From Candidatus Nitrosopumilus sp. (GTDB lineage Archaea > Thermoproteota > Nitrososphaeria > Nitrososphaerales > Nitrosopumilaceae): DNA of 64,000 nucleotides. Position numbers and translations under genes: made by a program. Under the pieces are notes generated by a model, which was not told where the DNA came from, ran no database searches, and saw nothing but the letters and a program-made list of their open reading frames with translations. Positions 1 to 64,000 of the stretch are shown here, piece after piece. The first letter of the stretch is position 1. Each line of letters starts with the position of its first letter. The DNA is taken from assembly GCA_029864235.1 (NCBI GenBank), contig JAOTTW010000002.1, positions 1 to 64,000 of the forward strand, in the 5' to 3' direction.

Positions 1-473
1 ATCCATTTAGAACCATCTTGATGAATTCCATGAAAATGCATTGTGTGTGATTTTGAACCATTATTTATGAAATGAATTCTAATCAAATCACCTTCAGTCG
101 CACGAATTGTTGGACCTGGAACTGTTTCATTAAACGTCCAAACATTATAGAAAATCCCAGGAGAGATTTCTTGTATTTTATCATCTTCAGCTATAATTGT
201 ATACTCTCTAATTGTTTGACCATTTTCAGATTTTAGAATTTTTCCATATTCAAAATTTCTCAGGAATTTATCAGGATCAAATTCAACAGTTAAGACTGTA
301 TAAAGAGGATCTAAGACATCACCTGAAATTTGAATAACTTGTCCAGAATGAGTGACGAATGTTTTTTGTTCTAACTGTGCATCCGTAAAAATAGGGAAAA
401 TTAATGTGATTGTAGAGATTCCAACAAACACAGAAAGTACCATTATTATTACAAATGTTTTACCATATACCAT
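1..473 (-). CDS. Multicopper oxidase, N-terminal part (cut by window edge)
   Basis: The minus-strand frame from ATG at 473 is open to the window edge, giving about 157 residues. Residues about 5-28 are a hydrophobic signal or anchor, so the enzyme is probably exported or membrane-attached. Near the edge is the motif HTMHFHGIHQDGS, the first copper-ligand block (HxHG type) of cupredoxin multicopper oxidases. The family couples oxidation of a substrate to reduction of oxygen or nitrite, and ammonia-oxidizing archaea carry several. The substrate cannot be told because the later copper sites lie outside. It is divergent from the membrane-protein gene at 610, and the shared upstream region holds inverted repeats. 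Confidence 0.88.
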   Translation of the reverse strand, partial: MVYGKTFVIIMVLSVFVGISTITLIFPIFTDAQLEQKTFVTHSGQVIQISGDVLDPLYTVLTVEFDPDKFLRNFEYGKILKSENGQTIREYTIIAEDDKIQEISPGIFYNVWTFNETVPGPTIRATEGDLIRIHFINNGSKSHTMHFHGIHQDGSKW

Positions 474-504
474 AATTCACAATACCTAGATGTTTATTTA
501 AAAT

Positions 505-592
505 TTAGTCTGGACTAACTTTTTTAGCCTAATCTAACTTTTTAAATTAGGCTATTTTCATACAACAAAGCAAAAAATTAGGTTTAAACTAA
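505..592. promoter_or_regulatory. Cluster of TTAG...CTAA inverted repeats between divergent genes
   Basis: Three dyads lie between the multicopper oxidase and the gene at 610. At 505-518 is TTAGTC-TG-GACTAA. At 525-533 and 546-554 is a perfect 9-bp inverted repeat (TAGCCTAAT/ATTAGGCTA) with a 12-nt spacer. At 578-592 is a TTAG..CTAA element centred on the palindrome GTTTAAAC. Placement between divergent starts suggests operator sites or promoter-overlapping hairpins. No regulator is identified. Confidence 0.45.
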
Positions 593-609
593 AGATTATT
601 TTTAAAAAA

Positions 610-1110
610 ATGATGCAAAAATCTACTATTTTATTGTTAATTGTTGGAGGATTAGTATCTATAGGAATTGTTTTATCATTTTATGGAAATCAGGTAATTT
701 TTGAGGATTTATCTAAAGCAGAAGGAGATGTTAGATTTGGCGAAGATTTGATAGTCACAATAGAATTAGATGAATCAGTAAGCAAAAAAGGAATTTACGC
801 AGTACAAATTCTCGACTTTAAGGAAGGGGTATTCTCAGCAATTGTTTATGATCCGTTAGGAATAGAGATAGAGGCACACTCAATTAACCAAGAAGTTTTT
901 GAAGGTAAATTTAATATTATTTCTTCTGGAATATATCAACTAGTTGTAAAAAGTGTTAATCAGGAAGGAACTAAAATTTTTGGAGTGATTGGTCCTGAAC
1001 CAGATGCAGCAGCTAAATCTCTTGGTTTCATCTCACTCTATATTTTGATCATTGGTGTGATAGGAATGGCAGGGATTGGAATTTATGCAATAAAGAACAG
1101 ATTAAGATAA
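610..1110 (+). CDS. Small two-TM membrane protein of unknown function
   Basis: This 166-residue protein has a hydrophobic segment at about residues 6-24, a central beta-rich domain of about 110 residues, and a second membrane segment at about 140-160 followed by a short basic tail (KNRLR). This suggests the middle domain faces outside the membrane between two anchors. No enzymatic motif is visible. Start is ATG at 610 or the next codon, 613. It converges exactly with the winged-helix gene on the other strand, with stops abutting at 1110/1111. The domain pattern resembles small archaeal exported proteins, but I do not recognise a named family. Confidence 0.75.
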   Translation: MMQKSTILLLIVGGLVSIGIVLSFYGNQVIFEDLSKAEGDVRFGEDLIVTIELDESVSKKGIYAVQILDFKEGVFSAIVYDPLGIEIEAHSINQEVFEGKFNIISSGIYQLVVKSVNQEGTKIFGVIGPEPDAAAKSLGFISLYILIIGVIGMAGIGIYAIKNRLR

Positions 1111-1422
1111 TTAGTTTAGATAACTGTCCATTTTTTCTAAACCGTTAATTGTTGCATCAAAATTTTCATTGTTTTCAACAATTTCATTTAATTTTTCAAT
1201 GTTTGCAGTAAAAATATTTTTTTTATTTTCAGATATTCTGTGAATAAAATTATGTTCTAAAAGATAAGACAGTCTTTCTAAAACTTCATTTTCAGAAATT
1301 GATGATTTTTCAGCCAAAACAGAGCACTCTTTTCCACCATTTTCCAATTCTGCCAAAATTAACGAAGTAACAGGATCAAACATACAATCTACTACTTTTT
1401 CTCTATCAAACTCTTCTACCAT
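1111..1422 (-). CDS. Small winged-helix DNA-binding protein
   Basis: A 103-residue protein with an N-terminal helix and an ArsR-like winged helix. The segment LAEKSSISENEVLERLSYLL looks like helix-turn-helix followed by a recognition helix, then HNFIHRISENKKNIFTA as the wing. The C-terminal 30 residues are acidic and probably helical, perhaps for dimerization. It is likely a transcription regulator. No metal-binding Cys pair typical of ArsR sensors is seen, although C13 and C33 are present. It is alone on its strand, converging with the membrane-protein gene. The target is unknown. Confidence 0.7.
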   Translation of the reverse strand: MVEEFDREKVVDCMFDPVTSLILAELENGGKECSVLAEKSSISENEVLERLSYLLEHNFIHRISENKKNIFTANIEKLNEIVENNENFDATINGLEKMDSYLN

Positions 1423-1524
1423 TTTAAAAGATATTTTTCATATGAATAAAAAACTTTCCAGAAATTTCAGTATGTGGTTAGAGAAAACTAATAAAATAAT
1501 TAGTTAAATATCATATCAAATATT

Positions 1525-1677
1525 ATGCAGAAGTTATGCAGAAATGATTTTTCTGGGAAAGGAGAGCATTGTTATTGTATTAACATAGATGCTCAAAGAG
1601 GCGTAAAAAAGTGCTGTAGATGCAATCAGTGGAATCTTCAAGGAAACGATTGGAGTGAAAACGTAGACTATAGATAG
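1525..1677 (+). CDS. Cys-rich microprotein (50 aa)
   Basis: A 50-residue reading frame runs from ATG at 1525 to TAG at 1677. It holds C5, a CYC pair at 16-18 and CCRC at 30-33, with His15, a spacing that could bind zinc or another metal. The composition (W36, W43, clustered Cys) is unlike random AT-rich translation. There is no partner gene within 100 bases on either side. The function is unknown. Support is the motif pattern and clean boundaries only. Confidence 0.5.
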   Translation: MQKLCRNDFSGKGEHCYCINIDAQRGVKKCCRCNQWNLQGNDWSENVDYR

Positions 1678-1758
1678 AATTGTAAATTTTTGGATTAATT
1701 CCTTATTTAGATACCCTAGGTTTTGGAGAGAATCAAACCTAATTAACGTCTAGCATAG

Positions 1759-1766
1759 TTTTTATC
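1759..1766 (+). promoter_or_regulatory. TATA-like box before rps13
   Basis: The sequence TTTTTATC lies about 26-33 bases upstream of the TTG start at 1792, the distance expected for a leaderless archaeal transcript. No Shine-Dalgarno sequence precedes the start. Confidence 0.4.
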
Positions 1767-1791
1767 GGGGTAATTTAGAATTTTTGAATAC

Positions 1792-2361
1792 TTGAGTTCA
1801 CAAGAATACAGGCACATTGTCAGGATTGTAGGAAATGATATTCCAGGAGCCAAAAAAGTTCTCATAGGTTTAACTCAAATTAAAGGCATAGGATATAATT
1901 TTGCCACAGCAATTCTAGATGCTCTAAAAATTAATACTAATTCAAGCATTGGATTTTTAACAGAATCAGATGTTCAAGCCATTGAAAAATTAATCACTGA
2001 CCCAGTCTCTGGAAATTTTCCATCATGGTTCCTTAACAGAAGAAAAGATATTGAAACTGGCGTCAATATGCATCTTTTAACTTCAGACATTGATTTTACT
2101 TTAAGAAATGATGTTGAGCGAGAAAGAATAACTGCAAGTTGGAGGGGTTATCGTCATCTTAATGGTCTCAAAGTTAGAGGACAAAGAACTAGGACAACAG
2201 GTAGAAAAGGTGGAGCAGTAGGAGTTGCTAAAGGAGGAAAAGCAGCACCAGCAAAAGCTACAGCACCAGCAGCGGTTGCAGCACCAGCAAAAGCTACAGC
2301 ACCAGCAGCGGTTGCAGCACCAGCAGCGGAAGAAAAGAAAGCTCCGGTGGAGAAAAAATAG
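1792..2361 (+). CDS. rps13: 30S ribosomal protein S13 with Ala-rich tail
   Basis: Archaeal S13 (uS13), which binds 16S rRNA in the small-subunit head. The start is TTG at 1792, giving [20 protein letters not shown] and the helix-hairpin-helix region [15 protein letters not shown]. The conserved basic end [20 protein letters not shown] lies at about residues 115-136. The protein is 189 residues, about 40 longer than usual. The extra part is a low-complexity Ala/Pro/Lys tail encoded by two perfect 36-nt repeats plus a partial third, ending [10 protein letters not shown]. It is followed after 9 bases by rps4. The usual neighbours rps11 and rpoD do not follow here. Confidence 0.96.
2242..2329 (+). 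repeat. 36-nt tandem repeat inside rps13 tail
   Basis: Two identical 36-nt copies (2242-2277 and 2278-2313) and a 16-nt partial third encode repeated [12 protein letters not shown]. The identity at nucleotide level points to recent duplication or slippage within the coding region, in frame. Confidence 0.9.
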
Positions 2362-2370
2362 GTGAATTAG

Positions 2371-2967
2371 ATGGGAGATCCTAAATATCCACGGCGTGTT
2401 TGGAGAAAACCAAAGAGACCTCTAAACTATGAATTAAAAATGGAAGAATTGAAGATTTTAGGAACATTTGGATTAAGAACTAAGAGAGAATTATGGAAAG
2501 CACATACAGAATTATCTCGAGTTAGACATCAAGCAAGATCATTACTTGCGTTAAGACAAGATGAAAGGCAGGAAAAAGAACCTATTTTGATGAAATCGTT
2601 ATCTAGAATTGGATTGGTAAGTAGCGGTTCAACATTAGATGATGTACTTAATTTACAAGTAGATGATCTGCTTTCAAGAAGATTACAATCCATTGTAACA
2701 AAAAAGCTTGGATTCAAAACTCCTTACCAAGCTAGACAAGCAATTATTCATGGACATATTATGATTGGAGATAGAAAAGTGGACATTCCATCATATATTG
2801 TAACACTTGATGAAGAAAATAAGGTACACTTTGCCCCAGAATCAAAGATTCCAGGTGTTTTAGAAAAAACAAAAAAATCAGAAATAGAATCAAGTGAAAT
2901 TACAGAAGAAAGTAGAACACCTGAAATAGAAGTTGAGACTCCTACTACTGAATCTTCGACGCAATAA
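2371..2967 (+). CDS. rps4: 30S ribosomal protein S4
   Basis: Archaeal S4 (uS4), a primary 16S rRNA-binding protein of the small subunit. The N-terminus MGDPKYPRRVWRKPKRP and the S4 RNA-binding domain (about residues 104-150, SRRLQSIVTKKLGFKTPYQA and IHGHIMIGDRKVDIPSYIV) are clear. The last about 35 residues are an acidic Ser/Thr/Glu-rich extension (KSEIESSEITEESRTPEIEV), not part of the fold. It follows rps13 in the order typical of archaea. The downstream gene is on the other strand, so the cluster stops here. Confidence 0.97.
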   Translation: MGDPKYPRRVWRKPKRPLNYELKMEELKILGTFGLRTKRELWKAHTELSRVRHQARSLLALRQDERQEKEPILMKSLSRIGLVSSGSTLDDVLNLQVDDLLSRRLQSIVTKKLGFKTPYQARQAIIHGHIMIGDRKVDIPSYIVTLDEENKVHFAPESKIPGVLEKTKKSEIESSEITEESRTPEIEVETPTTESSTQ

Positions 2968-3083
2968 ATTGCCAAAATAGACCGTTTTTAGTATTAGAAT
3001 ACAGTAATGCTACTTTCGGTAATTGATTATTGTTACTTGAATTAGATAAATTTTATCATACGGAGGAAAACTAACAAAATATG

Positions 3084-4148
3084 TTACAATGAAGTGAAAA
3101 GACGATGATATTCTTTTTCGGCTAATTCCATAAAATTTGTAGAGGTATTTCCAGTTTTTAGCATGGATGCAATGATACTACCTCCTGCGCCAACCCCTTC
3201 TTTTGCAAATCCTTCTGAAAATGCTTTTAATCCAGGAAACTTTGAATTTTTTAATCCAGGATCAACTGCTAATATGGGAACATCTGCAATGTCAGAAACA
3301 AGAGTTTTGAAATTTGCACTTGCATCACTAGTTATGTACGACGTAGTTCCAATAGCAGTGTTATCCTCATTAAATCCAATTTTTGATGCAAACGCTAGAA
3401 CCGCAGCCATTTGAGTACCGCCAGCTAGCAGGACTTTAGAAATTTCAGAGGCAGAACTAAGCATTCCAGTAACAAATGCAATCATAGGATCACCTAAACA
3501 AGCTACAACATTGTAAGGATGTTCTGAATTTAATCTACTTAAAGCAGAATCAACGATTTGATTTTTTAGAAGAGTTGGGTTATTTGGAATACTAGAACTT
3601 ACTTTGGCATTAAATCCAAACCCTCTGAGAACTGCAAGTGCGGTAGTTGTTCCACCAGGGATGCTTTCACCAATTATCAGACAATCAGTCATCGATGCTA
3701 AACTTCTACCTATAATTCTTCCATAATCTACTGCTTTAGCAATTTGAGAATCAGTCATGGCAAACTCTATAGAAATATTTTTGCCAAATGTTAATCCAGT
3801 ATGAATATATGGTAATTGTGGAGAAATTTTGCTTCCAGCATTTATTACAAGATGTGGAATACTAGATGATTCTAGTGCAGTTTTTGTAAGTAGAGCAGGA
3901 GTAGGTTTTCCATCAGGAGTCATAGGTATCTTATCAATAGTCTTACAATATCCATAGTGAAGATATTCAGCATCAGCGGGGGGAGTGAATTGAATTGAAT
4001 CACTATTAGCACCTGCAAAAGTTATTTCGGGAATTTCACATGTTTGAGTATAAGAAATAACAAATGAAAATAAAAAATTTCCTGTTTTTACTGAATCTAT
4101 AAAATTTTGAGCCTTTTTGATATTACCAAATAGTTCAAAATTATTCAA
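3084..4148 (-). CDS. CobT-like nicotinate-nucleotide phosphoribosyltransferase family protein
   Basis: A 354-residue member of the archaeal CobT-like group (TIGR00303 type), related to nicotinate-nucleotide:dimethylbenzimidazole phosphoribosyltransferase. Recognisable segments are the Gly-rich GESIPGGTTTALAVLRGFGF (about residues 160-179) and LLAGGTQMAAVLAFASKIG. The predicted role is activation of the lower ligand of cobalamin, which ammonia-oxidizing archaea make and need. It is the last gene of a minus-strand group with the hydrolase 4 bases upstream and the hydrate epimerase before it. The exact substrate is inferred from family only. Confidence 0.8.
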   Translation of the reverse strand: MNNFELFGNIKKAQNFIDSVKTGNFLFSFVISYTQTCEIPEITFAGANSDSIQFTPPADAEYLHYGYCKTIDKIPMTPDGKPTPALLTKTALESSSIPHLVINAGSKISPQLPYIHTGLTFGKNISIEFAMTDSQIAKAVDYGRIIGRSLASMTDCLIIGESIPGGTTTALAVLRGFGFNAKVSSSIPNNPTLLKNQIVDSALSRLNSEHPYNVVACLGDPMIAFVTGMLSSASEISKVLLAGGTQMAAVLAFASKIGFNEDNTAIGTTSYITSDASANFKTLVSDIADVPILAVDPGLKNSKFPGLKAFSEGFAKEGVGAGGSIIASMLKTGNTSTNFMELAEKEYHRLFTSL

Positions 4149-4152
4149 GAGA

Positions 4153-4764
4153 TCACTGACCCATCATTTCAACAAATTCTTTTTCTGATCTTTTTTGCAT
4201 TACAAGATTTGTGATTTTTTCATTTCCAATCGTTGAGGTTTCTACATGACCATAGTTGTGACCAGGATACAAAACAAGATTATCATCTAATGAATATAAT
4301 ACATCAAAAAGACTATGATAGAGTTCTTTTGCACTGCCACCGGGAAGATCAACTCTCCCACAATTTCCTACAAAAAGAGTATCACCAGAAAAAATCTTTC
4401 CATCACCAACTAAGCAAATGCTATCTTTTGAATGACCAGGAGTGTGATATACAGTTAATTTGGAATTTCCAAATTCAATTACATCACCATCTCTGACAGA
4501 TATGTCATGTTTTAATTCAGAAGCATCGTGTTGAATAATTTGTGCATTTGTAGAATCAACCATTCCTTCATTACCTAATGTATGATCAAAGTGATGATGT
4601 GTGTTTACAATGTATTTTACGTTAAGATCATTTTTTTTGATAATCAGTTCAATCTCAATAAGATCCCAAGAGGGATCAATAATAATTGCATCTCCCGAAT
4701 CCTCATCTTCAAGTATATATGTGAAATTTCGCATATTTCCAACTTGAATTTGATGAACTTTCAT
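4153..4764 (-). CDS. Metallo-beta-lactamase fold hydrolase, glyoxalase II-like
   Basis: A 203-residue MBL-fold protein with the dinuclear metal motif HHHFDH (about residues 57-62), a further His in YHTPGHS, the bridging Asp in FSGDTLF and a final His in LYPGHNYG. This set matches hydroxyacylglutathione-hydrolase-like thioesterases. The size is typical of the minimal family. Archaea mostly lack glutathione, so the natural substrate is probably another thioester. The start overlaps the stop of the upstream hydrate epimerase by 4 bases (ATGA), implying translational coupling. Confidence 0.88.
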   Translation of the reverse strand: MKVHQIQVGNMRNFTYILEDEDSGDAIIIDPSWDLIEIELIIKKNDLNVKYIVNTHHHFDHTLGNEGMVDSTNAQIIQHDASELKHDISVRDGDVIEFGNSKLTVYHTPGHSKDSICLVGDGKIFSGDTLFVGNCGRVDLPGGSAKELYHSLFDVLYSLDDNLVLYPGHNYGHVETSTIGNEKITNLVMQKRSEKEFVEMMGQ

Positions 4765-5408
4765 AGAACACCCTCTTCTGCTTCGGGAGGAATGCCTATC
4801 TTTTCTACATATAATTCGCCGGTCAAATCTTTTCTTTTTGGGATGCCCTGTTTCATTTTATGAAATGTTACAGTCATATCAGATTTTACAAAAATATTTG
4901 CTGTGTTGCCAGTTTGAGGATCCAAACCAGATGGAACATCAACTGCAAACTTGAAACATTTGGTATTGTTGATATAATTTATTGCAGATGCATAAGGTTC
5001 TCTTATCTCTCCAGATATACCAGTTCCCAAGATTCCATCAACAATTACATCAGGGATGAAGTCAAAATCAAGGTTGTTGCCAGTAACTAATTTTACAGAA
5101 GGCATCTTTTTTAAAATTGACCAGTTCCAGTTACTTTCTTCAGTTTTGATATTCTCAGGGGACCCAAGAAGCACAACTATTGTATGAGCACTATAACCGG
5201 CAAGGTGTCTGGCCATAACTAAACCATCACCGCCATTATTACCCATTCCTACAAAAATCAATATAGTTTTTGATTCAACATTTCCAAGTTTTTCAATTAA
5301 TCTTCTTACAGCTGCCGCTCCGGCATTTTCCATCATGAATTTTTTTAAAAATCCCATATTATGACCATTATTTTCAATTTGATACATTTGAGTTACAGTA
5401 ATTTCCAT
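4761..5408 (-). CDS. nnrE: NAD(P)H-hydrate epimerase (YjeF N-terminal domain)
   Basis: A 215-residue stand-alone epimerase that converts R- to S-NAD(P)HX for cofactor repair. Visible motifs are VGMGNNGGDGLVMARHL (phosphate/nucleotide loop, about residues 53-69), VDGILGTGISGEIREPYA and the conserved VDVPSGLDPQTG. The C-terminal ADP-dependent dehydratase domain found fused in many archaea is absent; a separate dehydratase is not in this window. It is the first gene of the minus-strand trio with the MBL hydrolase and CobT-like protein. Confidence 0.9.
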   Translation of the reverse strand: MEITVTQMYQIENNGHNMGFLKKFMMENAGAAAVRRLIEKLGNVESKTILIFVGMGNNGGDGLVMARHLAGYSAHTIVVLLGSPENIKTEESNWNWSILKKMPSVKLVTGNNLDFDFIPDVIVDGILGTGISGEIREPYASAINYINNTKCFKFAVDVPSGLDPQTGNTANIFVKSDMTVTFHKMKQGIPKRKDLTGELYVEKIGIPPEAEEGVL

Positions 5409-5450
5409 AATTTACAAGAGGGCTATTCAAAAATAAGTTTTGGCAAACGA

Positions 5451-5458
5451 CTTTATCC
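5451..5458 (+). promoter_or_regulatory. TATA-like box before translin gene
   Basis: CTTTATCC sits 23-30 bases before the ATG at 5481, fitting a leaderless transcript. Confidence 0.4.
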
Positions 5459-5480
5459 TAGTTTTCAAGTATAATGATTT

Positions 5481-6095
5481 ATGTCACTCAAAAATATAAA
5501 GCCAGTATTAAATAATATTGCAAAATCATTGTCAGATGTTCAAGATGCAAGAGAATTTTTGTTAAAAAATACTAGAGAAGTGATAATTCTTGCTAGTAGA
5601 TCAATAGTTTCAATTCATAAAGGAGATATGAAATCTGCTAAAAAAAATATAAAGCAAGCAAGTACATTACTCAGAAAATATCAGAAGAAAGCAACTGTAG
5701 ATCTTAGAAGATACATTATTACGCCAGAACAAGAATTTGTAGAGGCTGTATGTCTTGTTGCAATCGTAGAAAGAAAAGAAATTCCAACGGATAAAAAATT
5801 GAATGTTCTACCTGAATCATATGTTCTTGGCTTGCTTGACTGTATAGGTGAACTGAAACGAATGGTTTTTGATAAGATCAGAATGGACAATATTGATGAG
5901 GCAATAAGAGTTTTTGAAATTATGGAAAATCTGTATTTGTGTTTGTATCCATTTTCAATGTATGATAAGGTTGTTAAAGAAGCAAGGAAAAAAATTGACG
6001 TTGCTCGTATTTTAGTAGAAAATACGAGAGCTGCTATTACAGAAGAAAGAAGACGTTCTGAACTAATTAAAACACTCAACAAATTCCAGAAATGA
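5481..6095 (+). CDS. Translin family RNA/DNA-binding protein
   Basis: A 204-residue, almost entirely helical protein of the archaeal translin family (COG2178 type). Typical features are the N-terminal helical repeat with REFLLKNTREVIILASRSIV, the acidic helix TPEQEFVEAVCLVAIV, the central GLLDCIGELKRMVFDKIR and the C-terminal basic EERRRSELIKTLNKFQK. Translin forms an octameric nucleic-acid-binding shell and with TRAX degrades RNA. Which acidic residues would be catalytic is not clear here. It stands alone just before tRNA-Leu, with its own promoter. Confidence 0.85.
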   Translation: MSLKNIKPVLNNIAKSLSDVQDAREFLLKNTREVIILASRSIVSIHKGDMKSAKKNIKQASTLLRKYQKKATVDLRRYIITPEQEFVEAVCLVAIVERKEIPTDKKLNVLPESYVLGLLDCIGELKRMVFDKIRMDNIDEAIRVFEIMENLYLCLYPFSMYDKVVKEARKKIDVARILVENTRAAITEERRRSELIKTLNKFQK

Positions 6096-6116
6096 AGGGT
6101 CATAATGAATTTGAAA

Positions 6117-6201
6117 TGCGGGCGATGGGATTTGAACCCACGAACTCCTGAGAGACTAGCCCCTCAAGCTAGCGCCTTTGGCCAGGCTGGGCGACGCCCG
6201 C
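6117..6201 (-). tRNA. tRNA-Leu(GAG)
   Basis: The minus strand folds into a class II tRNA. The acceptor is GCGGGCG/CGCCCGC with discriminator A. The anticodon stem is CTAGC/GCTAG with loop TTGAGGG, so the anticodon is GAG (Leu). A long variable arm is present, and the T-arm GTGGG/CCCAT has loop TTCAAAT. CCA is not encoded. No intron is seen. Confidence 0.95.
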
Positions 6202-6221
6202 AAGAAAATTTTCTTGTATGG

Positions 6222-6229
6222 TTTTTATA
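6222..6229 (+). promoter_or_regulatory. TATA box before rpoN
   Basis: TTTTTATA lies 25-32 bases before the ATG at 6254, supporting that ATG as the start of a leaderless mRNA and as the promoter of the downstream cluster. Confidence 0.5.
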
Positions 6230-6253
6230 ATCCTTGATTACTTTTTTGTTCGT

Positions 6254-6490
6254 ATGTTAATTCCTGTAAGATGTTTTACTTGTGGAAATCTAATTGCAGA
6301 CAAGTATGATGATTATCAAAATAAAATAAGATCTGGGGAAGATCCTGCAAAAGTATTAGATTCTTTAGGAATTACCCGCTATTGTTGTAGGAGAATGCTA
6401 TTAACATCACTTGAAACAATTCAACAAATAATTCCATTCTATGAAGCAATACAGAGAAGACATCAAGAAGTCCAATCTGAGCTAGAGTAA
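6254..6490 (+). CDS. rpoN: DNA-directed RNA polymerase subunit N
   Basis: A 78-residue Rpb10 homologue, a zinc-bound assembly subunit that contacts Rpo3 and Rpo2. It begins MLIPVRCFTCGNLIADKY, containing the CxxCG zinc half-site, and has the paired Cys in TRYCCRRMLL. I chose the ATG at 6254 over the upstream in-frame ATG at 6218 because the family starts with MxxPVRCFTCG and a TATA box lies between the two. The gene ends one base before enolase, opening the rpoN-eno-rps2-memo cluster common in archaea. Confidence 0.97.
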   Translation: MLIPVRCFTCGNLIADKYDDYQNKIRSGEDPAKVLDSLGITRYCCRRMLLTSLETIQQIIPFYEAIQRRHQEVQSELE

Positions 6491-6491
6491 C

Positions 6492-7730
6492 TTGTCTAAA
6501 ATTACTTCTATTAATGGACGTATTATTTACAATAGTAGAGGTAGTAAAACAATTGAAGTTGATATTGTATCAGACAATCAATTTTTAGGTAGAGTTTGTG
6601 CACCTTCTGGTGCAAGTGTTGGAAAGTATGAAGCTGTAAGTTTTCCAAATGGAAAACCAGAAGAGAGTCTGAGAATATTAAATGAAAATTCTCAGAAATT
6701 TATCGGATTAGATTCATCAGATCTTAAAACAATTCATGATACACTGAAAAGTATTGATAAATCGTCAAATTATTCTGAAATTGGAGGTGCACTTGCGTTT
6801 GCAATAACTATTGCATCAATTGAATCATCATCAAAAGCATCGAATCAACCAATGTTTCAAACATTATCTTCTGAATCATCATTCAAATTTCCATTTCCAC
6901 TAGGAAATATTTTGGGCGGAGGAGCTCATGCGGGTCCTGGAACACCCGATATTCAAGAAATTTTGATTTGCGCTACAGGTTCAAAATCAATCAGAGATGC
7001 CATTGAAACTAATTTGTCAGTGCATAGAGAATTACGTAGTGTGTTAGAAAAAGAAGATCCAAACTTTACAAATGGTAGAGGGGATGAAGGAGGTTGGGCT
7101 CCAAAATTAAAAAATGAGAAGGCGTTAGAGTTATCAGTAAAAGCTTGTGAGAATTTAGGATTTACATTAGGAAAAGAAGTATCATTGGGAGTGGACTTTG
7201 CATCATCCACTCAATGGAATGAAGAAAAACAAAAGTATGTTTACGACAGAGCAGGATTTGAAAACTCGCCAGAACAACAGATAGAATTTGCTTCAAATAT
7301 TATTGAAAAATACAAGTTGGTTTATGCTGAAGATGCAGTTCATGAAGAAGCATTTTCAGACATGGCAGAACTAACTGCTAAATTTCCAAAAACACTGGTG
7401 ACAGGAGATGATCTTACGGTAACTAACAAAGATATTCTAGCAAAGGCAATAGAATCAAAATCGTGTAATGCTGCAATACTCAAAGTAAACCAAGCAGGGA
7501 GTCTTTATGATGCGATTGAATTTGCCAATTTGGCAAATCAAAATAACATTAAATTAATTACATCTCATAGATCAGGAGAATCCACTGATTCACATATTTC
7601 CCACATTGGACTAGCTACAAAGTCAAAAATGCTTAAAGTAGGTGTTGTTGGAGGGGAACGAGTAGCAAAATTAAATGAGCTTTTACGCTTATCAGAGCAT
7701 GATTTAATACGCGGTATGATTGAGATTTAA
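6492..7730 (+). CDS. eno: Enolase
   Basis: A 412-residue phosphopyruvate hydratase (2-phosphoglycerate to PEP). Start is TTG at 6492, giving SKITSINGRIIYNSRGSKTIEV. Magnesium-binding acidic residues are seen in LGVDFASS, YAEDAVHEEAF and VTGDDLTVTN. The catalytic Lys is in ILKVNQAGSL, and the substrate loop is SHRSGESTDSHISHIG. The common GGxHA-DIQE segment here reads GGGAHAGPGTPDIQE, an archaeal variant. It sits between rpoN and rps2, both with minimal spacing, so it is probably cotranscribed. Confidence 0.97.
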   Translation: MSKITSINGRIIYNSRGSKTIEVDIVSDNQFLGRVCAPSGASVGKYEAVSFPNGKPEESLRILNENSQKFIGLDSSDLKTIHDTLKSIDKSSNYSEIGGALAFAITIASIESSSKASNQPMFQTLSSESSFKFPFPLGNILGGGAHAGPGTPDIQEILICATGSKSIRDAIETNLSVHRELRSVLEKEDPNFTNGRGDEGGWAPKLKNEKALELSVKACENLGFTLGKEVSLGVDFASSTQWNEEKQKYVYDRAGFENSPEQQIEFASNIIEKYKLVYAEDAVHEEAFSDMAELTAKFPKTLVTGDDLTVTNKDILAKAIESKSCNAAILKVNQAGSLYDAIEFANLANQNNIKLITSHRSGESTDSHISHIGLATKSKMLKVGVVGGERVAKLNELLRLSEHDLIRGMIEI

Positions 7731-7737
7731 AGTCGCT

Positions 7738-8361
7738 ATGAGCCAACAAATAGAAACATCAGAAATTAAAAAGAAGATTTTATCAACAGGGATCAGAGTA
7801 GGAACTCAGGTTAAAACAAAATTCATGAAACCGTTTATCACAAAGGCCAGTCCTGAAGGACTTTACATGCTTGACTTAGATATTACATTAGAAAAAATTC
7901 AAACTGCTGCAAAATTTATCAACCGTCTTGGTACAGATAAACTCATTGTTTGTTCAGCAAGACAATATGCAAACACACCAATTGAAAAGTTTTGTGAGAT
8001 TTTAGAATCTAAAAAACTACTTGGGAGATTCATGCCAGGCACTCTTACAAATCCATCATTGCCATATTACATTGAACCAAAAATAGTCTTGATTTCCGAT
8101 CCTCAAGTAGACGAACAAGCAGTAATTGAGGCAACAAATGCAGGAATTCCGGTTATTGGAATTGCAAATACGGATAATATTACATCAAAACTTGATCTTA
8201 TTATTCCAGCAAATAACAGAGGGAGAAAAGCTCTTGCCACTGTTTATTGGTTGTTGGTTCGTCAAATTCTAATCGAGAAAGGCGAACTAAAAGAAGATCA
8301 ACCGATGAAATATGAGATTGATGATTTTGAAACAAAGATAACGGAAGAGGAAATAGAATAA
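7738..8361 (+). CDS. rps2: 30S ribosomal protein S2
   Basis: Archaeal uS2, a late-assembling small-subunit protein at the head-body junction. ATG at 7738 gives MSQQIETSEIKKKIL, about 207 residues. An upstream TTG in the enolase overlap is less likely. Conserved segments are LYMLDLDITLEKI, RFMPGTLTNPSLPYYIEPKI, DPQVDEQAVIEATNAGIPVI and NTDNITSKLDLIIPANNRGR. It starts 7 bases after enolase and its stop overlaps the Memo gene start. Confidence 0.97.
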   Translation: MSQQIETSEIKKKILSTGIRVGTQVKTKFMKPFITKASPEGLYMLDLDITLEKIQTAAKFINRLGTDKLIVCSARQYANTPIEKFCEILESKKLLGRFMPGTLTNPSLPYYIEPKIVLISDPQVDEQAVIEATNAGIPVIGIANTDNITSKLDLIIPANNRGRKALATVYWLLVRQILIEKGELKEDQPMKYEIDDFETKITEEEIE

Positions 8362-9194
8362 TGCAAATTAGAACACCGGCAGTAGCCGGAATGTTCTATC
8401 CCGGCGAAAAAAACGAATTAAAAAAATCAATTAAAGAATCATTTTTACATAAATTTGGTCCTGGAAAAACTCCACCATCAAAAATAAAAAAGAAAATTTA
8501 TGGAATTATTTGTCCTCATGCTGGTTACATGTATTCAGGACCTATTGCATGTCACTCATTTTATGCGATATCTTCAGACTTGCCAGAATTATTCATAATT
8601 ATTGGTCCTAACCATTGGGGAATTGGAAGTAATATAGCCACTATGAAAGATAGTAAGTGGCAAACACCACTTGGAGAAGTTGAAGTGGATTCTGAAACTG
8701 TGGTAGAAATCTCAAAGCTGTCTGATGCCATTGAAATAGACAGTTTTTCTCATTCAAGAGAGCATAGTCTAGAAGTTCAAATCCCAATATTACAAGAGAT
8801 ATCTTCAAATTTTAAAATAGTTCCAATTGTACTGATAAATCAAAATAAGGAAATAGCTTTTCAAATTGGTACAGCGATGGCAGAAATTGCTAAAAAGAAA
8901 AAGATCATTATTATTGGATCTTCAGATTTTACTCATTACGAATCTAATGAGTTTGCACATGAACAAGATACAGCATTAATTGAGCCTATTTTAAAACTAG
9001 ATGTGGATAAATTCTATGAGATTCTACATAAAAGAAATATCAGTGCATGTGGATATGGTGCAATTGCATCAACCATGGTTGCATGTAAGAACTTAGGTGC
9101 AACAAAAGGAGAATTGTTGAAATACGCTACAAGTGGAGATATTACAGGAGATACGAGTTCTGTTGTTGGATATGGGTCGATTATTTTCACTTGA
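8361..9194 (+). CDS. MEMO1 family protein (AmmeMemoRadiSam system protein B)
   Basis: A 277-residue member of the Memo/AMMECR1-partner family. The N-terminus RTPAVAGMFYPGEKNELKKS is diagnostic. Metal-site-like residues occur in CPHAGYMYSGPIACHSF, IIGPNHWG, SFSHSREHSLEVQIPIL and IGSSDFTHYES, the last with CGYGAIASTM, as in Memo proteins structurally related to extradiol dioxygenases. The biochemical role in archaea is unsettled. Its place between rps2 and mevalonate kinase is a conserved archaeal neighbourhood, hinting at a link to the mevalonate pathway. Confidence 0.93.
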   Translation: MQIRTPAVAGMFYPGEKNELKKSIKESFLHKFGPGKTPPSKIKKKIYGIICPHAGYMYSGPIACHSFYAISSDLPELFIIIGPNHWGIGSNIATMKDSKWQTPLGEVEVDSETVVEISKLSDAIEIDSFSHSREHSLEVQIPILQEISSNFKIVPIVLINQNKEIAFQIGTAMAEIAKKKKIIIIGSSDFTHYESNEFAHEQDTALIEPILKLDVDKFYEILHKRNISACGYGAIASTMVACKNLGATKGELLKYATSGDITGDTSSVVGYGSIIFT

Positions 9195-10138
9195 AATCTA
9201 AAGCATCCGCACCAGGAAAAGTAATTCTTTTTGGTGAACATTTTGTTGTTTATGGAGTAAAGGCAATTTTATGTGCTATTAACAAACGAATCACTGTAAC
9301 TGCAGAAAAAATTCCAATGGATAAAATTTTGATCAGAACAAATATCGGAAAATTAGAATTACCAATTAACAAACCGATCGTAGATATTGATTCTCCACTT
9401 AAACCATTTTATTATTTAGCAAATACGATAATTAAAAAATACAAGCAAAAAACAGGAATTGAAGTTTTTGTAGAATCAGAAATTCCATCAGGAGTTGGAC
9501 TAGGATCTTCTTCTGCATGTTGTGTCGCAGGAGCAGCTGCAATATCAAGACTGTTTGAAGAAACTAGTAAAGAAGAGATTTTAGATTTAGCTATTAAAGC
9601 AGAAAGAACTATTTTTCCAAATACTTCTGGTGCAGACTGTACTGTTTGTACATTTGGGGGATTAATGGAATATGACAAAGAAAATGGTTTTTCACAAATC
9701 AAATCAAATCCCAATTTCCATCTAGTCATTGCAAACTCTAACATCAAACATTCAACAGATACTGTGGTATCAAATGTTAAAAAATTCAAAGATAAAAATG
9801 AAGAAAAATTTTTTGATATGTGTAAAAAGGAATCAGAATTAATCAATAATGTTTTGACTCTGTTGAAAGAAAACAAATTGAAGGAGTTGGGCAAAAATAT
9901 GGACCATAATCAGGAATTTTTAGAAAATATAGGCGTATCTAACAAAGAATTGCGAAAAATGATCAATATAGCAAAAAAGACCTCATTTGGGGCAAAAATC
10001 ACTGGAGCAGGCGGAGGAGGTTGTATCATTGCTTTAACGGATGAATCGAATCTAGAAAAAACATTATCGCAAATAAGATGGAAAAATTATGATTGTTTTT
10101 CTGTGAAAATTGATTTTAAAGGACTAGATACTTTTTAA
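9191..10138 (+). CDS. mvk: Mevalonate kinase
   Basis: A 315-residue GHMP kinase that phosphorylates mevalonate in isoprenoid synthesis. Start TTG at 9191 overlaps the Memo stop by 4 bases. Motifs are PGKVILFGEHFVVYG (GHMP motif 1), the ATP loop SGVGLGSSSACCVAGAA (motif 2) and KITGAGGGGCIIAL (motif 3). The catalytic Asp is in NTSGADCTVCTFGG. Length is normal for archaea. It is followed by isopentenyl phosphate kinase, as expected for the archaeal mevalonate route. Confidence 0.96.
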   Translation: MKSKASAPGKVILFGEHFVVYGVKAILCAINKRITVTAEKIPMDKILIRTNIGKLELPINKPIVDIDSPLKPFYYLANTIIKKYKQKTGIEVFVESEIPSGVGLGSSSACCVAGAAAISRLFEETSKEEILDLAIKAERTIFPNTSGADCTVCTFGGLMEYDKENGFSQIKSNPNFHLVIANSNIKHSTDTVVSNVKKFKDKNEEKFFDMCKKESELINNVLTLLKENKLKELGKNMDHNQEFLENIGVSNKELRKMINIAKKTSFGAKITGAGGGGCIIALTDESNLEKTLSQIRWKNYDCFSVKIDFKGLDTF

Positions 10139-10161
10139 TGGACTAGATATTTGGTGACAGC

Positions 10162-10917
10162 ATGATTCTGATAAAACTAGGGGGTTCAATTATTACAAAT
10201 AAAGAAAAACCACTTACCGCAAGAAAAAAAGTTGTAGACAAAATTGCAAAAAAATTAAAGAAAATTAATGAATCCATGATTATTGTTCATGGGGGCGGAT
10301 CCTTTGGACATTATTGGTCTGTAAAATATGATATGCATACTCAACCAAGAAAATATGATTTGTATGGAGTTGCAATAGTAAAAAATTCAATGATAGAACT
10401 CAATAAAATAATTCTAGATTCATTTATTACAAATAAATTAAATCCTTACTCTCTTCCTCCAACGGATTTTATGATAGGAAACAAACCAAATTTAAAGAAA
10501 GTAAAACAAATTGAAGAGATTGCAAAGTCAGGATTAATTCCAATTACTTATGGAGATGCTCTTTGGTACGGTAACAAGAAAACATACATTTTGTCAGGAG
10601 ACAAAATAATGACATACTTATCTAAAATTCTAAAACCAAGACTGAGTATTTTTGCTTTAAATGAAGATGGTCTTTATTCTGATCTAAAAACAAAAAAATT
10701 GATTAAAGAGTTAAGGGGAGAAAATCCTAAGATCTCCAAAAACAAAATGGATGTTACAGGAGGAATGACACGAAAGATTGAGGAAGCAACCAAGATTTCA
10801 AAAATTGGGATAAATGTTTTTTTTGTAAATGGAAACAATCCAGAAAGAATTGTAAAAGCGATTAAAAATAGGAAATATGAAGGGACTCTGTTTAGAGGCA
10901 AAAGAAATGTCCGATGA
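10162..10917 (+). CDS. ipk: Isopentenyl phosphate kinase
   Basis: A 251-residue amino-acid-kinase-fold enzyme making isopentenyl diphosphate from isopentenyl phosphate, the signature step of the modified archaeal mevalonate pathway. The N-terminal IKLGGSIITNKEKP, the VHGGGSFGHYW loop with the His that binds the phosphate, and YGDALW, SGDKIMTYL and DVTGGMTRKIEEA match the family. It starts 23 bases after mevalonate kinase and overlaps the idi gene by 11 bases. Confidence 0.96.
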   Translation: MILIKLGGSIITNKEKPLTARKKVVDKIAKKLKKINESMIIVHGGGSFGHYWSVKYDMHTQPRKYDLYGVAIVKNSMIELNKIILDSFITNKLNPYSLPPTDFMIGNKPNLKKVKQIEEIAKSGLIPITYGDALWYGNKKTYILSGDKIMTYLSKILKPRLSIFALNEDGLYSDLKTKKLIKELRGENPKISKNKMDVTGGMTRKIEEATKISKIGINVFFVNGNNPERIVKAIKNRKYEGTLFRGKRNVR

Positions 10918-11548
10918 ATATGTAATTTTAGTAGACGAAAATGATAATCCAATAGGTTCTGAGGAGAAAGTAATATGTCATTTACCAGATGGAAAACTTC
11001 ACAGAGCATTTACAGTATTGTTATTTGATAAAAAGGGAAGACTAGTTCTTACAAGAAGAGCAAAAGAGAAGATGCTATGGCCGGGAGATTGGGATGGAAC
11101 AGTTGCAAGTCACCCAAGAGAAGGCGAGACGTATACGTCATCAGCTGAAAGAAGAATGCCTGAAGAACTAGGAATTTCATGTAAAATGGATTATTTGATG
11201 AAATTTGAGTATCATGTTCCCTACAAGGATATAGGTTCGGAGAATGAGATTTGTGGTACATTAATTGGTATTGTTGATGAGGCTACTCAATTCAAAATGG
11301 TTAAAGATGAAATTGATGAAATCAAATGGATTTCAGCGAACAAACTTTTTTCAGAGATTAAAAACAATCCAGAAATCTATTGTCCATGGATGTTAATTGC
11401 ACTAGAATTTTTAGACAAATCAAGAAAAGAAATGATTGAAAAATACCAAAATGTATTTTCACAATGGATAAATGAGAATATGAAAAAAGAATTACTAAAT
11501 GCCATTAAAGTTCATCTTCCTGACAAAAAATGGAGACTAGTGAAATGA
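10907..11548 (+). CDS. idi: Type-1 (Nudix) isopentenyl-diphosphate isomerase, catalytic Cys replaced
   Basis: A 213-residue Nudix-fold isomerase that should interconvert IPP and DMAPP. ATG at 10907 (MSDEYVILVDENDNPIG) lies inside the end of ipk and is preferred over an earlier in-frame ATG at 10877. The family features HRAFTVLLFD, GDWDGTVASHPREGE, ERRMPEELGI and DEIDEIKWIS (metal and acid residues) are present. In the block where bacterial and yeast enzymes have Cys before xHP, this protein has Ala (TVASHP). Context, between ipk and a prenyl synthase, strongly supports the pathway role. Confidence 0.88.
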   Translation: MSDEYVILVDENDNPIGSEEKVICHLPDGKLHRAFTVLLFDKKGRLVLTRRAKEKMLWPGDWDGTVASHPREGETYTSSAERRMPEELGISCKMDYLMKFEYHVPYKDIGSENEICGTLIGIVDEATQFKMVKDEIDEIKWISANKLFSEIKNNPEIYCPWMLIALEFLDKSRKEMIEKYQNVFSQWINENMKKELLNAIKVHLPDKKWRLVK

Positions 11549-12525
11549 AAAAAACAAAACTGATTGAAAAAAATGCAAAAATTGTTAATTCTTATTTGAA
11601 TTCCAAACTGAGAGGAAATCCCAAAATGCTCTACGAGGCAGCTGGTCATCTGATTATTCATGGTGGAAAAAGATTGCGACCATACATGGTAATGAAGAGT
11701 TGTCAGATTCTAGGAGGTAAAGTTGAAAAAGCAATGCCTGCAGCAAGTGCAATTGAAATGATACACAACTTCACGTTAGTACATGACGATATTATGGATA
11801 ATGATGAAATGAGACATGGTGTTCCAACTGTTCATAAAAAATTTGGAATGCCAATTGCAATTCTTGCAGGAGATGTTTTATTTTCTAAAGCATACCAGGT
11901 AATCTCTGATTCAAAACTATCACATAATGCTACTATACATCTAATTTCTAGATTAGCAAAAGCTTGTGTCAATGTTTGCGAAGGACAACTGCTTGACATT
12001 AGAATGGCAGAGCAAAAAAAAATTCCATCACAGTCAGAATACATTACAATGATTAACAAAAAAACAGCTGCCCTCTTTGATGTTTCTTGTGCAATGGGTG
12101 CAATATGTGCTACAGACAAAACAGAAGATATTGAAAATCTTTCTGCGTTTGGAAGAAATCTAGGAATTGCATTTCAGATTACAGATGATCTTATTGGTGT
12201 AATGGGAGACCCAAAAGTAACAAAAAAGCCTGTTGGAAATGATCTCAGAGAAGGTAAGAAATCATTGCCAATACTTATGGCAATAAAATCATCCAAGGGA
12301 AAAGATAAGAAAATAATTTTAAAGGTGTTTGGAAATGCGAAAGCAACTAAAAATGATCTAAAAATGGCTGTAGATGCAATTTCTAGACTTAAAATTGAAG
12401 AAAGTGTCAGAAAACAGGCTTTAAAGTATGCTGAAAAGGCTGAGAAATCGCTTTTAAAATATTCTGGAACACATAAAATAGAACTAGTGTCTTTATTGGA
12501 TTTTGTTGTAAAAAGGAGTTTGTAA
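11545..12525 (+). CDS. idsA: Geranylgeranyl/farnesyl diphosphate synthase
   Basis: A trans-prenyltransferase of about 326 residues that condenses IPP with allylic diphosphates. Both aspartate-rich motifs are present, LVHDDIMDNDEMRHG and QITDDLIGVMGD, with the GGKRLRPYM substrate-binding segment. I prefer ATG at 11545, which overlaps the idi stop as ATGA, over ATG at 11530. Product chain length is not certain. The residues before the first Asp-rich motif (IEMIHNFT) suit a short-chain C20 synthase for ether lipids. It is the last mevalonate-pathway gene of the cluster. Confidence 0.95.
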   Translation: MKKTKLIEKNAKIVNSYLNSKLRGNPKMLYEAAGHLIIHGGKRLRPYMVMKSCQILGGKVEKAMPAASAIEMIHNFTLVHDDIMDNDEMRHGVPTVHKKFGMPIAILAGDVLFSKAYQVISDSKLSHNATIHLISRLAKACVNVCEGQLLDIRMAEQKKIPSQSEYITMINKKTAALFDVSCAMGAICATDKTEDIENLSAFGRNLGIAFQITDDLIGVMGDPKVTKKPVGNDLREGKKSLPILMAIKSSKGKDKKIILKVFGNAKATKNDLKMAVDAISRLKIEESVRKQALKYAEKAEKSLLKYSGTHKIELVSLLDFVVKRSL

Positions 12526-12526
12526 T

Positions 12527-14236
12527 TTGAATGAGGGTTTAACAAGAGAAATTAGAAAAATAGCTTTACAAAATGCATTTGAACATGACGGAAAAACACA
12601 AGACAAAATAATTCTAGCAAAAATTCTAGGAACAAAACCAGAATATAGAACAAAAGTAAAGGAGATTATCGGAGATATTTCTCAAATTGTATCTTCTGTA
12701 AATCAATTATCATTTGATGAACAAAAAAAGGAAATTGAGGAGAATTTTTCTGAGATTTTAGTTCCAAAAGAAAAAATTCAAGAAAGAGAAGGATTACCTC
12801 CATTACCTAATGCAGAACAAGGAAATGTAGTAACACGATTTCCACCTGAACCAAATGGATATCCGCATATCGGACATGCAAAAGCGGCTATCATAAATGC
12901 AGAATATGCAAAGATGTATGGAGGTAAATGTATTCTTAGGATAGACGATACAAATCCGGAAGCAGAAAGAATGGAATATCATGCTGCAATCAAAGTAGGG
13001 CTAGATTGGTTAGGAATTGAATTTGACAGCATAAAGAGTACTTCAGATGATATGGAACTATTTTATGAGAAAGCAATGGAGTTAATAAATTCTGGAAAAG
13101 CATATGTTTGTACTTGTAAGAGAGACGACATTAGCAAGAACAGAAGAGAAAGAAAAAATTGCAAGTGCAGTATGAGTGATATTAAACAGAATAATCAAGG
13201 CTGGAAAAAGATGTTTGAAAAATACAAACCTGGTGAAGCCATTATAAGATTTAGAGGAGATATGAAAGCAGATAATGCAGTAATGAGAGATCCTGTATTA
13301 TTTAGAATCATCCATGAAAAACACTATACATTAGGAGAGAGATATAGAGTTTGGCCAAGCTATGATTTTGCCGTTGCAATTGAAGATAGTAATGATGGAA
13401 TTACACATGCTTTTCGTTCTAAAGAATTTGAATTAAGAAAGGAACTAATCGATACGATTCTAGATGCCTTGAATATGAGAAAACCCTATCAAGGATTCTT
13501 TTCTAGACTTGAATTTAAGGGAATGCCGATATCAAAGAGAATACTGAAACCGCTAATAGAAGAAGGAAAGGTTTCTTGGTATGATGATCCACGCCTGCCA
13601 ACCCTAGAAGCATTAAGAAGAAGAGGTATCAAACCCCAAGCAATCAAAAAATTTGTTTTGTCCCTTGGTTTAACTAAAGCAAATACTCTTGCTCCATTTG
13701 ATGCATTGGAGGCATTTAATAGAAAATTTGTGGATGCAGACAGTATCAGATTATTTATGGTTTCCAAACCAAAAAAATTGTTAGTAAAGGGATTACCTTT
13801 TTTGGTTGTGGAAATACCAAATCATCCAATAAAAGACATGGGTAAAAGAAAAATTGAGATTGATGATAGAATTTTGATTTCTGGAGAAGACGCAGAAAGT
13901 GTTGGAGAAAATTCTCAGATTAGGCTACTTGGATTGGGAAATGTCATGATCACAAAAGTAGGGGAACAACTAGAAGGAGAATTTGTTAAAGATGGGAATG
14001 TTTTAGACATACCAAAAATTCAGTGGGTTCCTGAAAAAAATTCTCATGAGATTAAAATATTGATTCCTAAACAATTATTCATAGAAGAAGAATTTAATGA
14101 AGATAGTTTGGAAGAGTTAGAGGTTTATACAGAACCATATTATTTAAAATTAAAAGAAGGGGAAGAGATTCAATTTGTTAGATTTGGGTATTGTAGAAAG
14201 GATTCACAGAATCAAGCAATATTTACACACAAGTAA
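12527..14236 (+). CDS. gltX: Glutamyl-tRNA synthetase (archaeal type)
   Basis: A 569-residue class Ic synthetase charging tRNA-Glu and, in archaea, often part of the indirect route to Gln-tRNA. Start is TTG at 12527, behind an AAGGAG-like sequence. The HIGH motif is in PPEPNGYPHIGHAKAA and the KMSKS equivalent in FKGMPISKRILKP. The C-terminal beta-barrel anticodon domain (about residues 400-569) is the archaeal/eukaryotic GlnRS-like type. A 90-residue N-terminal helical extension is present, as in archaeal enzymes. It follows idsA by one base. Confidence 0.97.
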   Translation: MNEGLTREIRKIALQNAFEHDGKTQDKIILAKILGTKPEYRTKVKEIIGDISQIVSSVNQLSFDEQKKEIEENFSEILVPKEKIQEREGLPPLPNAEQGNVVTRFPPEPNGYPHIGHAKAAIINAEYAKMYGGKCILRIDDTNPEAERMEYHAAIKVGLDWLGIEFDSIKSTSDDMELFYEKAMELINSGKAYVCTCKRDDISKNRRERKNCKCSMSDIKQNNQGWKKMFEKYKPGEAIIRFRGDMKADNAVMRDPVLFRIIHEKHYTLGERYRVWPSYDFAVAIEDSNDGITHAFRSKEFELRKELIDTILDALNMRKPYQGFFSRLEFKGMPISKRILKPLIEEGKVSWYDDPRLPTLEALRRRGIKPQAIKKFVLSLGLTKANTLAPFDALEAFNRKFVDADSIRLFMVSKPKKLLVKGLPFLVVEIPNHPIKDMGKRKIEIDDRILISGEDAESVGENSQIRLLGLGNVMITKVGEQLEGEFVKDGNVLDIPKIQWVPEKNSHEIKILIPKQLFIEEEFNEDSLEELEVYTEPYYLKLKEGEEIQFVRFGYCRKDSQNQAIFTHK

Positions 14237-14247
14237 GTGAGAAAGTA

Positions 14248-15117
14248 ATGAAAATAGCACGATTATTATATGAAAATACTGAAACCTATGGTTTAATCAA
14301 GGAAAATAAAGTTGCAACAAAAGATGAGATCACATATCAAACAGGAGTTCCAATTCCACAAAGTATCAAAGATTTTCTTTTTGATGGATGGTTTAATGAA
14401 GTAAAAGATCAGTTAGATGATTTACCATATAATGAAAACATTTCAAAATTTAAATTACTTAGTCCTATTCCAAACCCTAACAAAATCATCTGTTTAGCAT
14501 TCAACTATACAGATCATGCTGAAGAGCAAGGATTGAAAGCACCTGAAGACCCTTCAATAGTGATTAAACCAAGAACTACATTGAATTCTACAAATTCAGA
14601 TATAATATGTCCAGATTTTGTAACTCAGTTAGACTATGAAATAGAATTAGCTATGATAATAGGTAAGAATTGCAAAAATATTTCAGAAGAAGAGGCAAAA
14701 GAAGCAATTTTTGGCTATATGGTGTTTAATGATGTTTCTGCAAGAGACATCCAATTCAAAGATAAGCAATTTACAAGAGGTAAAAGTTTCGACACATTTG
14801 CACCGTGTGGTCCTTGGATTACGACTGCCGATGAAATCAGGGATCCACAAAATCTTAAACTATCAACAAAAATTAATGGTGAGATACGTCAAGACTCATC
14901 TACTAGTAAGATGTTCATTAAAATTCCAGAAATTGTTTCAAAGATCAGCAAAGTAATGACACTTGAAAAAGGGGACATTATATCAACTGGAACTCCTGCT
15001 GGTGTAATGCTGAATAAACCAAATGCAGTTTTTCTTAAAGATGGTGATAAAGTAGAAATGGAAATCGAGAATGTTGGAGTTTTGAGAAATACAATAAAAT
15101 TTGTGAAAAGTATCTAA
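14248..15117 (+). CDS. Fumarylacetoacetate hydrolase family protein
   Basis: A 289-residue FAH-superfamily protein with an N-terminal small domain and a C-terminal catalytic domain from about residue 65 (PNPNKIICLAFNYTDHAEEQ). The metal ligands are suggested by QLDYEIELAMIIGKNC (E-x-E) and FNDVSARDIQFKD. The end GDIISTGTPAGV is typical. Relatives are hydratases, decarboxylases or acylpyruvases acting on 2-keto acids. The substrate here is unknown. It follows gltX by 11 bases and converges with the GNAT gene, overlapping it by 4 bases. Confidence 0.9.
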   Translation: MKIARLLYENTETYGLIKENKVATKDEITYQTGVPIPQSIKDFLFDGWFNEVKDQLDDLPYNENISKFKLLSPIPNPNKIICLAFNYTDHAEEQGLKAPEDPSIVIKPRTTLNSTNSDIICPDFVTQLDYEIELAMIIGKNCKNISEEEAKEAIFGYMVFNDVSARDIQFKDKQFTRGKSFDTFAPCGPWITTADEIRDPQNLKLSTKINGEIRQDSSTSKMFIKIPEIVSKISKVMTLEKGDIISTGTPAGVMLNKPNAVFLKDGDKVEMEIENVGVLRNTIKFVKSI

Positions 15118-15893
15118 TCTAAGGATTTTTGCATGAGATTAAATGAAATTCTATGTTCTAGGTTTGGTAATTTGGATAAAATCTCTTTAGTCAAAATCTG
15201 TATTCTATGATAGTTGTTTTTAAAAGCAAAGTTTTGCAGGTATGAAATCAAAATATGATTATTTTTTTCAGAACCTGCATGCAATGTTACAATCAATGTT
15301 TTTTCAAAATGTTCTGAATCAGTTAAAATTGCAAAGGATGCATCACCATATTCATCAGAGTAAATTATTTTTTTGTTACTAATCAGAGATTCTAAAATTT
15401 CATCAACCAATAATAGCCATCTCCAAGACTTTACATAATGAGATAAAGAAGTAATTTTATGGATATAGCCAAACTTAATATTATTATTTTCTGTTGATTT
15501 GGGTACTAGTGAATAGAAATTCCAAGTTTCTTTGATTTTATAGTTTAGATTTTCGGCCATTGACAAAGAAGGAGAATTTTTAGTATCTATTAGCATAAAT
15601 GATGATTGTATGCCTTTTTTGCTTGCCAGAAATTCAATATGAGTGACAAGTTTTGATGCTAAACCTTGTCTTCGAATTAAATAATCAATCCGAATTCCTT
15701 CAATCCAAACTTCAGTATTGGAAAAAAATGCATGACAAATACCTACAGGGGTATCTTTTTCAATTACAAACAAATTTCCTTCTTCAATCCAATAATCCCA
15801 AACATCTTGGATGTAATCGCCCCATGAAAAAGTATTTTTACAAAACTCTAAAATTTTGTTTTTATCAGTATGAACTGCCTCCCTAATTTTCAT
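15114..15893 (-). CDS. GNAT family N-acetyltransferase
   Basis: A 259-residue protein with an N-terminal GNAT domain (about residues 1-140). The acetyl-CoA motif region is WIEGIRIDYLIRRQGLASKL (R/Q-x-x-G-x-A). The C-terminal half is a separate domain without a recognised motif, perhaps a second degenerate acetyltransferase fold as in two-domain GNATs. The acceptor is unknown. It is transcribed alone, divergent from the Rieske gene at 15944. Confidence 0.8.
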   Translation of the reverse strand: MKIREAVHTDKNKILEFCKNTFSWGDYIQDVWDYWIEEGNLFVIEKDTPVGICHAFFSNTEVWIEGIRIDYLIRRQGLASKLVTHIEFLASKKGIQSSFMLIDTKNSPSLSMAENLNYKIKETWNFYSLVPKSTENNNIKFGYIHKITSLSHYVKSWRWLLLVDEILESLISNKKIIYSDEYGDASFAILTDSEHFEKTLIVTLHAGSEKNNHILISYLQNFAFKNNYHRIQILTKEILSKLPNLEHRISFNLMQKSLD

Positions 15894-15943
15894 TCTTTGA
15901 TATAAGAAAAAATATTAAGAATAAAAGGCTGAATAGTGTCATT

Positions 15944-16252
15944 ATGGGAAAGATCATAGTTGGAAAAACATCGGATATTCATTCTGGAAAGATGACTAAA
16001 GTTTCTATAGACGGGAAAGATATTTTGGTTGCAAATATTGATGGAGAATTTTGCGCGATGGATGATACTTGCACTCATTCAGGTGCAAGTCTATCAGATG
16101 GTAAATTGGATGGATGTATTGTTACTTGTGGATGGCATGCAGCAGAATTTGATTGTAAAACAGGAAAATTGGTAAGATTTCCTGCAAAGATAAGAGATCT
16201 AACATCATATAACATAAGCATAGAGTCAGATAATGTCTTTGTAGAGGTGTAA
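15944..16252 (+). CDS. Rieske [2Fe-2S] ferredoxin-like protein
   Basis: A 102-residue soluble Rieske domain. The cluster ligands are in CTHSG (C-x-H) and CGWH (C-x2-H), separated by 16 residues. There is no membrane anchor, so it is a cytoplasmic electron carrier like those of ring-hydroxylating systems or the NirD-like group, rather than a cytochrome-bc Rieske protein. A redox partner is not adjacent. The next gene is the UPF0147 protein. Confidence 0.93.
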   Translation: MGKIIVGKTSDIHSGKMTKVSIDGKDILVANIDGEFCAMDDTCTHSGASLSDGKLDGCIVTCGWHAAEFDCKTGKLVRFPAKIRDLTSYNISIESDNVFVEV

Positions 16253-16287
16253 GTATATACTTCGTATTTTATTAGAGGGTGTAAGAA

Positions 16288-16557
16288 ATGGCAGATGAGA
16301 AACAAAACAGAGAATCAATGAAAGAGGCAATTGAGACATTGAATCAAATCGCATCAAGCGGCTCCACACCCAAAACAATCAAAAAATCAATTACTGATTT
16401 AATTGCAGATTTGAATAATGAAGAGAATTCTCTGTCTGTAAGAGCTGCAAATACAATAAGCATGTTAGACGATGTAACACAAGATCCCAATATGCCATCA
16501 TACGTAAGAACACAATTATGGCAAGCAGTTTCCAAGCTTGAGAGTATAAGAGAATAA
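16288..16557 (+). CDS. UPF0147 family protein
   Basis: An 89-residue helical protein matching the archaeal UPF0147 family in the pattern ALNQIxxDxxxPKxIRK...Lxxxx and RxxxAIxxLDDxxxDPNMPxYVRTxLWQxVSxLExIRE. Here these segments read ETLNQIASSGSTPKTIKKSI and LDDVTQDPNMPSYVRTQLWQ. It is conserved across archaea. The function is unknown. Start is ATG at 16288, preceded by GAGGGTG. Confidence 0.92.
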   Translation: MADEKQNRESMKEAIETLNQIASSGSTPKTIKKSITDLIADLNNEENSLSVRAANTISMLDDVTQDPNMPSYVRTQLWQAVSKLESIRE

Positions 16558-16582
16558 ATGACATATTATTGAATTTTGAATA

Positions 16583-17341
16583 TTGAAAATCGAAGACTAT
16601 CTAAAATCACTTCCTGAAAATATTGTGAGTGGGGAAGATGTTCAGCTTACTAATAAGTCATTTAGAGAGATTTTTGAGTTTGTTAATTTGGGGGGGAAAG
16701 ATAATTTTTATCATCTTGGATGTGGAGATGGTAAAGGAATTGTTATTGCTTTAGAAGAATACCATGTGAATAATGCAATAGGAATAGATAATGATGAAAA
16801 TAAGATCAAACAAGCTAAAAATAATTTAATTGAGAAAAATCTATCAGCCAAATTAATTTGTGAAGATATTCAAAATTCAGATATTTCTGATGCAACTGTA
16901 ATTCTTTTTTGGTTTACTGATGAAAAAATTATCAACACAATGATGAAAAAGTTTGAGAAATTAAATCCTGATACAAAAATTATTACAATTTGGGGGCCAT
17001 TATCATACTGTCTTCCTGAAAAAGTAAAATTTCCATATATCATTAACAAAATTCCCTTAAAAAAAGCAAGTAGCTTACAAGAACAAATATTAGCAATTTT
17101 TGGAGTAAAATGCATAGATTTTGTAACAGCATGGGAATTTGCTGAGAGGTATACAAAAGCAATAGGATCTACAGTTGAAAATGACAGATTTCTTACAATA
17201 ATCCAAACTTTGACAATTTGGATAAATGCAAAAAATCTAGGAGTTTCTTGTGGAGATGAGATTCCTGAATCAATTAAGACATACATTAACATAATGAAAA
17301 CACATTTTGACATTGATTTTGAGTATCTTTTACAAGAATAA
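16583..17341 (+). CDS. SAM-dependent methyltransferase-like protein
   Basis: A 252-residue protein starting at TTG 16583. Residues about 38-110 form a class I methyltransferase core: NFYHLGCGDGKGIVIALEEY (motif I, G-x-G-x-G), NNAIGIDNDENKIKQAKNNL (acidic end of strand 2) and AKLICEDIQNSDISDATVIL. The arrangement resembles DOT1/PrmA-like fold proteins. The C-terminal about 110 residues are helical and have no known motif. Target unknown. An alternative start downstream is possible. Confidence 0.72.
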   Translation: MKIEDYLKSLPENIVSGEDVQLTNKSFREIFEFVNLGGKDNFYHLGCGDGKGIVIALEEYHVNNAIGIDNDENKIKQAKNNLIEKNLSAKLICEDIQNSDISDATVILFWFTDEKIINTMMKKFEKLNPDTKIITIWGPLSYCLPEKVKFPYIINKIPLKKASSLQEQILAIFGVKCIDFVTAWEFAERYTKAIGSTVENDRFLTIIQTLTIWINAKNLGVSCGDEIPESIKTYINIMKTHFDIDFEYLLQE

Positions 17342-17383
17342 TTTTTCTGCAATGTTTTTATTTTATTAATAATAAATATTTTT

Positions 17384-17731
17384 ATGGAAGGCAGAATTCA
17401 CATTAACGTCTCTGCTGTTGATTACGATCAAACGAGTAAGGCAATTTCCAGGCAATTATCACTTTTAGAAGAAATGGTTCACAGCCAAGATGATTTTGTT
17501 ATGACAGATTCAGAATTTGCATTTGGATGGCATTTTTTCATTGTTGGTGTTAATCGTTCATTGATTGAGAAATTAGTTGATCAGATGGGTTCAGATTTTG
17601 ACAAATTGAAGGGTAAGGGAATTGAAAAGAAGTTCCTCACATGGCTAACCAATAACATTGAAGGAAAAACACCTAGATTCAAGCTTGCAATAAAAGAAGA
17701 AATGGAATCGAGTAAGTATGGGATTTTTTAG
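17384..17731 (+). CDS. Hypothetical protein (115 aa)
   Basis: A soluble 115-residue protein, apparently alpha/beta: a beta-strand start (RIHINVSAV), a helix (TSKAISRQLSLLEEMVHS), a Trp/Phe-rich strand (FAFGWHFFIVGVNRSLIEKL) and a helical end. No catalytic motif or Cys is present. A TATA-like TTTTATTAATAATAAAT stretch just upstream suggests its own promoter. I do not recognise the family. Confidence 0.7.
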   Translation: MEGRIHINVSAVDYDQTSKAISRQLSLLEEMVHSQDDFVMTDSEFAFGWHFFIVGVNRSLIEKLVDQMGSDFDKLKGKGIEKKFLTWLTNNIEGKTPRFKLAIKEEMESSKYGIF

Positions 17732-17880
17732 AATGGGTATGTTGAAAAGATGACTTGTGAAATTAGTTGAAGATCCGCTTATGATTCTAGGAGTAAAATA
17801 TTAAAAAAATACAAATTTTGTAAATCAATGCAATTCCAAGGAATGATTACCTAATATACACAGGTTAGTATTTACAAGTC

Positions 17881-17994
17881 ATGAAGTATTGCCATGACTG
17901 TTTGACTCCGATTAATCGTTATTCAAAAGAGGAATATTGTTTAGGTTGTTTAAGAGATAGAGACATTAAGGAAAACTCCAAAAAAACAGATTAG
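17881..17994 (+). CDS. Zinc-ribbon-like microprotein (37 aa)
   Basis: ATG at 17881 to TAG at 17994 encodes 37 residues with two CxxC pairs, CHDC at 4-7 and CLGC at 20-23, the spacing of a minimal zinc ribbon, followed by a charged tail. A TATA-like AATATACA about 25 bases upstream supports a leaderless mRNA. The function is unknown. Confidence 0.55.
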   Translation: MKYCHDCLTPINRYSKEEYCLGCLRDRDIKENSKKTD

Positions 17995-18017
17995 ATATAA
18001 TTTCGTCTAAATCATCA

Positions 18018-18107
18018 CTAGTTGGTTTTACACTCATATTTCTGCTGTTTATCATATCTAGGATATTTTAGTTTATGACATACTTCACAGTATAATTGAT
18101 TTGACAT
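18018..18107 (-). CDS. Possible Cys-containing microprotein (29 aa)
   Basis: The minus-strand frame from ATG at 18107 reads MSNQLYCEVCHKLKYPRYDK and ends CKTN, with a CxxC-H cluster. It has three Cys and one His, enough for one zinc. It is very short and could be chance, but the neighbouring gene at 17881 encodes a similar ribbon. A TTATATTA sequence lies about 40 bases upstream. Confidence 0.3.
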   Translation of the reverse strand: MSNQLYCEVCHKLKYPRYDKQQKYECKTN

Positions 18108-18161
18108 ATCTTTAGAGGTAGGAACATGTAAAAAGAGTACACATAATATAACTAGACTAAA

Positions 18162-18255
18162 GATTCCTAATTAGGAATCAAACTAATTAGGAATCAAACT
18201 AATTAGGAATCAAACTAATTAGGAATCAAACTAATTAGGAATCAAACTAATTAGG
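18162..18255. repeat. 16-bp tandem repeat array led by an 18-bp palindrome
   Basis: Five perfect copies of AATTAGGAATCAAACT run from 18169 to 18248, with a 7-nt partial sixth copy to 18255. The first copy is part of a perfect 18-bp palindrome, GATTCCTAATTAGGAATC, at 18162-18179. The 320 bases between the microprotein at 17881 and tRNA-His hold only this array and the possible ORF at 18018. There are no unique spacers, so it is not CRISPR. Confidence 0.95.
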
Positions 18256-18314
18256 TTAGTAGGTAATCCTTTTGAGCCATATCAAATACATTTGTAGGTT
18301 TTAACTAATTTGTA

Positions 18315-18387
18315 GGCCCTCGAGGGGAATCGAACCCCTGTCCGGGGATCCACAGTCCCCTATACTAGCCACTGTACTACGAGGGCC
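18315..18387 (-). tRNA. tRNA-His(GTG)
   Basis: The minus strand folds as tRNA with acceptor GCCCTCG/CGAGGGC plus an encoded extra G at -1 opposite C73, the hallmark of tRNA-His. The anticodon stem is GGGGA/TCCCC with loop CTGTGGA, so the anticodon is GTG. The T-arm is AGGGG/CCCCT with loop TTCGATT. No intron, and CCA is not encoded. Confidence 0.96.
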
Positions 18388-18484
18388 ACGAGAATGAAAT
18401 GCTGTTTAACCAGTAATAATCTTTGATTTTATTTTAATGAAAATTAGCCTGTAGATTTATTATTGAGCAGTTTAAATTTTAGTT

Positions 18485-18565
18485 ATGAGATTTTGGTGGG
18501 TAGCAATGGCAGTAGCAATAGGGCTCACGTGGATTGGTGCAAATTATTTACTACCATGGAAGTAA
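18485..18565 (+). CDS. Possible single-TM microprotein (26 aa)
   Basis: ATG at 18485 to TAA at 18565 encodes MRFWWVAMAVAIGLTWIGAN then YLLPWK. It is almost wholly one hydrophobic helix with aromatic Trp at both ends, the typical layout of a membrane microprotein. A longer overlapping frame at 18463-18645 looks random. It could be a small subunit of a membrane complex. The evidence is composition only. Confidence 0.4.
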   Translation: MRFWWVAMAVAIGLTWIGANYLLPWK

Positions 18566-18659
18566 GCAACAAATCATACGAATGTCATTTTATTGTTTTA
18601 AGGATAATAACAGAAATTAGCGATCGCTTTAAATTTGTTGTATAAGGCTAGCTTTCATC

Positions 18660-19682
18660 TTGAAGAGAAGTATAATTCCAACCAGATTACGTTCAGGGAA
18701 AAAATCTGTACAAGATTCAATAGGAAAATCAGTAGAAAGAATTCAAGGAAATGGTTTTACATGGATTGATGTCCAAAATCCAGATAGATGGATAATTGAG
18801 GAATTAGCACAAGAATTTAATCTAAATGCACTTAACATAGAAGATTGCCTCGCAAAATTTGAACTTCCTAAGATGGATGCTTATGATGATCATTTTTTCC
18901 TAATTCTTCACTTTCCACCACTGTTTTCAAAAATTGCAGCACCACAGGTTAGCCAACTTTCAGTATTCATGGGGAAAAATTTTCTTATTACCATTCATCA
19001 AGGAGATTTGAAACCATTAGTAGACATTGTGAAAACTTGCAAGGAATCTCAAGATAAACAACGTATGGAACAACTTTTAGGAGAATCATCAGGCGCATTA
19101 TTACATGAAATAATAGATGTGCTTGTAGATGATATGCTTCACACATTACGCAGAATTATGGCAAATTTGGTAGAGATTGAAGAAGGGGTCTTTGATGAGA
19201 GGAGATCTGTGGCCAGACAGATCTCACGACTCAGAAAAGAGATTACTATTCTTAGAAGAATCTCAAATCCTTTAAAGAGATTGGTTTTGGAAACTGGTAA
19301 ACAGGTTCAGCGATTTGTTTCAACAGATGATGACGATCTCAAATTGTATTTTGATGATGTGATTGATCATCTTGATAGGATTATTGAGAGTTTGGAGGAA
19401 TCTCGGGAGACTATGGAAATTTATAAAGATACAGATTTTGTGTTAAGTACAGAAAAAACAAATAAAGTTCTTGCCATACTCACGATGATATTTACACTTG
19501 CAATTCCAGCAACCATAATTGGAACGTTTTATGGAATGAATATTGTATTACCTGGTGGAATAGGTGAACAAAATGATTCTATGTTAGGACCATATTCAAC
19601 ATTCATAATTATTGTTTTAGCATCATTAATTCCAGCAGGATTGATGTTTGCATATTTTAAGAGATTAGGTTGGATGAGATAA
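18660..19682 (+). CDS. corA: CorA-type divalent metal ion transporter
   Basis: A 340-residue CorA-family channel, most likely for Mg2+ or Co2+ uptake. The N-terminal about 265 residues are the cytoplasmic alpha/beta funnel with a long helix. Two membrane helices follow (about 272-292 and 310-332), and the signature GMN is in TFYGMNIVLPGG after the first helix. The basic end YFKRLGWMR is typical. Start is TTG at 18660, one codon before KRSIIPTRLRSGKKS. Transcribed alone. Confidence 0.95.
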   Translation: MKRSIIPTRLRSGKKSVQDSIGKSVERIQGNGFTWIDVQNPDRWIIEELAQEFNLNALNIEDCLAKFELPKMDAYDDHFFLILHFPPLFSKIAAPQVSQLSVFMGKNFLITIHQGDLKPLVDIVKTCKESQDKQRMEQLLGESSGALLHEIIDVLVDDMLHTLRRIMANLVEIEEGVFDERRSVARQISRLRKEITILRRISNPLKRLVLETGKQVQRFVSTDDDDLKLYFDDVIDHLDRIIESLEESRETMEIYKDTDFVLSTEKTNKVLAILTMIFTLAIPATIIGTFYGMNIVLPGGIGEQNDSMLGPYSTFIIIVLASLIPAGLMFAYFKRLGWMR

Positions 19683-19725
19683 GTTTATTTTGTAGTTTTT
19701 TGATGTAAGCTGATTCTCACTTTTG

Positions 19726-20330
19726 TTAAAGACATAGATCATATGGGATTGTAATTAACAAACCTGAATCAACACCTACATTGTTACAATTTTCACTAAA
19801 ACTCATATGATTTTTTGTAAAACATCCTTGTTCTTTATAATATTCAAATGAACCATCAGAAAGATAATGATTCAATTCTGTTTCAGACGGAACGAAAAAT
19901 ACATCAAAACCGAGGCTCTTGTCATTTATAGAAATTACAAATTCACATGATGTAGAATTTTTGTATGTACATACTGGAATGAATTGAAGATAAGCATTTT
20001 TTAGAAATTATTGTTATTGTTTTAAATCATAATTTTCATTGACAGTATTTTGGAATTTAGATATATAGGGATCAATGCTTAACTGTGTGCATTGTATTAA
20101 CTCGATATTATTTCGAACATTATCAATAGTATATCTATACGAGTGGGTTTCTAACTTGATTCACAATTACTGAACTCACGATTTAGTCTGACAAAAGATT
20201 TTTGATTTTGGTACTGAAGTTGATTGGAATTATAATCAAATAATTCACTAAATTCTGGATCATTAAAGATACTAACAGTTGATTTAGGATCAGGTTTGAC
20301 CAAACATTTGTTATATCATACAAAATATTT
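19726..20330 (-). pseudogene. Decayed gene for a Cys-containing protein (frameshift and stops)
   Basis: The minus strand shows protein-like sequence broken across frames. From about 20310 it reads NKCLVKPDPKSTVSIFNDPE and continues to a stop after FSNCESS. In another frame it resumes as ETHSYRYTIDNVRNNIELIQ and runs to YDLKQ followed by two stop codons. It then continues in that frame through NAYLQFIPVCTYKNSTSCEF and FVPSETELNHYLSDGSFEYY to a final stop at 19726. Composition (paired Cys, Asn/Tyr-rich) suggests a secreted or surface protein. The parent family is not recognised and no intact start is visible. This accounts for most of the 19683-20622 gap. Confidence 0.6.
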
Positions 20331-20622
20331 CTCGGATAGTTATTTCATTCTGATTGAAGATGAACATAGATGAAATATTTGTTGACATCTTTCATAAGAA
20401 GAATCAAAATCAAGTGTCCATATAGCATATTAAAAAAATAGAACGAATACAATAGATGGGAAAATAAAATAGAAAATCTTTTTCACAAATTACACCTACT
20501 AGAGAAATATTTCATTGTTAATATTTTGTGTAATTATTTGAGAAAATATCAATCCTATTAATAATATCATGATTTCTCTGTTAATCAGATTAGATAAATA
20601 CAAGATATTGAGTTATATAAAT

Positions 20623-20892
20623 ATGGGTAAAATTAGAATTAGAACGGGTAGAGGAACTGGAACTAGGGAGATCGAAGATGGTCAAAAGAAATGGTCAGGA
20701 GATGAATATAGAAGAGTCCAAGAAGAAAGAAAAAAAGCAGCAGTCAATAGAATGGTTCATACAGGTAGAGGAACAGGTGCCAAAAAATTAGGAGATTTGC
20801 CAGAACCGAAACCAAGACCCTCAACTGAAGGCATGACAAGAGTTACTGGCAGAGGAACAGGTTCTCGAAAGAGTACGAATAAGGGTTCTTAA
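20623..20892 (+). CDS. Small basic protein with three TGRGTG motifs (89 aa)
   Basis: ATG at 20623 gives an 89-residue, very basic protein beginning MGKIRIRTGRGTGTREIEDG. The motif TGRGTG occurs three times (about residues 8-13, 48-53 and 73-78), each followed by a basic residue within two or three positions. The linkers are charged (RRVQEERKKAAVNR) or Pro-rich (EPKPRPSTEG). It looks intrinsically disordered, with RG-type repeats reminiscent of nucleic-acid-binding tails. An in-frame ATG at 20569 would add a hydrophobic stretch unlike the rest, so I reject it. The family is unknown. Confidence 0.7.
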   Translation: MGKIRIRTGRGTGTREIEDGQKKWSGDEYRRVQEERKKAAVNRMVHTGRGTGAKKLGDLPEPKPRPSTEGMTRVTGRGTGSRKSTNKGS

Positions 20893-21002
20893 TTAATAGT
20901 AAAATTTCGTTTTTAATTTTCTTAATGTATGTCATATCTAAATGGATTAAAAATAAGAATTTTAGAAAATTATATTTAATCATCATCAAACTTTTGTATA
21001 TC

Positions 21003-21428
21003 TTGTACCGAATCAAAAATATTCTTGTACCTCTTGATGGCTCATCGACATCTCTAAAAGGATTCAATTTAGCATTAACACTTGCAAAATCACTTGATGC
21101 AAAAATTACTGTAATTAATGTAATAAGATTTTCAAATAATTATCAATTTCCTGCATCATCAGAAATAAAACAAAGTCATGTAAAAAGTGCAGAAAAGATC
21201 ATTTCAGATGCACAGAAAATAGCCAAAAAAGAAAAGATTGGATTTGTTGGGAAAATTGTAAAAGGGAATAACATAAGTAAAGAAATTATCAAGTTTTCTA
21301 AAATCAAGAATATTGATTTAATAATTATTGGATCAAGAGGCCCATATCCTAGTTCTGAAACATTTCTTGGAAGTGTTGCAAATTATGTTTTACACAAATC
21401 TTGTATCCCAATTACAATAGTAAAATAA
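21003..21428 (+). CDS. Universal stress protein (UspA family)
   Basis: A one-domain UspA protein of about 141 residues. It begins LYRIKNILVPLDGSSTSLKG when TTG at 21003 is used. The only in-frame ATG (20925) adds a Lys/Ile-rich stretch not seen in the family. The ATP-binding signature is in IIGSRGPYPSSETFLGSVAN (G-x2-G-x9-G-S). The middle KIVKGNNISKEIIKFSKIKN is typical. Ammonia-oxidizing archaea encode many such proteins. The trigger is unknown. Confidence 0.88.
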   Translation: MYRIKNILVPLDGSSTSLKGFNLALTLAKSLDAKITVINVIRFSNNYQFPASSEIKQSHVKSAEKIISDAQKIAKKEKIGFVGKIVKGNNISKEIIKFSKIKNIDLIIIGSRGPYPSSETFLGSVANYVLHKSCIPITIVK

Positions 21429-21445
21429 AAGGAAAGTTTAGAATA

Positions 21446-22108
21446 TTAAATTTTGATGTCAGTTCCTTCTTTGAGTTTTTCCCAATCAGCCAAAAAGTTT
21501 TTGAGTCCAATATCAGTTAAAGGATGATTCAGCATCTTGTCTAAGACTGCAGGAGGCAATGTTACAACGTCTGCACCAATTTTTGCGGCATCTATAACGT
21601 GCAGTGGATGTCTAATACTTGCGACAAGAATTTCTGTTTCAAAATCATAATTTGAAAAAATTTCCTTAATCTCTTTTATCAAATGCATACCATCCTGACC
21701 AATATCATCCAGTCTTCCAATAAACGGACTGACATATTTTGCTCCAGATTTTGCTGCTAGAAGAGCTTGATTCGGTGAGAAAATCAAGGTCACATTAACA
21801 GGAATTCCTTCTGATGTAAGATGTTTACACGCTTTCAAGCCATTAGGAGTTATTGGAACTTTGACTACAACATTTCGTCCGTATTCTCTTAGTCGTTTTC
21901 CTTCTTCAACCATTCCAATGTAATCAGTACTTACGACCTCTAGACTAACATCTCCTTTAATGATTTTAGTGATTTCTTTCATCCCATCTTTTGGGTTACC
22001 ACCTTCTTTTGATATTAAAGAAGGATTTGTAGTAATTCCATCAAGTAATCCCATATCATTAAATTTTTTAATAGATTCGAGGTTTGCAGTATCTAGAAAA
22101 ATTTTCAT
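21446..22108 (-). CDS. tal: Transaldolase (short TalC/fructose-6-phosphate aldolase type)
   Basis: A 220-residue class I aldolase with MKIFLDTANLESIKKFNDMG, TTNPSLISKEGG, the Schiff-base Lys in VVVKVPITPNGLKACK, and the end DVVTLPPAVLDKMLNHPLTD. It belongs to the short transaldolase subfamily, which either transfers dihydroxyacetone or cleaves fructose 6-phosphate; sequence alone does not separate the two. It overlaps the upstream transketolase C-subunit by 4 bases, so it is the third gene of the pentose phosphate operon. Confidence 0.94.
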   Translation of the reverse strand: MKIFLDTANLESIKKFNDMGLLDGITTNPSLISKEGGNPKDGMKEITKIIKGDVSLEVVSTDYIGMVEEGKRLREYGRNVVVKVPITPNGLKACKHLTSEGIPVNVTLIFSPNQALLAAKSGAKYVSPFIGRLDDIGQDGMHLIKEIKEIFSNYDFETEILVASIRHPLHVIDAAKIGADVVTLPPAVLDKMLNHPLTDIGLKNFLADWEKLKEGTDIKI

Positions 22109-23079
22109 AATTTTTTGCTCCTTAATTCTTTGACTTGATTTGCTATATTAAGAGATGTTATTCCGTGTTTTTCTAAAAGAAGTGGAACTTCATTGTCTCT
22201 TGCAGATTCTCCAAACATATCTTGAACACCTATTCTTTTAATTGGAGATGGGTATCTCTCAGAAACTGTTTCGGCGACTGCAGAACCCATTCCACCAAAA
22301 ATATTATGTTCTTCACATGTAACAATATATCCAGTTTCACGAGATGCTTTTTCCAAAAGTTCAGCGTCAATTGGTTTTACTGAAAATATATCTAGCACCC
22401 TACATGAAATTCCATCCTGTTTAAGAGAATTAGCTGCTTCAAGAGCCATTCTAACTGTAATTCCACATGCAGCAATTGTGCAATCATTTCCATCACGAAT
22501 TGTGATTCCTTTACCTATTTGAAAGTCCTGAGACTCTGAATGAACTACAGGTGTCTTTGATCTTGCCATTCTCATGTAAAATGGACCATATTCTTGTGAC
22601 ATCAATTTTGTTAATTTTGAAACTGCAAAGGTATCTGCTGGGATAAAAACACGAAAATTTGGAATTGCTCTCATAATTGCAATATCTTCAATTTGTTGAT
22701 GAGAGCCGCCATCAGGTCCAACAGTTAGACCGCCATGGGAAACAACTAGTTTTACATCAAGTCCTTTTTTTCCAGGAGGTGAGGGATATGCAACTCCATT
22801 TCGAATTTGATCTACTGCTCTACCAGGAAGAAAGATTGCATATGTGCTTGCAAAAGAAATTTTACCTGATGCTGCAAGACCTGCAGAAAGCGATACAAGA
22901 TTTCCCTCTGCAATACCAACATTAAAGAAACGTTTTGGAAACTCTTTTCCAAATTCTGAGATTTTCAAAGAATCAGTAGTATCAGCTCCCAAAACAACAA
23001 TATTGGGGTTTTCTCTACCAATCTCAATTAGAGCTTTTGAATACTCTGTTCTCATATCAGTCATTTCTGGTGGATTCAT
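22105..23079 (-). CDS. tktB: Transketolase, C-terminal subunit
   Basis: A 324-residue separate transketolase half holding the pyrimidine-binding and C-terminal domains. Features are the N-terminal MRTEYSKALIEIGRENPNIV, FFNVGIAEGNLVSLSAGLAA (the conserved Glu that activates thiamine diphosphate), SHGGLTVGPDGGSHQQIEDI, and the C-terminal domain CRVLDIFSVKPIDAELLEKA and EEHNIFGGMGSAVAE. It pairs with the N-terminal subunit encoded just upstream, with a 4-base overlap, to make the active enzyme for two-carbon transfer between sugar phosphates. Confidence 0.96.
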   Translation of the reverse strand: MNPPEMTDMRTEYSKALIEIGRENPNIVVLGADTTDSLKISEFGKEFPKRFFNVGIAEGNLVSLSAGLAASGKISFASTYAIFLPGRAVDQIRNGVAYPSPPGKKGLDVKLVVSHGGLTVGPDGGSHQQIEDIAIMRAIPNFRVFIPADTFAVSKLTKLMSQEYGPFYMRMARSKTPVVHSESQDFQIGKGITIRDGNDCTIAACGITVRMALEAANSLKQDGISCRVLDIFSVKPIDAELLEKASRETGYIVTCEEHNIFGGMGSAVAETVSERYPSPIKRIGVQDMFGESARDNEVPLLLEKHGITSLNIANQVKELRSKKL

Positions 23080-24743
23080 AGATATTTTGCCTCCTGTGCT
23101 ATTTTCTTGATTTGATCTTGTTTTTCACCTACAACATGTAATCCAATCCACTTCTTTACTAGTTCGGATCCACCCAACTCATTTGCTGTATCAAGAAGTA
23201 TTTTTCGTCTAGATCTCATTACATGATTTCTAAATTCTCTAATTGCGCCTCTAACATCCTGTTGACCAATTATTGCACTACCACCAACAAATGCCCTCGC
23301 ACCATCAGCAAAAATAGAGCCAATATTATCAAGAGTAACGCCTCCGTCTGCTTCTATATAACCTGTGAATTTATGCTCAATTAGAATATGTTGTAATCTT
23401 CTCATTTTTTCATGAGTTTTTTCAATGTATTTTTGTCCAGATTTTCCAGGAACAACAGACATTACAATTAGTTGATCAAGGGTTGGAATGAATTTGTAAG
23501 ACCAATTAGGAAGATCAGTGTCAGGATTTATAGCAAGACCTACTCCAATTTGGTTTTGTTTTAACAAGTCATGTATTTCACCAAAACTTGATTCATCACA
23601 CACTTCTGCATGAACGGTAATGATATCACTTCCTGCATCAATATAATTACGAATATGTTTTACTGGCTCATTAATCATCAAATGAGAGTCAAATGGAATT
23701 ATTGTTAAAGGTCTTAATTCTTTAATTTTTGCATGATCAAAAGTTTGGTTTGGAACAAATTGACCATCCATTACATCAAGATGAATGCAATCAGCTCTTC
23801 CAGTCACACAACGTTTAATTTCGTTTTCCAGATTTGTCATGTCACCTGCAATTATGGATGGTGCAATCATAAATTGAGAATCAAGTTCTTGATAAATTAT
23901 CGGCACAACATCTGAATCAGATGCCTTTCCATGCCATTGAGGGTTGTCCTCCATATGTTCAACACCCTTTCCTTTGATTGTTCTTGAAATAATGATTGTC
24001 GGTACACCTTTTGTTGCATTGGCTTTAGTGATTGCTGCGTCAATTTGTTCAATTCTATGACCGTCAATTTCAATAACATTCCAACCAAAAGATCTCCACT
24101 TGTCTCCTGTTTTCCATCTTGATGCATCCTTCCACATCTCCGAAGGTTCATCACCATCTAAGTTTTCATCAAGTGGCATAATTTTTTCAGTATAAGAGTC
24201 CTGCTGGATGAAATTTCTATCTAAAAATGCTGTCAGATTATCAACCTTGTATTTTGCTGCAGTCATTGCAGCTTCCCATACTTGTCCCTCATCGGATTCC
24301 CCATCACCCATAATGGTATACACATGATAGGTTTTCTCATCAATTTTTCCTGCTAAAGCAATTCCAACGGAATAGGATAAGCCAGTTCCAAGAGAACCTC
24401 CACAAAATTCAACACCAGGACATTTTAGATCAGGATGACCTTGGAGTTTACTGCCAAGTTTTCTTAATGTATCAAGTTCAGATTCAGGAAAATAGCCAGC
24501 AATTGCCATATTAGAAAATAAGCCAGGTGCAGCATGTCCTTTTGACAATACAAGTCTATCCCGATCTTCCCAAGTAGGATTTTTTGGATCATATTTCAAG
24601 TATTTGTAAAATATACAGCCCAAAATTTCAGCCATTGAGAAAGAACCACCAGGATGACCAGAGCCTGCTGTATTTGTAGCACGGATCACTAGCTTACGGG
24701 CACTTTGAACATTCTTCTTAATTTGATAATAGTTAAGACCCAT
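23076..24743 (-). CDS. Transketolase N-terminal subunit fused to ribulose-phosphate 3-epimerase
   Basis: A 555-residue fusion. Residues about 1-285 are the thiamine-diphosphate-binding transketolase half: NTAGSGHPGGSFSMAEI, SKGHAAPGLFS and GDGESDEGQVWEAAM. Residues about 292-505 are a complete epimerase TIM barrel: IAPSIIAGDMTNLENEI, IHLDVMDGQFVPNQTF, PFDSHLMINEP, MSVVPGKSGQKYIEKT, IEADGGVTLDNI and FVGGSAIIG, with the His/Asp metal ligands and both acid/base Asp positions kept. A tail of about 50 residues follows. The fusion would bring ribulose 5-phosphate epimerization next to transketolase. It is the first gene of the operon; the C-terminal transketolase subunit follows. Confidence 0.95.
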   Translation of the reverse strand: MGLNYYQIKKNVQSARKLVIRATNTAGSGHPGGSFSMAEILGCIFYKYLKYDPKNPTWEDRDRLVLSKGHAAPGLFSNMAIAGYFPESELDTLRKLGSKLQGHPDLKCPGVEFCGGSLGTGLSYSVGIALAGKIDEKTYHVYTIMGDGESDEGQVWEAAMTAAKYKVDNLTAFLDRNFIQQDSYTEKIMPLDENLDGDEPSEMWKDASRWKTGDKWRSFGWNVIEIDGHRIEQIDAAITKANATKGVPTIIISRTIKGKGVEHMEDNPQWHGKASDSDVVPIIYQELDSQFMIAPSIIAGDMTNLENEIKRCVTGRADCIHLDVMDGQFVPNQTFDHAKIKELRPLTIIPFDSHLMINEPVKHIRNYIDAGSDIITVHAEVCDESSFGEIHDLLKQNQIGVGLAINPDTDLPNWSYKFIPTLDQLIVMSVVPGKSGQKYIEKTHEKMRRLQHILIEHKFTGYIEADGGVTLDNIGSIFADGARAFVGGSAIIGQQDVRGAIREFRNHVMRSRRKILLDTANELGGSELVKKWIGLHVVGEKQDQIKKIAQEAKYL

Positions 24744-24761
24744 AATAGATTGAGTTTCTTT

Positions 24762-24780
24762 AGATTTTTAATAAAAATCT
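24762..24780. promoter_or_regulatory. AT-rich dyad upstream of the transketolase operon
   Basis: AGATTTTT and AAAAATCT form an 8-bp inverted repeat around a 3-nt centre, 19-37 bases before the start at 24743 on the minus strand. It overlaps the expected TATA position, so it may be promoter sequence or an operator. Confidence 0.35.
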
Positions 24781-24856
24781 ACTTGAAATGAACCATTAGA
24801 TTGACAAGTAATGAAGATAACTGAAAATTTTAATGTGATCGTATGTAATATTTATT

Positions 24857-25234
24857 ATGAGATTTAGAGAAAGAATTCCAATTGTTGTATATGATAATCA
24901 TTGTTATCTATGCGTAAAATTTGCAAAGATAATTAACTTTTTTTCTAGAGGAAGAATTGCAATGGTAGGTCATTATTCAAGTTTAGGCCAAAAAATCAGA
25001 GACGATGTTTTAGATGACTCTGCACTTCAGATGTTTTGGTTAATTAATGAAAAAAATGCTTTTGGTGGAAGAGCAGCTCTTTTACCATTAGTAAAAGCAA
25101 TAATTAGCCTTAAGGAAAAAGAATCAGTTTCAATAAAGATTAATGAGCAATGTGATCATGATTGTAAAACCGTAAAAGCTGTTTTTATCAGATCTGTCAG
25201 CTTGCTATCAAATAGTAAGAAAATAGAATTCTAG
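24857..25234 (+). CDS. DCC/DUF393 family thiol-disulfide oxidoreductase-like protein
   Basis: A 125-residue protein with the family start VVYDNHCYLCVKFAKIINFF, where C-x2-C follows the YDN/D motif of DUF393 proteins. The middle part, ALQMFWLINEKNAFGGRAAL, also fits. The fold is thioredoxin-like and the Cys pair is probably redox-active. No signal peptide is present. It starts 16 bases or so after a TATTTATT stretch, fitting a short or absent leader. The substrate is unknown. Confidence 0.8.
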   Translation: MRFRERIPIVVYDNHCYLCVKFAKIINFFSRGRIAMVGHYSSLGQKIRDDVLDDSALQMFWLINEKNAFGGRAALLPLVKAIISLKEKESVSIKINEQCDHDCKTVKAVFIRSVSLLSNSKKIEF

Positions 25235-25270
25235 TAAATCTAAATAATACAACAAAACACATGTTTTCGT

Positions 25271-26740
25271 ATGAAGATCAGAGTTGAAGAGTACAATCCA
25301 AACAGAAAGACACCTATGCTATGCGGATTTGTGATTGAAGATTCTGATAAGATTTTAGGATTAAGTAAAATTGATTCAAAGATTGCGCATCATGTTGAAC
25401 AGGCTCTAATTGACATGTGTGGGAAAATTGGCAAGATTGCCGTGATTCCCACAGGGATTACAGCTCAAAGAATTCTATTAGCAGGTATTGGTAAGAAAGA
25501 AAAATTCACAAATGATACTATAAGATATGTTTCAGGAAAAATTGCTCAAAAAGCAAAAGAGCTTAAGGTTAAAGAATTTTCTATAATATTACCACCAAAT
25601 GCAGTTGCAGATCCAATTTCATCAGTATCCCAAATAGTAGAGGGATGTAAAATGGCATCATACAGGTTTGAAAAATATAAATCAGAAAAGGAACACATTG
25701 TACCAGAACTTGTAATAATATCTCCAAAATCAGATAAAATTACCAAAGCAATTAGAACGGCAGAGATTGTTGCTGGAGGATCTGTTTTTGCAAAGAGTAT
25801 TGCAAATCTTCCTCCGAATGAATGTACTCCAACAACATTAGCAAATTTTGCTAGGGATATGGCAAAAAAGAATAAAATGAAATTTACCGTTATTTCTAAG
25901 AAGGAACTAAAAAGTAAAGGGTTTGGTGGAATTACTGCAGTAGGACAAGGAAGTAAAAATGAACCAAAGATGATAATTATAGAACATAACAAAGGAAGAA
26001 CAACAGAAAAACCAATTGTGCTAGTTGGAAAAGCTGTCACATTTGATACAGGTGGGATTTCTTTAAAACCTGGAGAAAAAATGGATGAAATGAAATTTGA
26101 CAAGTGTGGTGGATGTACTGTTTTGGGAATCATGAAATCAGTTTCTGAATTAAAACTTCCAATCAACGTTGTCGGAATTGTGCCATCTGTAGAAAATATG
26201 CCAGGAGGAGAATCGTACCGACCTGGGGATATCATAAAGCTATATAGTGGAAAAACTGCAGAAATTCTAAATACCGATGCTGAGGGAAGGTTAATCTTAG
26301 CTGATGCATTATCCTATGGAGAAAAACACTATTCTCCTAGAGCAATTATTGATTTTGCAACATTAACTGGAGCATGCATTATTGCATTAGGCACCAACGT
26401 GGCAGCAATGATCTCAAGTAATGACAGATTAAAACAAAAAATCTTAGATGCATCAAAAAGAACCACCGAAGAACTTTGGGAACTGCCTCTTAATGATGAT
26501 TATATGGATATGATAAAGTCAGATGTTGCAGATATGAAAAATGTAGGAATTGGAAGAGCCGCAGGAACAATTACAGCTGCTGCATTTCTCAGAAATGCAA
26601 TTAATGATACTCCATGGGTTCACATAGATATTGCAGGGGTTGCATGGACACAAGTAGCAACAAAAGAAAAACCATATAATCCAAAAGGAGCTACAGGATT
26701 TGGAGTAAGATTGATTTTAGAATATCTTCAAAATCTCTAG
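25271..26740 (+). CDS. pepA: Leucyl aminopeptidase (M17 family)
   Basis: A 489-residue cytosolic aminopeptidase. The C-terminal catalytic domain has VGKAVTFDTGGISLKPGEKM (metal-binding Lys and Asp), MKFDKCGGCTVLGIM and the signature NTDAEGRLILADAL, with TLTGACIIALGTNVAAM. The N-terminal about 165 residues are the regulatory domain. It removes N-terminal amino acids during peptide turnover. All usual active-site residues are present. It is a single-gene unit. Confidence 0.97.
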   Translation: MKIRVEEYNPNRKTPMLCGFVIEDSDKILGLSKIDSKIAHHVEQALIDMCGKIGKIAVIPTGITAQRILLAGIGKKEKFTNDTIRYVSGKIAQKAKELKVKEFSIILPPNAVADPISSVSQIVEGCKMASYRFEKYKSEKEHIVPELVIISPKSDKITKAIRTAEIVAGGSVFAKSIANLPPNECTPTTLANFARDMAKKNKMKFTVISKKELKSKGFGGITAVGQGSKNEPKMIIIEHNKGRTTEKPIVLVGKAVTFDTGGISLKPGEKMDEMKFDKCGGCTVLGIMKSVSELKLPINVVGIVPSVENMPGGESYRPGDIIKLYSGKTAEILNTDAEGRLILADALSYGEKHYSPRAIIDFATLTGACIIALGTNVAAMISSNDRLKQKILDASKRTTEELWELPLNDDYMDMIKSDVADMKNVGIGRAAGTITAAAFLRNAINDTPWVHIDIAGVAWTQVATKEKPYNPKGATGFGVRLILEYLQNL

Positions 26741-26814
26741 TTCAGATTCAACAATAATTATCATTATTGAAAATTAATTTCTATATTATTATACAAAAAA
26801 TTCATTATTAATAC

Positions 26815-26940
26815 ATGATAGAAAAAACCTGTGAGTGTAATGATGCGCACCATACTGGTCATGATTATATTCACTACAAGCATCTAGGTGATCAGTGCAT
26901 TCATCCGGATGGATATATCCATAAAATTGGTGAAGGGTGA
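26815..26940 (+). CDS. His/Cys-rich microprotein (41 aa)
   Basis: ATG at 26815 to TGA at 26940 encodes 41 residues with 3 Cys and 8 His (CECNDAHHTGHDYIHYKHLG then CIHPDGYIH). This composition suggests metal binding, for example zinc or copper. The stop overlaps the start of the next gene (TGATG), implying translational coupling to the coiled-coil protein. Function unknown. Confidence 0.55.
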   Translation: MIEKTCECNDAHHTGHDYIHYKHLGDQCIHPDGYIHKIGEG

Positions 26941-27128
26941 TGACTGTTGAAAATGCAATAATGAGGTTAAATGATTTAATCATGGAAAGAGAGCAACTGA
27001 AAGAGCTAATACAAAAAGAAATGAAATATGACATATCAGAAGCTGCAAAAACTAGTGTAATTGCAACTGTGGATTTTCTAAAAGATGAAATTGAGACTCT
27101 AAAAGATATTCTAAAAGAGTTGGACTAG
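26940..27128 (+). CDS. Small coiled-coil protein (62 aa)
   Basis: ATG at 26940 shares its A with the stop codon of the His-rich microprotein. The 62 residues are almost entirely helical with heptad-like hydrophobic spacing (ENAIMRLNDLIMEREQLKEL, DFLKDEIETLKDILKELD). A dimer or docking helix is likely. It converges with the C2H2 microprotein, overlapping its stop by 4 bases. Confidence 0.65.
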   Translation: MTVENAIMRLNDLIMEREQLKELIQKEMKYDISEAAKTSVIATVDFLKDEIETLKDILKELD

Positions 27129-27253
27129 TATCCTCTACTGTTTCTGTCAGGTTTTCCAATATTTGGATTTCTAAAACCATGTTTCTCCATCATATGATTT
27201 AGGAATCTTATATCATCAGAGAATTGTTCTCCACAGACACTACAGTTTGGCAT
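27125..27253 (-). CDS. C2H2 zinc-finger microprotein (42 aa)
   Basis: The minus frame from ATG at 27253 encodes 42 residues with a full C2H2 finger: CSVC at 4-7, then His20 and His25 (C-x2-C-x12-H-x4-H) in CSVCGEQFSDDIRFLNHMME, followed by KHGF. The finger has the hydrophobic F and L at the usual core positions. A basic, Asn/Arg-rich tail follows. It may bind DNA or RNA, or a protein. Confidence 0.65.
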   Translation of the reverse strand: MPNCSVCGEQFSDDIRFLNHMMEKHGFRNPNIGKPDRNSRGY

Positions 27254-27315
27254 TAAAATCACAATGCAGACATTGATATCCATATTAAAAGATTCATTGA
27301 TTAGTAATTTAAAAT

Positions 27316-27428
27316 GCCAGCACTGTTGCTTCCCAAGAGCTCTCGCATCTTAGTAGCACAACAGCGACGTTAGGTTTGACTTCCAAGTTCGGAAAGGGAT
27401 TGGGTCGCACCCTAACGCTATGGCCGGC
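27316..27428 (-). rRNA. 5S ribosomal RNA
   Basis: The minus strand starts GCCGGCCATAGCG and ends GCAACAGTGCTGGC, so the two ends pair as helix I. It contains the internal segment CCGAACTTGGAAGTCAA, typical of loop B/helix III in archaeal 5S rRNA, and GGGAAGC in the loop D/E region. It is unlinked to 16S/23S in this window, as is usual in this lineage. Ends are accurate to a few bases. Confidence 0.93.
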
Positions 27429-27490
27429 TTGAATTATACTATCAGATTCTTATCTATTAACGTACCGCCAAAAGAGAGTAGTTCAAAAGA

Positions 27491-27500
27491 GGTATAAATC
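27491..27500 (+). promoter_or_regulatory. TATA box before ABCE1 gene
   Basis: GGTATAAATC lies 22-31 bases before the ATG at 27522, supporting a leaderless mRNA. Confidence 0.45.
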
Positions 27501-27521
27501 AAGGAAAAGCCGAAATATGGC

Positions 27522-29309
27522 ATGACACATAGAGTTGCAGTACTAGACAAGGAACTTTGTCAACCTAAAAAATGTGGGTTGGAGTGTATAAAATATTGTC
27601 CAGTAAATAAATCAGGAGCAGATTGCATAGTCCTTAATGAAGAGACAAAAAAGGCTCAGATTGATGAGGATGTATGTAATGGTTGTGGGATATGTGTCAA
27701 GGTTTGTCCATTTGAGGCAATAACGATTGTTAACTTAGCATCGGAGCTTGCAACTGACAAGATCCATCAATATGGTCCAAATTCATTTAGACTTTACAAA
27801 TTACCAACTCCAAAAAAAGGGGAGGTGGTAGGACTTTTAGGTAGAAATGGGATGGGAAAAAGTACTGTTGTAAATATTCTTTCAGGTAATCTTAAACCAA
27901 ATCTTGGCAGATATGAGAATCCTCCAGAATGGAATGAAATTTTAAAATATTATAGTGGAACAGAGTTAAAATCACATTTTGAAAAAATTGAACGAAATGA
28001 AATTCGAGTTTCTATTAAACCTCAACAAGTACATCATATTGCACAAGTGTTTGATGGTACGGGAAAAGAACTAGTTGAAAAATATGATGAAAGAGGAGTA
28101 GCAAATCAGTTAATCAAAGAATTAGGATTACAAAATTCAGTTGACCAAAATCTAAAAGAATTGAGTGGGGGGGAATTACAAAGGATTGCAGTTGCAGCTG
28201 CTGCATCAAAAGATACAGAATTTTACTTTTTTGATGAACCATCTTCTTATAATGATGTTTTTCAAAGAACCGGAGTTGCTAGAGTGATTCAAGGATTGGC
28301 AAACATTGGAAAAAGTGTCATGGTAGTAGAGCATGATCTTACTCTATTAGACTTTCTAAGTGACTACATTGAAGTACTATATGGGGAACCAGCAGCCTAC
28401 GGCATTGTTTCTAATATTTTATCAACCAAAGTTGGAATCAATGTATTTCTTGACGGATATCTTCCAAATGAAAATGTCAGATTTAGGGACAAAAAATTTT
28501 CATTTGATGTTTCATCTTCATCTACAGACCAATTTCAAGAAGGAAGTGAGATTGTGTCATATCCAAAACTCGAGAAAAGATATTCTTCGTTTTCTGTTAC
28601 TATTGATCCGGGTGTCGTAAGAAAAGGAGAAATTTTGGGAATTTTGGGTGCAAATGCACTTGGTAAGACCACAATGATGAAGATGATAGCAGGTGTAGAA
28701 AAACCAGATTCAGGTACAATTGACAAGAAAATAAAAATTGCTTACAAGCCACAATATCTTCAAAATGATATTGATGTAGAAGTTGTTGCATTACTTGAAA
28801 AGGCAAATAATGGACCAATAGAAGGAAGTCAAGAAGAAGAACAAATCCTAGATCCACTGAAAATTAAGAAATTGTATAACAAGTATGCCAAAAACTTATC
28901 AGGAGGTGAACTCCAAAAAGTTGCAGTAGCATCATGTCTCTTGCAAAAAGTTGATCTATATGCATTAGATGAACCATCTGCATTCTTGGATGTAGAAGAC
29001 AGAATAGCGATTGCAAAATTTTTGCAAAAATTTGTTCGTTCATTTGGGAAATCAGCTATAATTATTGATCATGACTTGCAGTTGATGGATCTAATTTCTG
29101 ATTCTATAGTAATTTTTGAGGGAGAATCTGGCAAGGCAGGTCATGCTACATCACCAATGAACAAAGCAGATGCAATGAATCGATTTCTAAAATCACTGGA
29201 TATGTCATTTAGAAGAGATGAAAGAAGCCTTAGACCTAGAGTAAATAAATTAGAAAGTAGACTAGACAAAGAACAGAAAAGTTCTGGAAATTTCTATTAC
29301 AAGAATTGA
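27522..29309 (+). CDS. abce1: Ribosome recycling ATPase ABCE1 (Rli1)
   Basis: A 595-residue soluble ABC protein that splits post-termination ribosomes. The N-terminal domain has two 4Fe-4S clusters, with Cys in CQPKKCGLECIKYCP and CNGCGICVKVCPF. NBD1 has the Walker A LLGRNGMGKSTVVNIL and signature LSGGELQRIAVAAA. NBD2 has ILGANALGKTTMMKMIAG and LSGGELQKVAVASC, with Walker B LYALDEPSAFLD. Length is normal. Its stop overlaps the Trm5 gene start by 4 bases, so the two are likely coupled. Confidence 0.98.
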   Translation: MTHRVAVLDKELCQPKKCGLECIKYCPVNKSGADCIVLNEETKKAQIDEDVCNGCGICVKVCPFEAITIVNLASELATDKIHQYGPNSFRLYKLPTPKKGEVVGLLGRNGMGKSTVVNILSGNLKPNLGRYENPPEWNEILKYYSGTELKSHFEKIERNEIRVSIKPQQVHHIAQVFDGTGKELVEKYDERGVANQLIKELGLQNSVDQNLKELSGGELQRIAVAAAASKDTEFYFFDEPSSYNDVFQRTGVARVIQGLANIGKSVMVVEHDLTLLDFLSDYIEVLYGEPAAYGIVSNILSTKVGINVFLDGYLPNENVRFRDKKFSFDVSSSSTDQFQEGSEIVSYPKLEKRYSSFSVTIDPGVVRKGEILGILGANALGKTTMMKMIAGVEKPDSGTIDKKIKIAYKPQYLQNDIDVEVVALLEKANNGPIEGSQEEEQILDPLKIKKLYNKYAKNLSGGELQKVAVASCLLQKVDLYALDEPSAFLDVEDRIAIAKFLQKFVRSFGKSAIIIDHDLQLMDLISDSIVIFEGESGKAGHATSPMNKADAMNRFLKSLDMSFRRDERSLRPRVNKLESRLDKEQKSSGNFYYKN

Positions 29310-30142
29310 CCCGTATGCTAAAGAAGGCAATGGAGAAGATTCTAACTCCGCGAGAAAGTGATGAATTGATTTCTGCTTTTGATCAGATTGGAGATATAAT
29401 TATTGTCAGAATCCCTGATTTCTTACTACCAAAAAAGAAACTCATAGGAGAGACCTTGCTGCAGGAAGTAAAGAAAGCGAAAAGCGTATTCTATCAGGCA
29501 TCAGCAGTAGAAGGAGATTTTCGTACAAGGAATTTAGAGATTCTTGCAGGAGAAGACAGAACAGAGACAGAATACAAAGAATTTGGTTGTAAATTTACAG
29601 TAGATGTGGAAAATGCATTTTTTTCTCCAAGACTATCTACAGAAAGAGAAAGAATTGCAAATTTGGTTAAGGACGGTGAGACTATAGTTAACATGTTTGC
29701 AGGAGTTGGGATGTTTTCTATAATGGCTGCAAAGAAAAAAAAGTGCAAGGTTTATAGCATTGACATCAACCCTGTCGCATCAAAACTTTGTGAAAAGAAC
29801 ATATCATCAAACAAATTACTAGGAAACGTCATTACAATAAATGGTGATGCCTCAAACATAATTAAAAAGCAGTTAGAAAATAAATCAGACAGAACTCTTA
29901 TGTTACTTCCTGAAAGATCTGATGAATTCTTACAATCTGCAATAAATGCAACCAAAAGTGGTGGGATTATTCATTATTATTCTCATATTCATGCAGACAA
30001 AAAATCAGAATCTGGAAAACTTTCTGAAGAACACTATTTGCAGGTAACTCCCGTAAAGTCTGAGATAGTAGGATCTAAAATAGTTAGACCGATTGGGCCA
30101 AGATTTTATCAAACAGTAGTAGATGTAAAGATTACAAAGTAA
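29306..30142 (+). CDS. trm5: Trm5-type tRNA (guanine37-N1)-methyltransferase
   Basis: A 278-residue class I methyltransferase that should form m1G37 in tRNA. It has the family segments FKFTVD-like GCKFTVDVENAFFSPRLSTE, VNMFAGVGMFSIMAAKK (SAM motif I), VYSIDINPVASKLCEKNISS and SGGIIHYYSHIH. The catalytic NLP motif of Trm5 reads LLPERSDEFL, so the Asn is replaced by Leu. TTG at 29306 overlaps the ABCE1 stop; ATG at 29315 is an alternative start. The N-terminal D1 domain of long Trm5 types is missing. Confidence 0.85.
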   Translation: MTRMLKKAMEKILTPRESDELISAFDQIGDIIIVRIPDFLLPKKKLIGETLLQEVKKAKSVFYQASAVEGDFRTRNLEILAGEDRTETEYKEFGCKFTVDVENAFFSPRLSTERERIANLVKDGETIVNMFAGVGMFSIMAAKKKKCKVYSIDINPVASKLCEKNISSNKLLGNVITINGDASNIIKKQLENKSDRTLMLLPERSDEFLQSAINATKSGGIIHYYSHIHADKKSESGKLSEEHYLQVTPVKSEIVGSKIVRPIGPRFYQTVVDVKITK

Positions 30143-30143
30143 A

Positions 30144-30362
30144 CTAGTCATCAGAAGAAATTGATGCAGCAGAGGGTTTTGTTGTTGCCATTACGTATCC
30201 TATCCATGCAATTACTCCCAGAATACCACCTGCAATCATTAATACAGATAGCTGCAAAACAATTGGACTCCATTCAGATAACATTAGCAAGTATGCATAA
30301 AGAAAGAATCCACAAATACAGAGAACAAAAATGGTAATACCCATACCTTTACGCTTGTCCAT
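30144..30362 (-). CDS. Small two-TM membrane protein (72 aa)
   Basis: Two hydrophobic helices (about residues 8-28 and 36-60) are joined by a short loop EWSPIV. The tail is polar and acidic (TTKPSAASISSDD), and the N-terminus is basic (MDKRKG). By the positive-inside rule the N-terminus is cytoplasmic. No motif is recognised. It is convergent with the Trm5 gene with one base between stops. Confidence 0.72.
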   Translation of the reverse strand: MDKRKGMGITIFVLCICGFFLYAYLLMLSEWSPIVLQLSVLMIAGGILGVIAWIGYVMATTKPSAASISSDD

Positions 30363-30400
30363 GGCGGGGAGGTTTTTTGTGAGTTATTTATTGGTTTTAA

Positions 30401-30898
30401 CTAGTTCAATTCGATTGCCATCAAGTATGCATCCTCACCATCACGATAGTATGCATTAAGTTGCTGCCTTATGACAAAACCCAGTCTTTCATATAGTCTT
30501 ACAGCATCAGTATTTGAACATCGAACCTCTAGATAAAACTCATCACATTTTTTTATCTTGACACCATTAATTGATTCCTCAACTAGTACTTTGCCAATTC
30601 CTTTTTTTCTATATTCATCAAGAACAGCAACTGAAACTACATGACCTTTTTTCACAAAACCTAATTTCTTAAAATTCGAAAAACCATATTCTGTTTTACA
30701 CATAATATATCCAACATGTTTTCCTCCAATTTCTGCTACAATAAATGCCTCTGGAATTTCTGCAAGTAAACTTTCATAGAAATAATCAGAATAATGTTCA
30801 GGAAGTGTCTTCAAATTAATTTCCATTACTGGAATTAGATCGCTTGGCTCAGCTCTTCGAAAAGTACAATCCCCAACTTGCCTTAGAACCACTTGCAT
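30401..30898 (-). CDS. rimI: N-terminal protein acetyltransferase (RimI/Naa10-like)
   Basis: A 165-residue GNAT enzyme. Key segments are CTFRRAEPSDLIPVMEINLK, the acetyl-CoA loop VVSVAVLDEYRKKGIGKVLV (R-x-x-G-x-G) and LEVRCSNTDAVRLYERLGFV. These match archaeal RimI/Ard1 enzymes that acetylate protein N-termini, including ribosomal and proteasomal proteins. It lies between the two-TM protein and an unknown gene, all on the minus strand. Confidence 0.9.
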   Translation of the reverse strand: MQVVLRQVGDCTFRRAEPSDLIPVMEINLKTLPEHYSDYFYESLLAEIPEAFIVAEIGGKHVGYIMCKTEYGFSNFKKLGFVKKGHVVSVAVLDEYRKKGIGKVLVEESINGVKIKKCDEFYLEVRCSNTDAVRLYERLGFVIRQQLNAYYRDGEDAYLMAIELN

Positions 30899-30923
30899 GA
30901 TTAGTATAGCCTCACCACAATAT

Positions 30924-31340
30924 TTAATTTTTAGAATCTAAGAAGGAAGTATCAGGAAAGTATACGTCTCTCCATTTCATTAGTTGATTAAAAATTTCAA
31001 GAAAGTTTTTAGATTTTGTTGTAATATGTATATGTGCATCAAATTCTTCACAGTGACCCTCAAAGATCATTATACTTTGTCTCTTAAACTGAGGGATTGT
31101 AAGTCCAATTTTTCGTATTGGATTAAATGTATAGTTATCAATTTTTACTGTTTTATTTTTAATTATAATCTGTTTTTTTTCTTTGTTTTTGTTGATGTCT
31201 GCTTCAACTTTGTCCTTTCTAGAGTTACTCCATTTTGGTGTTTCGGGAGGCCAATGGTGAATGTATACTTTTTCAGCAAAAAATTTGATTTCTTCAGACA
31301 GATATTCTTTAGACAATAATTTATCCAAACAGAATTTCAA
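30924..31340 (-). CDS. Hypothetical protein (138 aa)
   Basis: A basic 138-residue soluble protein with a helical N-terminus, a polar Lys-rich middle (SRKDKVEADINKNKEKKQII) and a C-terminal part with several His (GHCEEFDAHIHITTKSKNFL) followed by WRDVYFPDTSF. The H-x-H in DAHIHIT could be a metal ligand or just strand pattern. I do not recognise the family. It is probably cotranscribed with rimI 25 bases downstream. Confidence 0.65.
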   Translation of the reverse strand: MKFCLDKLLSKEYLSEEIKFFAEKVYIHHWPPETPKWSNSRKDKVEADINKNKEKKQIIIKNKTVKIDNYTFNPIRKIGLTIPQFKRQSIMIFEGHCEEFDAHIHITTKSKNFLEIFNQLMKWRDVYFPDTSFLDSKN

Positions 31341-31441
31341 CTTAAGAGTATTGAAAAAAGATCATTTTATTGGACTAAAAGTCTTAAAATATATCAAATC
31401 AACCATAAAACCATTTAATGGAAAAGTAGGTCAAAAATAGA

Positions 31442-32536
31442 ATGAGTGATCCATATCAAGAAGAAGTAATATCTATAGTAAATTCTTTGTTTGAGGTTAC
31501 TCAATTTAACAAGGGTGTGTATTCTTTAGAATTTCGAATAGAGGATGATAATTTTAAATCAAAATTTGAGTATTTGGCTAGAAAACTAGAAGGCATTAAT
31601 TATGTCTGTAAGATTGAGCAAATGGAAAATGGTAAATATATTATCATTCAAAGATTTCCTGTAAAAAAACAAAGAAAATGGTTAAATGCATCATGGATTC
31701 CAAGGATTCTTTTTGGAATCGTAGTTACTTTTGTCATGATAGATGGATACTATAGAACAATAAATTTAAACAAAATTGATTTTATTAATTTAGGAGATCC
31801 ATATTATGTTGCAGGAATTTATACACTTTCATTATTAGGAATTTTAGGAATTCATGAATCAGGTCATCTAATTGCTGCAAAAATTCACAAACTAAAGACT
31901 ACATGGCCATTTTTTATACCAGGAATACCATATTATGGATTTCTTCCTACCTTTGGCGCATTTATTCAGTCAAGAGGTTTAACAATTAATCGAGAAATAT
32001 TATTTGATGTTGCGATAGCTGGTCCCATCGCGGGTTTAGTAGTTGCAATTATTGTTTCATTATATGGTGCATATACTGCGCCGATGATTGAATCTGGACT
32101 TGTTTCTTCAGAACATAGTTTAATTGAATTCACTATGGGTGAACCGTTATTATTCAAAGGAGCATTAGCATTATTTGGAAAAGGAGGAGAAGGTCATGAA
32201 GTGTTAATGACACCTATATTGTGGGCAGCTTGGATTGGATTTTTAATTACTTTTTTAAATTTGCTTCCAGCATGGCAACTTGATGGTGGACATATGGCAA
32301 GAACACTACTAGGTCCAAAATTACATAGATATGCAACATTTGGAAGTATGGCCATTTTAGTTTTGTTAGGCTATTGGATAATGGCGATGTTGATTCTTAT
32401 AATGAGTGCAAGAAATCCAAGTGCAAATCCACTAGATGACATATCGCCATTAACAAAAAATCGAAAGATGATTTACATTGGAGTAATAGTACTTGCGATT
32501 TTGTGTGCACCGTTGCCAGCTAACTTTTTACCTTAA
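31442..32536 (+). CDS. Site-2 protease-like membrane metalloprotease (M50)
   Basis: A 364-residue intramembrane protease. The zinc motif is in GIHESGHLIAAK (HESGH, HExxH type) within a membrane helix at about residue 139. The third ligand and active region is in LLPAWQLDGGHMARTLLG at about residues 274-291. An N-terminal about 75-residue soluble domain precedes the first helix. M50 proteases cut transmembrane helices in regulatory or quality-control pathways. The substrate is unknown. It converges with the LarA-like gene, overlapping by 9 bases. Confidence 0.93.
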   Translation: MSDPYQEEVISIVNSLFEVTQFNKGVYSLEFRIEDDNFKSKFEYLARKLEGINYVCKIEQMENGKYIIIQRFPVKKQRKWLNASWIPRILFGIVVTFVMIDGYYRTINLNKIDFINLGDPYYVAGIYTLSLLGILGIHESGHLIAAKIHKLKTTWPFFIPGIPYYGFLPTFGAFIQSRGLTINREILFDVAIAGPIAGLVVAIIVSLYGAYTAPMIESGLVSSEHSLIEFTMGEPLLFKGALALFGKGGEGHEVLMTPILWAAWIGFLITFLNLLPAWQLDGGHMARTLLGPKLHRYATFGSMAILVLLGYWIMAMLILIMSARNPSANPLDDISPLTKNRKMIYIGVIVLAILCAPLPANFLP

Positions 32537-33610
32537 AAGTAATCTTGCACCATCAGTTACAACTGCAACTTTTTGTCTTGGACCTTGTGTTTTTATAATA
32601 TAATCCATTGCGTGTTTTATGCCTGGAAGAGAAATCATTTCTAGTTTTTTTGCATAAAACTCTGGAAGAATTGAAATCAATCCAATTTGAAAATTCTTTT
32701 GAATCTCTGATAAGAACAGTAAATCTTCCATTCCACTAACATATTTTGTAGGATTTCGAAGTTGATCAATGTTTAATCGGTCTTCAATAAATTGCTGAAT
32801 TGCATCAGAACCTAATCCATCCTTACATTCTGCAATAAGTATTGCAAGACCACCTTTTTTTATTGCACTTGCACAATTCCATAGAGAGGAGAGAGATTTT
32901 CCAAGAGTATCATTACTGGCATCCTTTCCTGTACTAATTATCATTGATTTGTGTTCTCCAACATCTTTAATTCCAGATGATTCTAGAATTTTTGTAGCTG
33001 TGACTGTTTGTGAGGGATGACCAATCTTAAAATCAATAATGCCATTTGAATTTGCAATAATTTCAATTCCCTGAATTTCAAAATTGTCTGCAAATTTTTT
33101 TGCCTCACCAAAACTGTCAGTTGATTGACCTGGCGTAGGAAGATTATCCTTTCTTTTTGCATATGCTGATAGCATAGAGTCTTTACCAAATTTTTTGATT
33201 AACCGTGTAGCAATTGTTTCATATCCAAAAAGACCATCAAATTCAACTTCAGCCATAAAAACTAGATTAGAGTTTGAAAGATCCGCATTATCAAATTCAT
33301 TAATTGAGCTACCCTCGGGCAATCCAGATTTTACTAAATTCATGATTTTTTTCTCCGTCAAAATTTTTGGAAATGATACAGACTTTTGTTCACATATTGT
33401 AAATAGAGATGAAATAATTTTTTGAATGGATTTTGAATTATGTAAAACCACCAATTCTATTGGTTTTGTCAAATCAATGTAGCCTATTTTCTCATTGATC
33501 TTATCATCTTCCATAATTTTAGCATCAGAATCAATTTTCTGCTCTAGATTTTCTGCTCTAATATCCAAAACTACATCAGTAATACCATAATTTAACCAGA
33601 TTTCAGGCAT
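32528..33610 (-). CDS. LarA/DUF2088-like protein, divergent
   Basis: A 360-residue protein whose layout resembles nickel-pincer lactate racemase family members (DUF2088). The start PEIWLNYGITDVVLDIRAEN and the block KKGGLAILIAECKDGLGSDA (about residues 243-262) match the LarA pattern GG..ILVAEC.DGLG. The N-terminal His motifs used by LarA to bind its nickel cofactor are not clear here. The activity is therefore uncertain. It stands alone, divergent from pyrE. Confidence 0.65.
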   Translation of the reverse strand: MPEIWLNYGITDVVLDIRAENLEQKIDSDAKIMEDDKINEKIGYIDLTKPIELVVLHNSKSIQKIISSLFTICEQKSVSFPKILTEKKIMNLVKSGLPEGSSINEFDNADLSNSNLVFMAEVEFDGLFGYETIATRLIKKFGKDSMLSAYAKRKDNLPTPGQSTDSFGEAKKFADNFEIQGIEIIANSNGIIDFKIGHPSQTVTATKILESSGIKDVGEHKSMIISTGKDASNDTLGKSLSSLWNCASAIKKGGLAILIAECKDGLGSDAIQQFIEDRLNIDQLRNPTKYVSGMEDLLFLSEIQKNFQIGLISILPEFYAKKLEMISLPGIKHAMDYIIKTQGPRQKVAVVTDGARLLLR

Positions 33611-33660
33611 AATTCATAGTAAATACAAACCAAAATAAATCCAGTGTAGTTAATTTTGAT

Positions 33661-34266
33661 ATGGAATTTGTAAAAGAGTTTGCAACTTTTTTGTATCAAA
33701 ATAGAATTATAAAATTTGGGGACTATACACTTGCAAGCGGTAAAAAAAGCTCATATTATGTAGATTTGAGGCTAGTTCCTAGCTTTCCACATGAATTTAG
33801 AACTATGATAAAGCAGCTTCAAAATGATATTGCAGAAAATATTGGATTAGACAATTTTGATTCTCTTGTATCTGTACCCACAGGAGGATTAATTATGGCA
33901 TCAGCGTTGGCAATTGAAACAGTAAAACCACTGATATATGTTAGGAGTAAGCCAAAGGATTATGGAACATCAAAGTCAGTAGAGGGGAAAATTTACGAAG
34001 GAATGAAAGTTTTGATGATTGACGATGTTGCGACTACAGGAGGTTCAGTTGTCAATGCAATAAAATCACTCAAAGAAGCAAACATCAAGATTACAGATGT
34101 GTATGTCATTGTAAACAGAATGGAAGGTGCTGATGAGACACTAAAAGAACAAGGGATAAAATTGCATTCTATATTAAATGTAGTTCAAATCACACAAGCA
34201 CTTTATGAACAAAATCTAATTGATCAAAAGATCCTGCAAAAAGTGAAAAATCAGATTGGAAATTAA
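33661..34266 (+). CDS. pyrE: Orotate phosphoribosyltransferase
   Basis: A 201-residue type I phosphoribosyltransferase joining orotate to PRPP in pyrimidine synthesis. It has FTLASGKKS-like GDYTLASGKKSSYYVDLRLV, the flexible-loop RSKPKDYGTSKSVEG and the PRPP motif VLMIDDVATTGGSVVNAI. The length is typical for stand-alone archaeal enzymes. ATG at 33661 follows a divergent promoter region of about 50 bases. Other pyr genes are not in the window. Confidence 0.96.
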   Translation: MEFVKEFATFLYQNRIIKFGDYTLASGKKSSYYVDLRLVPSFPHEFRTMIKQLQNDIAENIGLDNFDSLVSVPTGGLIMASALAIETVKPLIYVRSKPKDYGTSKSVEGKIYEGMKVLMIDDVATTGGSVVNAIKSLKEANIKITDVYVIVNRMEGADETLKEQGIKLHSILNVVQITQALYEQNLIDQKILQKVKNQIGN

Positions 34267-34271
34267 TTTTT

Positions 34272-34358
34272 AGGCAGCTCAGACAAATGCCTTCACATCA
34301 TCTTTCAGATATAACTCTGATTCTTCATTGCAGCCAATGGATTCTGGCTTTGCTCATT
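34272..34358 (-). pseudogene. Possible frameshifted short ORF
   Basis: The minus strand downstream of tRNA-CAT shows ATG AGC AAA followed, after a one-base shift, by KPESIGCNEESELYLKDDVK and AFV then a stop. The shifted part has protein-like composition but no start of its own. This may be a degenerate microprotein or chance. Weak evidence. Confidence 0.2.
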
Positions 34359-34379
34359 TTAAAACTAATGGAAATAATA

Positions 34380-34453
34380 TGGGCCCGAAGGGCTTCGATC
34401 CCTTGGCTCACCGGTTATGAGCCGGTTACTCTACCAAGCTGAGTTACGGGCCC
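34380..34453 (-). tRNA. tRNA with CAT anticodon (elongator Met, or Ile2)
   Basis: The minus strand folds with acceptor GGGCCCG/CGGGCCC, discriminator A, anticodon stem ACCGG/CCGGT and loop CTCATAA (anticodon CAT), and T-stem AAGGG/CCCTT. It lacks the three G-C pairs and A1-U72 of archaeal initiators, so it is an elongator Met or the agmatidine-modified Ile2 tRNA. The T-loop reads ATCGAAG, with A at position 54. Confidence 0.9.
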
Positions 34454-34494
34454 TAAGCAGATGAATTAATCCTTAGTTTTAAAATGTTATGAGA

Positions 34495-35127
34495 TTAACA
34501 GTATTCTTCATAACAACTATCAAGCAACAAGTTTTGTGCAGAAATAGACTTATCTGCAATTTCAATCAAATTGTTTGAATCAGTTGAAGATTTTTCCAAA
34601 ATATTTCTCCATGATGCTGCATGTCGAATATCAGCTTCTGTATGGAGTTTAAAGTATTCTGTAGCTTTATGACTTGTCAGTCCATAAAATTCAGCCAATC
34701 CATCAAGTTTAGTCTGACTGATTTTTGGAATTTCTTTTTCAAAAGCATACATTGCACATGCACCACCTTCAAAAGTATTCATTAATCCATTCAGATCAGA
34801 TACTGCCTTCTGAGTTTTTTGTGTTCCAACATATGGCATTAATTCATCTTCAGAAATACCAAGTTCTCCTACAAAGGCAATCCATGGTTTTATATGATCA
34901 GTTTCTTCTTGTTGGTTTTCAATTAATTCACTAACAACTGTATCTGGTGCTTTCTCAATTATAGAAGCCATAAAATTTGGAACTGCCTTTACAAGTTGAA
35001 AATATTCTTTAGAATACCCTGCCAAAGATTCTTGGGTTAACTTTCCATCAGACCACATTTTATAAAACGGGTGTTTTAGTAAATTTCTTTCTTCAATCAT
35101 TTGATCAATTTGTTTTATTAGATTCAT
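34495..35127 (-). CDS. Heme-oxygenase-like diiron protein (CADD/TenA/PqqC-like)
   Basis: A helical protein of about 210 residues. ATG at 35127 (MNLIKQIDQMIEERNLLKHP) is preferred over an upstream TTG. Features are the N-terminal HPFYKMWSDGKLTQESLAGY as in PqqC/CADD proteins, an E-x2-H in ENQQEETDHIKPWIAF, an acidic helix FEGGACAMYAFEKEIPKI, and H-x3-D-x2-H in KLHTEADIRHAASW. This set suggests a diiron site as in the CADD family (p-aminobenzoate formation) rather than the thiaminase TenA. The assignment within the superfamily is inference. Confidence 0.75.
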   Translation of the reverse strand: MNLIKQIDQMIEERNLLKHPFYKMWSDGKLTQESLAGYSKEYFQLVKAVPNFMASIIEKAPDTVVSELIENQQEETDHIKPWIAFVGELGISEDELMPYVGTQKTQKAVSDLNGLMNTFEGGACAMYAFEKEIPKISQTKLDGLAEFYGLTSHKATEYFKLHTEADIRHAASWRNILEKSSTDSNNLIEIADKSISAQNLLLDSCYEEYC

Positions 35128-35177
35128 GTGACAAATTCTTATCAACCAATAAAAAAATCTTTGTGGTTTACAAAAGA

Positions 35178-35185
35178 TTTTATGG
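35178..35185 (+). promoter_or_regulatory. TATA-like box before tRNA-Glu
   Basis: A TTTTATGG stretch lies 23-30 bases upstream of the first base of tRNA-Glu, the expected archaeal promoter distance. Confidence 0.35.
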
Positions 35186-35207
35186 ACAAAACACAGAATT
35201 TATGTGG

Positions 35208-35301
35208 GTTCCAGTGGTGTAGACCGGTCAAGCATACTGCCCTTTCAAGGCAGTGATCCCGGGTTCAAAATCTAACGATGAAAATCCCGGCTGGAGCACC
35301 A
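35208..35301 (+). tRNA. tRNA-Glu(TTC) with 15-nt intron in the T-loop, CCA encoded
   Basis: The acceptor is GTTCCAG/CTGGAGC with discriminator A and an encoded CCA (35299-35301). The anticodon stem is CTGCC/GGCAG with loop CTTTCAA, anticodon TTC. The T-arm is interrupted at 35270-35284. Around the insert, the outer helix is CCGGG/CCCGG, the central 4-bp helix is TTCA/TGAA, and the two 3-nt bulges are AAA and AAT. The inner 2-bp TC/GA carries a TAAC loop. Cutting after the second base of each bulge restores T-loop TTCAAAT. Confidence 0.93.
35270..35284 (+). other. Non-canonical tRNA intron (T-loop, between positions 59 and 60)
   Basis: A 15-nt insert within a complete bulge-helix-bulge motif (4-bp central helix, two 3-nt bulges) in tRNA-Glu. 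Removal gives a normal 7-nt T-loop. The splicing endonuclease that recognises this motif is known in archaea; it is not encoded in this window. Confidence 0.88.
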
Positions 35302-35342
35302 AGATTTAATTACTAATGACAAAGTTTTTTCAATAGGCTATC

Positions 35343-36194
35343 TTGAACAGGAAAAATTTTGAGATTAATCCTTTACTTGAAACCTATGGTAAGTACATAA
35401 AGCAAATTGACCATGCGTTAGACAAGGAATTAGCATTATACTCAGAATCTGAGTTTATTGAACCAATAAAGTATTCTTTAGATGGAGGCAAAAGAATTAG
35501 ACCGATAATTTTGGTTTTAGCAGCTGAAAGCGTAGGTAAGGTAGACGGAAATACTTTTGCAGCATCATGTGCAATTGAATTTTTACATATGGAATCTATT
35601 ATTCATGATGATATCATTGACAATGAGACAATGCGCAGGCAAAAGGATCCATTCCATATCAAATATGGATACAATACAAGTATTTTAACGGGTGATTTTG
35701 TTTTAGGTTTGATTCTTGCAATTTCATCAAGACTTGACAATGCAAGAATAACAAAGGATTTGGCAACAACTGCTATGCTGATGAGTGAAGGAGAAATAAT
35801 TGAAGGTAGACTAGAGACCAGCGAAGATGTAACTTTTGATGATTATCTCAAAGTAATTGAATACAAAACTGCTACTGCATTTGAAGTGGCAGCAAGGATA
35901 GGAGCTATTATTGCAAATGGCACAGAAGAGCAAATCGAGGCTCTAACAGAATATGGAAAAAATATTGGAATTGCTTATCAAATCAGAGATGATTTGCTTG
36001 ATTGGAAAAATGAAGACAAATTGTTTAATTTTCTAATAAAGAAGAGTTCTGATCCAAGAGATGTTTTTAACAAGATGGAAGAGCTATTAAAGAAATACTC
36101 AGACAAGGCAAGATCTGGATTGAGAAAAATACCAGATAATGAGGCTAAAGTAAATCTAGAAAATTTAATTAAATTTACAACCTTTAAGGCATAA
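35343..36194 (+). CDS. Second trans-polyprenyl diphosphate synthase
   Basis: A 283-residue prenyltransferase starting at TTG 35343. Aspartate-rich motifs are IHDDIIDNETMRRQKD and YQIRDDLLDWKNED, with GGKRIRPIILVLAAE at the substrate site. It is distinct from the enzyme in the mevalonate cluster. The chain-length residues before the first Asp motif (FLHMESI) have small residues, so a longer product (quinone side chain) is possible but not shown. It is divergent in position from the tRNA and converges with nuoN, overlapping it by 11 bases. Confidence 0.92.
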   Translation: MNRKNFEINPLLETYGKYIKQIDHALDKELALYSESEFIEPIKYSLDGGKRIRPIILVLAAESVGKVDGNTFAASCAIEFLHMESIIHDDIIDNETMRRQKDPFHIKYGYNTSILTGDFVLGLILAISSRLDNARITKDLATTAMLMSEGEIIEGRLETSEDVTFDDYLKVIEYKTATAFEVAARIGAIIANGTEEQIEALTEYGKNIGIAYQIRDDLLDWKNEDKLFNFLIKKSSDPRDVFNKMEELLKKYSDKARSGLRKIPDNEAKVNLENLIKFTTFKA

Positions 36195-37668
36195 TACCTA
36201 AACTGATTGTTGGAGAAGCCATTTCTACGAATTTGATAATTGGATCTGGATAAACACCAAGTGCCACCATAAAGATTATTGAGAAAACCATTATAGCAAT
36301 AACAGATTTTGGTTCTGAAACTCTCTTTTCGGTTTCTCCTTCAAAGTACATTTTTCTCATAATCCAACCATAGTAAGCTAGTGATAATGCACTATTAAGA
36401 ACTCCAGCAATTGCAAGCCATGGAGCCCATGACAAAACAGAGCTTGCATCTAATGCCCCACCAAATAGCATAAGTTTACTCCAGAATCCATTAAGTGGAG
36501 GAACACCTGCAAGAGCTAAAAGTGAAATTGTCAATCCAAGTGAAGTTATTGGCATTCTTCTACCTAGTCCCTTGAGTTTGTCAAGATTTGTAACAGCCAA
36601 TGTGGTAACAATTCCACCAACTGCAATGAATGCAGCACCTTTCATTACTGCATGATTAAGAATATGATACATTGAGCCCTGGATTCCCATAGTGGAAAAA
36701 GGTGCAACTGCAAGTCCAATCAAGATATACCCTGCATGCCCTATACTAGAGTATGCCAACATTCTTGATAGATTCTTTTGCATAATTGCTGCAATGTTAC
36801 CAATTGTCATTGTCATTACTGCAAGTATTCCTAGCGCCAAAGTCCAATCGAGATTTAGTGCAACCATACCAAGAACTATTATTCGTATTGCTGCAGCAAA
36901 TCCTGCTTTCTTTGTTCCTGCTGCCAGCAATGTAGTGATTGGTGATGGTGCTCCTTCATATGTATCTGGCAACCACATGTGAAATGGAACAAGTCCCATT
37001 TTGAATCCAAATCCAGCAATAAACATTCCAATAGACAATAAAGCCAGTGGAAGTAAAGATGGATCAAGTGTAGCATATCCTCGAATCACTTCTCCAATGT
37101 TTGTAGAGCCAGTTAATCCATATGATAGTGAAATTCCATAAACGATGATTGCAGAAGACAGTGCTCCAAATAAGAAGTACTTTAATGCTGCTTCATTAGA
37201 GCTTGGATTCTTTTTCATAAATCCTGCAAGAACATATGTTGGAATACTCATCAACTCCCATGCAACAAACAACATAACAAGATCTGTTGAATACGCAACA
37301 AGCACCATGCCAATTGTTGATAGTAAAATCAAAGAATAGTAAACAGCAGGATGGTTTTGCTTTCTCATGTAATTAAATGAGCCAACTGTTGTGAATATTG
37401 CAACAATCAACATTGCTATTGCAAAGAATCCGCCAAAAGCATCATCAACTAGAACTTCATCAGAGAATAGTGCTGAAGGCAGAATATGTTCAGTTACAAA
37501 TTGATATGAAACATATCCAATTGAAATGATAAGTGCTGCAAATGCAATTACGGCATAAAAAGAGTTTGAACCACGTTCTTTTCTTACAATACTGATAATT
37601 GGTAAGAGCACTCCAATTACTCCAAGAATTGCAATTATAACTAGTGGAGTTGAGCTAATATCTAACAT
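36184..37668 (-). CDS. nuoN: NADH-quinone oxidoreductase subunit N
   Basis: A 494-residue antiporter-like proton-pumping subunit with about 14 membrane helices. The core includes GFMKKNPSSNEAALKYFLFG, a hydrophobic run with the conserved Glu/Lys, and GFGFKMGLVPFHMWLPDTYE with SPITTLLAAGTKKAGFAA (broken-helix Lys/His residues). It is the last gene of the complex I operon, following nuoL by 13 bases. The start ATG is at 37668. Confidence 0.95.
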   Translation of the reverse strand: MLDISSTPLVIIAILGVIGVLLPIISIVRKERGSNSFYAVIAFAALIISIGYVSYQFVTEHILPSALFSDEVLVDDAFGGFFAIAMLIVAIFTTVGSFNYMRKQNHPAVYYSLILLSTIGMVLVAYSTDLVMLFVAWELMSIPTYVLAGFMKKNPSSNEAALKYFLFGALSSAIIVYGISLSYGLTGSTNIGEVIRGYATLDPSLLPLALLSIGMFIAGFGFKMGLVPFHMWLPDTYEGAPSPITTLLAAGTKKAGFAAAIRIIVLGMVALNLDWTLALGILAVMTMTIGNIAAIMQKNLSRMLAYSSIGHAGYILIGLAVAPFSTMGIQGSMYHILNHAVMKGAAFIAVGGIVTTLAVTNLDKLKGLGRRMPITSLGLTISLLALAGVPPLNGFWSKLMLFGGALDASSVLSWAPWLAIAGVLNSALSLAYYGWIMRKMYFEGETEKRVSEPKSVIAIMVFSIIFMVALGVYPDPIIKFVEMASPTISLGIMP

Positions 37669-37681
37669 CTCACCATACCTC

Positions 37682-39760
37682 CTATATCAGCAATATCAAG
37701 ACTACAAATAGTAATCCTGCTCCAAATACGAATAAGTATGACTGTGCCACACCAGTTTGTGTTCCTTGTACAACTTTGGCGCTCCAACCTACTGCCTTTT
37801 GCAATCCTATGTTCATTCCATAGTCTATTGCAGTCTTTTCAAAGTATCTGAATAGACCTCTTGCAAGCCAGAGTGGTGCCACTACAAAACACCAGTAGAT
37901 TATTGCGTTAAGATACCATCGGTTTAGAATAACTTTGTGAATTGCATAAAAGAAAATATTTGAATTTACGAATTTGATAGGATCAACCCATCTGCCAATA
38001 TAGAATACATATCCTAATCCAATTCCTGTTGCAAATGCTACTAGTGAGGAACCCAATGCAATGGGATTAAGACCATCTAATGGCGCTGGAAGGAATGACT
38101 CCCCTGATTCATGATGAACCGCATGTATACCAAATGAGTGGTCAAGATATTCTGTAAACAAATGATGAATTCCACCTTCTGCTGAAAATCCAATTAATCC
38201 AATTCCAATGGTTAGAACTGCAAGAATACCATAAGGAACCCACATAGATAACGAGGCTTCATGAATGTGATGCCCTTCTTCTTCCATCTTCTCAATGTGT
38301 TTGCTCTTTTTACCAAAGAATACCATTCCAATCATTCTTGTTGTATAGAATGTTGTGATTACTGCAGTCAAAACTGCGATTGTATAAAGTGGTAATGCCC
38401 ATTCACTTCCAGATTCATAAACTGCTGCAAAGATTGCATCCTTACTCCAAAAACCAGTTGTGATAAACGGTGCACCCATCAATCCTAGACCGGCAGCCCA
38501 CATGAATGCATATGTTTTTTTCATGTGCTTTCTCAAGCCACCCATATCAGTCATAAATCTAGAACCGACAATATGCAATAATGAACCTGCTGCCATAAAT
38601 AGAGAAGCCTTGAACATAGCGTGAGATATTAGATGGAAAAATCCTGCAGTATAGCCATCAACATATTGTTCTGATAATCCTGCAACGCCCAAAGCCATCA
38701 TCATATAACCAATCTGAGAACCAGTAGAGTATGCAAGAACTTTCTTAATTTCAGGATTAACCATACCTTGTGTTGCTAGAAGTAATGCAGTGATTGCACC
38801 AACCCAAGCCACAATCTCAAAGAATTGGTCAGCTAGTATTCCTGCAGCACCCAATGCAAAGACAAGTGGGCCTATTCTTGCAACAAGGAAAACACCAGCT
38901 TTTACCATTGTTGCTGCGTGAATCAATGCAGAGACTGCAGTAGGGCCTGTCATTGCCTCAAGTAACCATTCGTTTAGTGGGAATTGTGCAGATTTACCAA
39001 TAGCTCCACCAAACAATAAGACAAATGCAGGTACCAACAAACCCTGAGCAGACATTGAGGTTGCCCATGCAGTATCAGTCATTAATTCTTTAAATCCAAA
39101 TGTTCCAGCAAACAAGAAAATCAAAAGCATACCAGCAATCATCATAACATCACCAACTTTGGTCATGATGAATGCCTTCATACCAGCATGTGTTGGTGCA
39201 TAATAGTCTAGCATACCTAAGACAGTACGTCCCTCTGTACCGACGTGATCTTTCTTTTTGTCACGATACCAAAAGCTGATCAATGCATATGATGCAAGGC
39301 CTACTCCTTCCCATCCAAAGAAGACTTGAAGTAAATTGTCAGATAATACAATTAATTGCATTGAACCAATAAAGAACATCATCCAGAACCAGAATCTTGT
39401 AATGTCTTTATCGCCTTTCATGTATCCAGTACTGTAAATCATAATGAGGAATGAAATCCATCCTACTACATTTGCCATTATCACAGAAAGTGGATCAGCT
39501 AATACTCCACCCTTTAATCCAATGGCTTCAATCCATGTCACTTGATCATGAATCTCATGGCCTTCTAATGCCATGGGCAACATAGATGCTGCAGAAAGTG
39601 CACTCATCAATGCAAAACCAACTGCAACATATCCAGTTGCATTTTTGGATGCTTTTCCAATTCCTGGCATAATTAATGCTGCAATAAAAGGAAGTATCCA
39701 AACTAGCCAAGCACTTGCGGCACCAATTTCAAATGGTAAACCAATAGATTCTGTTGCCAT
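37682..39760 (-). CDS. nuoL: NADH-quinone oxidoreductase subunit L
   Basis: A 692-residue distal pumping subunit with 14-16 helices and the long lateral C-terminal helix region. It has FFIGSMQLIVLSDNLLQVFF, FGWEGVGLASYALISFWYRD, FPLNEWLLEAMTGPTAVSAL and SHAMFKASLFMAAGSLLH, all typical of NuoL. A His-rich loop (EKMEEEGHHIHEASLSM) faces one side of the membrane. It sits between nuoM and nuoN, each with a few bases spacing. Confidence 0.97.
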   Translation of the reverse strand: MATESIGLPFEIGAASAWLVWILPFIAALIMPGIGKASKNATGYVAVGFALMSALSAASMLPMALEGHEIHDQVTWIEAIGLKGGVLADPLSVIMANVVGWISFLIMIYSTGYMKGDKDITRFWFWMMFFIGSMQLIVLSDNLLQVFFGWEGVGLASYALISFWYRDKKKDHVGTEGRTVLGMLDYYAPTHAGMKAFIMTKVGDVMMIAGMLLIFLFAGTFGFKELMTDTAWATSMSAQGLLVPAFVLLFGGAIGKSAQFPLNEWLLEAMTGPTAVSALIHAATMVKAGVFLVARIGPLVFALGAAGILADQFFEIVAWVGAITALLLATQGMVNPEIKKVLAYSTGSQIGYMMMALGVAGLSEQYVDGYTAGFFHLISHAMFKASLFMAAGSLLHIVGSRFMTDMGGLRKHMKKTYAFMWAAGLGLMGAPFITTGFWSKDAIFAAVYESGSEWALPLYTIAVLTAVITTFYTTRMIGMVFFGKKSKHIEKMEEEGHHIHEASLSMWVPYGILAVLTIGIGLIGFSAEGGIHHLFTEYLDHSFGIHAVHHESGESFLPAPLDGLNPIALGSSLVAFATGIGLGYVFYIGRWVDPIKFVNSNIFFYAIHKVILNRWYLNAIIYWCFVVAPLWLARGLFRYFEKTAIDYGMNIGLQKAVGWSAKVVQGTQTGVAQSYLFVFGAGLLFVVLILLI

Positions 39761-39763
39761 ATT

Positions 39764-41317
39764 CTATACACCCAACACTCCATTCATGTACGGAATTATT
39801 TTCTCCAAGAAGATATCTGGATAAATTCCTAATACTACTGTAAATCCGGCAAGAACCATCATTGGTGCTGTCATGTACCAATCTCCTTCTTTTACATTAT
39901 CCAGATGTTCTGGAGTTTTTCCAAAAAATACACGCTTTAGCATCCATAACATATAAGACATTGTAAGGGCTGTTGCAACAAGTCCAAGTCCAAATGTTAC
40001 AGCTCTAACTGTAGAGCCTTCTTCTATTGCTGTTTCTAGTGCACCGTAAAATAGTATCCATTCGCCCATGAATCCACTTGTTGGTGGAACACCCATTATT
40101 GTAAGGGCACCAATTACCGCACAAACAGCAGTGATTGGCATTTTACCTGCAAGTCCTCCTAGTTTCGAAATACTTCTAGTACCTACTTTTACAATCAAAA
40201 TTCCTGCCATCATGAAGAGTATGCCTTTTCCTAGGGCATGAGTAACATACATCATTTCTGCTCCGGACAATCCAAGAACAGACATTGAGCCAATACCAAA
40301 CAAAATGTAACCCATTTGGCTGATACTAGAATATGCTAGCAGTCGTTTAATGTCATCTTGCATTAATGCCATAGCACCACCATAAAGCATTGTAACTAGG
40401 CCCCAAATGTGGAACCAAATTGAGAGATCTGCAAATGTCGCAGGTAAAAATTCTACAATTAATCTAAAAATACCATATGCACCAATTCCGATCATAGCTG
40501 GTGACAATAAGGCACTAATTGGTGTTGGTGCTGAACCGTGGACCCAAGGAAGCCAAACATGAAACATGAACACTGCAAGTTTTACTCCAAGCCCAATTGA
40601 AATTGCAATTGCAGAAATTAGGACGATATCTTGTGGAATTTCAGATTCATGAATATCAGCAAAATCAAAGCTGCCAACTGTAAGACCAATCATTAAGAAA
40701 CCTAATAATAAAACAACGGCGCCTGCATGTGTCCAAAAGAGGAACATCAAACCTATTTTTCTTCTAGGACCATCTCCCCATATTGCAACTAAAAAGAAAC
40801 CTGGGATAAGCATGACCTCAAAGAACACATAAAATTCAATCAGGTTTGTTGCTAGAACTGTCCCAAGCATACCCATAGCAAAAACAAGATATAGTGCAAA
40901 GTAAAGTCCAGATTTTGCATTTACATAATTTGTCAGAGAGGAGGATTCAACAATTGTTGTTTGCCCAGTAGTTGATGTGATTTCTTTCTGCTCTTCTTCG
41001 TATTGCTCATGGAATTTGTGAATCATGTATGGCTTTGAGTAAAGAGCCAAGATTGTGCATAAGACATAAATCATTATGGCAAATGGTGATGCAAGGCCAT
41101 CCATCAAGAAACCAAACTCACCAAACTGCTCAGTCCATGGATAATGTTCTTCAGTAGTGCCATTAAGTGCGGCTTGAATTACAATTATTGTTGTGTATAG
41201 TAAAATTGCAAATGTAAACCACATAGCTGCATTTGGACCCATCTTTCTACCAAGGATATAGGCAACTGGAGATAACAATAAAGGCAAGAAAACTGCCTGC
41301 AATAACGCATACTCCAT
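39764..41317 (-). CDS. nuoM: NADH-quinone oxidoreductase subunit M
   Basis: A 517-residue pumping subunit. Typical segments are IEFYVFFEVMLIPGFFLVAI, KLAVFMFHVWLPWVHGSAPT, SALLSPAMIGIGAYGIFRLI and MALMQDDIKRLLAYSSISQM. The conserved Glu in the F-E-V-M-L-I-P segment and the following Lys are present. It precedes nuoL and touches nuoK (one-base overlap at 41317), so translation is likely coupled. Confidence 0.97.
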   Translation of the reverse strand: MEYALLQAVFLPLLLSPVAYILGRKMGPNAAMWFTFAILLYTTIIVIQAALNGTTEEHYPWTEQFGEFGFLMDGLASPFAIMIYVLCTILALYSKPYMIHKFHEQYEEEQKEITSTTGQTTIVESSSLTNYVNAKSGLYFALYLVFAMGMLGTVLATNLIEFYVFFEVMLIPGFFLVAIWGDGPRRKIGLMFLFWTHAGAVVLLLGFLMIGLTVGSFDFADIHESEIPQDIVLISAIAISIGLGVKLAVFMFHVWLPWVHGSAPTPISALLSPAMIGIGAYGIFRLIVEFLPATFADLSIWFHIWGLVTMLYGGAMALMQDDIKRLLAYSSISQMGYILFGIGSMSVLGLSGAEMMYVTHALGKGILFMMAGILIVKVGTRSISKLGGLAGKMPITAVCAVIGALTIMGVPPTSGFMGEWILFYGALETAIEEGSTVRAVTFGLGLVATALTMSYMLWMLKRVFFGKTPEHLDNVKEGDWYMTAPMMVLAGFTVVLGIYPDIFLEKIIPYMNGVLGV

Positions 41318-41622
41318 TATCCTTTCAAGCTCCTATAATCTGCAATATCGATATTCTGATACATTCGATATGCTACAATTATTAATGATAAGCCAACTGC
41401 AACCTCAGCTGCCGCTATTGCAATTGAGAACAAGGCCAGTGTTTGACCACCACTGTGTGGTAAAAATCTTCCAAATGCAACCATGTTAAGGTTTGCTGCA
41501 TTAATTACAATCTCAACTGCAAACAACATTCGAATAGCATTTCTCTTTACGGATAGACCGTAAATTCCAATTCCCAGTAGGGCTACAGATATGATAACAA
41601 AATCAATTAGTTCGTTGCTCAT
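41317..41622 (-). CDS. nuoK: NADH-quinone oxidoreductase subunit K
   Basis: About 101 residues, three membrane helices with the conserved Glu in LFAVEIVINAANLNMVAF, and IAAAEVAVGLSLIIVAYRMY containing the second Glu. I prefer ATG at 41622 (MSNELIDFV) because GGAGG lies 9 bases upstream of it; the ATG at 41631 abuts that sequence. It overlaps the end of nuoJ by 20 bases. Confidence 0.95.
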   Translation of the reverse strand: MSNELIDFVIISVALLGIGIYGLSVKRNAIRMLFAVEIVINAANLNMVAFGRFLPHSGGQTLALFSIAIAAAEVAVGLSLIIVAYRMYQNIDIADYRSLKG

Positions 41623-42115
41623 TTTCCACATCCTCCCTTCTTGCTAAAACTAATGCGCCTGTGACTGAACCTGCTAAAATTAATGCCATTAGAATCAAAG
41701 CTGGCCAATAATAAGTTAGAAAGTCAGCACCAATATCTCTAAAGTCAACTGCTGGTTCATCAGTGGTAATTGATTTGATTCCCGAGTCCATTATTACAGC
41801 CCCAAGCCCAACCATAAAGACCAACATCAATGCAATACCAGCAAATTTTCTTCTTTTATCCTCAACTTTCTTAAAGATAAGCTCTCGTTTTACAAGCATA
41901 ACCGTAAATAAAATTAAAACTGCAATTGAACCTACATACACTGCAAGCTGGAACATTGCAACAAACGGTGAATCCAACAATAAGAAGAATCCGGCAATGC
42001 CACCAAGTGTTCCCATTAATGCAATAGAACCATAAATAAGTGAACGTAACTCTAGTGCTGCTATTGCAGAACCAATTGTAATAACAGATAATGCAAGAAA
42101 AACAGCATCAGCCAT
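41603..42115 (-). CDS. nuoJ: NADH-quinone oxidoreductase subunit J
   Basis: About 170 residues with five membrane helices. The family pattern includes VFLALSVITIGSAIAALELR, FLLLDSPFVAMFQLAVYVGS and IAVLILFTVMLVKREL. ATG at 42115 follows GAGGTG by 8 bases and is preferred over the upstream GTG at 42124. It overlaps nuoI slightly. The C-terminal part ends in a charged tail (RREDVENEQRTN). Confidence 0.95.
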   Translation of the reverse strand: MADAVFLALSVITIGSAIAALELRSLIYGSIALMGTLGGIAGFFLLLDSPFVAMFQLAVYVGSIAVLILFTVMLVKRELIFKKVEDKRRKFAGIALMLVFMVGLGAVIMDSGIKSITTDEPAVDFRDIGADFLTYYWPALILMALILAGSVTGALVLARREDVENEQRTN

Positions 42116-42605
42116 GGGTTGCACCTCTATCAGTAATTTTTATCTCAGAATCTTGAGCAACATAGGGTTTTACTGCAAGTTGAGCTGGAGTGTAAATAAG
42201 TCCCTCTTTACTAAATGAAGATAATTCATAATCATTTGTCATGTATAATGCATAAAATGGACATGCATCAACACATAATCCACAAAATACACATTTACCA
42301 TAATCAATCTGTGGCATAATGGATTTCTTGTTTTGAGTTTGTTGATCTGGAACTTTTACCATTGCAATTGCTTCAGCTACTCCTTCACATGCAATTGAGC
42401 AAAGCTGACATCCTGTACAGTGATCATGAAAGAGCATGTGACGTCCTTTAAGACCAGCAATTCCAACTCCTGTTGAGGGATCAAATTGGTAGCCATCTCC
42501 TACAAACTTTAATTTCTCTTCAGGATATCTTAGAGTAAATCTTTTGATAGCAATATGCTTGATTCCAGAATTCAGAGCTTTAATTATTCCTGTAGCAGTT
42601 CCCAT
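42108..42605 (-). CDS. nuoI: NADH-quinone oxidoreductase subunit I (2x 4Fe-4S)
   Basis: A 165-residue iron-sulfur protein of the peripheral arm. The cluster motifs are CTGCQLCSIACEG and CVFCGLCVDACPFYAL (C-x2-C-x2-C-x3-C each). It carries electrons to NuoB. The start ATG at 42605 overlaps the end of nuoH by one base. The C-terminus is polar and short. Confidence 0.97.
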   Translation of the reverse strand: MGTATGIIKALNSGIKHIAIKRFTLRYPEEKLKFVGDGYQFDPSTGVGIAGLKGRHMLFHDHCTGCQLCSIACEGVAEAIAMVKVPDQQTQNKKSIMPQIDYGKCVFCGLCVDACPFYALYMTNDYELSSFSKEGLIYTPAQLAVKPYVAQDSEIKITDRGATHG

Positions 42606-43903
42606 TACAACATTCCTCCAGGTCCCAAGACTCCAGCGTAAAGCAAGCCTAGAGCTATAAAGATGTTAACGAATGCCAATCCAATTAATTTGTACCAACC
42701 AAGACTTAGCAACATATCAATTCTAATTCTTGGAAATACGCCTCTTGGCAATAGTATAAAGAATATTACTCCTACTGTTTTTATTACAAACCAGACAATT
42801 CCATTTAGTGTTTCTTGTGAGAACAACGGCAATCCAGGAATTGTTATTGTAATTGGTCCAGCTTCAATTCCTTTAGTAATAATTTCTTCAGGGAATGGAG
42901 GCCAGATCATCGGACCATTCCATCCACCCAAAAACAATACGACAAACAGTGCTGCGAACGCATATAGTTTAAGATAAGTTCCCAACTGAACAAGCCCATA
43001 CATCATTCCAGAAAGTTCTGTTAACCAACCAGCAACAATTTCACTTTCTGCCTCCGGTAAGTCGAATGGGATTCTTTCTAGTTCAGCTAATATAGTAATA
43101 AAGAATACAATTGCACCAACGGGTAAAAATACAATCCATGGGAAATTTGATTGGCTTGCAGCAATTTCAGAAAGATTCAGAGTTCCTGTAAGTATCACAA
43201 CACCAAGTAATGACAAAATAAGAGGGATTTCAAATGATACCATTTGATGCAAAGCTCTGATTCCACCAATGAATGGAAACTTGCTGTTTGCAGACCAAGC
43301 AGAAAGAATTGTGATGATTGGAAAGAATCCAATCACAGCAAATACTGCCAACAATCCTACATCTACATCTGCAACTACCCAACCAGGAGCCACAGGAATC
43401 AATGCAATAAATGCTGCAGCAGCTCCAACAAATATCACAGGCGCTGCCCAGAAAATTGGTTTGTCTGCTTTTGCTGGAATAATAATTTCCTTTGAGATTA
43501 ATTTTAGACCATCACCCATCAATTGTAAGATGCCTTCAATTTTACCACAATAGAAAGGACCAACTCTCAACTGCAGTTTTGCTAACATTTTTCTTTCAAC
43601 AAAAATTGTACCTGCTGCTAGCAACGCTGCAAATCCAAATCCAGGAAATGCTGCAATTCTAAACAAATCAGTTGCCATGAATGATTTTAGAATTGGAAGT
43701 GTTCTGGACGGGTCAGCAAGCCATGTCAATGCGAGAAAGGGTGTGAGTAATTCACCATCAATTACAGGCATTTCAATATAGAACAAAATAATTTGGACTA
43801 GCGGTAAACCAATTAGTGCAAAGATTAGAAGGAACCAAAACAAGTTGTCTAAAATAGATTTTACAAATTCGCTAAACTTGAATTTTGGTGCAATAACAGA
43901 CAT
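42605..43903 (-). CDS. nuoH: NADH-quinone oxidoreductase subunit H
   Basis: A 432-residue membrane subunit at the quinone site. It has FVERKMLAKLQLRVGPFYCG, QLMGDGLKLISKE, the quinone-chamber loop LAELERIPFDLPEAESEIVA, and FPRIRIDMLLSLGWYKLI. There is an N-terminal extension of about 75 residues with one extra helix. It lies between nuoD and nuoI with minimal spacing. Confidence 0.97.
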   Translation of the reverse strand: MSVIAPKFKFSEFVKSILDNLFWFLLIFALIGLPLVQIILFYIEMPVIDGELLTPFLALTWLADPSRTLPILKSFMATDLFRIAAFPGFGFAALLAAGTIFVERKMLAKLQLRVGPFYCGKIEGILQLMGDGLKLISKEIIIPAKADKPIFWAAPVIFVGAAAAFIALIPVAPGWVVADVDVGLLAVFAVIGFFPIITILSAWSANSKFPFIGGIRALHQMVSFEIPLILSLLGVVILTGTLNLSEIAASQSNFPWIVFLPVGAIVFFITILAELERIPFDLPEAESEIVAGWLTELSGMMYGLVQLGTYLKLYAFAALFVVLFLGGWNGPMIWPPFPEEIITKGIEAGPITITIPGLPLFSQETLNGIVWFVIKTVGVIFFILLPRGVFPRIRIDMLLSLGWYKLIGLAFVNIFIALGLLYAGVLGPGGML

Positions 43904-45037
43904 CTATCGATCTGCCTCCACTGGCCAATAGTTTAGACTCCAGTAAACAGAGGGCATGTTGCCAAGTTTTTCTCCTTTAAGGAGATATGGCAATGCAATT
44001 AGGTTTCTAAATGAACCAACACTAAGTTTTAGTCTATATGGCTCAGGCTTTTTATCAGAAACAATATAACAACCAAGAGAACCTCTTCCAGACTCTACGC
44101 GTTTGTAGACTGAATCATCTCCACCCTTTGGATTTGGTTTTAGTTTTACTCTTACAGAACCAGACTTTGGCATTTTTGCAAGTGCATTTCTGATGATTCT
44201 ACAGCTCTCCATCATGTCAAGCCATGGAATTTTAGATCTCGCATAGGAATCACCTTCTTTGAGAACAGGAGTCTGGAAATCCAGTTCATCATAGACATCA
44301 TATGGTTCTTTTTTTCTTAGGTCATAATCAACACCACTTGCACGAAGGACAGAACCTGTAGTCCCAAGTCTTATTGCATCCTGTCTAGACAAGATACCAG
44401 TTTTTTCAGTTCTTGCAATCAAAATTGGATTGTCATAAAATACTGCTGCGTATTCCTTGATACGTTTTTCAAAGTAGTTTACTTGTCTTAGACAAACATC
44501 TTCAAAGTTTGGTGGTAAATCATTTCTAACTCCACCTGGAACAAAGTGTGCATGAGTTACTCTAGCTCCTGACATTTTTTCCATCAAATCAATTAATAGT
44601 TCACGGTCACCTGCTGGCCACATGAACATTGTAGAATGTCCCAAAAATATACCATAGATTGCAAGCCAGTACATTATGTAGATACATCTGTTTAATTCAG
44701 AAGCAATTACTCGAATGTATTTTGCACGTTCTGGAACTTCAATGCCAAGAAGTTCTTCAACTCCCAAAACATAAGGATACAAAACATTACAAGAATCATG
44801 AATTACAGGTCTTTCTAAGTGCGGAATGTTTAGGATATAGTTTCTGTACTCTGCCATCTTTTCTTCTCCTCGATGGACATAACCCGGATCTGGATCACAT
44901 GCGACAATAAAGTCACCATCAATTTGTACAATAATTCTCATATGACCAGAACCCGGATGTTGTGGTCCAACATTGAGAGTCATAATTCTCTCATCTACTT
45001 TTTGAAGTGCTAGACCTGGTGGTAGTTTTGCGCTCAT
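43904..45037 (-). CDS. nuoD: NADH-quinone oxidoreductase subunit D
   Basis: A 377-residue 49-kDa-type subunit lining the quinone cavity. It has MTLNVGPQHPGSGHMRIIVQ, CDPDPGYVHRGEEKMAEYRN and SGARVTHAHFVPGGVRNDLP, and ends YWSLNYWPVEADR. The quinone-binding Tyr and His are in the expected regions. It is stand-alone rather than fused to NuoC. Start MSAKLPPGL is 4 bases after nuoC. Confidence 0.97.
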   Translation of the reverse strand: MSAKLPPGLALQKVDERIMTLNVGPQHPGSGHMRIIVQIDGDFIVACDPDPGYVHRGEEKMAEYRNYILNIPHLERPVIHDSCNVLYPYVLGVEELLGIEVPERAKYIRVIASELNRCIYIMYWLAIYGIFLGHSTMFMWPAGDRELLIDLMEKMSGARVTHAHFVPGGVRNDLPPNFEDVCLRQVNYFEKRIKEYAAVFYDNPILIARTEKTGILSRQDAIRLGTTGSVLRASGVDYDLRKKEPYDVYDELDFQTPVLKEGDSYARSKIPWLDMMESCRIIRNALAKMPKSGSVRVKLKPNPKGGDDSVYKRVESGRGSLGCYIVSDKKPEPYRLKLSVGSFRNLIALPYLLKGEKLGNMPSVYWSLNYWPVEADR

Positions 45038-45041
45038 TTCT

Positions 45042-45635
45042 TTATCTTCCTTTTATTGCAAAGTCCTTTCTTAGTGGCGGTAAATCTGCCCAATCCTCTG
45101 GCAAAAGTAATCTTCTATTATCTGGATGACCTTCAAAGTAAACACCTAGCATTTCAAAAACTTCTCTTTCATGAAATTCAACACTGTAGAATATATCTCT
45201 AAGACTAGGAAGTCTTGTTGCATCATTTCCGGGAATTGGATTTTCTTCTCTCGGAGCTCTTGTTGCCAAGACTAGAATCTGTCTTGCAAGTGATGAATCT
45301 GTGTATGAACCTATGTGATAAACCACTTCAATTTCTTTGTCTTGTGGATAATCTACTCCTGAAACAGATTCAGCATGATCAAAATTTAATTCATCTCGAA
45401 TAAACTCTGCCACATCATGTACATTTTCTTTACTAACATTAATTCTGACTCTGTCTGGTTTGACAAATGCTACTTTTGTCTTTTCACCAAACTTTTCTAC
45501 AATTTTATCTGCTAGTCCTTTTTCAAATTCTGGTAGGTTGACTTTTTCTAGAGTTGGTTTTTTTGTAGGTGTAGGTTTTGGTGTAGGTTTTTCCTGAGAT
45601 TCAGATTCAATTGATTCTTTTTTTTCTTCACTCAT
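45042..45635 (-). CDS. nuoC: NADH-quinone oxidoreductase subunit C
   Basis: A 197-residue 30-kDa-type subunit. The fold region starts at about residue 40, after a disordered acidic/Pro-Lys stretch (EKPTPKPTPTKKPTLEKV). The signature is in YSVEFHEREVFEMLGVYFEG and HPDNRRLLLPEDWADLPPLR. The start ATG overlaps the nuoB stop as TAATG. Confidence 0.95.
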   Translation of the reverse strand: MSEEKKESIESESQEKPTPKPTPTKKPTLEKVNLPEFEKGLADKIVEKFGEKTKVAFVKPDRVRINVSKENVHDVAEFIRDELNFDHAESVSGVDYPQDKEIEVVYHIGSYTDSSLARQILVLATRAPREENPIPGNDATRLPSLRDIFYSVEFHEREVFEMLGVYFEGHPDNRRLLLPEDWADLPPLRKDFAIKGR

Positions 45636-46159
45636 TACACAAACTTCCTAGCCTTCATCCTCTTAATTTTTTCTTGTAACAACATACAGCCTTGAATTAG
45701 AGTTTCAGGTCTAGGTGGACAGCCTGGAACATAGACATCTACTGGTAAAACTCCGTCTATTCCTGGTAATACATTGTATGAATCAAAATACAATCCTCCA
45801 GTAATTGCACATGCACCCATTGCAATAACATACTTTGGTTCTGGCATTTGGTCATAAACTAAACGAAGACGTGGAGCCATTTTTCTAGTAATTGTTCCTT
45901 GAACTACAATTAGATCACATTGTCTTAGTGATCCAAATGCTTCAATGATACCAAATCTTTCAACATCGTATCGTGGACTTGATGCTGCTCCAAATTCTAC
46001 ACTGCAACAAGCTGTTTCAATGTGAACAGGCCAAAGTGACCAAATTCTACCCCAATTGATGGCATATCCCAATGGTTTGTCAATTGCTTTTTCTAAAATG
46101 TCACCTAATTTTCCAACAAATACATTTGCGTTTTCTGGTGTCAATAGATCTTTTAACAA
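45635..46159 (-). CDS. nuoB: NADH-quinone oxidoreductase subunit B
   Basis: A 174-residue subunit holding the terminal cluster N2. The ligand Cys residues are in ACCSVEFGAA (CC pair), MGACAITGGLYF and VYVPGCPPRPETLIQG. It passes electrons to quinone near NuoD and NuoH. It follows nuoA by about 40 bases, the only larger gap in the operon. Confidence 0.97.
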   Translation of the reverse strand: MLKDLLTPENANVFVGKLGDILEKAIDKPLGYAINWGRIWSLWPVHIETACCSVEFGAASSPRYDVERFGIIEAFGSLRQCDLIVVQGTITRKMAPRLRLVYDQMPEPKYVIAMGACAITGGLYFDSYNVLPGIDGVLPVDVYVPGCPPRPETLIQGCMLLQEKIKRMKARKFV

Positions 46160-46199
46160 TGTGTTCTACCATCCCTGAAATTTTTATTTGTATAAATAA

Positions 46200-46574
46200 T
46201 TACCATATGTTTCGTCTCCCTGATTGATATAATGCAAAGGCCATTGCTGCAAACATAATTCCTAAGAACCCTATAATTGGAAGAGTTGCAGACTTCGGTA
46301 ATTCTAAAATTGTACTTCCCCATGCATACAAGAATATTGCCATTACATCAAAAACCACAAACATCAAAATATAAGCATAATATTGCATCATGAAGTGAGT
46401 TCGTCCTTCACCTGATGGAACTTGACCACATTCCATCGGTAAAAATTTGACTGGATTGCTTCGTTTCCGGGGCGAAATCATTCTAGAAATAATCAGAGCA
46501 GGTGCCATTGCCGCTACTGCAAAGCCAAACATTAACACCACGGTACTATAATTGCCCGCTAATTCTCCGACCAA
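46200..46574 (-). CDS. nuoA: NADH-quinone oxidoreductase subunit A
   Basis: A 124-residue membrane protein with three helices. Signature parts are KFLPMECGQVPSGEGRTHFM (ECG loop at the quinone entrance) and YYAYILMFVVFDVMAIFLYA. It is the first gene of an 11-gene minus-strand operon A-B-C-D-H-I-J-K-M-L-N. No nuoE, nuoF or nuoG is present, so the electron donor is not NADH through the usual module. Confidence 0.96.
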   Translation of the reverse strand: MVGELAGNYSTVVLMFGFAVAAMAPALIISRMISPRKRSNPVKFLPMECGQVPSGEGRTHFMMQYYAYILMFVVFDVMAIFLYAWGSTILELPKSATLPIIGFLGIMFAAMAFALYQSGRRNIW

Positions 46575-46657
46575 TTTAGCTTTGAACCCAAGTTTTTGTA
46601 TAAAAAGGTATGCTCGGTTTTTTGAGTTATTTTTTAGATCTAACTTTTGTAAAGTAC

Positions 46658-46664
46658 TTTATAT
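46658..46664 (+). promoter_or_regulatory. TATA box before peroxiredoxin gene
   Basis: TTTATAT lies about 20-27 bases before the two possible starts (46679 and 46685), the distance of a leaderless archaeal promoter. Confidence 0.4.
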
Positions 46665-46678
46665 GATAACAACAGTAG

Positions 46679-47149
46679 ATGATCATGGGATTGAATATTG
46701 GAGATACTGCTCCTGGCTTTGAGCTTCCAGATACTGAGCTGAAAATGCGGACTTTGAAGGAATTTAAAGGAAAGAAGATCGTTTTATCATTTTTTGTTGC
46801 TGCAAGCTCTCCAGTTTGTGAAAGCGAACTGTGTACATTTAGAGATTCTTGGGAAGAGATTTCAAAACTAGGAGCTCAAGTAATTGCAATAAGTAATGAT
46901 GGTCCATTTGCAAACAAAGCATTTGCAGAAAAAAATAGATTCAATTTTCCAGTTTTGGCAGACTATACAAGTAAAGTAATCCGTGATTACAATGTATTAA
47001 TGCCAGATTTGCTTCACATCAAAGATTACAATGCGGCAAAACGTTCCGTATTTGTAATAATGGAAGATGGAAAAATTGGATACAAATGGGTATCTGAAGA
47101 TCCATTAAAAGAGCCAAATTATGAAGAAATTAAACAATTTCTAAAATAG
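46679..47149 (+). CDS. Peroxiredoxin (AhpC/TSA or BCP-like)
   Basis: A 156-residue thioredoxin-fold peroxidase. The N-terminal domain reads NIGDTAPGFELPDTELKMRT. The active-site region SSPVCESELCTFRD has two Cys, one at the peroxidatic position and one 5 residues later, as in some BCP types. NEKNRFNFPVLADY-like FAEKNRFNFPVLADYTSKVI follows, then RSVFVIMEDGKIGY. It should reduce hydrogen peroxide or organic peroxides using a thioredoxin-like donor. Start is ATG 46679 or 46685. Confidence 0.92.
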   Translation: MIMGLNIGDTAPGFELPDTELKMRTLKEFKGKKIVLSFFVAASSPVCESELCTFRDSWEEISKLGAQVIAISNDGPFANKAFAEKNRFNFPVLADYTSKVIRDYNVLMPDLLHIKDYNAAKRSVFVIMEDGKIGYKWVSEDPLKEPNYEEIKQFLK

Positions 47150-47159
47150 GAAAAATTTT

Positions 47160-47678
47160 TTATTCAATTTCGGCGATAATGTCACCTTTAGCTACACTTC
47201 CGCCTTGTTTAATTTTAATTGATTTGATAGAACCGTCTTTGTGAGATTTTACTGCAACTTGCATCTTCATTGATTCTAAAGTACAGACAACATCACCTTG
47301 TTTGACAGAATCGCCTTCTGTAACTGCAATAGATACAACTTTACCTGGAATTTGGCTTTTGAGAGCCAGTTGTTCATTTCCTGCAACAGCACCACCTGAA
47401 TTCTTGTACACAATCTCATCAAATTTAGAATGCATGTTTAGTGTGATTGGTACATTGTCAATTACAAGATTCATTTGATTAGTTGTATTATCAAGATACT
47501 TTACTTTGTGATATTTTTGGTCAAGAATAAATTCAATTCCTTTTGAATCCAGAGTAAGAAGTTTTATTTGGTATTCATTGTCATTAATCTTAATAACATA
47601 TTCATTATTTCCTAGATTTTCTGTGATTTCACCAGTAAAGGCAGTTTCAACATCTTCAATTTTATAGTCCATTATCAT
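47160..47678 (-). CDS. Biotin carboxyl carrier protein of acyl-CoA carboxylase
   Basis: A 172-residue carrier protein. The C-terminal biotinyl domain (about residues 100-172) contains the biotin-accepting Lys in LESMKMQVAVKSH, with the flanking hammerhead strands GKVVSIAVTEGDSVKQGDVV and DGSIKSIKIKQGGSVAKGDI. The N-terminal half is a subunit-contact domain. ATG at 47678 shares its A with the upstream stop (TGATG). It carries CO2 between the carboxylase and transferase encoded upstream. Confidence 0.95.
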   Translation of the reverse strand: MIMDYKIEDVETAFTGEITENLGNNEYVIKINDNEYQIKLLTLDSKGIEFILDQKYHKVKYLDNTTNQMNLVIDNVPITLNMHSKFDEIVYKNSGGAVAGNEQLALKSQIPGKVVSIAVTEGDSVKQGDVVCTLESMKMQVAVKSHKDGSIKSIKIKQGGSVAKGDIIAEIE

Positions 47679-49165
47679 CAATCCAGTTTATTTTTCCAAG
47701 TAGAATTGTTTTGTGTTGAATTTTGTATTCTGCTTTTGAAGTATTCAGAATAAATAACTGCGGCCGCTACTGCAGATTCACTTTTTTCTGTTTTTTCTTC
47801 TTTGAGATCTTCCTTTAGTTTTTCAATAATGTTAAAACGCTTAAGGAAATCTGTTGATAATTCACCGTTTTTGTATTGTTTAGTATTTAGAATTGTTTTG
47901 TATAAAGGAATTGATGTCTCAACACCTTGTATGTAAAAGTCATTTAATGCATTAAGCATTCTAGTTCTTGATTCTTCAAATGTTTGGCCCCATGTACAAA
48001 GTTTGGCCATTAATGAATCATAAAATGGGGAAACTGTACATCCTGGATAAAGATATGTGTCACATCTAACACTAGGCCCTGATGGGATTGTTACATCAGG
48101 AACTGGACCAGTAGAAGGGGCAAAGTCTAAGAACGTGTCTTCAGCGTTGATTCTACACTCAATTGCATAACCATTCATTTTAAGATCTTTTTGTTTGAAT
48201 GGTAATGGTTCTCCATTTGCAATATCTAGTTGAAGTTTGACAAAATCTAATCCAGATACCAGTTCAGAGATCGGGTGTTCTACTTGTAATCTTGCATTAA
48301 TTTCAATGAAATAAAATTCACCATCATCAGATCTTAAAAATTCAGCAGTACCCAAATTAGTGTAATCAACTGCTTCTGATGCTTTAACAACTAACTCACC
48401 TATTTTATCTCTAGTTTTTTGATCAACTACTGGTGAGGGAGTTTGCTCAATAAGTTTTTGATTACGTCTTTGAATTGAACATTCTCTTTCAAAAAGATGA
48501 ACTGCATTACCATGTTTGTCTCTTGCCATTTGATACTCAATATGTCTGGTTTTCTCAAGGAATTTTTCAACAATGATTGCTGATTTTCCAACAGCAGAAA
48601 TTGATTCGCTTGTTACAGTTTCAAAACCTTCACGTAGTTCTTTATCATTTGTTACTAGTCTAATCCCACGACCACCACCACCATAAACGGATTTGAGTAA
48701 TACAGGATAGCTGATATTATTTGCAATGCTTAATGCCTCTTCTACATCTTTTACAAGACCAGGACTTCCTGGAACAGTTGGGACTTTTGCTTTCAACATT
48801 GCATCCTTACATCTCATTTTATCTCCACAAAGATTCATTGAATCTGCTGATGGTCCAATAAAATTAATTTTATTTTTCTCACAAAGCCTTGCAAAATCAT
48901 CGTTTTCAGAAAGGAAGCCATATCCTGGATGGACCGCATCAGCACCAGAGGATAGCATTACATCTAAAATTTTTTCTTGATTTAGATATGACTTGACAGG
49001 AGCTGCTTCACCAATATGATACGCTTCTGTTGCTTTCTTGACATGTAATGAATTGTAATCTTCATCAGAATAAACTGCAACAGTTTTGATTCCTAATCTT
49101 TTACATGTTCTAATAACACGTAAAGCAATTTCTCCTCTGTTTGCGATAAGGACTTTCTCAATCAT
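47678..49165 (-). CDS. accC: Biotin carboxylase subunit of acetyl/propionyl-CoA carboxylase
   Basis: An ATP-grasp enzyme of about 495 residues that carboxylates biotin with bicarbonate and ATP. It has MIEKVLIANRGEIALRVIRT, the ATP loop KSVYGGGGRGIRLV, the metal/bicarbonate region FIEINARLQVEHPISELVSG and the C-terminal lid domain. ATG at 49165 gives the usual family start; a GTG at 49174 overlapping the transferase stop is an alternative. In this lineage the enzyme feeds the 3-hydroxypropionate/4-hydroxybutyrate cycle. The last about 40 residues are polar. Confidence 0.96.
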   Translation of the reverse strand: MIEKVLIANRGEIALRVIRTCKRLGIKTVAVYSDEDYNSLHVKKATEAYHIGEAAPVKSYLNQEKILDVMLSSGADAVHPGYGFLSENDDFARLCEKNKINFIGPSADSMNLCGDKMRCKDAMLKAKVPTVPGSPGLVKDVEEALSIANNISYPVLLKSVYGGGGRGIRLVTNDKELREGFETVTSESISAVGKSAIIVEKFLEKTRHIEYQMARDKHGNAVHLFERECSIQRRNQKLIEQTPSPVVDQKTRDKIGELVVKASEAVDYTNLGTAEFLRSDDGEFYFIEINARLQVEHPISELVSGLDFVKLQLDIANGEPLPFKQKDLKMNGYAIECRINAEDTFLDFAPSTGPVPDVTIPSGPSVRCDTYLYPGCTVSPFYDSLMAKLCTWGQTFEESRTRMLNALNDFYIQGVETSIPLYKTILNTKQYKNGELSTDFLKRFNIIEKLKEDLKEEKTEKSESAVAAAVIYSEYFKSRIQNSTQNNSTWKNKLD

Positions 49166-49170
49166 TCTAA

Positions 49171-50718
49171 TCACAAATTGATATTTCCATGCTTTCTTGG
49201 AAGTTGTTTTTCTCTCTTGTTTTGAAGCATCTCAAGTGCTTTAATTAACATAGGTCTAGTTTCAGATGGATCAATTACATTGTCAACAGTTCCATGAGAT
49301 GCAGCTACGTATGGATTTTCAAATTTTTCTGAGAATTCATCAATTAGTTTTTTCTTTGTAGTCTCAGGATCTGGAGATTCTGCAATTTCTTTTCTGGACA
49401 TAATTTTTACAGCAGCTTCTGCTCCCAACACTGCACATCTTGCTGTAGGCCATGCATAATTGATATCAGTTCTAAGATTCTTGCTTCCCATTGCAATATA
49501 TGCACCACCATATGCTTTTCCAATTACAAGAGTAATTCTTGGAACTGTTGCTTCACAGTATGCATAAAGTAACTTACTTCCATGTCTTATGATTCCATTG
49601 TGTTCTTGGTTAGACCCAGGCATGTAACCGGGAGTATCCACTAGAGTAATTATAGGAATATTAAATGCATCACAAAACCGAATAAAACGTGCTGCTTTGT
49701 TTGATGAATCAATATCAAGTGCACCTGCAAGATGTAATGGTTGATTTGCAACAATTCCAACTACTTTACCATTCATTCTACAATAACCAACTACAACATT
49801 TGGTGCAAACAATTCATGAACTTCAAAAAATTTATGATTATCAACAATAGAATTTATGATTTCTTTTATATCATATGGCTGAACCGGATTTGCAGGAATA
49901 ATATTGATCAAATTATGATCTAATCTGTTCGGATCATCATCAGTTGTAATTTTTGGTGGTTCTTCAGTATTGTTTTGGGGTAAAAATGAAAGTAATTTTC
50001 TAATGTAATCCATACATTCGTATTCATTTTGTGCAACAAAATGCGCAACACCACTTTTTGTTCCATGAGTCATAGCGCCACCTAATTCATCAAAAGAAAT
50101 TTCTTCACCTAACACTGTCTTAACTACATCAGGACCAGTGACAAACATAGTACCTGCTTTGTCTACCATGATTACAAAATCAGTCATTGCTGGTGAATAT
50201 ACTGAACCACCTGCAGATGGACCGATACTCGCAGTAATTTGTGGAATTACACCAGATGCTAATTGATTATGATAAAAAATGTCAGCAAAACCATCAAGAC
50301 TCATAATCCCCTCTTGAATTCTTGCACCACCTGAATCCATTATTCCAATTATTGGACAACCTGTTCTTAATGCATGATCCATAAGTTTTGTAATTTTTTT
50401 TGCACCCATCTGACTTAGTGTACCACCAAGTACAGTAAAATCATAGGCAAACACAAAGATCTGCCTACCATTAACATTTCCATATCCTCCAACTACACCA
50501 TCAGTATAGAATTTCTTTTTCTGCATATCATATTCATGATAATGATGTGTGGTTAAGGGATCCACTTCAACAAAAGTACCTTCATCTAATAATAGATCAA
50601 TTCTTTCTCGTGCTGTAAGTTTTCCTTTGTCATGTTGGGCTTTAATTCTATCTTGCCCACCACCCTGTAGCGATACCTTATTTCTCTTAGAATATTCCTC
50701 AATCTTTTCGGAATGCAT
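49171..50718 (-). CDS. pccB: Carboxyltransferase subunit of acetyl/propionyl-CoA carboxylase
   Basis: A 515-residue crotonase-fold transferase moving CO2 from biotin to acetyl-CoA or propionyl-CoA. Features are KLTARERIDLLLDEGTFVEV, the first oxyanion loop MDSGGARIQEGIMSLDGFAD, GPSAGGSVYSPAMTDFVIM, VDTPGYMPGSNQEHNGIIRH (second oxyanion loop) and KAYGGAYIAMGSKNL. It is the first gene of a tightly overlapping transferase-carboxylase-carrier operon. Confidence 0.97.
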   Translation of the reverse strand: MHSEKIEEYSKRNKVSLQGGGQDRIKAQHDKGKLTARERIDLLLDEGTFVEVDPLTTHHYHEYDMQKKKFYTDGVVGGYGNVNGRQIFVFAYDFTVLGGTLSQMGAKKITKLMDHALRTGCPIIGIMDSGGARIQEGIMSLDGFADIFYHNQLASGVIPQITASIGPSAGGSVYSPAMTDFVIMVDKAGTMFVTGPDVVKTVLGEEISFDELGGAMTHGTKSGVAHFVAQNEYECMDYIRKLLSFLPQNNTEEPPKITTDDDPNRLDHNLINIIPANPVQPYDIKEIINSIVDNHKFFEVHELFAPNVVVGYCRMNGKVVGIVANQPLHLAGALDIDSSNKAARFIRFCDAFNIPIITLVDTPGYMPGSNQEHNGIIRHGSKLLYAYCEATVPRITLVIGKAYGGAYIAMGSKNLRTDINYAWPTARCAVLGAEAAVKIMSRKEIAESPDPETTKKKLIDEFSEKFENPYVAASHGTVDNVIDPSETRPMLIKALEMLQNKREKQLPRKHGNINL

Positions 50719-50839
50719 ATCGACAATTAATCAATAAAACATACCTATATTAATTTAATTTGATCAGATATTTTATTATGATATTTTTGTCATGATCATT
50801 CAAAATTGTGAATTTTCTTGAAAAATTTGAGACAATTTG

Positions 50840-51157
50840 CTAAGAATTCAGATTCAGTAATGGAAATTTCTTGAGAGTAGATTTTTGATATAATTCAAAC
50901 ACGTCTTTTTCTTCACTACATTTTTTGCAAATACAAATCTGTGAAACTTTTTCAATATCACAATTATCCTGAAATTCACATTGAGGACATCCTGCAGGAC
51001 TTGCACAAATGATACATTGTAACTCTTTTATCTGAGCACATTTTTCATGTTTAACTCCAACTCCTTTTGCCCATAATCCCATTTCATTGATTTCAATTTT
51101 TTCATTACATACAATGCATGTTCCAGAAAATTTCATTGGTATTTTACGCCAGCTCAT
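50840..51157 (-). CDS. Cys-rich zinc-binding-like protein (105 aa)
   Basis: A 105-residue protein with 14 Cys or so in pairs. CIVC near residue 14 is followed by HEKC, then CIICASPAGCPQCEFQDNC and CICKKC, giving possible zinc sites of treble-clef or ribbon type. Its start ATG overlaps the rfcL stop as ATGA, so it is coupled to clamp-loader expression. The C-terminal SEEKDVFELYQKSTLKKFPL could be a protein-binding segment. Function unknown; a DNA-associated role is only suggested by context. Confidence 0.72.
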   Translation of the reverse strand: MSWRKIPMKFSGTCIVCNEKIEINEMGLWAKGVGVKHEKCAQIKELQCIICASPAGCPQCEFQDNCDIEKVSQICICKKCSEEKDVFELYQKSTLKKFPLLNLNS

Positions 51158-52311
51158 TTTAGTAACTCAATCTCTTTTTCAATAATGTCACCAAATGTTT
51201 CCTCTAGTTCAAATTCTAATTTTTTATTTTTTATACAAAATAAAATATATGGAAAACAAATTGTTACAAAAGCACTTGATGACATGTGTAATTTCTTTGC
51301 AATTACTAAAGATAATGCTTTGATTTTTCTTCCATCCCAACGAATTCGATTAAGTAGAGACCAAGATAAATTGTATTGAGTATATCTAATACGATCATCA
51401 TTTTTGTAGAGTGCAAGTAAGATTTCATTTAGATAACGTAGTAGTCTCCAATTTTGTGTCTTCATAATTTTTCCATAAAGAATATCAGCTTCAGAGAGTA
51501 CATTCAAAAGTTTTGCAAGTGTTTGAGTATCTAGATTACTTGTAATAATGCTGGAATAAAACGCATCAATCTTTTGCTTGGGGTCTATTTGCATAGAATA
51601 TAAAACACTTCTTGCTTCATCTAGAGATTTTGCCTTAAAGAATGCATCAATGCCGTTTTCAACATTGATGTTTTCAAAGGATTGATCTGTTTGTGGATTA
51701 AAACCTGTTACAAGTGATTGTGTAAGATTAATCATAGAACGGATATCACCATGAGATTTGTCAATTACTTTGATTAAAGAGCCCGGACTAAGTTTTGCGT
51801 TTTCTTTTTTCAAAATATTTTGGAGGTATACACGTAGGAGTCTTGGAGGAATAGGTTTGAAGTAAATTGTTTTTACAACTTTTTTGATACTTTTCATTTT
51901 ATCAGATAAATCGGAATTTGCTGCAAGTACAATTGGAACAGTAGGTTCTTTTAGAATTTGAATTAGGGCCTCAGCTCCACCATAATCTCCTCTTCCATGA
52001 ATTCCATCTACTTCATCAACAAATATCATTGGTGTTCCTAGAACACTCACATTTCCTAGTACTGGAGAAAGAATTTCATTAATTCTTGATTTACTTCTAA
52101 TATCACTTGCATTAAGTCCGATCATATCATATCTGAATTGTTTTGTAGTAAGATATGCAATTGTTGTCTTGCCAATTCCAGGAGGGCCAACAATAAGAAT
52201 TGGTTTTGTTCCTTTCTTCCATTTTACAAACCATTCAATAATTGTTGCACGAGATTCTTCATTACCAACCATATCAGATATACTTTGAGGTCTATGTTTC
52301 TCTGACCACAT
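51154..52311 (-). CDS. rfcL: Replication factor C large subunit
   Basis: An AAA+ clamp-loader subunit of about 385 residues that helps load PCNA on DNA. It begins MWSEKHRPQSISDMVGNEES, with Walker A LIVGPPGIGKTTIAYLT and Walker B PMIFVDEVDGIHGRG, and sensor region LAANSDLSDKMKSI. ATG at 52311 is preferred to the GTG at 52323 that overlaps the upstream stop. The C-terminus lacks an obvious PCNA-interacting peptide. The small RFC subunit is not in this window. The Cys-rich gene follows by a 4-base overlap. Confidence 0.95.
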   Translation of the reverse strand: MWSEKHRPQSISDMVGNEESRATIIEWFVKWKKGTKPILIVGPPGIGKTTIAYLTTKQFRYDMIGLNASDIRSKSRINEILSPVLGNVSVLGTPMIFVDEVDGIHGRGDYGGAEALIQILKEPTVPIVLAANSDLSDKMKSIKKVVKTIYFKPIPPRLLRVYLQNILKKENAKLSPGSLIKVIDKSHGDIRSMINLTQSLVTGFNPQTDQSFENINVENGIDAFFKAKSLDEARSVLYSMQIDPKQKIDAFYSSIITSNLDTQTLAKLLNVLSEADILYGKIMKTQNWRLLRYLNEILLALYKNDDRIRYTQYNLSWSLLNRIRWDGRKIKALSLVIAKKLHMSSSAFVTICFPYILFCIKNKKLEFELEETFGDIIEKEIELLK

Positions 52312-52319
52312 CAATTTAA

Positions 52320-53435
52320 TCACTTTGGAAGTTTAGATTCAAATTCAGACCATTTGTTTGTTTTTTGTAATTGGTTATACCAATACTGGTTATAATGCTC
52401 AACAGTTAAAAACAAAAATTCTAGAAATTCTTTATAAGAAAAGTCTTCAGGAAGCAATTCAAGTGCTAAACGAGCATCCTGTAAATACAAATTACTCTTT
52501 TCCAGAGTAATTTCAAATCCTTTTTTAACATCATTTGATAATAGTGTATAATATAGTGGCCAAGATGGAATCTTTACAAAACCATTTTTAATGGAGTCTT
52601 CAATTTCGTTTCCACATCCAACACCTTCTGCTGCTCTTGCCATTCCCAAATAGAAAATCTCGCCTAGAGGACGTTCAGCTAGTGCCATATTTCTTCCAGC
52701 AGTTCCCATAACTGCACGATATTTTTTGTAAGACAAGTTCATCTCCTCTTCTGTAATTGTTGTTGGTTTTGATTTTAATTTCTCATCAAGATATTGACCA
52801 ATTCTTGCATCTTTGAATCCTTCTTCAAATTCTTTTAGAACTTTATCACCTCCTTTAGAAATTTTGTCTCGTGCAAGTTTCAAAATGTATGGATTCATTA
52901 GTTTGTAATCGTCGAGATATTCCAAATCTTCATCTTTGTCTACAATTCTATCCATTGGTTCACTAAGGTCAATTGCCAGAATATGTCCCTCCACTATATT
53001 TTGTCTTAGATTAGGATCTTTTCTTCCAGTATATTCTGCAGCACCGTCAAATAATGCATTAAATACAGGAAACGTCATTTTAACAAAGTTAGAATTTAAA
53101 ATACGTAAAACTCTGTCATTTAGAACATCAGGGTTTTCTAATTTTGATCTGATTACATCAATTTCTGATGCTTCTAAGATAATTTCTGTAGAACCAACTT
53201 CATCACCAAATGCTTGTTGTGTTGAGTTTGGAGAAGAGTCAGATTTAATTTCATTGAGTAAACCTTTAACAAATCTTTCAGTAAAATTTGGGAATTCGTT
53301 TTCTGTTTCTTCTTTGTATTTATTAAATAATCTATAACCTTTGGATTTGAATAAACCCTGTTTCATTATTTGCTTTCCAGATTTTGTACTCATCAGAGCC
53401 TCTTTACTAACAACAGATTGATCTTTTCCACTCAC
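52320..53435 (-). CDS. Conserved-looking protein of unknown function (371 aa), rfcL operon
   Basis: A 371-residue soluble, mostly helical and acidic protein, first gene of the operon with rfcL. The N-terminal about 110 residues are charged and likely flexible (STKSGKQIMKQGLFKSKGYR). The C-terminal two thirds are helical, with blocks LARDKISKGGDKVLKEFEEG, YRAVMGTAGRNMALAERPLG and FSYKEFLEFLFLTVEHYNQY. No Walker, helix-turn-helix or zinc motif is seen. Its stop overlaps the GTG that could start rfcL by 4 bases. Context suggests a replication or repair link, but the sequence does not show it. Confidence 0.8.
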   Translation of the reverse strand: MSGKDQSVVSKEALMSTKSGKQIMKQGLFKSKGYRLFNKYKEETENEFPNFTERFVKGLLNEIKSDSSPNSTQQAFGDEVGSTEIILEASEIDVIRSKLENPDVLNDRVLRILNSNFVKMTFPVFNALFDGAAEYTGRKDPNLRQNIVEGHILAIDLSEPMDRIVDKDEDLEYLDDYKLMNPYILKLARDKISKGGDKVLKEFEEGFKDARIGQYLDEKLKSKPTTITEEEMNLSYKKYRAVMGTAGRNMALAERPLGEIFYLGMARAAEGVGCGNEIEDSIKNGFVKIPSWPLYYTLLSNDVKKGFEITLEKSNLYLQDARLALELLPEDFSYKEFLEFLFLTVEHYNQYWYNQLQKTNKWSEFESKLPK

Positions 53436-53521
53436 AAACGATGAGCTAATTTCTAGATATTTATGCTTTCAAATTTTGAAAACATATTTCAATTTAATTA
53501 AGAGTAAAGGAATTACAAGCT

Positions 53522-54319
53522 ATGGAAGTAATTGAAATATTACGTGAAGTATCAAAAAGGATTTATGAAAATGTAAAAGATTTGGGGGGAACAGAAAATG
53601 CAGCTGGTAATTTTGGTAGAGGGGCAGGAGGAGATATTTCACGAAATATCGATATTATTGCTGAAAAAACGGTTTTAGATTATCTTAAGGAAATTAATTT
53701 TGAATGCATTGTATTGGGGGAGGAATGTGGTAGAGTGGAATTATCTAAAAAACCAAAAGGATTTATTATAATGGATGCAATTGATGGTTCTGCAAATGCT
53801 GTAAGAGGTGTACCATTTTTTTGTAGTTCCCTTGCATTTGCAACTGAAAATAGGCTTAGTGCCATAACAGATGGTGTGATAACTAATCTTTCAAATGGAG
53901 AAATGTACTGGGCAACAAAAGATAAAGGGGCATTTTTGAATGAGTCAAGAATTCAAGTTCATAATAAAGACCCAATTTACAAAATAGTTGGAATAAACAC
54001 ATCAGGTGCTTCCACTAATTTGATGAAAAAGCTTAACCCAATTTTTAAACAACATAATCACACTAGACATTTTGGAGCAAATGCATTAGAAATGGCTCTG
54101 TTTGCGAGTGGACTCCTGGATATTTTTATTGATTTGAGAAATAAAATCAGAGTACAAGACATTGCAGCAGGGTATTTGATTGTTAAAGAAGCTGGAGGAT
54201 TACTCGTTGATTCAGATTTGAATCCGCTTGATACAAACCTTAGCTATGAAACACGAATATCATTTATTGCAGCTGCAAATAAAAAAATTTTAGATGAAAT
54301 AATTTTACTGATGAAATGA
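53522..54319 (+). CDS. suhB: Inositol monophosphatase / fructose-1,6-bisphosphatase family protein
   Basis: A 265-residue Mg2+-dependent sugar phosphatase. It has the early metal site segment ISRNIDIIAEKTVLDYL, ILGEECGR (metal Glu pair), the signature MDAIDGSANAVRGVPFFCSS and the substrate-side VQDIAAGYLIVKEAGG. Archaeal relatives hydrolyse inositol phosphate or fructose 1,6-bisphosphate; the sequence does not decide. A role in gluconeogenesis would fit the enolase and pentose phosphate genes here. ATG at 53522, transcribed alone. Confidence 0.9.
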   Translation: MEVIEILREVSKRIYENVKDLGGTENAAGNFGRGAGGDISRNIDIIAEKTVLDYLKEINFECIVLGEECGRVELSKKPKGFIIMDAIDGSANAVRGVPFFCSSLAFATENRLSAITDGVITNLSNGEMYWATKDKGAFLNESRIQVHNKDPIYKIVGINTSGASTNLMKKLNPIFKQHNHTRHFGANALEMALFASGLLDIFIDLRNKIRVQDIAAGYLIVKEAGGLLVDSDLNPLDTNLSYETRISFIAAANKKILDEIILLMK

Positions 54320-54365
54320 CTTAATTTTTTGATGAAATTTAGTTTGAGACAAAAGTGTTGTTAAT

Positions 54366-55205
54366 TTATCCATAAGATTCATACTTAATCTCATAGCTTC
54401 CATCTGGATGTTTTTCATCCTTAGTAACAAATCCTTTAGGTGCCAAGTTCTCTATAACACCATCTATAAGGCCTTGATAACCACAAATGTAGATTTTTGA
54501 ATTGGCAGGAGTTACTTCCTCTCCAACAAGTTCATCGATAGGAGAGATACCTTGTTTATTTGGTTTAAACCAAGATTCAACTCGTCCAACATGACCATTC
54601 CATGATCTGTTAAAGAATTCTTTAGGTCTACTAATTGCAGGACCATATATGAAATTCCATTGATCTTTACCTCTTTCAATACTTTCATCTTGAAGATCAG
54701 TAAAAAGACGTTTATAACTTAATTCATCTACATAACTTGCTCCATGCAGAACAACAACCTGACGTTTGTCTCCTGTATCATGTAGATGTTTTGCATATGC
54801 AACAAATGGTGCTATCCCAGTACCACCTCCAACACAGATGATTCTTCTCATATCAGGTTGTCCATTCGGTAATTTATTATCAATTAATAATTCTTGACCT
54901 GTTGGTGCCCCCAAGGAAACTTCATCACCTTCATTTGCATAAAACAATTCAGTGGTAACTCTACCTGGTAACGGTTTTCTAACCCATCTAATTACAAATT
55001 CAAAATAATCTCTATTTTCTGGATGTGATGCAATTGAATATGCACGTCTGACGATTTTTTGTTCTGAAGGAATAGGCACACCTATTGTTAGAAATTGACC
55101 TGTTTTGTATTCAGGCATACCAGTTTCAGGCACTATTCTGATTATAACAAGATCCTCCCTTAACAATTCCATGTATACGATCTTGGCTTTGGTTTCTGAA
55201 ACCAT
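54366..55205 (-). CDS. Ferredoxin-NADP reductase-like flavoprotein
   Basis: A 279-residue FAD/NAD(P)H oxidoreductase. FAD binding is in KIVRRAYSIASHPENRDYFE (R-x-Y-S). The FAD/NADP domain continues with CVGGGTGIAPFVAYAKHLHD and the C-terminal YICGYQGLIDGVIENLAPKG. Length and the motif set suit ferredoxin/flavodoxin-NADP+ reductases. No ferredoxin domain is fused. It could link reduced ferredoxin and NADPH in this autotroph. Confidence 0.9.
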   Translation of the reverse strand: MVSETKAKIVYMELLREDLVIIRIVPETGMPEYKTGQFLTIGVPIPSEQKIVRRAYSIASHPENRDYFEFVIRWVRKPLPGRVTTELFYANEGDEVSLGAPTGQELLIDNKLPNGQPDMRRIICVGGGTGIAPFVAYAKHLHDTGDKRQVVVLHGASYVDELSYKRLFTDLQDESIERGKDQWNFIYGPAISRPKEFFNRSWNGHVGRVESWFKPNKQGISPIDELVGEEVTPANSKIYICGYQGLIDGVIENLAPKGFVTKDEKHPDGSYEIKYESYG

Positions 55206-55405
55206 ACAAAATAGCTTGTTAAACTTTGGATAAATGTATTTCTCTGGTATTTTTTATAAAAATCAGAATTTTTATCATAGTTCTAACCAAGATTCTCAAA
55301 ATTATGGAAATTTCCAATGGAAATTGATTTTTTTTATTAGTACTATTTTTGTCATCAGTATAACAGAAGCTTTTAATTTTTATATTCAATACTATGACGT
55401 AAATT

Positions 55406-55570
55406 GTGGCTAGATTAAGATGTAATGATTATGGTTTTGAATGCCAATTCGTAGCTGAAGGCGAAATTGAAGCAGTCATTGAAGAATTCGGTAAACATAC
55501 TGAAGATGAGCATGGAATAGATTATTCCAAAGAAGCTTTAATGCAGTTTATCTTGAGAAAGCAAAGTTAA
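55406..55570 (+). CDS. DUF1059 family small protein (54 aa)
   Basis: GTG at 55406 to TAA at 55570 encodes 54 residues. The first part LRCNDYGFECQFVAEGEIEA matches DUF1059 (C-x-D-x-G-x2-C), followed by FGKHTEDEHGIDYSKEAL with the conserved H-x6-HG region. A TTTTTATATT box lies about 25-35 bases upstream. The family is small and of unknown function, often near stress genes. Confidence 0.85.
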   Translation: MARLRCNDYGFECQFVAEGEIEAVIEEFGKHTEDEHGIDYSKEALMQFILRKQS

Positions 55571-55597
55571 TTTACAAAAAGTTAATTTTTTAAAATT

Positions 55598-56668
55598 TTA
55601 GATTCTTTTCATAGATATTGATAATACAGGGACTTCTTTTGAAATAATTTTTTCAACTGCTGGAACAATACCAGATCTTGTTTTAACATTTTCTTCATAA
55701 ATCTCTGCTACTTGATCTCGAAATAACAATTTAATTCCAGGTAATGCAGTAATTCCTTCATCAACGGTTCTAGGATCTGAAATATCTAAAATCAAAGTTC
55801 CCTTTTTCTTTTCTTCCATTACTAATTTGATTCGATCATAAGTGATCAAAAAGTAATCAGCAGTAGTTGCAACAATAATAATATCAAATTTATCAAATCC
55901 TGCCAAAACATCTTCAAAAGCAATATGTTTTCCTCCAAGAATTTCGGAGAAATTTGTGGCACGCTCAATTGTTCTGCTAGTTACTTCAAATGGAATTTGT
56001 TTCTTGTTTAGAGTTTTTGCAACCATTGCCGCAGATTCTCCTGTACCTATTAGTAATACTTTCTTTTTTGCATCAAGACCTGTTTTCTCATCAACGAGTC
56101 TAATAGCTACATCACCTAATGATAATACATCCTTGCTAATTTCAGTTGTATTTCTAATGGATGTTGCAAGTCTGATTACACTTTCAAACAATTTATTGAG
56201 GATTTTTCCTGAGAATCCTGCTTGTTTTGCATTGGCAAGTGAGTTCTTTATTTCATCAAATATCTCTGTTGATCCAACTATAACAGAATCAAGACCACAA
56301 GCTAATCTTAACAAATGAAGATAAACATCATCATCTTTATAGACTTCCAGGGTTTGATCAAAGTGATCAACGTCATTTGGTTCCAAAGTAGAGTGCTTTT
56401 CCCATGTTTCTTTTATTTTGTTTAATATGAGACCTTTTCCTTCAGCTCTTCTTGCATCTGGACTATCTTCAGTTTCAACATTACTTACTGTAAAAATCTC
56501 AACTCTACTTGCAGTTTGAATTATTATACATTCATCAACACCTGAAATGCTTTTGAAAGATTCACATGCAGCATTAACATCCTTAAATGCAAATCTAGCA
56601 AGTGCATGTAGTGGAATGTTTTTGAAAGTCACTCTTGCATTTAAAACATCAAATTTTATTTCACTCAC
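55598..56668 (-). CDS. hemA: Glutamyl-tRNA reductase-like protein lacking the catalytic Cys
   Basis: A 356-residue HemA homologue, starting at GTG 56668. The NADPH domain is clear (VLLIGTGESAAMVAKTLNKK, DIIIVATTADYFL), as is YLHLLRLACGLDSVIVG with the conserved His. In the catalytic block, where HemA proteins have S/T-C-N-R-x-E, this protein reads QTASRVEIFT: Cys is replaced by Ala while Arg and Glu remain. The later GExQIxxQ motif reads GSTEIFDEI. It lies 11 bases after an Ala-rich coiled-coil gene. It may be a functional variant or a non-catalytic paralog. Confidence 0.82.
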   Translation of the reverse strand: MSEIKFDVLNARVTFKNIPLHALARFAFKDVNAACESFKSISGVDECIIIQTASRVEIFTVSNVETEDSPDARRAEGKGLILNKIKETWEKHSTLEPNDVDHFDQTLEVYKDDDVYLHLLRLACGLDSVIVGSTEIFDEIKNSLANAKQAGFSGKILNKLFESVIRLATSIRNTTEISKDVLSLGDVAIRLVDEKTGLDAKKKVLLIGTGESAAMVAKTLNKKQIPFEVTSRTIERATNFSEILGGKHIAFEDVLAGFDKFDIIIVATTADYFLITYDRIKLVMEEKKKGTLILDISDPRTVDEGITALPGIKLLFRDQVAEIYEENVKTRSGIVPAVEKIISKEVPVLSISMKRI

Positions 56669-56679
56669 TATATCACCAT

Positions 56680-57417
56680 CTATTTCTTGATTTTACTTCG
56701 TCCACCTTTAGCTGTTCGGAAAACATTCATTCCAAGATAAAAGTTTTCATGTAATGATTCTAAATATGCAAGTTCATGTTTGGCATCTGCAACTTCTTTT
56801 TCAGATGATTCAGGATTTTTTTGTATCCTTGCAAGTTTTTGTCTTGTTTCTTCTAGTAAATTACCAATTCCAGATTCATAATTTGAAACACCACCATATT
56901 CTGGACTCAGAACATGTTCTGGATTATATGAAGGAGTATTGTCGATAGGAACCTCTGCTTTCCTTGTAAGTTGTTCTTGTTGTTCTGGTGACAGAACTGG
57001 AACAATAAATCGATCTTTTTTGTGTAAGAAAAATTCGGGCTCACCCATATCTCTTCTAAAAATTACTTCACTATCTCTTTTGAAAGTGTAATCATTTGCT
57101 TTTGCAGTTTCAGCTTTAACTTCGTCAGCAATTGCTTTGTATTCTGCTTCTGCTGCTTTTTCTGCTATGGATTTTAGTTCCTCAGCTTTGGCTATTGCCG
57201 CCTTTGCTGCAGCTTCAGCTTCAGCTGCTGCCTTTGATGCAATTTCAGCTGCTTCAGCTGCTGAAATTGCCTCTGTTTTAGTATCGGTTTCCTGAGTTTT
57301 ATCAGATTTGGCCTTTGGTTCAGCCTCGATTGTTTTTTCAACAGTTTCTTGTACTGAAGCTGAATCTACTACTGGTTTTTCTTTTACCTCAGATTCTTTC
57401 TTCTCTTCAGACATCAA
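56680..57417 (-). CDS. Ala/Glu-rich coiled-coil protein (245 aa)
   Basis: A 245-residue acidic protein. The first about 50 residues are charged and disordered. Residues about 50-105 form an Ala/Glu/Lys helix or coiled coil (EAAEIASKAAAEAEAAAKAA). Residues about 108-185 form a globular part with VIFRRDMGEPEFFLHKKDRF and VLSPEQQEQLTRK. A C-terminal helical end with FYLGMNVFRTAKGGRSKIKK follows. No family is recognised. It is cotranscribed with the HemA-like gene, 11 bases apart. Confidence 0.7.
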   Translation of the reverse strand: MMSEEKKESEVKEKPVVDSASVQETVEKTIEAEPKAKSDKTQETDTKTEAISAAEAAEIASKAAAEAEAAAKAAIAKAEELKSIAEKAAEAEYKAIADEVKAETAKANDYTFKRDSEVIFRRDMGEPEFFLHKKDRFIVPVLSPEQQEQLTRKAEVPIDNTPSYNPEHVLSPEYGGVSNYESGIGNLLEETRQKLARIQKNPESSEKEVADAKHELAYLESLHENFYLGMNVFRTAKGGRSKIKK

Positions 57418-57617
57418 ATTTTACTTAGATTGCCTGAATTTTAATATTCTTGTAAGGAGTAGAATTCCCAAATTTCATAGGAAGACATTATAAAAAAAGT
57501 CACCTAATGAATCGAGATTATTTAATTAATAATAATCAGTGTAAAATTGTATGAGAACAAACATGAATTTACTGATCGCAAAAAAACAGAGTTATTGATT
57601 GAATTAAAGAAGAAAGG

Positions 57618-57692
57618 CGCCCTCGGCGGGATTTGAACACGCGTCTCAGCCGTGACAGGGCCGAATTCTAGACCGGGCTATACTACAAGGGC
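57618..57692 (-). tRNA. tRNA-Asp(GTC) with two stem mismatches
   Basis: The minus strand folds with acceptor GCCCTTG/CGAGGGC, discriminator G (as in tRNA-Asp), and anticodon stem CGGCC/GGCTG with loop CTGTCAC (anticodon GTC). The T-stem GCGTG/CCCGC has a T-C mismatch at 52-62. The D-stem GTAT/GAAT has an A-A mismatch at 12-23. The rest is normal, with T-loop TTCAAAT. No intron. Confidence 0.88.
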
Positions 57693-57789
57693 ACGGATTT
57701 TTTGATACAAATCGCCAGATTAAAAGTTTCTGCCAATTCAAAAAATTTTCTAAAAGACTAAATTATACACGTCAAGCATTTTTTATGAG

Positions 57790-57863
57790 GGGTCTATGGC
57801 GCAGCCAGGTAGCGCACCGGACTTTTAATCCGGTTGTCGTGGGTCCGAATCCCACTAGACCCG
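57790..57863 (+). tRNA. tRNA-Lys(TTT)
   Basis: Acceptor GGGTCTA/TAGACCC with discriminator G, D-stem GCGC/GCGC, anticodon stem CCGGA/TCCGG with loop CTTTTAA (anticodon TTT), and T-stem GTGGG/CCCAC. The T-loop reads TCCGAAT, so position 55, nearly always U, is C. CCA is not encoded. Confidence 0.93.
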
Positions 57864-57866
57864 CTC

Positions 57867-59330
57867 TTATTTGATAATGAATTGTACTTTATTTGATAAA
57901 TTTTCAAACGCTTTGATAATGTCGTTTTGTCGTTTTGTTGTGGTTATTCTATAGGAATTAATTTTTTTTATTCTGTCATTAATCATTCTTTTTTGTTCTT
58001 CATATCCTGAAGAACCAAATGATTTTCTCTCTTTAAGCGAGGATGTAATTGTAGTATTTTGAATAATACTTTGAATTAATTTGGGTTCGATTTTTGTTCC
58101 TTTGATAACTTTAGAAATTTCTTCAATGTTAATCTTGTTTAGTGGTTTTTTAGATTCATGTGCAATCTGAACAAGACTGCCAGCAATTTTGTGAGTAGTT
58201 CTAAACGGAATTCCTTTTTTAACCAGATTTTCTGCAATATCTAATGCTATTAAATAACTAGACTCGGTTGCTTTTTTCATTTGCTTTTCATTAACGCGTA
58301 ATGTCAAAAGAATTGATTTAATAATTAATAGTGCACTAATTGAGATTTTTGAGGTAGACCAAATTGATGATTTTATTTGTTGTAAATCACGACCATAGCC
58401 TGAAGCTAATCCTTTGATTGTAGTTAAAATAGCAGTAAGATTTCCAATAATTTCTGCTGTTTTTCCTCTAGTTAATTCTAAAATATCTGGATTTTTCTTT
58501 TGAGGCATTACACTTGATGGGGAAGTAAATTCGTCTGCCAATTCAATAAATGAAAATTCTGATGTTGACCATATTACAAAGTCTTCTGCAATCTTACTTA
58601 GGTTTGTCATCAGTATTGCAATCATTGATACATATTCTGCAACAAAATCACGGCTGCTTGTAGCATCAAGAGAATTCTCAACGATTCCATCAAACCCCAA
58701 CATAGATGCAGTGCTATGTCTATCAATTGGAATGCTTGTACCCCCAACAGGTCCTGCACCTAGCGGACTTTCATTTACATGCACAAATGTTGTGTAAAGA
58801 CGGTCAAGATCTCTGAATAAAACATCTGCATGTGCAATCAAATAATGTGAAAAGACACCTACTTGAGCTTGTTGTAAGTGAGTGTAAAGTGGCATTATCG
58901 TTTTTTGATGATTCTTGGCTAAAGAAACAAAAGCCTCTATTGTATCAAGTAGACAATTACATAAAATATTGATATCGTCACGAATTTTCATACGAATATC
59001 AAGAACAACTTGATCATTTCGTGAACGTGCAGTATGCATTTTTCCACCACTTACCATTCCTGCCTTTTTGATCACTAGAGTTTCAATCAGCTCATGAATG
59101 TCTTCAGCACTGGATAATGTATCAAATTTTTCATTTTTTAACTCTTCTAATGAGTATAAAATTTTTTTTACATCGTTTTTTGTAATGATTTTATTCTCAT
59201 ATAACATCAATACATGAGCTTGACTTCCAAGGATATCATAAAGTGCAATTTCAGAATCATCATTAATTGAAGAGACATAGTCCAATGTAATATCACTCAA
59301 ATCATTTACAAGACGTGAACGATACATCAT
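57867..59330 (-). CDS. argH: Argininosuccinate lyase
   Basis: A 487-residue aspartase/fumarase superfamily enzyme, last step of arginine synthesis. It has the catalytic and signature regions AGKMHTARSRNDQVVLDIRM-like (GGKMHTARSRNDQVVLDIRM), MPLYTHLQQAQVGVFSHYLI and the SPSSVMPQKKNPDILELTRG family signature. Some archaeal lines lack argH next to argG; the synthetase gene is not in this window. It is divergent from the MIP18-family gene at 59377. Confidence 0.97.
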   Translation of the reverse strand: MMYRSRLVNDLSDITLDYVSSINDDSEIALYDILGSQAHVLMLYENKIITKNDVKKILYSLEELKNEKFDTLSSAEDIHELIETLVIKKAGMVSGGKMHTARSRNDQVVLDIRMKIRDDINILCNCLLDTIEAFVSLAKNHQKTIMPLYTHLQQAQVGVFSHYLIAHADVLFRDLDRLYTTFVHVNESPLGAGPVGGTSIPIDRHSTASMLGFDGIVENSLDATSSRDFVAEYVSMIAILMTNLSKIAEDFVIWSTSEFSFIELADEFTSPSSVMPQKKNPDILELTRGKTAEIIGNLTAILTTIKGLASGYGRDLQQIKSSIWSTSKISISALLIIKSILLTLRVNEKQMKKATESSYLIALDIAENLVKKGIPFRTTHKIAGSLVQIAHESKKPLNKINIEEISKVIKGTKIEPKLIQSIIQNTTITSSLKERKSFGSSGYEEQKRMINDRIKKINSYRITTTKRQNDIIKAFENLSNKVQFIIK

Positions 59331-59376
59331 CTATGGTTCTAGAATGGTTATATATAGCATCAACGCTTTTTTTGTC

Positions 59377-59700
59377 ATGAGTCAAGAGATCAAACAACTA
59401 AGAGTCAAAATTTTTGATGAATTATCAAAAATTGTAGATCCTGAAATTAACACATCTATTACAGATTTAGAATTGATTGATGAAGTAGACATTAACAGTA
59501 ATGGTGTTAAAGTTGATTTGCATCTAACAAGTCCATTTTGTCCTGCAGTTTTTGGATTTAAAATCTGTCAGGACATTCATGATAATTTGTTAAAGGTGGA
59601 TGGAATTAATGATGTAAAAGTAAACGTCTCAAATCACTTTATGGCCGAGCAAATTAACAATCAAGTAAATAACAGTCCTAATCCTAAAAAGCAAAACTAG
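59377..59700 (+). CDS. MIP18/DUF59 family protein (iron-sulfur assembly type)
   Basis: A 107-residue DUF59 domain. ATG at 59377 (MSQEIKQLRVKIFDELSKIV) is preferred over an earlier ATG at 59344, which adds a hydrophobic leader unlike the family. Signature parts are KIVDPEINTSITDLELIDEV (DPE motif) and LTSPFCPAVFGFKICQDIHD with the conserved Cys. The family helps assemble or transfer Fe-S clusters, and phenylacetate-CoA oxygenase relatives carry the same fold. The end is Asn/Lys-rich. It converges with sdhB, overlapping by 4 bases. Confidence 0.88.
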   Translation: MSQEIKQLRVKIFDELSKIVDPEINTSITDLELIDEVDINSNGVKVDLHLTSPFCPAVFGFKICQDIHDNLLKVDGINDVKVNVSNHFMAEQINNQVNNSPNPKKQN

Positions 59701-60452
59701 CTTCTAAATCCAAGCATGTATCCTCTAAGTAATTGAATACCCATTGCTGGATCAACTCCTTTTGGACAAACCTGACTACATGAACCTGCGAAATGACATC
59801 TCCAAATTCCGTGGGATTCATCAATAATCTTTAGTCTAGTATCTTTTCCTTTGTCTCTGCTATCAGCTACATATCGGTATGCTTGAGCTAAGGCTTGTGG
59901 TCCAACAAATGAGGAATCAGTTGCCATAGTAGGACATGCAGAATTACATAAACCACATTTGATACAATTTGAGAATTGGATGAACTGTTCTAATTCTTCT
60001 GGTGATTGTAAGAATTCTTTTGTGTTAGATGTGATTTCAGAATCATCTCTGATCAGATATGGTTTTACTTTGTGATGTGTATTGAACAATCTGTCAAATC
60101 GCACTGTCAAGTCTCTAATAATTGGGAAATTATGCATTGGTTCTACGGTTACAACTTCAGATTGTAGTTCTGATACTTTGGTAAAACATGCTAGTCTTGG
60201 TTTGCCGTTAATTACCATTCCACAAGAACCACACGTTGCTTGTCTACAAGAGTATCGTACAGCAACAGAATGATCAAAGTGTTGTTTTACATCAAGAATG
60301 GCTTCTAATACAGTAGTCCATTTTTCAACATTGACTATAAATTCCATAAATTTGGTGTCAGAGTCTTTTTCTGGATTAAATCTTGCTATACGTAGGGTAA
60401 CAACTTTTGATGTTAAGCTCTTTTTCTCATCTATTTCATAAGATTGTGCCAT
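59697..60452 (-). CDS. sdhB: Succinate dehydrogenase iron-sulfur subunit
   Basis: A 251-residue subunit. The 2Fe-2S domain has SCRQATCGSCGMVINGKPRL. The C-terminal domain has CIKCGLCNSACP and a second cluster set, CHFAGSCSQVCPKG. It transfers electrons from the flavin subunit to quinone. It is the last gene of the A-C-D-B operon, with no spacer from sdhD. Confidence 0.96.
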   Translation of the reverse strand: MAQSYEIDEKKSLTSKVVTLRIARFNPEKDSDTKFMEFIVNVEKWTTVLEAILDVKQHFDHSVAVRYSCRQATCGSCGMVINGKPRLACFTKVSELQSEVVTVEPMHNFPIIRDLTVRFDRLFNTHHKVKPYLIRDDSEITSNTKEFLQSPEELEQFIQFSNCIKCGLCNSACPTMATDSSFVGPQALAQAYRYVADSRDKGKDTRLKIIDESHGIWRCHFAGSCSQVCPKGVDPAMGIQLLRGYMLGFRS

Positions 60453-60797
60453 CTACATCAGCCCCATATTTGTCATAAATATTGTTCGCGAACCATATGC
60501 TATTAATGCAATCATTGCTGCAATACAACCATAAGACACTGCTTTTTCATATGTCTGACCTTGTTTTAATTCTAGCAAAATCACCCTCAATCCGTTAAAT
60601 CCGTGAATGGATAATAATATCAAGATAATTTCCAATAGTCCCGCATAAGGCAAGAATCTATAGTTTGCAATTACACTTTCATATTCTAATGATTCTGCAA
60701 ATCCCTGAGTGAGACGCATAAGAATATGAACAGCTACAAGCCCAATTGCTGCCAAAGCAGTTCCATAGTGGATTTTCATTATATGACTTTCTCTCAT
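60453..60797 (-). CDS. sdhD: Succinate dehydrogenase membrane anchor (SdhD-like)
   Basis: A 114-residue membrane protein with three helices. ATG at 60797 (MRESHIMKIHYGTALAAIGL) follows the sdhC stop by one base and is preferred over a TTG further upstream. Conserved His in ESHIMKIHYG and the block LLSIHGFNGLRVILLEL (His-x2-Asn-Gly-hydrophobic, heme or quinone side) match succinate dehydrogenase anchors. It lies between sdhC and sdhB. Confidence 0.88.
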   Translation of the reverse strand: MRESHIMKIHYGTALAAIGLVAVHILMRLTQGFAESLEYESVIANYRFLPYAGLLEIILILLSIHGFNGLRVILLELKQGQTYEKAVSYGCIAAMIALIAYGSRTIFMTNMGLM

Positions 60798-60798
60798 G

Positions 60799-61233
60799 TT
60801 ACTCACCAAACATCACGGCCATTCCGTACATCATTGCAACTGCTGCAAGTACAATTGCTGAATATATTCCCATTTTGTGTCTTGCATTTTGAGATGCTGG
60901 AAGATATGGATAGTCTGGTCTTGCTGGTTTACCAACACCAACTCCACCATGTCCTAACATTACACGAATACCATTAACTGTATGAAATACACACATTCCA
61001 ATTACCAATGTCATAAAGATGTGTCCTTCGGTTGTTTGGGTTAAAGCTAAAAATTCTTCCCATCCAACTCTTCCTTTTAAAATATTACTTGTTTCATAAA
61101 TATGAGCTACAAAATATCCAAGCAAACCCAATCCGGTTAATCGCATTAACCAATATGCTACTCTTTCAATTCCATATCTTCCAGGATTTGCCATCCCGCC
61201 AATTCCTTCTTTGTGTTCATCGTGTGGATTCAT
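60799..61233 (-). CDS. sdhC: Succinate dehydrogenase membrane anchor (SdhC)
   Basis: A 144-residue anchor subunit with three helices. It has IERVAYWLMRLTGLGLLGYF (family RxTG), a His in HIYETSN, and GMCVFHTVNGIRVMLGHGG, with His residues that could bind heme. The N-terminal part is polar. It starts immediately after the sdhA stop. Confidence 0.92.
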   Translation of the reverse strand: MNPHDEHKEGIGGMANPGRYGIERVAYWLMRLTGLGLLGYFVAHIYETSNILKGRVGWEEFLALTQTTEGHIFMTLVIGMCVFHTVNGIRVMLGHGGVGVGKPARPDYPYLPASQNARHKMGIYSAIVLAAVAMMYGMAVMFGE

Positions 61234-62946
61234 CTAATATTTTCTCTCCACTGGTTGATACTTAGTAATTGTTACTGGATGTTTCTTCATTATAGGTTCT
61301 TTTGGATCATAATATGCTAGTGTGTGATGAAGAAAGTTTACATCGTCACGTTTAGTGTAATCAGTTCTTGCATGTGCACCACGAGATTCTTTTCTGTTAA
61401 TTGCACCAATTAAAACAACTTCTGCAGTCCTAATCATCGAATCAAGCTCCATCACATTTGTAAAATTAGTATTATACTCTTTTGCTTTGTCATCAACATG
61501 CTTCCATGTTTGCTCTTTTAGTTGACGAATTTTTTTAAGCCCATCAATTAGCTCTTTTTCATTTCTGAAAACATATGCCTTGTCATTCATAGTGTCAGTT
61601 AGTTCTTGACGAATTTCATATGGATTAGCATCACCATTTCCTCTGAAAATTCCGTCATAAATTCTCTTTTCTTCGGCAGCGACTAAATGATGTGGCCAGG
61701 GATTATCAGGTACTCCTTTTTCAATATAATCAACTGCAAACTCTCCAGTTATCTTTCCCCATACTATACATTCAGAGGTAGAATTTGCGCCTAATCTGTT
61801 TGAACCATGAGTACTGTTACATGCAGCCTCACCAGCAGCCCAGACACCTTGCAATTCTGTTGCACCATCTATGTCAGTATGAATGCCTCCCATCATATAG
61901 TGACAAACAGGTCTAACATCAAGAATTTCTTCTGCAGGATCAATGCCAGAGAATTTAATTGAAATTTCTCTAATTCCTCCTAACTTTTCTTTAATTTTTT
62001 CATCGCCTAGATGACGCAAATCAAGTTTCATGCAATCAACTCCAGTTTCATGTTTGAATCCACGACCTTCATTAATTTCTGTCATCATAGAACGAGATAC
62101 GATATCTCTTGGAGCTAACTCCATTTTTCCAGCAGCATATTTTTTCATGAATCTCTCACCCTTATTGTTTAAGAGATATCCACCTTCACCTCTTGCACCT
62201 TCTGTAATTAAGATTCCAGAAGGTAAGATTCCAGTTGGATGAAATTGAACAAACTCCATGTCTTTGAGAGCCATGCCAGCTCTAAAAGCCATGTCTAGTC
62301 CATCTGGAGTTGATGATAACGCATATGTTGAAAAGCTGTATAATCTACCAGCTCCTCCCGTTGCAATGATTAATGCTTTTCCTTTGATCGTGTAAAATGT
62401 TCCTGACGATAATTCAATTGTAGTGAGTCCCAAGAATCTTTTTCCATCATGAATAATCGAAGTTGCAAACCATTCATTGAGATATTCAATGTTTTCAAAT
62501 TTCTGACATGTGTCATAGAGTGTTTGCATTTCAAAGAAACCAACTTTATCAGATGCATAAGTTGCTCTTGGGAAGCTATAGCCTCCAAATGCTCTTTGAT
62601 CAATTCTTCCATCATTTCTTCTAGACCATGGCATTCCCCAATGATCTAATTGATAGACTTGTTTTGGCATTTCAACACAAAGTTTTTCAGCAACATCTTG
62701 ATCTGCAAGAAAATCACTTCCTTTCACCGTATCATATATGTGAGATTCGATTGTATCTCCCTCATCTTCAAAAAGTACAGCTGCAGTTCCACCTTCTGCA
62801 GAAACAGAATGTGAACGCATAACTTGAAGTTTGGATACAATGCCAATCTTAATTTTTGAGTTTTTTTTGGCAGCCTCAATTGCAGCCCTCAAACCGGCTA
62901 AACCAGAACCACAAATAATTAAATCAAATTCAATAGAATCAACCAT
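61234..62946 (-). CDS. sdhA: Succinate dehydrogenase flavoprotein subunit
   Basis: A 570-residue FAD enzyme oxidising succinate to fumarate. FAD binding begins FDLIICGSGLAGLRAAIEAA. The covalent-flavin His region is RSHSVSAEGGTAAV. The substrate region is MEFVQFHPTGILPSGILITE with GARGEGG, then HYMMGGIHTDIDG, and the C-terminal RGAHARTDY (catalytic Arg region). It opens the sdh operon on the minus strand. Confidence 0.97.
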   Translation of the reverse strand: MVDSIEFDLIICGSGLAGLRAAIEAAKKNSKIKIGIVSKLQVMRSHSVSAEGGTAAVLFEDEGDTIESHIYDTVKGSDFLADQDVAEKLCVEMPKQVYQLDHWGMPWSRRNDGRIDQRAFGGYSFPRATYASDKVGFFEMQTLYDTCQKFENIEYLNEWFATSIIHDGKRFLGLTTIELSSGTFYTIKGKALIIATGGAGRLYSFSTYALSSTPDGLDMAFRAGMALKDMEFVQFHPTGILPSGILITEGARGEGGYLLNNKGERFMKKYAAGKMELAPRDIVSRSMMTEINEGRGFKHETGVDCMKLDLRHLGDEKIKEKLGGIREISIKFSGIDPAEEILDVRPVCHYMMGGIHTDIDGATELQGVWAAGEAACNSTHGSNRLGANSTSECIVWGKITGEFAVDYIEKGVPDNPWPHHLVAAEEKRIYDGIFRGNGDANPYEIRQELTDTMNDKAYVFRNEKELIDGLKKIRQLKEQTWKHVDDKAKEYNTNFTNVMELDSMIRTAEVVLIGAINRKESRGAHARTDYTKRDDVNFLHHTLAYYDPKEPIMKKHPVTITKYQPVERKY

Positions 62947-63020
62947 TTTTCAAACAAGATGTCTAGTATGTGGGTTAAATATGTAGTAATAGAACCTCAA
63001 TTAGCGAAGAGTTAATATTT

Positions 63021-63044
63021 ATCACTAGTGATATTGCTAGTGAT
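63021..63044. promoter_or_regulatory. Palindromic operator candidate at PadR start
   Basis: A perfect 12-bp palindrome, ATCACTAGTGAT, at 63021-63032 is followed by a half site CTAGTGAT at 63037-63044. The first and last 8 bases form an inverted repeat with an 8-bp spacer. It overlaps the start of the PadR-family gene, the typical place for autoregulation. Confidence 0.55.
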
Positions 63045-63540
63045 GATTTCTGAATGGTTTCAGAGAGTAGGAAGTTCAGTTCCTAGAGGGTTTTCGAGAT
63101 ACTTTATTCTTGAATTGCTAAAGAAAAAGGGGTACACTGGAAAAGAGATTATTGATTATGCAGTAGATCAAAGTAATGGAATTTGGAAACCATCACCAGG
63201 ATTGATCTATCCATTATTGGGAAGGTTGTTAGATGAAGGACTAATTGAAGAGATCAAAGACGGAAAATACAAGCTTACAAAAAAAGGAATAGAAACTGCG
63301 GAAGATGTTGATAGTATTAATGAAATTGTCAAAAGACAGCTTGATGTTCTTTTTAGGCTGGGAAATGTGGGAAAATTTGTTGCAATGGATTTACTTGAGA
63401 AAATTTCCACTATGGGTTCAATTCTTAGCTCAAATGTAACAAATATGACTGATGAAGAAACAAAAAAATATAAAAAATTCCTTCAAGACGAACTAAAAAA
63501 GTTAGATGTGAATAGAGAAAAAGAGATCAAGATTGATTAG
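63043..63540 (+). CDS. PadR family transcriptional regulator
   Basis: A 165-residue protein; ATG at 63043 is preferred over an upstream GTG (63028) inside the palindrome. The winged-helix domain reads FSRYFILELLKKKGYTGKEI then KPSPGLIYPLLGRLLDEGLI and KYKLTKKGIETAED, the classical PadR pattern. The C-terminal helices (about residues 90-165) serve dimerization. PadR proteins repress stress or transport genes. The palindrome at its start and the MFS gene 45 bases downstream are likely targets. Confidence 0.92.
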   Translation: MISEWFQRVGSSVPRGFSRYFILELLKKKGYTGKEIIDYAVDQSNGIWKPSPGLIYPLLGRLLDEGLIEEIKDGKYKLTKKGIETAEDVDSINEIVKRQLDVLFRLGNVGKFVAMDLLEKISTMGSILSSNVTNMTDEETKKYKKFLQDELKKLDVNREKEIKID

Positions 63541-63585
63541 TTATTTTTGAAAAGTAAAAATTCATCTATTTTTTAGAAATCATTA

Positions 63586-64000
63586 TTGACATCACTTTCT
63601 AGACAACAAAAATCGATAGTTTTTGGTTCATGGTTGGGATGGTCACTTGACGGTTATGATTTAGTTTTAATGCTACTAGTTATTCCATTAATTAGTACAC
63701 TATTTTTTCCAGCTGAAAATCCAACATTTTCACTTTTAGCAACATTTGCTGCATACATTATCACATTGATTATGCGACCTTTTGGTGGAGCATTCTTTGG
63801 AAACTTTGGTGATAAACATGGAAGAAAAAAAGCAATGATAATTACAATCATGGGATTTTCTGCTGCAACATTTGCAACAGGATTACTTCCTACATGGCAG
63901 ATGGTGGGATTCATGGCGCCAGTATTGCTGATTGGATTACGATTTATGCAAGGATTCTTTGCAGGAGGAGAATGGGGAAGTGGTGCAGTAATTACTATGG
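63586..64000 (+). CDS. MFS transporter, metabolite:H+ symporter type (cut by window edge)
   Basis: Starts at TTG 63586 and runs off the window, 138 residues visible. The first helices contain SWLGWSLDGYDLVLMLLVIP and RPFGGAFFGNFGDKHGRKKA, the latter holding the MFS signature loop (GDKHGRKK). A further helix ends in RFMQGFFAGGEWGSGAVITM. The W-x-L-D-G-Y-D segment is found in sugar/aromatic-acid and metabolite:H+ symporters. It follows PadR and may be controlled by it. Substrate unknown. Confidence 0.88.
   Translation, partial: MTSLSRQQKSIVFGSWLGWSLDGYDLVLMLLVIPLISTLFFPAENPTFSLLATFAAYIITLIMRPFGGAFFGNFGDKHGRKKAMIITIMGFSAATFATGLLPTWQMVGFMAPVLLIGLRFMQGFFAGGEWGSGAVITM

Follow-up and report, generated by a model that had tools for sequence, protein, structure and literature searches.

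A predicted 15-nucleotide bulge-helix-bulge intron in the T-loop of the tRNA-Glu(UUC) gene of an ammonia-oxidising-type archaeon

The T-loop of the tRNA-Glu(UUC) gene is split by a 15-base intron in this ammonia-oxidising-type archaeon, whose DNA we analyzed in a window of 64,000 nucleotides. In our reading, to which we give a probability of roughly 96%, the gene would yield a precursor with a bulge-helix-bulge (BHB) intron between positions 59 and 60 that is cut by a two-subunit endonuclease and joined by RtcB. The gene, its BHB, the conservation of that structure, covariation between exon and intron, natural intronless orthologues and the genes of the enzymes are all observed in the genomes compared. 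Counting against this reading, the inner helix of the host is just 2 bp long and a few relatives deviate from the pattern.

Layout of the gene and structure of the insert

The locus comprises the following features, all on the forward strand:

35178..35185 (+), box-A-like element TTTTATGG, 23-30 nt upstream of tRNA-Glu(UUC)
35208..35301 (+), tRNA-Glu(UUC) gene with a 15-nt insert in the T-loop and an encoded CCA
35208..35269 (+), 5' exon, positions 1-59, of the same sequence in close relatives
35244..35246 (+), anticodon TTC
35259..35263 (+), 5' strand of the T-stem, CCGGG, which is the BHB outer helix
35264..35267 (+), exon strand of the BHB central helix, TTCA, positions 54-57
35268..35270 (+), 5' bulge AAA, predicted cut 35269/35270
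35270..35284 (+), 15-nt intron ATCTAACGATGAAAA between T-loop positions 59 and 60, missing from the orthologues L057 and L072
35271..35278 (+), inner hairpin TC-TAAC-GA, which differs among relatives
35279..35282 (+), intron strand of the BHB central helix, TGAA
35283..35285 (+), 3' bulge AAT, predicted cut 35284/35285
35285..35301 (+), 3' exon, positions 60-76, with CCA at 35299-35301
35343..36194 (+), isoprenyl diphosphate synthase gene, the downstream neighbour and a marker of orthologous loci

The original prediction had placed a CCA-encoding tRNA-Glu(UUC) with a 15-nt T-loop insert at exactly these coordinates, and our analysis bears this out. The acceptor stem (GTTCCAG/CTGGAGC) forms seven pairs, the D and anticodon arms are intact, and A73 is followed by CCA, while the T-stem CCGGG/CCCGG encloses 22 nt instead of 7, reading TTCA-AAA-TC-TAAC-GA-TGAA-AAT. 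Neither ARAGORN nor Rfam at its curated threshold calls the unspliced gene; with 35270-35284 taken out, ARAGORN returns a clean tRNA-Glu(ttc). A BHB consists of two 3-nt bulges on opposite strands, with a 4-bp helix between them and an outer and an inner helix on either side. The insert has this complete form, with the central helix TTCA/TGAA (4 bp) and the inner helix TC/GA (2 bp), and excision at the bulges leaves a normal tRNA; by standard T-loop numbering it lies at 59/60, a non-canonical position, that is, other than 37/38. When possible BHBs across the locus were enumerated, removal of the 15 nt was the only one, among those lying wholly within the tRNA, to give a tRNA-Glu call. The bulges of the host sequence are rich in A and four cut registers lead to an identical product, so spliced reads alone cannot fix the cut site, which the differing bulge bases of the relatives do. 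A self-splicing group I intron, which is built around a large catalytic RNA core, was rejected, since 15 nt is the whole of the insert and the window gave no match to any Rfam intron family.

The box-A-like element, which we take as the putative promoter of the gene, is retained in 16 of the 17 aligned genes, the exception being L057, which has TTTTATGA instead. A second, intact UUC gene, which together with silence of the present copy was named beforehand as an observation that would speak against the intron, was looked for in the host genome (1.68 Mb in 115 contigs, 99.7% complete) and none was found. Its sole other tRNA-Glu has the anticodon CUC, is intronless and carries the ordinary T-loop TTCAAAT, and the cell probably depends on the interrupted gene.

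Other tRNAs of the host genome also carry inserts, of 12 nt in Ile(GAU) and 13 nt in Ser(GGA), and a Met(CAU) tRNA in L156 has a 15-nt BHB insert of the same architecture in the D-arm, the unspliced form of which ARAGORN likewise misses. With these 12, 13 and 15 nt in one genome and orthologous introns of 14-22 nt, a length of 15 nt, thought at the outset to be near the minimum, turns out to be unexceptional in the lineage. Separately, a tRNA in L154 has apparent inserts in the D-arm and the anticodon region and receives no ARAGORN call, and a low-scoring tRNA in L155 (68-158, reverse strand), called as Phe(GAA), has a long variable arm; an ordinary tRNA-Phe is present in L138.

Conservation and covariation among relatives

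We searched 121 genomes, the host and 120 relatives, and matched the gene in 106. Most readable UUC copies in the family of the host have an insert of 14-22 nt exactly at 59/60, and the orthologous gene carries it across most genera of that family; the record titles include Nitrosarchaeum, Nitrosopumilus (among them Ca. N. salaria BD31, L275), Cenarchaeum, Nitrosotalea and marine group I thaumarchaeotes. In all 17 aligned genes the isoprenyl diphosphate synthase gene lies directly 3' of the tRNA, and NuoL is found about 2.4 kb past the tRNA in the genomes compared by coordinates; because of these shared neighbours we judged the locus to be orthologous. Among the 53 distinct inserts of the relatives, 49 have a 4-bp central helix and an inner helix of at least 2 bp in a fixed register, as against 0.15% of shuffled inserts, and one of the four that fall short (L175) is a false pick-up without an intron. 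The inserts are related and the counts are not independent trials, so that 49/53 is not a probability. The BHB fold predicted from these sequences exceeds chance, and the structure originally described for the host, with its three helices and its AAA and AAT bulges, stands. All four central pairs are retained in 50 of the 53; the helix is reduced to three of four in L099 and L100, from outside the family, and in one Cenarchaeum version (L084/L209) the inner helix lacks its first pair when the register is applied strictly. The inner helix differs on both strands, occurring as TC/GA, CC/GG, GCC/GGC and TCAG/CTGA. Pattern matches in bacteria, Pyrodictiaceae and Altiarchaeota were discarded as intronless tRNAs with a chance CCCG downstream, and the same insert in L265, a MAG labelled Chitinophagaceae, was set aside as probably from a contaminating contig.

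The predicted cuts, between the second and third bases in each bulge, are marked by evolution, since both bulges vary on the intron side only. In genuine inserts bulge 1 reads AAA, AAT or AAC, with AA (positions 58-59) constant and the third, intronic base variable, and bulge 2 reads AAT, AGT, ACT or ATT, with the third base constantly T60 and the first two variable. The T-loop of the intronless orthologues is the exact spliced product, and the T-loop TTCAAAT first proposed for the mature tRNA is supported by both observations. In L048, L049, L051 and L052, which belong to two genera, the exon TTCA has become TCCA together with a change of the intron TGAA to TGGA, and this replacement of T55-A by C55-G across exon and intron directly supports the pairing between the two. 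Position 55 of tRNA is normally U, modified to pseudouridine. C55 is also found without an intron in genus g17 (L112-L116), and a single clade of the C55 genomes was rejected on the NuoL tree (AU p 0.0085), which has long branches; C55 may therefore have arisen more than once, reverted or moved, although the long branches make this uncertain. C55 occurs too in tRNA-Lys(UUU) at 57790-57864 of the window and in tRNA-Lys(CUU) in L003, with the T-loop TCCGAAT, and the T-loop ATCGAAG (A54, G60) in tRNA-Met(CAU) at 34380-34453 on the reverse strand and in two tRNA-Arg genes located elsewhere in the genome.

Absence of the intron recurs. L057 and L072 have the orthologous flanks and no insert, while other sampled members of their genus have the intron; their union in one clade is compatible with the data (AU p 0.245), and since it is not rejected, one loss and two losses both fit. 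Genus g4 and G022 (L308) are intronless as well. Outside the family, L099 and L100 have inserts at the same site, L095 and L096 combine a same-site insert with one in the anticodon loop, and L089 has a same-site insert in its CUC copy.

Splicing machinery and alternative readings

Two host genes exceed the Pfam cut-off for splicing endonuclease. L126 resembles archaeal endonuclease chains of known structure, best of all 2cv8 (E 2e-42), and L127 is a divergent homologue; judged by sequence likeness, they appear to be the separate catalytic-type and structural subunits of an (alpha-beta)2-type endonuclease. By eye, alpha has a GPGIDHAPYL stretch with its His, and beta seems to have no matching His. 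A third match, L128, was rejected as weak and lying inside a methyltransferase-like ORF. Enzymes of alpha2beta2 type are assigned to Thaumarchaeota, a group linked to unusual introns (review PMC4090602), and a catalytic-type gene paired with a divergent second one answers, in outline, the question raised at first of whether the endonuclease is a type with relaxed BHB specificity; such a pair is of the two-subunit sort associated with non-canonical introns. The ligase RtcB is encoded by the host genome. We propose that the precursor would be transcribed with the intron in its T-loop, that the endonuclease would cleave after 35269 and after 35284, and that RtcB would ligate the exons into a normal T-loop, UUCAAAU. 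Because exon bases 54-57 are taken up in pairing with the intron, no elbow is expected in the unspliced RNA, and T-loop modification and use of the tRNA should both follow splicing.

According to RNAfold the unspliced sequence folds into a stable hairpin, and the case for splicing is drawn from comparison, so one could imagine that the mature tRNA keeps the insert and has an enlarged T-loop. We consider this very improbable: the BHB features persist while the inserts vary freely in length (14-22 nt) and in the sequence of the loop, intronless orthologues carry the exact spliced T-loop, and with bases 54-57 paired the D-loop/T-loop elbow could not form. That ARAGORN and Rfam miss the gene might suggest a dying or dead copy hit by a chance insertion, but the genome yielded no other UUC gene, the exons are identical in several genera and every stem is intact, which leaves this explanation scarcely credible. 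The 115 contigs of the host assembly could raise the suspicion of an assembly or sequencing artefact; it is refuted by dozens of independent assemblies, several of them single-contig, that contain either the identical insert or a variant, and its chances are negligible. Removal of the insert by splicing is the reading we keep. A further idea is that retention of the intron serves a purpose, such as a timing check holding back the elbow and T-loop modification until splicing. We think this unlikely; if true, such a check in the sole UUC-glutamate tRNA would explain why the intron is so widely retained and why exon and intron changed in a compensatory way.

Comparison with known introns

That some archaea carry introns at non-canonical tRNA positions, as the original prediction noted, is documented for Thaumarchaeota: tRNAscan-SE 2.0 models non-canonical BHB introns, and the main text of the survey counts 107 in genomes of this group (PMC8450103). 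These introns agree with ours in lineage, in the BHB principle and in their non-canonical position, and that main text has no gene-by-gene list against which ours could be matched. Our literature search found no paper giving position 59/60 for the tRNA-Glu(UUC) intron of these archaea.

Non-canonical tRNA-Glu introns of Sulfolobus tokodaii are cleaved in vitro by its own EndA at the predicted BHB (PMC4307357). They likewise concern tRNA-Glu(UUC), a non-canonical site and redundant borders, but the intron sits in the D-arm (PMC4307357) and that of the host in the T-loop. A BHB intron in the T-loop itself is known from pre-tRNA-Ile(UAU) of Cyanidioschyzon merolae, where it blocks Pus4 pseudouridylation of U55; this organism, however, is a eukaryote, and the T-loop intron is one of three in that gene (PMC9602550). 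A tRNA-Glu in a Micrarchaeota MAG (L261) is also interrupted at 59/60, by a 29-nt insert that has a TTCA/TGAA central helix, but its hairpin is longer and unrelated, and in this distant archaeal group the insert is likely an independent gain.

This work adds family-wide conservation, repeated absence and compensatory exon-intron change. The intron explains why a glutamate tRNA seems to be "missing" from these archaea when simple tRNA finders are used, and the comparative series of presence, absence, length change and compensation offers a test bed for the reading of a minimal BHB by a two-subunit endonuclease, and for the gain and loss of non-canonical tRNA introns. Set beside these systems, the predicted tRNA-Glu(UUC) intron is an ordinary, well-supported case of the known kind of non-canonical BHB intron.
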